A stretch of 35,086 nucleotides of DNA from Prolixibacteraceae bacterium (GTDB taxonomy: Bacteria > Bacteroidota > Bacteroidia > Bacteroidales > Prolixibacteraceae), in contig JAENXA010000003.1 in NCBI GenBank assembly GCA_016649735.1, positions 1 to 35,086 of the forward strand. The letters run 5' to 3'. The position numbers and the translations under genes were made by a program. Below are positions 1 to 35,086 of this stretch, one piece after another (position 1 is the first letter of the stretch; each line of letters opens with the position of its first letter). Below the pieces are notes generated by a model. It worked only from the letters and a program-made list of their open reading frames with translations, ran no database searches and was not told the origin of the DNA.

Positions 1-120
1 ATCATAATCATTATCCTTTCATATCTTTAATTAAACAATAGCTGAATATAATGAATAAAATCAAGACAAAAAATGTTTGACAACACCGATTAACACTGTT
101 TAACAAGAATTCAGTTATTT

Positions 121-897
121 TTATTTTATTGATTTTACAAATTTCTCAATCTTTTCATCAAGTGTTCCTTCCTGACTTACGGCTTTAACAAATGCACTAC
201 CTATAATTGCTCCCTGAGCATATTTACAGGCATTATCAAAAGTCTTATGATTTGAAATTCCGAATCCGATAAGTCTCCTGTTTTTAAGTTTCATATTATT
301 AACCCGCTGAAAATATTCCGTTGAATAATCAGAAACATTTTTCTTTGCTCCTGTAGTTGAGGATGTGGAAACCATATATATAAAACCGGTTGAAGCATCA
401 TCAATTTCATGTAATCTTTTTTCTGAAGTTTCAGGGGTAATAAGTAAAACGTTATGCAAATTGTATTTTTCAAAAAAAGATTTGAAAGATCGGTTGTATT
501 CATTAAGAGGCAGGTCAGGAAGTATCATTCCGTCTATTCCAATTTCATTACATTTTTTACAGAATGCTTCGATTCCATAACTAATAACAGGATTAAGATA
601 GCCCATTACTATTAAAGGAATACGTACACTCTTACGGATGTCTTTTAACTGTTCAAAAATACATTTTACAGATATACCGTTTTGCAAAGCTATATGACTA
701 CTTCCCTGAATAACCGGACCGTCAGCTAAAGGATCAGAAAATGGTATTCCTATTTCAATAAGATCTACTCCATGTTTTTCAAGTCCCTGTATTGTTGGAA
801 CGGTATCGTCCAGTTTAGGGTATCCGGCAGTAAAATAAACGGATAAAATATTTTTTTTATCTCCCTGAAAAAGCTTATTTATTCTATTTGTTATCAT
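121..897 (-). CDS. trpA: Tryptophan synthase alpha chain
   Basis: TrpA cleaves indole-3-glycerol phosphate to indole and glyceraldehyde 3-phosphate in the cytosol and channels indole to TrpB. At 258 residues it is close to the usual length. The TIM-barrel catalytic acids are visible: Glu48 in LIEIGIPFSDP and Asp59 in PLADGP. GMILPDLP and the phosphate-binding segment VSTSSTTGAKK follow. It is the last gene of the trp operon, 9 bases after trpB, so it should be co-transcribed. The 120 bases downstream are AT-rich and show no convincing terminator stem. Identification is firm. Confidence 0.97.
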   Translation of the reverse strand: MITNRINKLFQGDKKNILSVYFTAGYPKLDDTVPTIQGLEKHGVDLIEIGIPFSDPLADGPVIQGSSHIALQNGISVKCIFEQLKDIRKSVRIPLIVMGYLNPVISYGIEAFCKKCNEIGIDGMILPDLPLNEYNRSFKSFFEKYNLHNVLLITPETSEKRLHEIDDASTGFIYMVSTSSTTGAKKNVSDYSTEYFQRVNNMKLKNRRLIGFGISNHKTFDNACKYAQGAIIGSAFVKAVSQEGTLDEKIEKFVKSIK

Positions 898-906
898 AAT
901 ATCTAA

Positions 907-2106
907 TTATTTTGTCTGATATTTCTCGTCATCAAAATATTTCAGATATGTTTCCATATCCTTATCTCCACGTCCGGAAATGTTAACGACATTGACATCA
1001 TCCGGATTCATTTTAATTTTGTCAAGAGCTGCAAGTGCATGTGCTGATTCAAGAGCAGGAATAATTCCTTCAAGTCTGGTCAGAAGAAATGCTGCTTTAA
1101 GAACTTCTGTATCAGTGGCTGCAAGGTATTTTGCACGCCCTGTTTCATATAAATGAGAATGAAGCGGACCTATTCCAGGATAATCCAGCCCGGCTGAAAT
1201 AGAATATGGTTCTGTTATCTGCCCATCATCAGTCTGCATCAGGTAAGATCTTGCACTATGCAGAACACCGGGACGACCTATCGCCAAAGTTGCTGCACTT
1301 TGTTTGGTATGAATACCTTTCCCTGCTGCCTCTACTCCTATTAGTTCAACCTTTGTATCATCAAGAAAATGGTAAAAAGCACCGGCTGCATTTGATCCGC
1401 CGCCTACGCAGGCAATTACCCTTGTAGGGAGTTCACTTCCTGTTTGCTCCATTAACTGCCATCTCATTTCCTCACTAATAACAGACTGAAAATGAGTAAC
1501 CATGTCAGGATAAGGATGTGGTCCCACTGCCGATCCTATAATATAATGGGTATCTTCAGGATGATTAATCCAGTCACGCATAGCTTCATTTGTAGCATCC
1601 TTTAATGTTTTGTTTCCTGAATCTACAGTAACAACCTTTGCTCCAAGCATACGCATTTTTTTAACATTGGGAGCTTGTCTTTCTACATCTACCCTACCCA
1701 TGTATACTACACAAGGCATTCCTTTTAGAGCACAAACCGTAGCCGTTGCAACACCATGTTGTCCTGCACCTGTTTCTGCTATAATTCTTTTCTTCCCAAG
1801 AGCTCTTGCCAGAATAATTTGTCCTACAGTATTATTAATCTTATGAGCACCTGTATGATTAAGGTCTTCACGCTTAAGATAAATTTTACTATTGTAATGT
1901 TCTGACATACGCTCTGCATAATACAATGGGGAAGGACGTCCTACATAATCTTTTAGCAGATGTGCAAATTCCTCTTTAAATTCTTTTGAATTTATAATCC
2001 TTAAATAATTATCCTGTAATTCCTTAATATTAGGATACATGAGTTCGGGGATAAATGCACCTCCGAATTCTCCGTAATAACCTTCTTTATTAACCTTATA
2101 TGACAT
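907..2106 (-). CDS. trpB: Tryptophan synthase beta chain
   Basis: TrpB is the PLP-dependent subunit that condenses indole with serine to make tryptophan. The PLP lysine is Lys89 in HTGAHKINN. The ETGAGQHG segment carries the catalytic glutamate, and CVGGGSNAAGAF binds the cofactor phosphate. The length, 399 residues, is normal for the TrpB1 type. It sits between trpF and trpA rather than at the head of the operon, where many Bacteroides are recalled to carry it. A 190-base gap before it holds a good promoter match, so trpBA may also be transcribed independently of the attenuated main promoter. Confidence 0.97.
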   Translation of the reverse strand: MSYKVNKEGYYGEFGGAFIPELMYPNIKELQDNYLRIINSKEFKEEFAHLLKDYVGRPSPLYYAERMSEHYNSKIYLKREDLNHTGAHKINNTVGQIILARALGKKRIIAETGAGQHGVATATVCALKGMPCVVYMGRVDVERQAPNVKKMRMLGAKVVTVDSGNKTLKDATNEAMRDWINHPEDTHYIIGSAVGPHPYPDMVTHFQSVISEEMRWQLMEQTGSELPTRVIACVGGGSNAAGAFYHFLDDTKVELIGVEAAGKGIHTKQSAATLAIGRPGVLHSARSYLMQTDDGQITEPYSISAGLDYPGIGPLHSHLYETGRAKYLAATDTEVLKAAFLLTRLEGIIPALESAHALAALDKIKMNPDDVNVVNISGRGDKDMETYLKYFDDEKYQTK

Positions 2107-2210
2107 ATTGTTTATTTAATCTATTATACATTCTATATCTATTATTAAAATCAAGCACATTTTCATTAATCTGAAATAAACTATGAGTGCTGTTAATATT
2201 TTATCTTTGA

Positions 2211-2240
2211 CAAAATTAATAATCACTGATAATAATCAAC
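2211..2240 (-). promoter_or_regulatory. Candidate internal promoter of trpBA
   Basis: Read on the minus strand, TAATTTTG at 2218-2211 is an exact match to the Bacteroidetes -7 consensus TAnnTTTG. GTTG at 2240-2237 sits 18 bases upstream as a -33 element, where 19-21 is typical. Transcription would start near 2204, about 100 bases before the trpB ATG. The gap is much longer than most others in this operon. This is a sequence match only. Confidence 0.45.
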
Positions 2241-2296
2241 CCTTATTCCTTCACAACATCTATATGTAACTTTTTCTTCATTTAAATCTACCTATG

Positions 2297-2944
2297 TTAT
2301 TTTTGAACAGATTGTATAAATGCAGCAACTTTTTTGGAATCCTTATATCCTGGTTCAATCTCAAAACCGCTGTTTACATCAACAGCAAAACAAAAAGTAT
2401 GATTGAATTTGTTTATTTCATCTGCATCTGATAGTCCTATCCCTCCACTTAAAAAAAACGGTACCGGCCCTTTATAATTATTTAAAACAGACCAGTTAAA
2501 CTTTTTACCATTACCTCCATAAAATTTTTCCTTAGTATCAAACAGAAAGTAATCTACAAAAGTCTCATATTTTTTTAAGATATTAAAATCAAAGTCCTCT
2601 CCTACTGAAAACACCTTAATAACTTTAATATTTTTCTCCCGAAGTTCTTTACATTCTTCCATACTTTCCTTTCCATGAAGCTGAATAATATCAAGATGAT
2701 ATTTTTTTTGAATGGAAATAATGTTTTTGGGAGTTTCATTTACAAAAACACCAACTTTTAAAATTCCTACAGATACATTGTCAAAAACAGAAGGATCCGG
2801 ATCTTCTCCTATGTATCTTGAAGAACCACTGAAAAATATAAATCCCATATAATCCGGCTTTGCCTGACAAATCTGAGAGATATTTTCAGCATCCCTCATT
2901 CCGCAGACTTTAACCTTTAATCTTTTGCATTTTACTGAATTCAT
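2297..2944 (-). CDS. trpF: Phosphoribosylanthranilate isomerase
   Basis: TrpF catalyses the Amadori rearrangement of N-(5'-phosphoribosyl)-anthranilate to CdRP, a cytosolic TIM-barrel reaction. The catalytic base Cys14 is in VKVCGMRD and the catalytic acid Asp189 in FAVDVNSGFE. QLHGKES and FLSGGIG mark other barrel strands. The length of 215 residues is typical. It follows trpC by 7 bases, so the two should be translated from one message. It is a separate gene here, not a TrpC-TrpF fusion as in enterobacteria. Confidence 0.96.
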   Translation of the reverse strand: MNSVKCKRLKVKVCGMRDAENISQICQAKPDYMGFIFFSGSSRYIGEDPDPSVFDNVSVGILKVGVFVNETPKNIISIQKKYHLDIIQLHGKESMEECKELREKNIKVIKVFSVGEDFDFNILKKYETFVDYFLFDTKEKFYGGNGKKFNWSVLNNYKGPVPFFLSGGIGLSDADEINKFNHTFCFAVDVNSGFEIEPGYKDSKKVAAFIQSVQK

Positions 2945-2951
2945 GATTTTT

Positions 2952-3740
2952 CTATTTTCTAATATTTTTAATGAATTTAAAACATGCTTCAGCAGGATCT
3001 TCAGCCTTCATAAAATTTTCTCCCAGTAGAAATCCACTATAGCCTGTTTTTTTAAGTTTCAGAATACTCTCAACCGAAGAGATACCGCTTTCAGAAATTC
3101 TTACCGGATAAGAAGGCAACAAAGGGAACAGACGTACAGAAGTCTTAATATCAACATTAAACGTTTTTAAATCCCTGTTATTCACTCCTATTAAATCAAC
3201 CCCAGACGGTACTTTCTCAATTTCTTCCTCTTTATGAACTTCTGCAAGAACTTCAAGTTTTAGTTCTGCAGCTACTCCTGAGAGTTCTTCCATCTGTGAT
3301 TTTGTGAGACTTGCAGCAATAAGCAATATAACATCAGCACCAAAAGCTTTGGCCTGATATATCTGATAAGAATCTAATATAAAATCCTTACGCAATATTG
3401 GAATCAAAGGATTTGCTTTTCTTGCTTTTACTAAATTTTCTAAAGATCCTCCAAAAAAAAGTTTATCTGTAAGTACAGAAAGTCCGGAGACACCAGCTTT
3501 TACATAACCCATAGTAACTTCCTCAACTTTTGCTCCGGAATGAATAATTCCTTTTGACGGTGATTTAACCTTAAATTCTGAAATAATTCCTGATGCATCA
3601 GCTTTTTTAAGATTAGAGGTAAGCGAATTAATCCGGCGATTAAAAAAAGGTTTATCCTTTAGCTCATTAATGCTAAATTTCTTTTTCGCTTTTTCTATCT
3701 CTAAAAGTTTCTCTCTGTTGATTTTATCCAGTATAAACAT
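2952..3740 (-). CDS. trpC: Indole-3-glycerol phosphate synthase
   Basis: TrpC closes the indole ring, converting CdRP to indole-3-glycerol phosphate with loss of CO2 and water. The active-site segment SEFKVKSPSKG (residues 54-64) holds Glu55 and Lys57. Lys117 is in ILRKDFI, the loop LIGVNNRDLKTF follows, and ISESGIS holds a further catalytic glutamate. At 262 residues it is a normal single-domain enzyme. It lies 57 bases after trpD and 7 before trpF within the trp operon. Confidence 0.96.
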   Translation of the reverse strand: MFILDKINREKLLEIEKAKKKFSINELKDKPFFNRRINSLTSNLKKADASGIISEFKVKSPSKGIIHSGAKVEEVTMGYVKAGVSGLSVLTDKLFFGGSLENLVKARKANPLIPILRKDFILDSYQIYQAKAFGADVILLIAASLTKSQMEELSGVAAELKLEVLAEVHKEEEIEKVPSGVDLIGVNNRDLKTFNVDIKTSVRLFPLLPSYPVRISESGISSVESILKLKKTGYSGFLLGENFMKAEDPAEACFKFIKNIRK

Positions 3741-3797
3741 CTTTTGTATAATTTATGTTACATAAATTAAAAGGTTTCAAAGTCCATGAACCTTTTA

Positions 3798-4790
3798 TTA
3801 ATCATTAAGCAAAACAGCCTTTAAATGCTGAAGTGCTCTTCCGCTTTCCAATGATTCTTTTGCCATAGCTACACATTCTAAAAGTTCCTTTTCGGGATAT
3901 ACTGTTTTTATTCCCATAGCTGCATTGGCTATAACTACATGATTCTGATCTTCTTCTCCTTTTCCTTCCAGAATTTTATGAAAAATAGTAGCCGCCTCTT
4001 TTACAGTTTTTCCTCCTGAAAGTTTTTTTGGATCTACTTTCTTAAAGCCAAAATCAGCGGGAGTGATTTTTTTCTCTTTTCCGTTAAAAGAGAAGGAAAT
4101 ATTATCAGTAAGAGAAATTTCATCATATCCGTCAAGACTGTTAATAACAGAACAATGTACGTCATCACCCTGATTCAGCCCTTTATAAAGATCAAAATTT
4201 TCACGATTGTTTGTGCCATACATCTGATATCTGGGTGATGAAGGATTTATTATCGGACCCAGTATATTGAAAAATGTCGGAAATGGTAATGATTTCCTTA
4301 TGGGTGCTACTTTCCCAATTACCGGATGAAACAATGGAGCATGCATAAAGCAGAATCCGCTTTTGTCCAGATATTTTTTTAATTCTTGTTCATCATTGGT
4401 AAATTTATAACCAAAATATTCCAGCACATTTGAAGCTCCGCTTACAGATGTAGCAGCATAATTCCCGTGTTTAACAATATTAATTCCCACTCCCGAAACT
4501 ATGAAAGCTGAAAGGGTGGATATGTTAAAGGTGTTTTTGCAATCTCCGCCTGTTCCTACTATTTCCAGTCCATCATATAAAGACAGATCTACCTGAGAAC
4601 TCATTTCAATCATAGCTTTACGGAATCCTGATAATTCGGTTGCTGTAAGTGGTCTCATTTTATAGACTGTTAGAAAAGCTGCAAATTCTTCATTACAATA
4701 CATTCCTTTTCCAAAATTGATTAATACCTGATAGGCTTGTTCCTGACTCAGATTTTTTCCTGAAAACAAATATTCTAATATATCTTTCAT
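3798..4790 (-). CDS. trpD: Anthranilate phosphoribosyltransferase
   Basis: TrpD transfers phosphoribose from PRPP to anthranilate. The PRPP/Mg motif GTGGDCKNTFN is at residues 79-89 and the anthranilate-side motif KHGNYAATS at 107-115. The enterobacterial consensus has KHGNR and GSAD where this protein has KHGNY and GASN; I recall similar variants in Bacteroidetes and do not read them as loss of function. The 330-residue length is normal, with no fused glutaminase domain. A 118-base AT-rich gap separates it from trpG, with no clear hairpin or second leader in it. Confidence 0.95.
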   Translation of the reverse strand: MKDILEYLFSGKNLSQEQAYQVLINFGKGMYCNEEFAAFLTVYKMRPLTATELSGFRKAMIEMSSQVDLSLYDGLEIVGTGGDCKNTFNISTLSAFIVSGVGINIVKHGNYAATSVSGASNVLEYFGYKFTNDEQELKKYLDKSGFCFMHAPLFHPVIGKVAPIRKSLPFPTFFNILGPIINPSSPRYQMYGTNNRENFDLYKGLNQGDDVHCSVINSLDGYDEISLTDNISFSFNGKEKKITPADFGFKKVDPKKLSGGKTVKEAATIFHKILEGKGEEDQNHVVIANAAMGIKTVYPEKELLECVAMAKESLESGRALQHLKAVLLND

Positions 4791-4908
4791 TTTTTATATT
4801 TTATAATAATCTTTTTTAATCCAATTTGGAGATTTTTATATTTTTCTCTAATTGATAGTTAAGAATTAACATATAGAGTCTCTACAAATTATTTTTATCC
4901 ACAAAAAA

Positions 4909-5478
4909 TTAACTGTGTATCCAGTTATCTATAATTTTTTCACCAAGCGGAGTGAGAACTGATTCGGGATGAAACTGAACTCCCCTGACATCGTATTTTT
5001 TATGTTTTAACGACATTATCCGTCCCTCTTTATCTTCAGCTGTAACTTCAAGACAATCAGGAAAATCTTTTTGATCTACTATCCAGGAGTGGTAATGTCC
5101 TCCCTGAAATTCCAGGGGAATATCCTTATATAAAACAGGATCTGATTTTTTCTGAATTATAGGAGTAGCGACGCCATGAAATACATGTTTCATATTCGAA
5201 AGATGAGCCCCAAATACCTCACCTATGGCCTGATGACCAAGACAAACGCCTAAAATACTTTTATATGGTGCGTATTTTCTGATGATGTCCATTAAAGAAC
5301 CAGCTTCTACAGGAATTCCCGGTCCTGGAGAAAGAATAATTTTATCATACTTCTCCAGATCATCAGGAGCTATTTCGTCATTACGAAATACATCAACTTT
5401 CAGTCCCGACAATTTTTTTACATCTTCAACAAGATTGTAAGTAAAGGAATCGTAATTGTCTATTATAACTATTTTCAT
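4909..5478 (-). CDS. trpG: Anthranilate synthase glutamine amidotransferase component
   Basis: TrpG hydrolyses glutamine and supplies ammonia to TrpE. It is a class I amidotransferase of 189 residues with the full triad: Cys79 in GVCLGHQAIG, and His170 and Glu172 in QFHPESVLT. The oxyanion loop SPGPGIP is at 50-56. It is a stand-alone subunit, 44 bases after trpE. In many bacteria the same protein also serves PabB for folate synthesis; no pabB is present in this window, so that dual role is only a possibility. Confidence 0.95.
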   Translation of the reverse strand: MKIVIIDNYDSFTYNLVEDVKKLSGLKVDVFRNDEIAPDDLEKYDKIILSPGPGIPVEAGSLMDIIRKYAPYKSILGVCLGHQAIGEVFGAHLSNMKHVFHGVATPIIQKKSDPVLYKDIPLEFQGGHYHSWIVDQKDFPDCLEVTAEDKEGRIMSLKHKKYDVRGVQFHPESVLTPLGEKIIDNWIHS

Positions 5479-5522
5479 TGAGTATATATTTTATATCTTT
5501 TTTATTACCTGTAAGAAATTAT

Positions 5523-6932
5523 TTATTCCATCTTATTGGCATTTTCAAGTGCCTCTTTTAAGGCTGCAAGTTTATTGTTTACTTCCTGTAATTCATTTTC
5601 CTCAACAGAAGCAGCAACTATTCCTGCACCGGCCTGATAATAAAGTGTTCCCCCTTTACTAAGGAATGAACGAATCATTATAGCATGATTTAGCGTATCA
5701 TTGAATCCGATAAAACCGATTGTCCCTGCATAAAACCCCCTGCACTGGTTCTCATATTGATCAATTAATTGCATGGCTCTAAGTTTTGGTGCTCCTGAAA
5801 GTGTACCGGCAGGAAAACAATCTCCCAATACTTTCATCATATTATAATTATCGGGTAACTTACCGGAAACTTCAGATACAAGATGAAGAACATGTGAGAA
5901 ATACTGAACTCCCATAAAATCGTCTACACGTACACCTTCTGCATTGCGACTGACATCATTTCTTGCCAAATCAACAAGCATAGTATGCTCAGCTTTTTCT
6001 TTAGGATCCTTGCATAATTTACGGGCAAGTTCCCTGTCTTTCTCATCATCTCCTGTACGGCGGAATGTTCCGGCTATTGGATTGCTTATAACTCTGCCTT
6101 TCTGAATACGGACTGTTGATTCGGGACTTGATCCGAAAAGTCGATAATCTCCGTAATCAAAATAAAACAAATATGGTGAAGGATTTACTGAACGAAGAGC
6201 ACGATATACATTGAACTCGTCTCCTTTAAATTTCTGTGAAAACTGACGGGAAAGTACTACCTGAAAAACATCTCCGCGAAAACAATGCTGTTTCCCTTTT
6301 TTTACCATATATAAATAATCCTCATCTGTCATATTCGATTTTTCTTCACCTTCTGTCTTAAAATTTGTTTTCTGAAATGTAAGATTATTAAGAAGTGATT
6401 CTATTTTCTCCATCTCAGAATTCTCTTCATCAGGAAGATTTTCAATAAGTGTAATCAGATCTCTTGTATGATCAATCGCTATAACATATTTATATAAACA
6501 ATAGCAGACTTCAGGAATATCATATTCTTCTTTCTTTTCTGACTTAATATCCAGTTTCTCAAAATATTTAATACTGTCGTAACTAAGATATCCAAATAAT
6601 CCGTTGGCTGCGGTTTTATTATTATCTCCTGAAAGTTTAAATGAATGATAAAAATCATTTAAAATATTTGCCAGTTCATGATGTCCTTCGATTTCAACTT
6701 CACTGTTTTTGTTCCCCGGCTGATTAAGAATTACTTTTCCTTCACTTACTTTTAAGCAATACATAGGTTTTAGACAAATATAAGAGCAGGCATTCTCTTT
6801 TCCATGATAATCGGAACTTTCAAGAAGAATTGATTTCTTATAAATATTCCTGAATTTTAAATAGACGCTTACAGGAGTGAGTACATCTGCAAGAATAGTT
6901 TTTGTTGTAACTTTTATTTTAACGGGTTTCAT
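5523..6932 (-). CDS. trpE: Anthranilate synthase component I
   Basis: TrpE makes anthranilate from chorismate using ammonia from TrpG and is the committed, feedback-inhibited step. The chorismate-binding domain fills the C-terminal two thirds: GSSPE, NPIAGTFRRTG, HTMLVDLARND, FPAGTLSGAPK and FYAGTIGF are all present. The N-terminal LLES motif (residues 36-39) matches the tryptophan-binding site of feedback-sensitive TrpE proteins, so allosteric inhibition is likely retained. PabB is the main alternative, but LLES and the trp context favour TrpE. It is the first structural gene after the leader attenuator. Confidence 0.96.
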   Translation of the reverse strand: MKPVKIKVTTKTILADVLTPVSVYLKFRNIYKKSILLESSDYHGKENACSYICLKPMYCLKVSEGKVILNQPGNKNSEVEIEGHHELANILNDFYHSFKLSGDNNKTAANGLFGYLSYDSIKYFEKLDIKSEKKEEYDIPEVCYCLYKYVIAIDHTRDLITLIENLPDEENSEMEKIESLLNNLTFQKTNFKTEGEEKSNMTDEDYLYMVKKGKQHCFRGDVFQVVLSRQFSQKFKGDEFNVYRALRSVNPSPYLFYFDYGDYRLFGSSPESTVRIQKGRVISNPIAGTFRRTGDDEKDRELARKLCKDPKEKAEHTMLVDLARNDVSRNAEGVRVDDFMGVQYFSHVLHLVSEVSGKLPDNYNMMKVLGDCFPAGTLSGAPKLRAMQLIDQYENQCRGFYAGTIGFIGFNDTLNHAIMIRSFLSKGGTLYYQAGAGIVAASVEENELQEVNNKLAALKEALENANKME

Positions 6933-6964
6933 ATTTATATTTTTTGATTATTCGTAATAACAGA

Positions 6965-6998
6965 AAAGCGGCTTACCGTGTTAACGATAAGCCGCTTT
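6965..6998 (-). terminator. Attenuator terminator of the trp operon
   Basis: An 11-bp perfect stem, AAAGCGGCTTA (6965-6975) against TAAGCCGCTTT (6988-6998), extends through CGT/ACG after one mismatch to a GTTA loop. On the minus strand it is followed by the U-rich TCTGTTATT. It lies 33 bases upstream of the trpE ATG and 30 bases downstream of the leader peptide stop, the expected place for an attenuator. Confidence 0.85.
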
Positions 6999-7028
6999 GT
7001 TAATATTTTAAACAATAGGATACGACAG

Positions 7029-7166
7029 CTACATCTTCTCACGGATTAGTAAAAAGTTTAGTTGCCACCACCATATGTTAAGTAATATATTCATATTATC
7101 TTTTAATATTTTAAAAAACCAATATGGCTTTCCTTCTTTTGAAGGATCCCACCACGAATTGGCCAT
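7029..7166 (-). CDS. trpL: trp operon leader peptide
   Basis: This is a 45-codon reading frame that begins MANSWWDPSKEGKPYWFF and ends with a UAG stop. It contains six tryptophans: two adjacent codons at 7149-7154, one at 7119-7121 and three in a row at 7065-7073. Such enrichment for the rarest amino acid, directly between a promoter and a terminator hairpin in front of trpE, is the signature of ribosome-mediated attenuation. The frame could extend further upstream to 7223, but that would run into the predicted promoter, so the ATG at 7166 is preferred. Weinberg and co-workers described a Bacteroid-trp RNA motif upstream of trp genes in this phylum; this leader may be a member, which I could not test. 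Confidence 0.85.
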   Translation of the reverse strand: MANSWWDPSKEGKPYWFFKILKDNMNILLNIWWWQLNFLLIREKM

Positions 7167-7193
7167 ATTGTATCTTTTTTGTTTTATTATTAC

Positions 7194-7225
7194 AAATGAA
7201 AAAAAAATAATCTTAATAACCAAAA
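7194..7225 (-). promoter_or_regulatory. Main trp operon promoter
   Basis: On the minus strand TTTTG (7225-7221), a 19-base spacer and TTCATTTG (7201-7194) match the Bacteroidetes promoter TTTG-N19-21-TAnnTTTG with one mismatch in the -7 box. The start would be near 7187, about 20 bases before the leader peptide ATG. It lies just past the stop codon of the upstream PHP gene. Confidence 0.6.
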
Positions 7226-7238
7226 ATAATCTTAAATT

Positions 7239-8336
7239 TTATTCATTTGGTATTCCCAGATCAACAGATAATTCTTTCCCTTTCATTGTAAGAATATTTT
7301 TTACTATATAGAATAATTTCAGTACAGGAACCTGATTAAGTTCACCAGAAAGACCGTAAAGCTCAACAGCTGTAGTAGAATGCGGTTTCAGAACAATGTC
7401 TTCGGGACACGAAAAACCTACAGAAGGCTGACGTCTGTGAAGATAAAAAGGTATATCGCTTTTATTATTAATACGTATTTGCTTTACTCCCTGATCTTCA
7501 AGTATTATATTATTATTTACAATTTCTATTGAATTTTTAAAAACAGGAACAATAAATTTTTCATTTCCAATTAATGTATCTCCAAAATATATGGCTGTAC
7601 GTTGTTTTAGTAATGCTTCTTTAACCGCAGATTCACTTCTTCCGGTAGCAAAAACTAAAGTAATGGGGCGATGTCCTTCAGGAAATTCAAGACCAGATGG
7701 GCCCTTTATATCAGAACCTGCAAGAATAGTAAGATTCTTTTCATTAGCCATATTCCCGGCTACAGGGAAATAACGGTCATGTTTATAAACTTCCACTCCT
7801 TTAAGTATGCTATTGTCCAGTAATCGAATCTGTTCCGGAAACCAGGATGAAGATGTTTGTTCTGCGGAATTACTCAGAAAAAGAAATGCTCCTTGATCCT
7901 TTACTTCTTCACAAAATTCACCCCAGTTTTCCCTTCTCAAAAGATTTGCATTCTTAATAAACAAAAGTAACAAATGACCTGGAGGCATCTGTCTATATAA
8001 TTCTGCTCCTCTGATAAGAATTATACCTGTTTGTTCTGCAAGTGGTCTGGCTATTTCATAAGATCGGTTATTATCTTCATTTACGTCCTTATTATGAGGA
8101 TGATATCCGATAGGATCAGTAATAGCTATAACATCAAGTCCTTCCCGCCAGGCTTCCTGAACCCTTACAGTAGGCCATACTTCCCCATCTGAAAATATAC
8201 TGTGCATCTGAAAATCACACTTCAATGTCTGATATCCGGGTATATTTGGAATGTTTATCTCTTTTCTTGTTTGTGCTGACAATGAAAAAACATTAAAAAG
8301 AACTAAAACTGATAAAACGATCTTTAAGTTTGTCAT
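7239..8336 (-). CDS. Secreted PHP-domain protein, Sb-PDE-like, probably catalytically inactive
   Basis: The 365-residue product starts with a signal peptide (residues 1-21, ending FSLSAQ) and should be exported to the periplasm. The body follows the Sb-PDE-type PHP phosphodiesterase pattern common in Bacteroidetes: NIPGYQTLKCDF, SDGEVWPTVRV, EAWREGLD, GAELYRQMPPGH. Several residues expected to bind metal are replaced: Gln43 in DFQMHS (usually HxH), Pro75 after TD (usually His), SNSAE near 155-159 (usually NHP) and Lys211 in SDIK (usually His). His45, Asp50, Glu112 and His121 remain. It lies 76 bases after znuB; TATTTTTG at 8394-8387 is an exact -7 match but lacks a well-placed -33 box. The substrate is unknown. 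Confidence 0.75.
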   Translation of the reverse strand: MTNLKIVLSVLVLFNVFSLSAQTRKEINIPNIPGYQTLKCDFQMHSIFSDGEVWPTVRVQEAWREGLDVIAITDPIGYHPHNKDVNEDNNRSYEIARPLAEQTGIILIRGAELYRQMPPGHLLLLFIKNANLLRRENWGEFCEEVKDQGAFLFLSNSAEQTSSSWFPEQIRLLDNSILKGVEVYKHDRYFPVAGNMANEKNLTILAGSDIKGPSGLEFPEGHRPITLVFATGRSESAVKEALLKQRTAIYFGDTLIGNEKFIVPVFKNSIEIVNNNIILEDQGVKQIRINNKSDIPFYLHRRQPSVGFSCPEDIVLKPHSTTAVELYGLSGELNQVPVLKLFYIVKNILTMKGKELSVDLGIPNE

Positions 8337-8412
8337 AGTTTAATTTATAAAACTAAATTAGGAATTATTGTTCAATTTTCTGCGTACAAAAATAAACTAA
8401 TTATATTTATGA

Positions 8413-9243
8413 CTATAACAAATGATTGTACCTTCTTGATAAACCTGAATATAATTTCATAATTCCAAAAATAACAACAAGTATAAATATTATGGATGCA
8501 CCCGAGGGGATATTGGCATAATAAGACATCATTAATCCAGATAATGAACCTACAAGAGCAAATAAAACAGACAAAAAAATCATACTTTTAAAATCATTGG
8601 TCAAAATATTGGCTGTAGCCTGTGGCAATGTGAGCAAAGAAAGTATCAAAATAATTCCTACTACACGTATGTTAAGTACTACTGTTAATGCTATAATAAC
8701 CATCATAAGATAATTTATAAAAGATACCGGAAGTCCTGATGTTTTTGCATATTCCTCATTAAACGCTATATAGAGTATAATTCGGTAAAAAAAGATAAAA
8801 CATAAAATAATCAGAATACACAAAGAAAACATCAATGATATTTCTGTTCCCGTTACAGCCAAAATATTACCAAACAGATAGCTCATTAAATCCGGAGCAT
8901 ACCCCGGAGTTATATATATAAATATTATACCTATTGCCATACCCAATGACCACCATATTGCTATTGATGAATCCTGCCTGATTTTGCCATTATTTGTAAA
9001 AAACTGAATACCCAATGCAGAAAATATTGCAAATACTGCAGCTCCAATCATTGGATTAATACCTAAAAAGTAACCTATTCCTATTCCTCCAAATGAGGCA
9101 TGAGTTATTCCACCGCTTAAAAATACAATACGGCGCGAAACTATATAGGTCCCGATTATACCGCAGCTTATAGCTGCAAAAATGGCCGCCAGAAAAGAAT
9201 TCTGAAAAAACTGATATGAAAATAAATTGATTAATGCAGACAT
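8413..9243 (-). CDS. znuB: Metal ABC transporter, membrane permease
   Basis: This is a 276-residue inner-membrane protein of the ABC-3 family (ZnuB/MntB/TroC), with about eight hydrophobic segments and the family region GGITHASFGGIGIGYFLG near residues 44-61. It pairs with the ATPase encoded 14 bases upstream and with the lipoprotein receptor to import a divalent metal, zinc or possibly manganese. It is the last gene of the znuA-znuC-znuB group. Family identity is firm; metal specificity cannot be read from the sequence. Confidence 0.9.
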   Translation of the reverse strand: MSALINLFSYQFFQNSFLAAIFAAISCGIIGTYIVSRRIVFLSGGITHASFGGIGIGYFLGINPMIGAAVFAIFSALGIQFFTNNGKIRQDSSIAIWWSLGMAIGIIFIYITPGYAPDLMSYLFGNILAVTGTEISLMFSLCILIILCFIFFYRIILYIAFNEEYAKTSGLPVSFINYLMMVIIALTVVLNIRVVGIILILSLLTLPQATANILTNDFKSMIFLSVLFALVGSLSGLMMSYYANIPSGASIIFILVVIFGIMKLYSGLSRRYNHLL

Positions 9244-9257
9244 GCTTTATTTTTTAT

Positions 9258-9998
9258 TTATTCGTGGAATTTAAGTACCGTATGAGGAATCTTTCCATGA
9301 CTTATAAGTTTCAGAGGACAATCATAGTCATCCAGCTGTTCCTGACTAATTTTATTTCCCTGATGATAAAAAACATTAACATTAACACATGCGATATTTT
9401 TAACATAAAAAGCTATGGTTCCTATATCATGTGATATTAATAAAATAGCCATTTTTTTATTCAATTTTTTTAACTGCTCATATAAAAGACTCTCAAAACG
9501 GTTGTCAACAAAGGCATCCGGTTCATCCAAAACCAGCAAACTCGGATTTTTAATCAGAGACCGGCACAAAAAAACACGTTGTAGCTGCCCCCCTGATAAT
9601 CCTCCAATAGATTTATCCTTCAAATTTGCGATTCCCATATCTTCAAGAAGTTCTTCTGCCTGTCTTATTTCCTCTTTGTTTTTCTTAAATGGATTACGTG
9701 TCAGAATATCAGCTTTTCCTGATCTTACAACATCAATAACCTTTATTGGGAACCTGTGATCAATCTGATTAATTTGCGGTAAATATCCGACTTTTGAAAA
9801 AGGAATATGATATAAGATTTCTCCTTCCGAAGGTTTTATAATTTTCATAATAGCTTTAACAAGAGTTGATTTTCCACCACCATTAGGACCAATAACTCCC
9901 AGGAAATCAAATTCATCAATACTAAGATTGACGTTTTTTAATACAAGATGATCATCGTAACGTACACTCAGATTTTTTATTTCAATAAGTTTTTTCAT
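9258..9998 (-). CDS. znuC: Metal ABC transporter, ATP-binding protein
   Basis: This is the cytoplasmic ATPase of the importer, 246 residues. Walker A is GPNGGGKST (37-45), the signature LSGGQ is at 134-138, and Walker B is LLVLDEP with Asp158 and Glu159. The switch histidine is in LLISHD. The gene begins 3 bases after znuA ends, consistent with translational coupling. The C-terminal tail resembles the ZnuC/MntB branch. Zinc is the best guess for substrate. Confidence 0.92.
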   Translation of the reverse strand: MKKLIEIKNLSVRYDDHLVLKNVNLSIDEFDFLGVIGPNGGGKSTLVKAIMKIIKPSEGEILYHIPFSKVGYLPQINQIDHRFPIKVIDVVRSGKADILTRNPFKKNKEEIRQAEELLEDMGIANLKDKSIGGLSGGQLQRVFLCRSLIKNPSLLVLDEPDAFVDNRFESLLYEQLKKLNKKMAILLISHDIGTIAFYVKNIACVNVNVFYHQGNKISQEQLDDYDCPLKLISHGKIPHTVLKFHE

Positions 9999-10001
9999 AA
10001 T

Positions 10002-10850
10002 CTATTGATTGGATAAAATTATACTGGAAATATTTTTCAACTGTTTTTCCCAATGTTCATCAAAGGGATCGATGATTATTATTTTACCATTAATTTCACA
10101 GGCTATCTGACGGGCATTCTCCATATTAAATCCTCTTTGTAATAAAACAATATGAAGTTTTTCTCTCTTTGCAAGATCTATCAGATCTCTAATCTGCCTT
10201 GTAGAAGGTTCCTTCCCTTCAATTTCAATGGGAATCTGCTCAAGATTATAATCTCTTGCAAAATATGTAAGTGACGGATGAAAAATAATAAATTTTCGTT
10301 GCAATAAATTTTTAAAAGAATTTTTAATCTCCCGATTAAGAATGTCAATTTCTAAAATCCATTTTTTGTAATTAGCTGTAAATATCACACTGTCTTCCGG
10401 AAGTGTTTTTATAAGTGCCTTATAACTTTCATTGGCAATTTTCTTTACTTCAAGTGGAGACATCCATATATGCGGATCTACTCCTTTAAAATTCACAGTA
10501 TCCTTTTTTGAAATTATCCAGTCGGCCTGTACAGAAGTATCGTAAACTTTCATCTTTGGATTGGTCTGACGAATTTTTTGGGCCCAGCTTTTCTCAAAAG
10601 GGATCTGCCCGATTCTCAGCCATACCGATGATCTGGAAATTTCTTTCATTTGGGAAGGCATAATGGAATAATACCGGGGATTCGCTCCCGGTGGAAGAAG
10701 TACATTTATGTCCACCAGATCTCCTGCTATTTTTTCTACAAAATATTTTTGGGGAAGTATACTTACACAAACCATTTTCTTATCTGAAACTGAAGATGAT
10801 TTGCATGATACAAGAATAAGAAGGAACAAAATAAAAATTATCTTTCTCAT
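10002..10850 (-). CDS. znuA: Metal ABC transporter substrate-binding lipoprotein
   Basis: This cluster A-I metal receptor has 282 residues. A lipobox (LILVSC, Cys16) predicts a membrane-anchored periplasmic lipoprotein. Metal ligands His127 (DPHIWMSP), His191 (IFHPSLTYFARDY) and Asp261 (IDPF) are in place. The first family ligand, usually His in a PPGANPH segment, is Arg59 here; I recall other Bacteroidetes receptors also lacking it. The acidic/His-rich loop of many ZnuA proteins is absent. It is the first gene of the importer group. Confidence 0.88.
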   Translation of the reverse strand: MRKIIFILFLLILVSCKSSSVSDKKMVCVSILPQKYFVEKIAGDLVDINVLLPPGANPRYYSIMPSQMKEISRSSVWLRIGQIPFEKSWAQKIRQTNPKMKVYDTSVQADWIISKKDTVNFKGVDPHIWMSPLEVKKIANESYKALIKTLPEDSVIFTANYKKWILEIDILNREIKNSFKNLLQRKFIIFHPSLTYFARDYNLEQIPIEIEGKEPSTRQIRDLIDLAKREKLHIVLLQRGFNMENARQIACEINGKIIIIDPFDEHWEKQLKNISSIILSNQ

Positions 10851-10950
10851 AACTATAAAATTAAGAAAGGTTGCAGACTGCAGGCAAATGCTTATTTATT
10901 ATATAGCATCACCCGGTAAATATGATAAAATTCCAAACCTTTTTTAATTA

Positions 10951-10993
10951 TTATACAACCGTGCATATTCACAACTCTTCTTTTGCAAATATA
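10951..10993 (-). promoter_or_regulatory. Possible znuACB promoter and operator region
   Basis: On the minus strand TATATTTG (10993-10986) is an exact -7 match, but the nearest TTTG (11021-11018) is 24 bases upstream, longer than usual. Just downstream, two similar half-sites, GTTGTGAATA and GTTGTATAAT, lie about 16 bases apart in the predicted leader at 10975-10950. They could be a metal-regulator site, but I do not recognise a known Zur or MntR box. Confidence 0.3.
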
Positions 10994-11051
10994 ATAAATT
11001 TTAGAGTGTAAAGATCACAAACAGATCATAGGAAGGGAATGAGGGAAAATC

Positions 11052-11792
11052 TTACAAAACAGGATTAAAAAGTAATCGGACAACTATAAACGCACCAAGA
11101 AACAAATTCAAATAGAGTATCATTTTTTTAAACTGCACCTGATTAATTCGTTTTGACAAAACGTCTCCCAGTTTAGAGCCTATTAATATGGCAGGTAGTA
11201 CAAGCACTGTAAACTTTATGGAAAAAACAGGAAACATTCCCTTTGCTATATAAATAGTAGTGCTTATAACAGCATTGATAACGCTAATCAGTGCAAAAAT
11301 TTTTCTAAAATATTCTTTTGAATAACCTTTTCTATTCATAGCCAGGGCTATGGGAGGACCGCCAATAGACATACTTGAAGTCATCAATCCACTTATGAAA
11401 CCTGCAAAAACAATAGGTTTATTTTTCCTTTCTAAAGAAATACTTCTGCTGTTTTCCAATAAAAAAAATATGGAAACAGATATAATGGAAACACCCGTTG
11501 TTAACTGAAGTGTACTCTCAGGAAATTTTGACAATGCAAATACTCCGAAAGGAATACCGATAAAACTGGCTAGTAACATAGGAACAAAATATTTACCTTT
11601 TACTTTTAGTTTAATATGGGATAATATGTATACCGAAGTAAGTAAATTCAAAAGTGTCATTGCCGGAACCAGGGCATGCATGGGGAAAAAAAATGTTAAT
11701 AAAGGTATTGCCATCAAAGCAAAGCCAAACCCTGTCATTCCTTTAATTAAGGATGCCATCAGAATTACCACTATGCTAATTACCCATTTCAT
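11052..11792 (-). CDS. TauE/SafE family permease
   Basis: The 246-residue membrane protein has seven to eight hydrophobic segments and two family-typical repeats: GMTGFGFALMAIPLL near the N-terminus and SGLMTSSMSIGGPPIALAM near the middle. The family (DUF81, TauE/SafE) exports or transports small sulfur-containing or organic anions such as sulfite or sulfoacetate; the substrate here is not known. The gene stands alone, with an elaborate inverted-repeat region directly upstream. No sulfur-metabolism gene is nearby. Confidence 0.85.
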   Translation of the reverse strand: MKWVISIVVILMASLIKGMTGFGFALMAIPLLTFFFPMHALVPAMTLLNLLTSVYILSHIKLKVKGKYFVPMLLASFIGIPFGVFALSKFPESTLQLTTGVSIISVSIFFLLENSRSISLERKNKPIVFAGFISGLMTSSMSIGGPPIALAMNRKGYSKEYFRKIFALISVINAVISTTIYIAKGMFPVFSIKFTVLVLPAILIGSKLGDVLSKRINQVQFKKMILYLNLFLGAFIVVRLLFNPVL

Positions 11793-11818
11793 TTTTTACC
11801 TATTTTTATTAGACTAAG

Positions 11819-11871
11819 TATTTATACGTATCAAATATAGTAAAAATACGTATAATAAATAGGTATTTGAT
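11819..11871. repeat. Nested inverted repeats upstream of the TauE-like gene
   Basis: TATTTATACGTAT (11819-11831) is repeated inverted as ATACGTATAATAAATA (11846-11861), with a 3-base insertion. A second pair, ATCAAATA (11830-11837) and TATTTGAT (11864-11871), overlaps it. Between the arms, minus-strand TATATTTG (11839-11832) is an exact -7 promoter match, about 40 bases from the gene start. The arrangement suggests a repressor operator over the promoter. Confidence 0.5.
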
Positions 11872-11924
11872 CTAACACAGTAACAAAAGAAATAATTTTT
11901 TAACAATGATTTTAGTAGAAACTA

Positions 11925-12409
11925 AGGATTTTACGTCTATTATACAAACTACATTCATTTGAATTACAGAGATATACAAAGGTTTTGCCACAGCATTTGT
12001 TGTCTTATACACACATTTCATTAAACTATATAAAGTAATCAAAAACCGGAAATCATTGCTGATTTTTTATTTTTTTTTGAGCGGAACCGGATCATATCCA
12101 CTGGTTCCCCATGGATTACATCTTGATATTCTTTTTATAGTCAGCCATAATCCTTTAAAGGGACCATGGATTTTTAAAGCTTCTACTGCATATTGTGAGC
12201 AGGTAGGAATATGCCTGCAAGAAGAAGGGGTAAGCGGTGATATACAATACTTATAGAAATATATAGGTATCAGCAATATCCACGACAAAATTTTCAACAA
12301 ATATTTCAATACAATTCGCATGTTAAGATAATATGAACAATTTTCAATATACAAATGTAATACATTAACGCCAATCCATAAACACAGGATTTTGCGTCTC
12401 TTAAACAGG
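11925..12409 (+). repeat. Imperfect 24-base direct repeat on both sides of yidD
   Basis: The copies begin AGGATTTTACGTCT at 11925-11948 and AGGATTTTGCGTCT at 12386-12409 and agree at 19 of 24 positions. They sit in the two intergenic regions flanking yidD. There is no transposase and no clear target duplication, so chance is possible in such AT-rich sequence. Confidence 0.25.
12067..12321 (-). CDS. yidD: Membrane protein insertion efficiency factor YidD
   Basis: This short membrane-associated protein of the YidD/DUF37 family assists insertion of inner-membrane proteins through YidC. Family motifs are clear: [31 protein letters not shown] and the ending [15 protein letters not shown] chose the ATG at 12321 ([12 protein letters not shown], 84 residues) over an upstream start because it gives the usual length and puts the amphipathic helix first. 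In many bacteria yidD neighbours rnpA and yidC; here it stands alone. Confidence 0.92.
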
Positions 12410-12525
12410 TTATCCTATTCAGGAGCATCCACGCTTATGATTATACTTAAAACACAGACAAACCGAAACAATAATTTCTATCATAAATAACCCGGAAAAT
12501 ATTCGTAAATTTACAAAAAAATAAG

Positions 12526-13548
12526 ATGTTTAAAGAGGCTTTATTCGGGAAGACATTAGAAGAATTACAGAATATTTGCCAGGCCATGGGTCTGCCCAAA
12601 TTCACTGCACGCCAGATAACCGACTGGCTTTACAAAAAACCAGTATTCTCTATTAATGAGATGTCTAACCTTTCAAAAAAAGCCCGTGAGCTTTTGGACA
12701 AAAATTACTGTTTTGGAACAACAAAGGCTGTAGAGGTAAAGGAAAGTATAGACGGAACAAAAAAATATCTTTTTCCTGTTTTAAAAGGAAATTATTTTAT
12801 TGAAACTGCAATGATTCCTGAAAAAAACCGGAATACCGTTTGTATATCTTCTCAGGCGGGATGCAAAATGAACTGTCTTTTCTGTATGACAGGAAAACAG
12901 GGATTTCAGGGAAATCTAACTGCAGGAGAAATATTAAATCAACTTCGCAGCCTTCCTGAATGGGAAAAGATTTCAAACATCGTATATATGGGTATGGGAG
13001 AGCCTATGGATAATCTTACAGAAGTCCTTAAAAGTATAAATATTCTTACAAGCGACTGGGGCTTTGCCATGAGTCCGCACAGAATAACAGTTTCTTCATC
13101 AGGAATTCTTCCTCCTTTAATCCATTTTTTGGATGAGAGCCTGGCAAGTCTGGCAATTAGTCTTCATTCTCCATTTTCAGAAGAAAGAGCAGGACTCATG
13201 CCTATTGAAAAAACATATCCAATAGAAAAAGTTATAGAGGAAATCAAAAAAAGAGATTTTCACGGTCAGAGAAGAGTTTCTTTTGAATACATTGTTTTTC
13301 ATAATCTTAATGATAGTCCCAAACATGTAAAAGGAATAGCTCAGCTTTTAAAAGGGCTGAAATGCCGAATGAATCTTATTCGTTTTCATGCTATTCCGGG
13401 AACGAAGCTAAACGGAACAGATGAAAAAGCTTTGCAGACATTTAAAGATCAGCTCAATGAAACGGGAGTATTCACTACTGTCCGGGCATCAAGAGGACAG
13501 GATATTGAAGCAGCATGCGGATTATTATCTACAATGAAACAAAAATAA
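12526..13548 (+). CDS. rlmN: Dual-specificity 23S rRNA/tRNA adenine-C2 methyltransferase
   Basis: RlmN methylates A2503 of 23S rRNA and A37 of some tRNAs by radical SAM chemistry. The [4Fe-4S] motif is AGCKMNCLFC with Cys113, Cys117 and Cys120. The methyl-carrying cysteine pair is completed by Cys331 near the C-terminus (EAACGLL). VYMGMGEPMDN is the SAM-binding segment. At 340 residues it is a typical Bacteroidetes RlmN. The Cfr resistance paralogue is the only close alternative, and the housekeeping context favours RlmN. Confidence 0.94.
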   Translation: MFKEALFGKTLEELQNICQAMGLPKFTARQITDWLYKKPVFSINEMSNLSKKARELLDKNYCFGTTKAVEVKESIDGTKKYLFPVLKGNYFIETAMIPEKNRNTVCISSQAGCKMNCLFCMTGKQGFQGNLTAGEILNQLRSLPEWEKISNIVYMGMGEPMDNLTEVLKSINILTSDWGFAMSPHRITVSSSGILPPLIHFLDESLASLAISLHSPFSEERAGLMPIEKTYPIEKVIEEIKKRDFHGQRRVSFEYIVFHNLNDSPKHVKGIAQLLKGLKCRMNLIRFHAIPGTKLNGTDEKALQTFKDQLNETGVFTTVRASRGQDIEAACGLLSTMKQK

Positions 13549-13580
13549 AAATAAAAATCAGGACCTGCGCATTTCAACTG

Positions 13581-13604
13581 AAGTCTCTTTAGAACTTTTT
13601 TTTG
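13581..13604 (+). terminator. Probable rlmN terminator
   Basis: AAGTCT (13581-13586), a CTTT loop and AG-A-ACTT (13591-13597) form a short stem with one bulged A, followed by an uninterrupted run of T (13598-13603). It lies about 30 bases after the rlmN stop. The stem is weak; the T run is the stronger part of the call. Confidence 0.4.
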
Positions 13605-13738
13605 ATAATAATCCATTGGAAAATAAACAAAAATCTTTAAATTAGGTTTTTTGTCATTGTAACAAATGAAATTTAAAATAGTGGAATTAGTTGTTATTAA
13701 AAAAACAGTAAAAGCAAGAAAAAATAAAGAAAAATATA

Positions 13739-14833
13739 ATGGGTAAAGAAAAAATTATAATAGGCATTTCTCAGGGAGACATTAACGGTATTGGTTATGA
13801 AGTTATTCTTAAGACTTTCAGCGATTCAAGAATGATGGAGATGTGTACCCCCGTGGTATATGGTTCTTCGAAGGTAGCAGCCTACCACCGAAAGACTTTA
13901 CACATGGACACTTCTAATCTTAACACAATACAAAAACCATCGGAGGCCAATCCAAAAAAGATAAACATGATTAATTGTATATCTGATGATATAAGGGTTG
14001 AACTTGGCAAAATTACAGCAGAAGCAGGAGAAGCGTCTTACCTTGCTCTGGAAGCAGCAGTAAAAGACTTAAAAGCAGGAGAAATTGATGCTCTGGTAAC
14101 AGCACCTATATGCAAAGACAATATTCAAAGTGATAACTTTAAATTCCCCGGACATACAGAATATCTGGCCAGCCAGTTTTCAACAGATAACTTTCTGATG
14201 CTTATGGTCAGCGATACTTTAAAGGTTGGACTTGTTACTACACATGTACCTGTATCAAAAATTTCATCTTTGATTACAGAAGAAGCTATACTTAAAAAGC
14301 TACGTATAATGGAAAAATCCATGATACAGGACTTTAATATTGAAAAACCTAAAATTGCAGTACTCTCACTTAATCCTCATGCAGGTGACGGAGGTCTTTT
14401 AGGAAATGAAGAAAAAGAGATTATTATTCCGGCTATAGAAAAAGCCAGAAAAGAAGGAATTATCGCCACAGGGCCTTTCCCAACAGATGGATTTTTCGGT
14501 TCCGGATTATATAAACATCACGATGCTGTTCTTGCGATGTATCACGATCAGGGACTTGGCCCATTTAAGGCACTGTCTTTTGACAGAGGAATAAACTTTA
14601 CTGCAGGACTCCCTGTTATAAGAACCTCTCCTGATCATGGAACTGCTTTCGATATTACAGGAGAAGGAAAAGCCTCGCCCGCTTCTTTCAGAGAAGCCAT
14701 TTATGCAGCCATTGATATTCATAAAAACAGAATCGAATATAATGAAATCACAAAAAATCCTTTAAAAAGATTTAATATAAATCAGCCTGACGACAATAAT
14801 TCTACATATCAGAATAATAACAAAAGAGTATAG
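13739..14833 (+). CDS. pdxA: 4-hydroxythreonine-4-phosphate dehydrogenase
   Basis: PdxA oxidises 4-phosphohydroxy-L-threonine in the DXP-dependent route to pyridoxal phosphate. The three metal-binding histidines are present: His169 (TTHVP), His214 (LNPHAGDGG) and His269 (MYHDQG). The substrate segment GHTEYLA starts at 138. The length is 364 residues, with a polar Asn-rich tail of about 20 residues after the conserved core. The stop codon is 3 bases before the ruvA ATG, so it probably heads a pdxA-ruvA-U32 transcript. Confidence 0.93.
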   Translation: MGKEKIIIGISQGDINGIGYEVILKTFSDSRMMEMCTPVVYGSSKVAAYHRKTLHMDTSNLNTIQKPSEANPKKINMINCISDDIRVELGKITAEAGEASYLALEAAVKDLKAGEIDALVTAPICKDNIQSDNFKFPGHTEYLASQFSTDNFLMLMVSDTLKVGLVTTHVPVSKISSLITEEAILKKLRIMEKSMIQDFNIEKPKIAVLSLNPHAGDGGLLGNEEKEIIIPAIEKARKEGIIATGPFPTDGFFGSGLYKHHDAVLAMYHDQGLGPFKALSFDRGINFTAGLPVIRTSPDHGTAFDITGEGKASPASFREAIYAAIDIHKNRIEYNEITKNPLKRFNINQPDDNNSTYQNNNKRV

Positions 14834-14836
14834 TTT

Positions 14837-15418
14837 ATGTATGAATTCATAAGGGGGAAAATAGTAGAAATAACACCAGCTGAAGTGATCATTGATACGG
14901 GATCAATAGGTTATTTTGTACATATATCGTTGAATACTTTTTCCCGGATTAATAAAAAAGAAGAAGTAAAATTATTTTTGCATCAGGTAGTAAGAGAAGA
15001 TGCACAGATACTTTTTGGATTTGCCGAAAAATCTGAGCGGGAATTATTCAGGATGCTTATATCTGTTAGCGGAATCGGAGCCGGAACAGCTGTTATGATG
15101 TTTTCATCATTGTCTCCTGATGAAATAAAGAAAGCTATACTTGAGGAAAACGTAGGAATTCTTAAAAGTATAAAAGGTATTGGAGCAAAAACAGCACAAC
15201 GGGTTATAATCGATTTGAAAGATAAAATCGGCAAATCATCAGCCGGAGACAAAATATTTACAAGCGGGAATAATACGGTATTTGAAGAAGCTTCTTCTGC
15301 ACTGGTAATGCTGGGCTTTGCAAAAAAAAGTATTAATAAGGAACTAACAACATTGATTCAAAAAAATCCTGATGTTTCTGTTGAAGAACTGGTTAAGATA
15401 GCATTGAAGTCGTTGTAA
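14837..15418 (+). CDS. ruvA: Holliday junction branch migration protein RuvA
   Basis: RuvA binds four-way DNA junctions and loads the RuvB motor. The 193-residue protein has the N-terminal OB domain (MYEFIRGKIVEI..GYFVHIS), the tandem helix-hairpin-helix region (SVSGIGAGTAVMM; LKSIKGIGAKTAQRVIIDL) and the C-terminal RuvB-binding three-helix domain (EASSALVMLGF..ELVKIALKSL). It is tightly packed between pdxA and the U32 gene. ruvB and ruvC are not in this window. Confidence 0.95.
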   Translation: MYEFIRGKIVEITPAEVIIDTGSIGYFVHISLNTFSRINKKEEVKLFLHQVVREDAQILFGFAEKSERELFRMLISVSGIGAGTAVMMFSSLSPDEIKKAILEENVGILKSIKGIGAKTAQRVIIDLKDKIGKSSAGDKIFTSGNNTVFEEASSALVMLGFAKKSINKELTTLIQKNPDVSVEELVKIALKSL

Positions 15419-15421
15419 ATT

Positions 15422-16681
15422 ATGGAAAAACGAAGAATAGAAATAATGGCTCCTGTAGGTTCGTACGAATCTTTATATGCAGCCATACAAGGCGGAGCAA
15501 CATCTGTGTATTTTGGGGTAGGACAGCTAAATATGAGAGCTCATTCGGCTAATAATTTTACTTTGGAAGACATCAGTAAAATCGTAAATATTGCAAAAGA
15601 GAATAACGTAAGGACATATGTAACTATTAACACTATTGTCTTTGATGAAGAGATGGAAAAGCTGTATCGTCTGATTGACACTGTTAAAGAATGTGGAGTA
15701 TCTGCCATTATCGCAAGCGATATATCCGTAATTCAGTATGCTTTCAATCAAGGCGTTGAGGTTCATATCTCCACCCAGCTAAATATTACAAATATTGAAG
15801 CCGTAAAATTTTATTCCCATTTTGCCGATGTCATTGTTCTGGCACGTGAAATGACTATGGATAAAGTAAAAAATATTCATGATAAGATCATAGAACAAAA
15901 TATTTGCGGACCAAAAGGTGAAAGAATAAAAATAGAAATGTTTGTCCATGGTGCTTTGTGTATGGCAGTTTCGGGGAAATGCTACATGAGCCTTCACGAG
16001 ATGAATGCTTCTGCCAACTGCGGAAACTGTATGCAGATTTGTCGCCGCAGCTATATTTTAAAAGACAGGGATACCGGTGAAGAGCTATCTGTTGACAACG
16101 AATATATCATGTCCCCCAAAGATCTTAAAACTATTCACTTTTTAAACAAAATACTGGATGCAGGGGTTTCTATTCTAAAAATTGAAGGAAGGGCCAGATC
16201 TGCCGAATATGTAAAAACTGTTGTCCAGTGTTATAGTGAAGCAGTAAAGGCATGCCAGGACAACTGCTTTACTGATGAAAAAATACAAAACTGGAACAAA
16301 AGACTAAGCTCTGTATTTAACAGAGGGTTCTGGAATGGTTATTATCTTGGACAACGTCTGGGTGAATGGAGTAAAAATTACGGTTCATCAGCAACAGAAC
16401 ATAAAGCTTATATAGGAAGAGGAACAAATTACTTTTCTAAGTTGCAGGTTGCGGAATTTAAAATGGAAACAGGCAGCCTCTGCATTGGTGACCGAATAAT
16501 GATCATCGGTCCTACAACAGGTGTAATTGAAAAAACGATTAATGAAATCAGAGTGGATCTTAAACCTGTAGATAAAACAAGAAAAGGAGATTTATTTTCT
16601 ATGTCTATTGATGAAAAAATCAGAAAATCAGACAAACTATATAAAATTGTAAAATCAGAAAATAAACTATTTTTCAACTAA
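15422..16681 (+). CDS. U32 family protein, probable tRNA hydroxylation protein (TrhP/YegQ-like)
   Basis: The 419-residue protein starts with the U32 barrel segment MAPVGSYESLYAAI and carries the U32 signature EMFVHGALCMAVSGKCYMS (Cys180, Cys187), followed by Cys200, Cys203 and Cys207 in SANCGNCMQIC. In TrhP these cysteines hold an iron-sulfur cluster and the protein hydroxylates U34 of certain tRNAs to ho5U, using prephenate-derived metabolites. 'Peptidase' is the historical family label. It starts 3 bases after ruvA. RlhA and UbiU/UbiV belong to the same family; the length and N-terminal motif favour the TrhP type. Confidence 0.8.
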   Translation: MEKRRIEIMAPVGSYESLYAAIQGGATSVYFGVGQLNMRAHSANNFTLEDISKIVNIAKENNVRTYVTINTIVFDEEMEKLYRLIDTVKECGVSAIIASDISVIQYAFNQGVEVHISTQLNITNIEAVKFYSHFADVIVLAREMTMDKVKNIHDKIIEQNICGPKGERIKIEMFVHGALCMAVSGKCYMSLHEMNASANCGNCMQICRRSYILKDRDTGEELSVDNEYIMSPKDLKTIHFLNKILDAGVSILKIEGRARSAEYVKTVVQCYSEAVKACQDNCFTDEKIQNWNKRLSSVFNRGFWNGYYLGQRLGEWSKNYGSSATEHKAYIGRGTNYFSKLQVAEFKMETGSLCIGDRIMIIGPTTGVIEKTINEIRVDLKPVDKTRKGDLFSMSIDEKIRKSDKLYKIVKSENKLFFN

Positions 16682-16742
16682 TAATTATAAAATACAATTT
16701 TCCCCTTTAATTGGGATTTATCATTCTTAATGTTAATGTCTT

Positions 16743-19490
16743 ATGCGCAGAACTATTCTTTATGTTGTCTTTATTATTATCTTAATAGGAGGGAGCATAC
16801 TGTTATGGCAGCATTTTGATAATAAATCAAACAGATACTCTGACATTAGTATGGAATACAATGCTGTTCCTGTAAAATCAATGATAATTTTCAGAATACC
16901 TGATGTTGGTGATTTTTATCAGAAATTAGAAGGAAATTCTCACATTAATAAAAATTTTAAAAAATGGATCCATTCATACCTTTTACCTGAAGATCTCAAA
17001 CAACTTGAGGACAACGGAAAAGAAAAATCTCTTTCTGATATAATTAAAGGAAAACAAATAATTATTTCATTTAATACAGAAGGGAAAGATAATATAGGAA
17101 GTCTGACCATTTTTTCAATTCGCAACAAAACGGAGAAAAAAAATCTGATAAATTTTTTTAATAATTACAGTAAAGCCAGCGGTCATCAATTATATAAAAA
17201 GTCTTATGATAGAGTTGATATTTATAATTGTACACTAAAAAACAGGACATATTATTTTGCTGAAAAAAAAGGTCTGTTTTTAATAAGCAGATATCATCTT
17301 TTTATTGAGAATGCTATTCGTCAAATTGATACGAAAGGATTACAAGATCAGAAAGATTTCAAAAATCTCACATCAACAGTAAGCAACAGCTGCGATATGA
17401 ATCTTTTTATCCAGAATAATATTTCTTCTGTTTTTATAAATAATTTTTTTTCAGATAAATTTAGAAAAGCTACTTCTTCTTTTATTAATTTCTCAAAATG
17501 GACTGAGCTGGATTTATCCTTTAATGACACTGATATTAAGATGGGAGGATTCAGCATATCTGACAATGAGGATGAAAAATATATTGATCTGTTTAAAAAC
17601 CAGGATTCAGGAAGATTTATGATAGACAAGGTACTTCCATACAGAACGGGTCTTTTTGTCTGTTTAAACTTATCGGATCTTAGCAGTTTCCAAAAAAAAT
17701 ACAATAGTTTTCTTGAAAAAAAAGAAAAGAAAACATATTACCGCCAAAAAACTTTATTAACCAATCTGGATAAATATTCGCGAAAAAAATTCCTGTCAGA
17801 ATTCTGTAAAATTGCCGGAAGAGAATTTGCCATGGTTTATGGGACTGTTACCCCAGGGGAACCTTTATCAAATCGTTTTTTTGTAGTAGAAGTAAATAAT
17901 AATTCAAAAGCCCAGGAACTGTTTTTACCACTTCTCGAAAGATATGCCATATTAAATAAAAATTCCCTGACACAGGAAAGAATTTTATGTAAAAATATTG
18001 ACGGAAATAATTATTATATCTATCCTTTCCCCGAATCCCATTTTCCTGAGTTACTTTTTGGAAAGATCTTTTCCGCCACAGAAAGTAATTATATGTGCTT
18101 CTATAAAAATTACATCATTTTTTCTAATTATGAAAAAGATCTGGAAAAATATATTTCGGAGTTGAAAGAAGGAAAGACATTGTCAGAAAACGATAATTTC
18201 GAAAAATTCAACTCACAAATGTCATCACGTTCATGTTTTTATTCATACATTAATACTTTCGAATCTTACTATTTAAAAAATTATTATCTCTCTGAAAATA
18301 TAACCGAAGAATCCGGAGGAGATAAAAATTCGATTGATAATTTTTATTCATTGGGATGGCAGTTTATGCCAAATTCCGGTGCCTGTTTAAATAATGCTTA
18401 TCTAAAATACGAAAATGACAATCAGGATAATGCATCTCTAATCTGGAAGATAGAATTAGATTCAACGCTTGAGAAAAAACCACAGTTTGTTTATAATCAT
18501 ACTATTGAAGGAAACAAAGAAATTCTCATTCAGGATAATAAAAACAATTTATATCTTATTGATCAGAATGGGAAAAAATTATGGAAGAAAAAACTTTCTG
18601 GAAAAATAATCGGGAAAATCCATCAGATAGATATTTACGGAAACAAAAAACTGCAATATTTATTTAATACAAAAGATCAGATTTGTCTTATTGACAGAAC
18701 GGGTAAAACAGTATTGCCTTTCCCTATTAATCTTAAATATACTGCAACCAACGAAGTATCTGTCTTTGATTATGATAACAATAGAAATTTCCGGTTTTTT
18801 ATTGCCGATGAAAAACACAACATTAATGTTTTTGATGATAAAGGACATAAAATTAAAGGATGGAATTGTCAGAAAACGAAAACACAAGTAAAACAACCTG
18901 TTCAATACCATAAAATCGGCAAACTGGATTATATTTTCTTTAACGACAGCGAAAATACTTATATATTAGACAGACAGGGAAGAAAACGAATTTCTACAGA
19001 ACCCTTTAAACATTCTAACAACTCTTTACAATTTATTCCAGGTAAAAATCCGGCTATTGCCATTACTGATATAGAAGGTAAAATTCATCTTCAGTACTTT
19101 AACAAAAAAACAAAGATTCTTGATTTCGGAATGGACTTCAGTTCAAATCATACATTCCTTGTTAACTCTGCCCCAAACGGAGAGTCAACCAATTACTGGA
19201 TAAAAGACTCTAATAAACTTTACATTTATAATGAAAAAGAAGAACTCATTAAAAAAACACTTCCCGACTATTTTGATCTTACGCCTGATGTTATGAAAGA
19301 TCAAATGGTTACAGGCTTGTGCTATCCAGACAAAAAAGTATATCTGTTAAATAGTTTTGGAACTGTAATTTCAGGTTTCCCTTTAAGCGGAGATACTACG
19401 CCAGGCGTGGGATCATTTACAGAAGGGTCCTCATGGACTAATATAATTATCGGCAATGGCTGTACACTATACAATTACAGAATAAAATAG
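16743..19490 (+). CDS. Membrane-anchored protein with C-terminal propeller-like repeats, function unknown
   Basis: The 915-residue protein begins with one transmembrane helix (about 4-22) and no lipobox, so most of it should face the periplasm. Residues about 40-560 contain a lysine- and aromatic-rich domain reminiscent of DUF3352-type proteins; I am not certain of that assignment. The last third has about six repeats of a hydrophobic strand followed by D/N-x-x-G: LYLIDQNGKKLW, ICLIDRTGKTV, INVFDDKGHKI, TYILDRQGRKR, LYIYNEKEELI and VYLLNSFGTVI. That is typical of PQQ/WD-like beta-propeller blades. No catalytic motif is visible. It may act in envelope protein handling, which is only a guess. 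Confidence 0.75.
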   Translation: MRRTILYVVFIIILIGGSILLWQHFDNKSNRYSDISMEYNAVPVKSMIIFRIPDVGDFYQKLEGNSHINKNFKKWIHSYLLPEDLKQLEDNGKEKSLSDIIKGKQIIISFNTEGKDNIGSLTIFSIRNKTEKKNLINFFNNYSKASGHQLYKKSYDRVDIYNCTLKNRTYYFAEKKGLFLISRYHLFIENAIRQIDTKGLQDQKDFKNLTSTVSNSCDMNLFIQNNISSVFINNFFSDKFRKATSSFINFSKWTELDLSFNDTDIKMGGFSISDNEDEKYIDLFKNQDSGRFMIDKVLPYRTGLFVCLNLSDLSSFQKKYNSFLEKKEKKTYYRQKTLLTNLDKYSRKKFLSEFCKIAGREFAMVYGTVTPGEPLSNRFFVVEVNNNSKAQELFLPLLERYAILNKNSLTQERILCKNIDGNNYYIYPFPESHFPELLFGKIFSATESNYMCFYKNYIIFSNYEKDLEKYISELKEGKTLSENDNFEKFNSQMSSRSCFYSYINTFESYYLKNYYLSENITEESGGDKNSIDNFYSLGWQFMPNSGACLNNAYLKYENDNQDNASLIWKIELDSTLEKKPQFVYNHTIEGNKEILIQDNKNNLYLIDQNGKKLWKKKLSGKIIGKIHQIDIYGNKKLQYLFNTKDQICLIDRTGKTVLPFPINLKYTATNEVSVFDYDNNRNFRFFIADEKHNINVFDDKGHKIKGWNCQKTKTQVKQPVQYHKIGKLDYIFFNDSENTYILDRQGRKRISTEPFKHSNNSLQFIPGKNPAIAITDIEGKIHLQYFNKKTKILDFGMDFSSNHTFLVNSAPNGESTNYWIKDSNKLYIYNEKEELIKKTLPDYFDLTPDVMKDQMVTGLCYPDKKVYLLNSFGTVISGFPLSGDTTPGVGSFTEGSSWTNIIIGNGCTLYNYRIK

Positions 19491-19576
19491 AAAATTGTTT
19501 ATGGGTTCACATACTATACTCTGGTTTAAGAAAACCAGGCCAAAAAAGAATAAAAAAGTATTATCTTTACACAATA

Positions 19577-20215
19577 ATGAGAATAAACGGGTTCTATAAA
19601 AACATAAAGATGGAAAATTTAATGATAAATGAAATGAACGGTAATGAACCGGAAGAAAAAAGCAAAAAAGAACAATCACTGCATAGCAGGATAGATATGA
19701 AATTTCTGGATCAACGCAAAATTTTTTTATGGGGTGAGGTTAATGATGATTCAGCAAAAGATATTGTTAGTAAATTATTTTATCTTGAATCGGAGAAACC
19801 GGGTGAACCTATAACTTTTTTTATTGACAGTCCAGGGGGAGTGGTCTCTTCAGGATTTTCCATTCTGGATACAATGAATTTAATTTCATCGCCTGTTTCA
19901 ACTGTGTGCATGGGATTGGCTGCTTCAATGGGCTCTATACTATTATCAGGAGGAGTAAAAGGTTCACGTTATATTTATCCGCTGGGAGAAGTAATGATTC
20001 ATCAGCCCAGCATGGGATCATTAAGGGCGACTGCCGCTGACATAGAAATAGAAACAAGACAAATTTTAAAAACTAAAGAGCTTTCTGCTAAAATATTGTC
20101 TAAAAACTGCGGTCAGACAAAAAATAGAATATATAAAGATTTCGATCGTGATCATTGGATGGATTCTGAAGAATCCATTAAATATGGCATAGTTGATAAG
20201 ATTTATACAATTTAA
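19577..20215 (+). CDS. ClpP-family serine protease, divergent solitary copy
   Basis: The catalytic triad of ClpP is intact: Ser117 in GLAASMGS, His142 in MIHQPS and Asp192 in DFDRDHWM. The handle-domain segment ATAADIEIETRQILK is recognisable. The region before the catalytic domain, LHSRIDMKFLDQRKIFL, lacks the RGER-YDIYSRLL stretch that forms the axial gate and docking surface in standard ClpP. There is no clpX or tig next to it, so this is likely a second ClpP rather than the main housekeeping copy. An in-frame ATG at 19610 is an alternative start; a -7-like TATCTTTA at 19562-19569 lies very close to the first ATG and would favour the later one. Confidence 0.85.
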   Translation: MRINGFYKNIKMENLMINEMNGNEPEEKSKKEQSLHSRIDMKFLDQRKIFLWGEVNDDSAKDIVSKLFYLESEKPGEPITFFIDSPGGVVSSGFSILDTMNLISSPVSTVCMGLAASMGSILLSGGVKGSRYIYPLGEVMIHQPSMGSLRATAADIEIETRQILKTKELSAKILSKNCGQTKNRIYKDFDRDHWMDSEESIKYGIVDKIYTI

Positions 20216-20269
20216 TATTTATTGTTATTTGAAGATTCATCATGAAATTTACCTGCGAAATTCAGGTAT

Positions 20270-20299
20270 AAAATAACCGGTATTTTCTCCGGTTATTTT
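20270..20299. terminator. Bidirectional terminator between clpP and the SpoU gene
   Basis: AAATAACCGG (20271-20280) pairs perfectly with CCGGTTATTT (20289-20298) around an 8-base loop, with one further A-T pair outside. T-rich sequence follows on the plus strand and A-rich sequence precedes it, so it can end both converging transcripts. Confidence 0.85.
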
Positions 20300-20335
20300 T
20301 ATTAAATGGATTTAACTATACTGTGATCTATATTT

Positions 20336-20842
20336 TTAGAATAGTTGCTGGCGCTGCCATTCGAATAGTGATACAGATAATGCATGTGAAATATTCATTG
20401 ATTTATTTTTTCCTATCATCGGAATATAAACACTCTGGCTGCATTTAGATATACCTTCTGATGGTATACCATAAGATTCATTTCCAAGCATAAAAACAAT
20501 CTTTGATGGTAATTTTACCTCGTAGATATTTTTTGAACCTTCACTCGTTTCTATCGCTACAAGCGAATAATCATCGGGAATGATATTCAAAAATTCAGCA
20601 AAGGATACTGTATGTACTTTTATATGAGAATAGCTCATACCGGCTATCCTTTTTATATATGATTTTCTTAGAATAAACGATTCCTCAAGCAAAAAGACAT
20701 CTTCTCCCCCTATATTATCTACAAGACGAATTATATGACCCAAATTTTCAGCATTTTTAATATTCCATATTGAAACTAAAGGTTTATCTTTGAAATTTGA
20801 ATAGTGTTTATCACTAAAAAAAGAGACAGAATTTGTTTCCAT
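20336..20842 (-). CDS. TrmH/SpoU family RNA 2'-O-methyltransferase
   Basis: The 168-residue SPOUT-fold protein has the three TrmH-family motifs: NAENLGHIIRLVDNIG (30-45), FMLGNESYGIP and IPMIGKNKSMNISHALSV. These form the knotted SAM site and RNA-binding surface. The size fits a minimal SpoU domain without the N-terminal substrate-binding domain of RlmB, as in TrmL or TrmH-like tRNA enzymes. The target nucleotide cannot be deduced. It converges with the clpP-like gene and diverges from the lipoprotein gene. Confidence 0.88.
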   Translation of the reverse strand: METNSVSFFSDKHYSNFKDKPLVSIWNIKNAENLGHIIRLVDNIGGEDVFLLEESFILRKSYIKRIAGMSYSHIKVHTVSFAEFLNIIPDDYSLVAIETSEGSKNIYEVKLPSKIVFMLGNESYGIPSEGISKCSQSVYIPMIGKNKSMNISHALSVSLFEWQRQQLF

Positions 20843-20851
20843 TTTAATAAA

Positions 20852-20875
20852 TCTTATTTTTCGGTAAAAATAAGA
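20852..20875. repeat. 10-bp perfect inverted repeat between divergent genes
   Basis: TCTTATTTTT (20852-20861), loop CGGT, AAAAATAAGA (20866-20875) lies in the 58-base gap between the SpoU gene and the lipoprotein gene. It is too close to both starts to be a useful terminator; an operator or an mRNA leader hairpin is more likely. AT richness makes chance possible. Confidence 0.4.
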
Positions 20876-20900
20876 AGAAAACCATTAATTACGCTGAGAC

Positions 20901-21698
20901 ATGACAACATCAAAAAAATTTTTTATTTTTATTATCTCTATATTGCTATTTTCTTGCGGTCCTTCAAAAAAAGAACAGGCCATAGAAAAACTTCAAATGG
21001 CACATAATGCCTATGAAAAAGGTGATACTGCACTCGCCTTACTACAGACAGATTCCGTAAGTATATTATATAGCGAAGAAATTCAACAAAAAGAAGATGC
21101 CCAAAAATTCAGGAAACAGATATATGGAGACATTCTTTTTTGCGAACAGGACAAGCTGGATACTGTAAACAGCAAGATTTCGAAACTTGAAAAATTTTTT
21201 ACTACAGAGAAAACACCATATGACCGGTATCGTCAATATATATACAAACGGCAGGATGCTGAAAAAAGATGGAATAAATCATATATTCAGGTTCATCTTG
21301 ACGAAAGGGGAGAGTTATATATTTCAAGTAATTATTATGGAGATAAATGGTTAAACCATACTTCTTTAAGAGTTTATGACAATGATATTCAATCAAAGAC
21401 AGATACTGTTCCTCTTAACAATCCTCTTAATCATCACAGCGATTTTCTTAATACAAAATGGGAAAAAGTTTCCTATACAAACGGTGCAGATAACGGATTA
21501 ATAAAATTTATAGCCGATAATGCAGACAGAAAGCTAAAGGCGGTTTTTCTGGGTAACCGTTATTACTATATCATTTTAGAAGATTATGATAAACAAGCTA
21601 TGAAAGAAGCTTTAAAATTATCGAAATTATTAAAAAGAAAAACTTTTCTGGAAAAGGATATTAAAATTTTACATGAGAAAACAAACTTAAGCCGTTAG
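20901..21698 (+). CDS. Lipoprotein of unknown function with a helical N-terminal repeat
   Basis: The 265-residue product has a lipoprotein signal, ISILLFSCG, with the lipid-carrying cysteine at residue 19. It continues with a TPR-like helix pair (EKLQMAHNAYEKGDTALALL), a lysine/glutamine-rich coiled stretch, then a mixed region with many Tyr and Trp (residues 110-230). I do not recognise a catalytic motif. Similar proteins are seen as conserved hypotheticals in Bacteroidetes, but I cannot name a family. A spacer of about 160 bases separates it from the histidine kinase gene. Confidence 0.8.
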   Translation: MTTSKKFFIFIISILLFSCGPSKKEQAIEKLQMAHNAYEKGDTALALLQTDSVSILYSEEIQQKEDAQKFRKQIYGDILFCEQDKLDTVNSKISKLEKFFTTEKTPYDRYRQYIYKRQDAEKRWNKSYIQVHLDERGELYISSNYYGDKWLNHTSLRVYDNDIQSKTDTVPLNNPLNHHSDFLNTKWEKVSYTNGADNGLIKFIADNADRKLKAVFLGNRYYYIILEDYDKQAMKEALKLSKLLKRKTFLEKDIKILHEKTNLSR

Positions 21699-21864
21699 AT
21701 TATTTCTATTAAATTCATAAAGCAAAAAAATGTATCAGGTAAAAGCAAAAAAACTATAAACATAATACAAGAACATTACATGCAAATATACAATTTAAAC
21801 AAGTAGAAAATAATCACAGAAATTATAATTATTTTTTCATAGATTTGAATAAAAAATAGTGCAA

Positions 21865-22908
21865 ATGGGATCTTTTCCGGTAAAAAAAAGGGCTTTTTAT
21901 ATTTCGCTGGTAGTCTGTATAATCAGTCTTGCCTTTTTATTTTTATTCCAGCATACAGAGTTCCAATGGTATGGTAATATCTTTATAGTAGTTTTATTTT
22001 CCCTGATTATTTATATTTTTCTAAATTTTTCTTTCAAAAACTTTATAGAAAAAAATATAGAACCAATTTATAAAGTAATTCATGAGGTTCCTTCTCATGG
22101 AGAAAAAAATGGAGAAAAAATTCATAATTACGAAAAAGATACAACTGATGTAAAAAAAGAAGTTCAGGAATGGGCAAATAACAAAACACAGGAAATTTCC
22201 CGTCTTAAAAATCTGGAACAATACCGTAAAGAATTTCTGGGAAATGTTTCACACGAATTAAAAACACCAATTTTCAATATTCAGGGATATATTTTAACCC
22301 TTCTTGATGGCGGACTTGAGGATCCCAAAATAAACAAACTTTTTTTGAAACGCACCGAAAAAAGTATCGACCGTATGATTTCTATTGTGCAGGATCTGAG
22401 TTCCATTTCTAAACTGGAATCAGGTGAGGTTAAGATGCGCATGGAAAATTTTGACATAGTTCCACTTGTAAAGGAGGTTTTTGAGCTTCAGTCAATGACG
22501 TCTCATGAATGCGAAATTAAACTTCTTATGGAACCTGTGAAAAAACCAATAATGGTAAAAGCTGACAGGAAAAGGATAATGGAAGTCATAACAAATTTGG
22601 TAACTAATGCTCTGAAATATGGTAAAAGGAAAGGATATATAAAAATTTCTTTCTATGATTTGAAAAACAGGGTGATGATAGAAATGAAAGACAACGGAAT
22701 AGGAATCAGTCAGGATGATTTACCAAGAATTTTTGAACGATTCTATCGTGTAGATAAATCACGGTCTCGTGAACAGGGCGGAACAGGTCTGGGGCTTTCT
22801 ATTGTTAAGCATATTCTTGAAGCTCATAATCAGACTATTAATGTAAAATCAGTTTTGGATGAAGGAACGACTTTTACTTTTACACTGGGAAAAGCTAAAT
22901 TATTATAA
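21865..22908 (+). CDS. Sensor histidine kinase, PhoR-like, intramembrane-sensing type
   Basis: The protein has two N-terminal membrane helices separated by only about seven residues (around QHTEFQW), so there is almost no periplasmic sensor domain. A polar linker of about 60 residues leads to HisKA with the phospho-acceptor His in NVSHELKTPIFN, then the HATPase boxes NLVTNALKYG, DNGIGIS, FERFYRVD and GGTGLGLSIV. An upstream in-frame GTG at 21859 is possible; the ATG at 21865 is chosen. TAGATTTG at 21840-21847 is an exact -7 match very near the start, which would leave only about ten leader bases. Its partner is most likely the downstream regulator. Confidence 0.9.
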   Translation: MGSFPVKKRAFYISLVVCIISLAFLFLFQHTEFQWYGNIFIVVLFSLIIYIFLNFSFKNFIEKNIEPIYKVIHEVPSHGEKNGEKIHNYEKDTTDVKKEVQEWANNKTQEISRLKNLEQYRKEFLGNVSHELKTPIFNIQGYILTLLDGGLEDPKINKLFLKRTEKSIDRMISIVQDLSSISKLESGEVKMRMENFDIVPLVKEVFELQSMTSHECEIKLLMEPVKKPIMVKADRKRIMEVITNLVTNALKYGKRKGYIKISFYDLKNRVMIEMKDNGIGISQDDLPRIFERFYRVDKSRSREQGGTGLGLSIVKHILEAHNQTINVKSVLDEGTTFTFTLGKAKLL

Positions 22909-23090
22909 TATTTGAAATTATCATGAAATCAGAAATCGTTATAATTTGAAAGAAACAATTTCATATCTTATAAAAAATTCACTATCTTGTTTTTTACTTT
23001 ATGTTCTTTAAAGATATTTTTCAATAAGTTTCTACCTTTACAAGAATATTTGTCTTTCTATATAAAAATAACCGGCGAAATTTTTCAATC

Positions 23091-23795
23091 ATGAGCGAAG
23101 AAAAATATAAAATATTACTGGTCGATGACGAAATCGATATTCTGGAATTCATCAGTTATAATTTAAGAAAAGAAGGATTCATAGTTTTTACCGCACAAAA
23201 CGGAGTATCAGGATTAAAGATAGCAGAGAAGGAAAAGCCTAATCTTATAATACTTGATGTGATGATGCCTGAAATGGATGGAATAACTACATGCGAAGAA
23301 CTGCGGAAAATACCTTCATTACAAAATACCATAATATCATTTCTAACAGCAAGAGGAGAAGATTATTCTCAGATTGCAGGTTTCGAAGCAGGCGCAGATG
23401 ATTATATAACGAAACCTATCCGTCCCAAAGTATTAGTTAGCCGCGTCAAAGCCCTCCTGAAACGTTTTAACAGCAATAGTTCGATAAAGGAACCTTTAAT
23501 AGAGGATACCAATCTGTTGAAAATTGGAGACATAACCATTGATAAGGAACGTTATTTAATTAAAAAAGGTGAAGAAGAGATGATTCTTCCCCGTAAAGAA
23601 TTTGAACTGATATCTCTACTTGTATCTAAACCGGGAAAGGTATTTACCCGTGAAGAAATTTATTCCTCAGTATGGGGAAATAATGTTGTTGTAGGTGACC
23701 GTACAATTGATGTTCATATACGTAAACTTCGTGAAAAAATCGGTAGTGCTCATATCAAAACGCTTAAGGGTATAGGATATAAATTTGTTGAATAA
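23091..23795 (+). CDS. OmpR/PhoB-family response regulator
   Basis: The receiver domain has the acidic pocket VDDE, phospho-acceptor Asp56 (LIILDVMMP), Thr86 and Lys108 (YITKPI). The C-terminal winged helix has the PhoB-like run LPRKEFELISLLVSKPG and RTIDVHIRKLREKIG. The length, 234 residues, is standard. It follows the kinase gene on the same strand after a 182-base gap that may carry its own promoter. PhoB or RprY-type function is plausible; the target genes are unknown. Confidence 0.92.
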   Translation: MSEEKYKILLVDDEIDILEFISYNLRKEGFIVFTAQNGVSGLKIAEKEKPNLIILDVMMPEMDGITTCEELRKIPSLQNTIISFLTARGEDYSQIAGFEAGADDYITKPIRPKVLVSRVKALLKRFNSNSSIKEPLIEDTNLLKIGDITIDKERYLIKKGEEEMILPRKEFELISLLVSKPGKVFTREEIYSSVWGNNVVVGDRTIDVHIRKLREKIGSAHIKTLKGIGYKFVE

Positions 23796-23813
23796 AAAAT
23801 TAATTTTAAGCAT

Positions 23814-24437
23814 TTAAAAATACATTACTATCGCATAGTTAGTTATGAATCCCAAAAAAAACCCTGCATAAACCTGAGCAGGAGTGTGCCTTTTAAGGAT
23901 TAAACGAGAAGTTCCAATCATTCCACAAATAAGAAATAATATACAAACGGGAAAAATAGCATTCAGAGAAAATCGGAAACACACGGCCAAATAGATTCCT
24001 GTAAGTCCTCCTATTCCAGCCGTCTGGACACTTATTTTCCATTTTGAAGAAACCAGCAACAGTAATAGAATAGTGATGGCCGCAGAAATCAGAAAAATTT
24101 TAAAAGATGAGAAAAAAATCATCTGCCTAAGAAAAGAGTACCCTATATAATAAGAAACAGCAGTAATCAAAAAAAGTAAAAGACGGTCTTTTCTGTTTGA
24201 GAAGTTTATTCCATTGTGCGAAAAATATTTAATAAGCCACATAGTAAATACGGGGACAACAAAGGTACTTACAAAAACAATAGCCAGAATAAAAAGTTTT
24301 GCCTGAAAAATCAGAAAAGTACTAAAATAAAAAGGAGACAACAACAACAATAAAAAGCCCCAGGTCGGAACTATAAAGGGATCAAAAAGTATAGAAATTA
24401 CTTTAGCTATTTTTTGTTCTAAATTCAAGTTTTCCAT
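23814..24437 (-). CDS. PAP2-like integral membrane protein
   Basis: The 207-residue protein has about six transmembrane segments. It resembles Bacteroidetes PAP2-family phosphatases: KISVQTAGIGG corresponds to the KIS-H-AGIGG motif and GTSRLILKRHTPAQVYAGF to the SR-x5-H motif. The histidine of the first of these is Gln here, so phosphatase activity is uncertain. It starts one base after rpoN ends, which suggests co-transcription with rpoN. Undecaprenyl or lipid phosphate would be the usual substrate class. Confidence 0.75.
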   Translation of the reverse strand: MENLNLEQKIAKVISILFDPFIVPTWGFLLLLLSPFYFSTFLIFQAKLFILAIVFVSTFVVPVFTMWLIKYFSHNGINFSNRKDRLLLFLITAVSYYIGYSFLRQMIFFSSFKIFLISAAITILLLLLVSSKWKISVQTAGIGGLTGIYLAVCFRFSLNAIFPVCILFLICGMIGTSRLILKRHTPAQVYAGFFLGFITNYAIVMYF

Positions 24438-24438
24438 A

Positions 24439-25908
24439 TTAAAGTTTTTTTCTCATCCGCGCAACAGGAATTCCAAGTTGTTCACGATATTTTGCTATTG
24501 TCCGCCGAGCAATAGAATACGATTTTTTCTTCAAAACCTGCACCAGTTTGTCATCAGTCATAGGTTTTTGCTTATCTTCAGAATCTATACACTCCTGTAA
24601 AATTTTCTTGATTTCACGTGTTGATACTTCTTCTCCCGAATCTTTATGCATTCCTTCTGAGAAGAAATATTTCAACGGGAAAATCCCGAAATTAGTCTGA
24701 ATATATTTACTATTTGACACCCTTGAAATTGTAGATATATCAAGATCAGTACGAATTGCTATATCTTTAAGTATCATTGGTCTTAACTTACCCTCATCTC
24801 CTTCCTGAAAATATTCCTTCTGAAAACGTATAATTTCTGTCATTGTCTTTAGTAAGGTCTCCTGTCTCTGCCGAATAGCATCAATAAACCATTTAGCAGA
24901 ATAAACTTTCTGTTTTACAAAAACAAGAGCATCTTTCTGACGTTTTGAGATATCTTTTTTGTTTTTAGAATAAATTTTAATCATATCAAGATAATGTTTA
25001 CTCATCCTAAGTTCCGGGACATTTTTTTGATTAAGAGAAAGTTCCAGCTCCCCATCATTATCTTCCAAAATAAAATCAGGAACAATTACCTGATTGGTTT
25101 TTATCATAGGATTGCTACATGAACCTCCAGGACAAGGATTAAGCTTAAGAATCTCATCAATTGCAGCCTTTAATTTTTCATGAGTAATATCATATTTACG
25201 AAGAATTTTATCGTAATGTTTCTTAGTAAAATCTTCAAAACTATCCTCCAGAATTTTTATAGCCAGCAATACTGATTTTATTTCCTTTTTTCTGCGAATT
25301 TGTATAATTAGACATTCCTTAAGGCTTCGGGCGCCCACTCCGGCAGGATCAAAACTCTGAATGACCTTAAGAACTTCTTCAAGTTCTTCTTCCTTAACTT
25401 CCATATTAAGATGAAAAATCATATCATCACTTATCGATGACAAATTCCTCCGTATATATCCGTCATCATCAATATTTCCGATAAGATATTCGGCAAGTTT
25501 TTTCTGTCTTTCATCCAGAGATGATAAACTAACCTGTTCAAATAGGAATTCCCGGAAACTTGTCCCCGTAGAAAATGGTATTTCCTGATGTTTATCATCT
25601 CCGGAGTAATTACCAAAAGACACTTTATATGCAGGAGTATCATCACTATCAACATAATCATCTACAGAAAATTCATCCCCGTCGTTTTTATCTGTTTCTG
25701 ATGATTCTTCATCCACGGTATCGTTATTATCAGAAATATCGTCTGATTCCTCTCCGGGTATTTCCAATACAGGATTTTCCTCCAACTCTTTTTTTATCCT
25801 CTGTTCCAGCTGAACAGTAGGAATTTCCAGGAGTTTAATCACCTGTATCTGCTGAGGCGATAACTTCTGAAGTAATTTTTGCTGTAAACTGAGTTTTTGA
25901 GATGGCAT
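24439..25908 (-). CDS. rpoN: RNA polymerase sigma-54 factor
   Basis: Sigma-54 directs polymerase to -24/-12 promoters and needs an enhancer-binding ATPase. The Gln/Leu-rich region I is at the N-terminus (LSLQQKLLQKLSPQQIQVIKL begins near residue 6), an acidic region II follows (residues 55-90, many Asp and Glu), and the RpoN box ARRTIAKYRE is near the C-terminus. I chose the ATG at 25908 over the GTG just before it. Two -7-like sites lie upstream (25933-25926 and 25981-25974) with poor -33 boxes. No enhancer-binding protein gene is in this window. Confidence 0.95.
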   Translation of the reverse strand: MPSQKLSLQQKLLQKLSPQQIQVIKLLEIPTVQLEQRIKKELEENPVLEIPGEESDDISDNNDTVDEESSETDKNDGDEFSVDDYVDSDDTPAYKVSFGNYSGDDKHQEIPFSTGTSFREFLFEQVSLSSLDERQKKLAEYLIGNIDDDGYIRRNLSSISDDMIFHLNMEVKEEELEEVLKVIQSFDPAGVGARSLKECLIIQIRRKKEIKSVLLAIKILEDSFEDFTKKHYDKILRKYDITHEKLKAAIDEILKLNPCPGGSCSNPMIKTNQVIVPDFILEDNDGELELSLNQKNVPELRMSKHYLDMIKIYSKNKKDISKRQKDALVFVKQKVYSAKWFIDAIRQRQETLLKTMTEIIRFQKEYFQEGDEGKLRPMILKDIAIRTDLDISTISRVSNSKYIQTNFGIFPLKYFFSEGMHKDSGEEVSTREIKKILQECIDSEDKQKPMTDDKLVQVLKKKSYSIARRTIAKYREQLGIPVARMRKKL

Positions 25909-26029
25909 CACTTTTACTTTTTATTCAAAGATAAATTTTATCTCGCAAAATAGTATACTTAATCCAACAAAAACAAATGTAATAATCTTTCTTTCGATAG
26001 AGTTAATTACAACACAGGACCCTTATGCT

Positions 26030-27466
26030 TTAAAATTCCGCATTTTTAGGTGTTCTCGGAAAAGGAATTACATCACGAATATTGCCCATGCCTGTCATAA
26101 ACATAACAAGACGTTCGAATCCCAAACCAAAGCCTGAATGAGGTACTGAACCAAAACGACGTGTATCCATGTACCACCACATACTTTTTGCAGGGACTCC
26201 AATTTCTGTCATTCGTTTCAATAACTTATCATAATCGGCTTCTCTTTCTGAACCACCGATGATTTCACCAATCTGTGGGAATAATACATCCATAGCAGCA
26301 ACAGTCTTATTGTCAGAATTCATTTTCATATAAAAAGCCTTGATATCTTTAGGATAATCAATAAGAATTACCGGTTTCCCAAAATGCTTCTCCACCAAAT
26401 AACGTTCATGTTCACTTTGCAAATCAACACCCCACTCTACAGGATAATGAAATTTTCCTTTTTTATTTTGTTTGGAATTCTTAAGAATATCTATAGCTTC
26501 AGTATAGGTACAGCGAACAAATTTATCATTGAGAACAAATTTTAATTTTTCCATAAGATCCATGGATCGTTCAGCCTGAGGTTTGTTTTTTTCTTCCTGG
26601 TGAAGCCTTTTTGTTAAAAATTCAAGATCATCAATACAATTATCAAGAGCATATTTAATAAGATATTTAAGAAAATCTTCTGCCAGATCCATATTGTCTT
26701 TCAGATTATAGAAAGCCATTTCCGGTTCAATCATCCAGAATTCTGAAAGATGGCGTGTGGTATTTGAATTTTCCGCTCTGAATGTAGGTCCAAATGTATA
26801 TATCTCGCCTAAAGCCGTTGCACCAAGTTCTCCTTCCAGCTGACCGGATACGGTGAGATTGGTAGAACCTCCGAAAAAATCCTGAGAAAAATCTACCTTA
26901 CCTTCTTCTGTCATTGGAGGATTATTTGCAGGCAATGTAGTTACTCTAAACATCTGCCCTGCTCCTTCAGCATCAGAGGCAGTAATAAGAGGAGTATTTA
27001 AATAATAAAAGCCTTTAAAGTTAAAATAATTATGTATAGCAAAAGCCATTGCATGACGAACACGAAATACTGCACTGAATGTTCCCGTTCGGAAACGCAA
27101 ATGAGCATTTTCACGCAAAAATTCAAGTGTATGTCTTTTGGGCTGTATTGGATATTTATCAGGATCGGCTTTACCGTAAATGGTAATCTCTGTGGCATTT
27201 AATTCTACAGACTGTTCTGTCCCCTTTGATTTTACAAGTTCTCCTGTAACAGCCAGAGATGCTCCACTATTAATATCTTTTAAAAAATCTTCTTTAAAAT
27301 TTTCGATTTCTGCTACTACCTGCAGATTAAGGATTGTCGAACCATCGTTCAATGCAATAAACTGAACATTTTTACTTCCTCTTTTTGTACGTACCCATCC
27401 TTTTACCAGAATCTTTTCTCCGACCTGTCCAGCCTTCAAAACTTCTTTTATTTTTTTTCTTTCCAT
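26030..27466 (-). CDS. asnS: Asparaginyl-tRNA synthetase
   Basis: AsnS charges tRNA-Asn. It is a class IIb synthetase of 478 residues: an N-terminal OB-fold anticodon domain ([22 protein letters not shown]), motif 2 around [19 protein letters not shown] and motif 3 [15 protein letters not shown]. The segment [10 protein letters not shown] and the overall length separate it from AspS. An insertion in the middle (about 270-330), seen in Bacteroidetes AsnS, is present. It precedes rpoN on the same strand with a 120-base gap. Confidence 0.95.
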
Positions 27467-27516
27467 TTTTTGCTGACGATTTTTTTAAATTTTATTCCTT
27501 TTTACTATAGATTCAA

Positions 27517-27550
27517 CAAAATTACATTTTTCAATTGAAAAACAGACAAA
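27517..27550 (-). promoter_or_regulatory. Candidate asnS promoter
   Basis: On the minus strand TTTG (27550-27547), a 22-base spacer and an exact -7 element TAATTTTG (27524-27517) lie about 50 bases before the asnS ATG. The spacer is one base longer than the usual range. Confidence 0.4.
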
Positions 27551-27744
27551 GAGTACTAAAATCATTCTTTTTTTTAAAAAAACAACAGAGGATTATCAAT
27601 AACCACCAAATGGAAATTTTTTTAACCCGAATTTAGAAAAAGGACAGCAAGTCTTTATTTATAAAGACAAAAAAAACTAAAAGTACATAACTATAATTAA
27701 TTTGGATTTACAGAGAATGTCATGTCTTTTTCATGACGACACAT

Positions 27745-28394
27745 TTATTGCAATACCTTTTTCTTTACATTATACCCTTCAATTATTATTTCGGATGGAT
27801 GTGAATGTAAATCCTGCAAAGATACATCAATGGTTATTGTTTTACTTTCTCCCGGAAGCATGGAAAAATAATTATCGCTGTAAAATACGGGACTAATAAT
27901 TTCCCCTGTTTTACTATCTGTCAGCATAAGACGAGTAAAGAATGCCAGTGAATAAGTTTTATTACATAGTCTAACAGTATAATACCGGCGATTACCTTCA
28001 TCTTTGGAAGTTATCTGACTGTTCAAATCGCTCGTTTTAAGCTGGCTTAAACTTTCAATCAGCCCTGCAACGGTCCTCCTACTGTCCATGGTCCCTTGTA
28101 TAGGTCAGTCGAACGCCAGTAAAATGTACTCGCAACAATACTGTCTTTTTGATTATAAACTTCAAGTTTGATGAAATGTACAGGGGTCAAATGATTCTCA
28201 GGAAATGTTATTTTCATTATATCATTTGCCACCCCGTCTTCGGGAAGATTCACTTTAACCTTTTTGTCCATTAATGTTTCCATATCCATATTAATCAAGC
28301 GAAACCTGACTTTTATGTTTTTTATTTCACGGAAAAGATCATTATAAACACTTACCGTATTCTTATTAAATACTCCCCTAACATTAATGATATA
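27745..28394 (-). pseudogene. Remnant of a GH2 glycosidase (beta-mannosidase / exo-beta-glucosaminidase type), C-terminal part only
   Basis: Translating from just after the nagA stop codon gives a continuous segment without a proper start (VRGVFNKNTVSVYNDL ... STFYWRSTDLYKGPW). It ends in a premature stop at 28059. The next reading frame continues the same protein from about 28062 (LIESLSQLKTSDLNS ... SPVFYSDNYFSMLPGESK ... EGYNVKKKVLQ). Joined, the roughly 216 residues match the C-terminal Ig-like domains of GH2 enzymes, where FYWRSTD, FYSDN-F and LLPGE-K are recurring motifs. The shift fits loss of one base at about 28063-28064. The catalytic barrel and N-terminal domains are absent from this window. 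No start codon or promoter of its own is evident. Confidence 0.75.
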
Positions 28395-29603
28395 TTATTG
28401 CCTGTTTATATCACTTCCATTTATAGTACTCCATACTTCCCTACCTTTAATTATAGTAGCCTTAATATTTATCCGTTCGTCAAAAATTACAATATCCGCA
28501 TCCTTCCCCTCCGTTATAGTTCCCTTTTGTTGTAAAAACCCACTTATACCTGCCGGCGTGGATGTCATCATCTGAACGGCATCCGCCAAAGGAACACCTG
28601 CCATTTCCACCATATTTCTGACCAATAAATCGGCGGTAGCCACACTTGATGCAAAGACACTCCGGTCGGGAAGTTTGGCAACACCGTCCTCTATAATTAC
28701 TTTTAGCCCGTGCTTCAAACTTCCCACAATACTTTCACCCGGTCCCATGCCTGCTCCTCGCATGGAATCTGTGATTAATGCAACACGGGAAGGCCCTTTT
28801 ATTTTATAAGCCAATTTAAGGAGACATGGCGGAAGATGAGAACCATCGGCAATAATTTCTACTGTAAGCTGGTCAAGAAGAAAGGCACTTTCAATTACTC
28901 CTCCGTAACGATAACAATTTTTGCGGGTAATCCCTGACATCGCATTATAAAGATGGGTAACATGTGTATAACCGTTCTCCAGTGCCAAAACTACTTCATC
29001 ATAGGTGGCATCGGAATGAGCTATGGAGGGGAGAATTCCTCTCGATGACACATAACGACCAAATTCCAGAGCACCATCCAGCTCAGGGGCAGCACTCCAG
29101 CGAATAATATCATCGGTCTGATCCAGAATTTTTTTATATTCTTCCCTTTTAGGATTTATGATATATTTTTGATCCTGTGCTCCTTTACGTTTCATAGAAA
29201 AATAAGGGCCTTCAAGATGAATTCCTAAAAATTGTGCCCCTGTGATATTTTTTTGTTTTGCTTCCCTGTAGTTATCAAAAAGAGTTAGAAGTTCCTCATA
29301 AGAGGTTGCCGAAGCCGTAGGAACAACAGAAGTAACTCCATGGACAGCCTGCATCCGTGATGCCCCCAACATGGCTTCAGCCGTGCCGTCAAGATAATCA
29401 TATCCGCCTGCCCCATGTGTATGGATATCAATAAATCCTGGAGAGACATAAAAATTATGAGCATTAATCCTAACAGCATTTTTTACTTCAGCATTGCCTT
29501 CCCTTACTTGTTTTATTTTACCGTCTTCAATGAGGATACTCCCTTTTTCAATTATTCTGTAAGGAGTAATTATTTTACCGTTATAAATTTCAGTCCTTTC
29601 CAT
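28395..29603 (-). CDS. nagA: N-acetylglucosamine-6-phosphate deacetylase
   Basis: NagA removes acetate from GlcNAc-6-phosphate in amino-sugar catabolism and cell-wall recycling. The amidohydrolase metal site is complete: HTH at residues 61-63, Glu131 in HLEGPYF, His196 in IAHSDAT, His217 in THVTHLYNAM and catalytic Asp279 in ALITDSM. The length, 402 residues, is normal. The reading frame ends directly against a decayed GH2 gene that would have been transcribed after it, which suggests a former hexosamine-polymer utilisation operon. nagB and a sugar transporter are not visible nearby. Confidence 0.94.
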   Translation of the reverse strand: MERTEIYNGKIITPYRIIEKGSILIEDGKIKQVREGNAEVKNAVRINAHNFYVSPGFIDIHTHGAGGYDYLDGTAEAMLGASRMQAVHGVTSVVPTASATSYEELLTLFDNYREAKQKNITGAQFLGIHLEGPYFSMKRKGAQDQKYIINPKREEYKKILDQTDDIIRWSAAPELDGALEFGRYVSSRGILPSIAHSDATYDEVVLALENGYTHVTHLYNAMSGITRKNCYRYGGVIESAFLLDQLTVEIIADGSHLPPCLLKLAYKIKGPSRVALITDSMRGAGMGPGESIVGSLKHGLKVIIEDGVAKLPDRSVFASSVATADLLVRNMVEMAGVPLADAVQMMTSTPAGISGFLQQKGTITEGKDADIVIFDERINIKATIIKGREVWSTINGSDINRQ

Positions 29604-29949
29604 TTTTATGTTTTTATAATAACACGAATATAACTTTTGTCTCCGTGAATTCCAAACTGTAAAAACAAAATTTGCAATTATTAATAGCCATAGGCTACCG
29701 GTTTTTTCTGTTTTAAAATTTAAAGCTCTAAAAACATTATTCTATATGCCTTTATAGACAATAAAGAGAAAAAAAGAAAAGAACATATCGTTAAAAGACA
29801 GAAATAAAAAATAATTAGTTAATTTTCACGCTTCAAGATTCGAAGATTTTGTTTAATCCGACACTTAGGGATTCTAACAAACCCTTAATAAAAATCCAGC
29901 TATTTTTTAATAATAGCTAAATTATTCAAAATTAAATCAGCTTTAAATT
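29604..29949. other. 346-base divergent intergenic region between nagA and the HAD gene
   Basis: AT-rich and without a supportable gene. It holds the nagA promoter near its left end, a short hairpin TAGCC-ATA-GGCTA (29685-29697) and a 7-bp stem AGCTATT/AATAGCT (29898-29918) about 30 bases before the HAD start codon. No good promoter for the HAD gene was found. Confidence 0.5.
29625..29656 (-). promoter_or_regulatory. Candidate nagA promoter
   Basis: On the minus strand TTTG (29656-29653), exactly 20 bases, then TATATTCG (29632-29625) matches the Bacteroidetes consensus with one mismatch. The predicted start leaves a leader of roughly 15 bases before the nagA ATG. Confidence 0.55.
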
Positions 29950-30690
29950 ATGGCTTTAAAGAATATAAAAACAATTGCGTTTGATGCAGATGATACACTT
30001 TGGGAAAATGAAATTCTGTTTAGAAATGCTGAAAAAAATTATTGCAGTGTTTTGTCAGAGTTTCAGTCTAAAGAAAAAATACTCAGTTCTCTGTTACTTA
30101 CGGAATTAGGGAATATGGAAATATACGGCTATGGAATTAAAGCTTTCGTTTTATCCATGATTGAAAACGCATTTATAATTTCAGATAAAAAAATAACCGC
30201 ATCACAGACCAGTCTTATTATTGATATAGGGAAAAAGATGCTGAAAAATAAAGTAATTCTTATGGACGGAGTAAAGGAGACTCTCAGCGCTCTATATGGA
30301 CAATTTAATTTGATTTTAGCTACAAAAGGAGACCTTCTTGATCAGGAAAGAAAATTAAAGGAATCCGGATTGTTAAACTTTTTTTCTCATGTTGAAATTA
30401 TGACCGAAAAACACGAAGAAAATTTCAAAAGATTACTTAATGATACAGAAACCCACGCCGATAATTTTCTAATGGTTGGTAATTCAGTAAAATCAGACAT
30501 TCTTCCTGTTCTTAATTTAGGAGGACATGCTGCCTATATTCCATATAAAAACACATGGGCTCTTGAATACAGCGATTCTTCTAAAATCGAAAATGACCGA
30601 TTTTTCCAACTGAAAAATATGAGAGAAATCCCGACTTTGTTTTCCGGTTCTGGAAAACAAAATAAAAGATATACCCGTAACGTTAAATAA
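29950..30690 (+). CDS. HAD-superfamily hydrolase
   Basis: The 246-residue cytosolic phosphatase-like protein has HAD motif I FDADDTLW (nucleophile Asp12, acid/base Asp14), motif II LATKG (Thr125), motif III Lys154 in TEKHEENF and motif IV GNSVKSDI (Asp183). All catalytic positions are present. The helical cap after motif I (about residues 20-105) resembles the YjjG/phosphoglycolate phosphatase branch. The substrate cannot be told from sequence. It is followed immediately by a strong terminator that includes its stop codon. Confidence 0.88.
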   Translation: MALKNIKTIAFDADDTLWENEILFRNAEKNYCSVLSEFQSKEKILSSLLLTELGNMEIYGYGIKAFVLSMIENAFIISDKKITASQTSLIIDIGKKMLKNKVILMDGVKETLSALYGQFNLILATKGDLLDQERKLKESGLLNFFSHVEIMTEKHEENFKRLLNDTETHADNFLMVGNSVKSDILPVLNLGGHAAYIPYKNTWALEYSDSSKIENDRFFQLKNMREIPTLFSGSGKQNKRYTRNVK

Positions 30691-30718
30691 GGTACGGATA
30701 AAAACATCCGTACCTTAT
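30687..30718. terminator. Bidirectional terminator between the HAD gene and trpS
   Basis: A 13-bp perfect stem: ATAAGGTACGGAT (30687-30699) with ATCCGTACCTTAT (30706-30718), loop AAAAAC. The HAD stop codon TAA lies inside the first arm, and the trpS stop is only 4 bases past the second. T-rich sequence follows on the plus strand (TATTTTAAT). Confidence 0.9.
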
Positions 30719-30721
30719 ATT

Positions 30722-31726
30722 TTAATAGAATCGTTTAAAACCAATAATTTTTTTAACTTCATCAAGAGTTTTTGAGGCTGATTCCCGTCCTTTTTCGGCA
30801 CCTATTTTAGTTACTCTGCCAAGATAATTATCATCTGCAAGGTATTCGTTTATACGGGCACGTATTGGTTTGGTTACATCTATAATATCTTCGGCAAGTT
30901 GTTTCTTAAGATCCCCGTAACGAATTTCACATTTTGCATATGATTCTTCAAATTGTTTAATAACCTCAGGATCAGAAACAAGTTTCATAAGAGAAAAAAG
31001 GTTTTTTACTGTTTCCGGCATTTCCGAATTCATCTTAGATGGTCCTGAATCTGTAACTGCATGCATTACTTTTTTACGAATTTCTTTTGGCTCGTCAAAA
31101 AGATTAATAGCATTTCCCTCTGATTTACCCATTTTCCCGCTTCCATCAAGGCCCGGAACTTTTAGCGGCTCACCTCCATCAAACGTAAAATCCTGTGGTT
31201 CAACAAATTCATCTACTCCATAAATATTATTAAAACGACGTGCATATTTACGCGCCATTTCAAGATTCTGTTCCTGATCTTTTCCTACAGGCACATATTT
31301 AGCTTTGTGTATTATAATATCTGATGCCATTAAAACAGGATATGTAAGAAGTCCTGCATTTACATTATTGGGTTGTTTACGTGCTTTATCTTTAAATGTA
31401 GTTGTTCTTTCCAATTCACCCAGATATGCATTCATATTTAAATAAATAGCCATTTCCAATACTTCGGGAACATCGCTTTGTATATATATGGTTGCTTTTT
31501 CAGGATCAATACCACATGCAAGATATTCAGCAAGTACCTGTTTTACCCGCGCATGAAGATTTTCGGGTTTTGGATGTGTGGTCAATGAATGTACATCCGC
31601 GATAAAAAAGAAACAATTGTAATCTTCCTGCATTGACAAAAAGTTTCGGATTGCCCCGTAATAATTTCCCAGGTGTAAATTTCCGGTCGGTCGTATACCG
31701 CTCAATACTATATCTTTCTTTTTCAT
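30722..31726 (-). CDS. trpS: Tryptophanyl-tRNA synthetase
   Basis: TrpS charges tRNA-Trp. It is a class Ic synthetase of 334 residues with the HIGH-like signature TGNLHLGNYYGA (residues 14-25) and the KMSKS-like loop GKMGKSEGNAI. LLTYPVLMASDI and the VGKDQEQNLEMAR segment are standard. It is not linked to the trp operon 24 kb away and shows no Trp-codon leader, so control in common is not evident. It converges with the HAD gene. Confidence 0.96.
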   Translation of the reverse strand: MKKKDIVLSGIRPTGNLHLGNYYGAIRNFLSMQEDYNCFFFIADVHSLTTHPKPENLHARVKQVLAEYLACGIDPEKATIYIQSDVPEVLEMAIYLNMNAYLGELERTTTFKDKARKQPNNVNAGLLTYPVLMASDIIIHKAKYVPVGKDQEQNLEMARKYARRFNNIYGVDEFVEPQDFTFDGGEPLKVPGLDGSGKMGKSEGNAINLFDEPKEIRKKVMHAVTDSGPSKMNSEMPETVKNLFSLMKLVSDPEVIKQFEESYAKCEIRYGDLKKQLAEDIIDVTKPIRARINEYLADDNYLGRVTKIGAEKGRESASKTLDEVKKIIGFKRFY

Positions 31727-31743
31727 CTTTTTTTAATTTTTAA

Positions 31744-31773
31744 CAAAAATAATGCGTTTACTCTAAACACAAA
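31744..31773 (-). promoter_or_regulatory. trpS promoter
   Basis: On the minus strand TTTG (31773-31770), 18 bases, then an exact -7 element TATTTTTG (31751-31744). The predicted start is about ten bases before the trpS ATG, a very short leader. Confidence 0.5.
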
Positions 31774-31777
31774 AATT

Positions 31778-31812
31778 TATCACCTAAATTTCCTAAGGAA
31801 ATTTAGGTGATA
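31778..31812. repeat. 16-bp perfect inverted repeat between trpS and rbfA
   Basis: TATCACCTAAATTTCC (31778-31793), loop TAA, GGAAATTTAGGTGATA (31797-31812). On the minus strand it is followed by ATTTTTG, giving a terminator look, but both flanking genes point away from it and the trpS promoter seems to lie downstream of it. It may be an operator, or the end of an unannotated transcript. Confidence 0.75.
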
Positions 31813-31862
31813 CCATTAACTCTTTTACTTTAATTCTTTAATCTTTTATTTGTCGATTGTTG

Positions 31863-31895
31863 TTTATAGTCTGTCATTTTTAATACTTATCTTTG
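31863..31895 (+). promoter_or_regulatory. Candidate rbfA promoter
   Basis: TATCTTTG (31888-31895) is an exact -7 element; the -33 position has TTTA (31863-31866) with a 21-base spacer, one base off TTTG. The start would leave a leader of about 25 bases before the rbfA ATG at 31924. Confidence 0.45.
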
Positions 31896-31923
31896 TTTCG
31901 GTAATTAATAATACTAAAAAAAC

Positions 31924-32262
31924 ATGGATTCAACACGTCAACAAAAAATAAACAGGCTTTTACAAAAAGAATTAGCCACAATTTTTCAGCAGGAGAGCAA
32001 AAAGCTATTCGGAGGCAAACTTATTAGTGTTACAATGGTACGTATTACTCCCGACTTATCATTAGCGCGCATACATCTGAGTATTTTCCCTTCTGAGCAC
32101 AACAATGAAATTGTTAAAGAAATCCAGGAAATAAGTCCTAAAATCAGAGGAATACTTGGCCGCCGTATAGGAAAACAGGTTAGAATCACCCCGGAGTTAC
32201 AATTTTTTATTGATGATAGTCTGGATTATATTAAACACATTGACGAACTTTTAAAATCATAA
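31924..32262 (+). CDS. rbfA: 30S ribosome-binding factor RbfA
   Basis: RbfA helps mature the 5' end of 16S rRNA and binds the 30S subunit. The 112-residue single KH-like domain begins with the typical helix TRQQKINRLLQKELATIF, continues through ISVTMVRITPDLSLARIHLSI and ends with the family segment TPELQFFIDDSLDY. The length is normal. The downstream methyltransferase ATG is 2 bases after its stop, so rbfA heads a three-gene transcript with the methyltransferase and the permease. Confidence 0.94.
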   Translation: MDSTRQQKINRLLQKELATIFQQESKKLFGGKLISVTMVRITPDLSLARIHLSIFPSEHNNEIVKEIQEISPKIRGILGRRIGKQVRITPELQFFIDDSLDYIKHIDELLKS

Positions 32263-32264
32263 TA

Positions 32265-33062
32265 ATGCAGTACGATCCGATTAAAACATTTCTTGGAAAG
32301 ATATTCGGGTCTCAACCTGTTTTTCGAAAAATTTTCTATAGGTTGCTGGATATTCTTTTTCTGCGTGCCTGGTATATCAGACACGAATTAAAACAGTTAC
32401 CTAATAACCACAATTATTCAATTCTGGACGCCGGATCCGGATTCGGACAATATACATACAGAATGAAACATATGTTTCCATCTTCACAAATTCTTGCAAT
32501 AGATCTTAAAGAAGAACAGATGGAAGACTGTCGTCAGTTTTTTAATAAGGCAGGATTACAAAAAGGAGTTTCTTTTATGAAGGCTGACCTTACAAAATTT
32601 ATAAAACCTGATTCTTTTGATCTTGTCCTCTCTGTTGATGTAATGGAACATATTACTGAAGATGAAAAGGTATTCAGTAATTTTTATAAGTCTCTTAAAA
32701 AAAACGGAGCATTGATAATCTCCACCCCCTCTGACCAGGGAGGTTCTGACACTAATCACGGAGAAAATTTCATAAGTGAGCATGTAAGAAACGGATATAG
32801 TATTTATGATATAAAAGAGAAATTAAAAGCAGCAGGATTCACAAATATTTTAGCACAATATTCTTATGGGAAACCGGGAAATATTTCATGGATGCTATCT
32901 ATAAAATATCCTATTATTATGCTGGGGAAAAGTAAATTGTTTTTCATTTTTCTGCCTTTTTATTATCTGCTGATTATTATTTTTTGTCTGACACTAAATT
33001 TTATTGATTTAAAAAGTACTCTTTCGCGGGGTACCGGTCTGATTGTTAAAGCTATAAAATAA
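32265..33062 (+). CDS. Class I SAM-dependent methyltransferase with a C-terminal membrane segment
   Basis: The Rossmann methyltransferase domain has motif I ILDAGSGFGQYT (residues 53-64), an acidic residue at the end of strand 2 (AIDLKEEQMEDC) and motif IV LVLSVDVMEHI. The 265-residue protein ends with a strongly hydrophobic stretch around 213-240 (FIFLPFYYLLIIIFCL), so it is probably tethered to the inner membrane. A lipid or envelope-linked substrate is possible but inferred only from this. It is packed between rbfA and the permease gene with almost no spacing. Confidence 0.85.
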   Translation: MQYDPIKTFLGKIFGSQPVFRKIFYRLLDILFLRAWYIRHELKQLPNNHNYSILDAGSGFGQYTYRMKHMFPSSQILAIDLKEEQMEDCRQFFNKAGLQKGVSFMKADLTKFIKPDSFDLVLSVDVMEHITEDEKVFSNFYKSLKKNGALIISTPSDQGGSDTNHGENFISEHVRNGYSIYDIKEKLKAAGFTNILAQYSYGKPGNISWMLSIKYPIIMLGKSKLFFIFLPFYYLLIIIFCLTLNFIDLKSTLSRGTGLIVKAIK

Positions 33063-34274
33063 TTGAAATTATCGTTACACATAGCAAGGAGATATCTTTT
33101 CTCTAAAAAGTCAGTTAATATTATTAATATTATTTCGATGATAGCTGCCATGGGTGTTGCTGTAGGTACTATGGCTCTGATTATTGTGCTTTCTGCCTTT
33201 AACGGAATAGATTTCTTTATACGGGATATGCTTTCCAACTTCGATCCGGATCTAAAGATATCTGTAATCGAAGGAAAAAGTTTTTCTCCTGAAGAAATTC
33301 CCCTTGATAAAATTTATCACATGAAAGGGGTAATTTCTCATTCAGAAGTAATTGAGGAAAATGCACTTCTAAGTTATAAAGGAAGTCAGAAATATGTGTC
33401 AGTTAAAGGAGTAGATAATAATTATGCTTCTTTTTCAGGAATAATGCCCCTGATTGTAAGAGGGAATTTTATTATGAGGAAAGATTCTATAAATTATATG
33501 GCGATGGGTATTGGAGTAGCATATGACCTGTCTCTGCGATACGATACAAAAGATCCTGTACAAATCTATTTCCCAAGTAAAAAAACAGGCAACATTCTTT
33601 CTCTTTCTCATTCATTAAACCATAAACAACTTCTTTTGTCAGGAATTTTTTCAGTTCAACAGGATATCGATACTAAATATATTCTGGTACCTTTTTCTTT
33701 TGCTAATTCTTTTTTTGAAATGAATGGGAGAATCAGCTCTGTAGAAATCAAACTTAATCCGGAATATTCTTCGGATAAAATTAAGAAAAATATTCAGAAG
33801 CTTACAGGAACTAATTTCAAAGTACAAAATAGATTCGAACAGCACGCCTTATTTTATAAGGTTATGCGTTCTGAAAAATGGAGCAGCTTTTTAATTCTTT
33901 CTTTTATTCTGACAATTGCATCATTTAGTCTTCTGGGCTCTATTACTATGATTATTATTGATAAAAGAAAAGATACTTTTATTCTAAAAAGTATGGGAGC
34001 CGGACAAAGGTTAATCAGGAATATTTTCCTTTTCGAAGGATGGCTTATCTCAGGAATTGGCACAGTTTCAGGTATTATTCTTGGTATCGCTCTGGTATGG
34101 GCGCAAAAGACTTATGAGCTCCTTAAATTGCCTGCAACAGGCGGATTTGCATTATCTGCCTATCCTGTTAAACTTGAATTTGCAGATGTTTTAATTACTT
34201 TTATTATTGTTCTTGCCATTGGGGGAATAGCCTCATGGCTTGCAGTAACTGCCGTGAAACAAAATAAAAAATAG
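33063..34274 (+). CDS. FtsX/LolE-type ABC transporter permease
   Basis: The 403-residue membrane protein has the LolC/LolE layout: one N-terminal helix (about 20-45, after FIARRYLFS-like LHIARRYLFS), a large periplasmic domain (about 50-265) and three C-terminal helices with the FtsX-domain pattern LLGSITMIIIDKRKDTFILKS-MGA. In Gram-negatives such proteins extract lipoproteins for transfer to the outer membrane. The start is a TTG directly abutting the methyltransferase stop codon, indicating translational coupling. The partner ATPase (LolD-like) is not in this window. Confidence 0.88.
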   Translation: MKLSLHIARRYLFSKKSVNIINIISMIAAMGVAVGTMALIIVLSAFNGIDFFIRDMLSNFDPDLKISVIEGKSFSPEEIPLDKIYHMKGVISHSEVIEENALLSYKGSQKYVSVKGVDNNYASFSGIMPLIVRGNFIMRKDSINYMAMGIGVAYDLSLRYDTKDPVQIYFPSKKTGNILSLSHSLNHKQLLLSGIFSVQQDIDTKYILVPFSFANSFFEMNGRISSVEIKLNPEYSSDKIKKNIQKLTGTNFKVQNRFEQHALFYKVMRSEKWSSFLILSFILTIASFSLLGSITMIIIDKRKDTFILKSMGAGQRLIRNIFLFEGWLISGIGTVSGIILGIALVWAQKTYELLKLPATGGFALSAYPVKLEFADVLITFIIVLAIGGIASWLAVTAVKQNKK

Positions 34275-34285
34275 ACCCACTTTCC

Positions 34286-34692
34286 TTATAAAATTTTAAT
34301 TGCTCCTTTACGGCATGTTTCGGCACATATCTGACAACAAATACATTTAGAGAAATCTATATGTGCTTTTTTATCAATAATTGCGATTGCATGCTGCGGA
34401 CATTCTCTCGCACATAAACCACAACCTACACAAAGATCCTCATTTACTTCCATATGTGAAGATTCTGACCGGGATGAAGAAGGCTTAACTTTTAAAGAGG
34501 TAACCGTACTATTCATTCTGCCATCATCGGGAACTAACGGAGTGTTACATTTAGGACAAAGCATTGAACGGCAGGAAACCCACGCTCATGAGATACCTTA
34601 AATCCACATTCGGGACATACACAGGTACTAATACCCATTCCCTGTCCTCTTCTTCCTATACCTCTTCCTCCGTTATTAAAATTATTTCGCAT
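34286..34692 (-). pseudogene. Zinc-ribbon / 2x[4Fe-4S] ferredoxin gene interrupted by a one-base frameshift
   Basis: From an ATG at 34692 the first frame gives a Gly/Arg-rich start (MRNNFNNGGRGIGRRGQGMG) and half a zinc ribbon (CVCPECGFKVSHERGFP). It then loses the pattern. The next frame supplies the rest from about 34573: CRSMLCPKCNTPLVPDDG, then two ferredoxin clusters, CVGCGLCARECP and CICCQICAETC. The joined version, HERG-FP-CRSM-CPKC, fits the ribbon consensus I recall for this family, so one base appears missing in the CC run at about 34574-34575. An ATG at 34564 could still yield a 92-residue ferredoxin with only half a ribbon. Assembly error is possible. Confidence 0.8.
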
Positions 34693-34767
34693 AACTGATT
34701 TTATTATTTACGAAAGTTAAAACAATTCTTTTAACAAAAGATTACGTTTTAACCATAAAGTACTATT

Positions 34768-35086
34768 CTATCTTTTCTCCTGGAAAAATGCTGAAACAAA
34801 ATCACCGCAATCATCTGCCATTACACCTCCTTTTACTTCAGTTTTAGGAAGCATTATATTTGGAATATATTTTGTAAAGCCTCTCTTTTCATCGGAAGCT
34901 CCATATACTAAACGACCAATCTGTGCCCAGGCCAGGGCTCCTGCACACATAACACATGGCTCTACGGTAACATAAAGAGTGCATTTGGTTAAATATTTAG
35001 CACCAAGCATCTCTGAAGCAGCAGTAATAGCCTGCATTTCAGCATGAGCAGTTACATCCTTTAGAGTTTCAGTAAGATTATGTGCC
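34768..35086 (-). CDS. tadA: tRNA-specific adenosine deaminase, N-terminus beyond the window
   Basis: TadA deaminates A34 to inosine in tRNA-Arg(ACG). The visible 106 residues include the zinc and catalytic motif HAEMQAI and the second ligand pair PCVMCAGAL. The frame is open to the last base of the window on the minus strand, so the first roughly 40 residues are missing; the internal ATG at 35037 is not the start because the essential HAE motif would be cut. A cytidine or guanine deaminase is less likely given the TVEPCVMCAGAL context and the short C-terminus. Confidence 0.9.
   Translation of the reverse strand, partial: AHNLTETLKDVTAHAEMQAITAASEMLGAKYLTKCTLYVTVEPCVMCAGALAWAQIGRLVYGASDEKRGFTKYIPNIMLPKTEVKGGVMADDCGDFVSAFFQEKR

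Follow-up and report, generated by a model that had tools for sequence, protein, structure and literature searches.

The window, a stretch of 35,086 nucleotides from one incomplete MAG of the Prolixibacteraceae, carries on its minus strand a trp operon, trpE-G-D-C-F-B-A (6932-121), all seven proteins of which were identified by their Pfam families. These are the regulated genes: trpE starts at 6932, downstream of a leader that, taken whole, folds with a z-score of -6.3 relative to shuffled sequences. The switch before the trp genes is a real tryptophan attenuator, of ordinary type. The gene upstream of the leader (7239-8336, minus strand) encodes a protein of 365 amino acids for which no Pfam family was found at E 1e-10. 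The genome is small (1.85 Mb, 96% complete, compared to 2.2 to 8.2 Mb for the listed family members) and the branch of its TrpE is long (0.92), so that it may have evolved fast or undergone reduction. Two modules make up the leader, designated here 'attenuator B', next to trpE, and 'element A', upstream of it; all coordinates below refer to the minus strand.

Attenuator B begins with a short, conserved leader ORF containing clustered Trp codons (7094-7029). Its 21-residue peptide, MNILLNIWWWQLNFLLIREKM, aligns with the short WWW leaders that precede trpE in the family and in the phylum. Three consecutive Trp codons (7073-7065) constitute the expected stall site; the segment TGGTGGTGGC is invariant in the clade of 'type II' loci defined below, and is kept across the phylum. 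Directly after these codons comes strand 1 (CTTTTTAC, 7056-7049), an anti-antiterminator that pairs over 8 bp with strand 2 (GTGAGAAG, 7042-7035), at the end of the leader. This 1:2 hairpin, which the initial annotation had overlooked together with the second attenuator module upstream, completes the classical attenuation logic. An intrinsic terminator (6998-6965) lies between leader B and trpE. It had been described with a stem of 11 bp, but is stronger than that: the stem has 15 continuous pairs (6998-6984 with 6979-6965) around a loop of four nucleotides, TAAC, for a folding energy of -22.8 kcal/mol (z = -8.0). Its U-tract, TTTTCTG, is interrupted and overlaps the end of the stem.

To place these elements in a comparative context, trpE leaders were gathered from the window's family, Maribellus and Prolixibacter included, and from Bacteroidota at large, yielding about 110 leaders. 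In nearly all of them a terminator comes after a short ORF for a WWW (or WW) peptide, and both the Trp codons and the terminator are conserved before trpE. The comparison establishes pairings as well as anatomy. Among 35 distinct family sequences, the 14 terminator pairs tested were kept in 100% of cells, and five of them showed compensated changes; the 1:2 hairpin was paired in 98.6% of cells, with changes on one side only. Near the top of the terminator (columns 79 and 91 of alignment A2), a U-G wobble is kept in 29 of the 35 sequences, and in 25 sequences its G pairs with a C of the leader strand. It is as if terminator B were tuned to lose the wobble pair to the antiterminator.

The initial annotation had proposed that CCGTG (7044-7040), in the last codons of the leader, pairs with CACGG (6980-6976), in the loop and upper 3' arm of the terminator. 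Both motifs are present there, the first being overlapped by strand 2, and comparison across the phylum supports the contact well. Our approach consisted in measuring, in 57 groups of leaders, the complementarity of each leader to its own terminator and to the terminators of the others. Cognate complementarity was 18.6, compared to 14.0 for swapped combinations (P = 3e-10, this and the other swap-test P values being indicative, because shared ancestry leaves the groups less than fully independent), and duplex energies agreed. Split by place, the test gave its strongest signal for the loop and 3' arm (P = 1.4e-7) and a weaker one for the 5' arm (P = 0.003); the spacer gave none. The contact extends from about 17 nt after the last Trp codon to about the stop codon, a position that fits the requirement for masking by a ribosome. 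The phylum-wide comparison thus recovered an antiterminator contact that excludes the terminator and lies where the ribosome can reach it. At one pair of CCGTG with CACGG, four family sequences have U-A in place of C-G. The window's own 5 bp are not significant by themselves: 27 of 56 swapped combinations were as good, which places them among the weakest. For the window, the contact is a prediction that rests on homology.

In the trp attenuator of E. coli, it is the 5' arm of the terminator that the antiterminator captures. Attenuator B resembles that system in its short leader with Trp codons, its 1:2 hairpin, its alternative antiterminator and terminator structures and the decisive role of ribosome position; it differs in that its signal is strongest for the loop and 3' arm, not the 5' arm. 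Folding energies favour the terminator over the contact by far, and with the loop and 3' arm as targets the lower stem might form all the same, as a pseudoknot.

A tie to Bacteroid-trp RNA had also been raised. This motif (Rfam RF01692) is listed in Weinberg et al. 2010 (PMC2864571). No Rfam family passed its cut-off in the window, and 20 other loci searched with Rfam likewise gave nothing over a cut-off. A permissive search returned a full-length alignment of the window to RF01692, with WWW and GGCTT in register, scoring 28.4 bits compared to a gathering score of 49. In two genomes of the same family (G021 and G024), RF01692 passed its cut-off directly before trpE, and other members grade below it. 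The accepted members in the phylum show the same anatomy, with a WWW leader and a contact, for example TCGTGA with TCACGA. Because of these two observations, B would function in the manner of Bacteroid-trp and is very probably the same regulator; the tie stands by position and anatomy, but not by the formal score. Common to both are the location before trp genes, the WWW leader, the GGCTT at the start of the terminator and, in accepted members, the contact of the leader with the loop and 3' arm, whereas the Rfam model has no upstream element A. As the model ends at the 5' arm of the terminator, it comprises neither terminator nor contact. It misses most members in the window's family, and the present comparison supplies the missing terminator contact. 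Matches to the GibS, trpB-motif and microRNA families of Rfam fell far below their cut-offs and were taken as chance.

Ribosome-mediated trp attenuation is therefore the predicted mode of action of the window's leader, well supported by the cross-phylum comparison, in which the WWW codons, the terminator and the contact proposed by the initial annotation are all conserved. As a whole, that annotation was confirmed in part in its observation and supported in part in its interpretation. We infer that stalling, termination and the response to tryptophan would proceed as follows, with the segment 7094-6961 acting as a transcription attenuator of the trp operon. On a leader free of ribosomes, the 1:2 hairpin (7056-7049 with 7042-7035) and the terminator would both form. 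With ample charged tRNA-Trp, a ribosome would reach the stop codon (7031-7029) and cover CCGTG, letting the terminator form. When Trp is short, a ribosome stalled on WWW would cover strand 1 and free CCGTG, which would then seize CACGG, in the loop and upper 3' arm of the terminator, and RNA polymerase would thereby continue into trpE.

Upstream of attenuator B, most family genomes carry a further module, A. It consists of an ATG with a W-rich stretch 7 to 10 codons after it (as a rule NTIWLPWWGLL or SIWLWWGNTFL), a hairpin formed by CAATATGGC...GCCATATTG, and a terminator of its own; in Maribellus (L031), for example, the latter reads GGCCTGCTC CTAAAA GAGCAGG, then T. A U-run follows hairpin A in nearly all loci. 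A model of the hairpin, R1, built from 29 rows including that of the window, matched 101 of 140 family genomes. One of these matches (in G021) was marginal and away from trpE, which leaves 100 genomes, from 15 of 23 genera. For tandem leaders in the family this count is a minimum, since R1 misses a variant of A, found upstream of trpE at three loci (L026, L027 and L030), that has a W-S-W-W leader and a terminator beginning GCCTGCTTCTTAC and is devoid of the CAATATGGC/GCCATATTG stem. Element A is present in one copy per genome, apart from an antisense echo in G030, and precedes trpE wherever its surroundings were read. Among 295 genomes sampled from the order, R1 matched none outside the window's family. 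At the tandem loci (16 groups), the end of leader A was more complementary to the 5' arm and loop of its own terminator than to swapped ones (P = 0.008), and the same swap test gave no signal for the 3' arm. We conclude that attenuators A and B use different topologies, A resembling E. coli in its use of the 5' arm plus loop. Judging by their Trp codons, both attenuators would sense tryptophan.

In the window, the hairpin CAATATGGC...GCCATATTG is likewise found before attenuator B, as element A (7171-7109). It matches R1 with 55 bits (E 7e-8), its own row being among the 29 used to build the model, and folds with -19.4 kcal/mol (z = -3.2). Stem P1 has 9 bp (7170-7162 with 7128-7120), P2 has 6 bp (7146-7141 with 7136-7131), and a U-tract follows (7118-7113). 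No in-frame start codon for the WLPWWG reading is present in the window, nor is a terminator between A and B. Start and terminator of A go together at the family loci compared: the 54 loci that have an in-frame ATG for leader A all have terminator A as well, and the 17 that have no start all lack it. These startless loci were named 'type II'. All 17, the window included, have kept the hairpin, in at least two lineages, and where this was measured it ends 44 to 50 nt before the TGG codons of B. On the TrpE tree, type II requires at least three changes, of which two independent cases are safe. The third (L177, with leader L111, in G073) may reflect an exchange of trpE, because its leader resembles those of the main type II clade and of its own genus while its TrpE groups elsewhere. 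The tree does not prove the direction of change, but the same start and terminator are less likely to have been gained repeatedly than to have been lost.

The best explanation, in which we place considerable confidence, is that B is a ribosome-mediated trp attenuator of the Bacteroid-trp type, and that A descended from a second attenuator, kept in tandem by relatives. Element A would derive from a Trp-codon attenuator that was complete, having a leader peptide and a terminator of its own; in the window's lineage, start codon and terminator would have been lost, leaving the hairpin alone.

Whether that hairpin still has a role in type II loci is a separate question. One reading is that type II element A, the window's included, is a working untranslated RNA, either a pause site or weak terminator or a factor-binding element, and independent of any leader. 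In the main type II clade, which comprises 12 startless genomes, 29 nt (5' strand and loop) and 16 nt (3' strand) are invariant; trpE, compared in 11 of these genomes, has a single invariant site among 84 fourfold sites and no invariant run of more than 8 nt. This contrast argues for a working RNA, as do the retention of the hairpin at every type II locus and the nearly constant U-run, and such invariance is hard to explain for a relic. We nevertheless consider this reading rather doubtful: the RNA is putative, its internal loop varies on the 3' side, the invariant loop is changed in the window, and the other type II clade retains the stem and TGGTGGGG, not the whole sequence. It is with similar reserve, as a tentative suggestion, that we propose that in two or three separate lineages a leader-peptide attenuator shed its start codon and terminator while its hairpin was kept as a ribosome-independent regulatory RNA, acting on the trp operon alongside a second attenuator that works. 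For the window, a decaying relic without function is a serious possibility, if still short of probable, given the missing leader start and terminator, the divergence of this copy in the loop, the small genome and the long TrpE branch. Here, however, the internal loop is changed but P1 is intact and P2 has been re-paired with different bases, and in related type II genomes A is invariant though neighbouring synonymous sites are saturated.

P1 varies so little that it shows next to no covariation; the register of P2 shifts among sequences, which blurs a column-wise count of its pairs. Two other natures of the element were discarded: a DNA operator, since the spacing of the arms varies, so that A was judged to be an RNA hairpin; and an aptamer, since the internal loop is variable on its 3' side. 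A long-range pairing of GGCTTCCGTG in element A with CACGGTAAGCC in terminator B (10 bp, one bulge) is probably a coincidence, since in L016 and L021 part of it has gone with no compensating change, and it is absent from L147 and L148, which belong to the other type II clade.

The Bacteroidota promoter consensus is TTTG...TAnnTTTG. A predicted promoter of this type fits at 7224-7193, by pattern match, with a -33 box TTTG (7224-7221), a spacer of 20 nt and a -7 box TTCATTTG (7200-7193). Such boxes occur upstream of element A at 35% of 71 family loci, compared to 4% in shuffled sequences. The promoter match of the initial annotation did not hold: its TACAAT is the 5' strand of the transcribed hairpin A, and lies within the leader A ORF in tandem relatives. 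A sigma-70 promoter at 7195-7167, inside hairpin A, was discarded, such matches being at chance level (4 found, 3.4 expected).

The annotation had also taken as leader peptide a 45-codon ORF, which does run from ATG 7166, inside P1 of element A, into the frame of leader B and on to TAG 7029, with six Trp codons in clusters of 2, 1 and 3, and WWW at 7073-7065. The conserved leader, however, is formed by the inner 21 codons (7094-7029). The start of the ORF, MANSWWDPSKEGKPYWFF, had been read as a conserved motif but is encoded by no relative collected; the 'MANSWWDPSKEGK...' stretch overlies the remnant of the upstream attenuator. The ORF exists because a 2-nt difference brings the AUG in P1, the WW codons and leader B into one frame. 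That it is a real leader, starting at AUG 7166, with WW (7154-7149) as a second sensor whose stalled ribosome would hold hairpin A open, is in our view unlikely. The frame is open through both Trp clusters and the predicted transcription start lies about 20 nt upstream, but none of the relatives conserves a peptide in this reading frame, where the stop varies after MASVVG, and conserved translation from the AUG inside element A was discarded on the same grounds. The AUG of 7166 lies, moreover, within the 9-bp stem, and it is the inner AUG, at 7094, that is conserved. An indel at L148 (G011) also brings WW into the AUG frame, giving MAWWGALIKRVI. This indel differs from that of the window (7166-7149) and belongs to a separate type II lineage, and both frame WW with the AUG in the stem; re-use of this AUG, to which the common frame effect might point, appears improbable. 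Three further loci (L004, L009 and L010) are also fused to leader B, without Trp codons in the A part, so that fusion can arise by chance. Under the favoured explanation, a remnant hairpin followed by attenuator B, the two would have been joined by frame probably by accident.

Tandem attenuators are known from the mgtCBR operon of Salmonella (PMC3641672). That operon is unrelated, and in the window the upstream trp attenuator is reduced; a further difference is that both trp leaders, being Trp-rich, would read the same amino acid. Our literature search, with subscription journals mostly outside it, retrieved no earlier description of tandem trp attenuators. As far as the literature searched shows, the tandem arrangement and the untranslated, nearly invariant hairpin are new, B itself being ordinary. 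One bacterial family thus has two Trp-codon attenuators stacked in series in front of a single operon, and their antiterminator topologies differ. With the natural series that it offers (tandem, A-like only, B only, and hairpin plus B), one can ask what is gained by attenuating in two stages, and what happens to an attenuator after loss of translation. At one locus (L128, G001:C13:219431-220171), where no WWW attenuator B was found before trpE, an A-like leader (MNQLITVWFWWLSCFPGKK) is followed by a terminator of the GCCTGCTT type and then by trpE. Modules A and B seem to have been lost independently.
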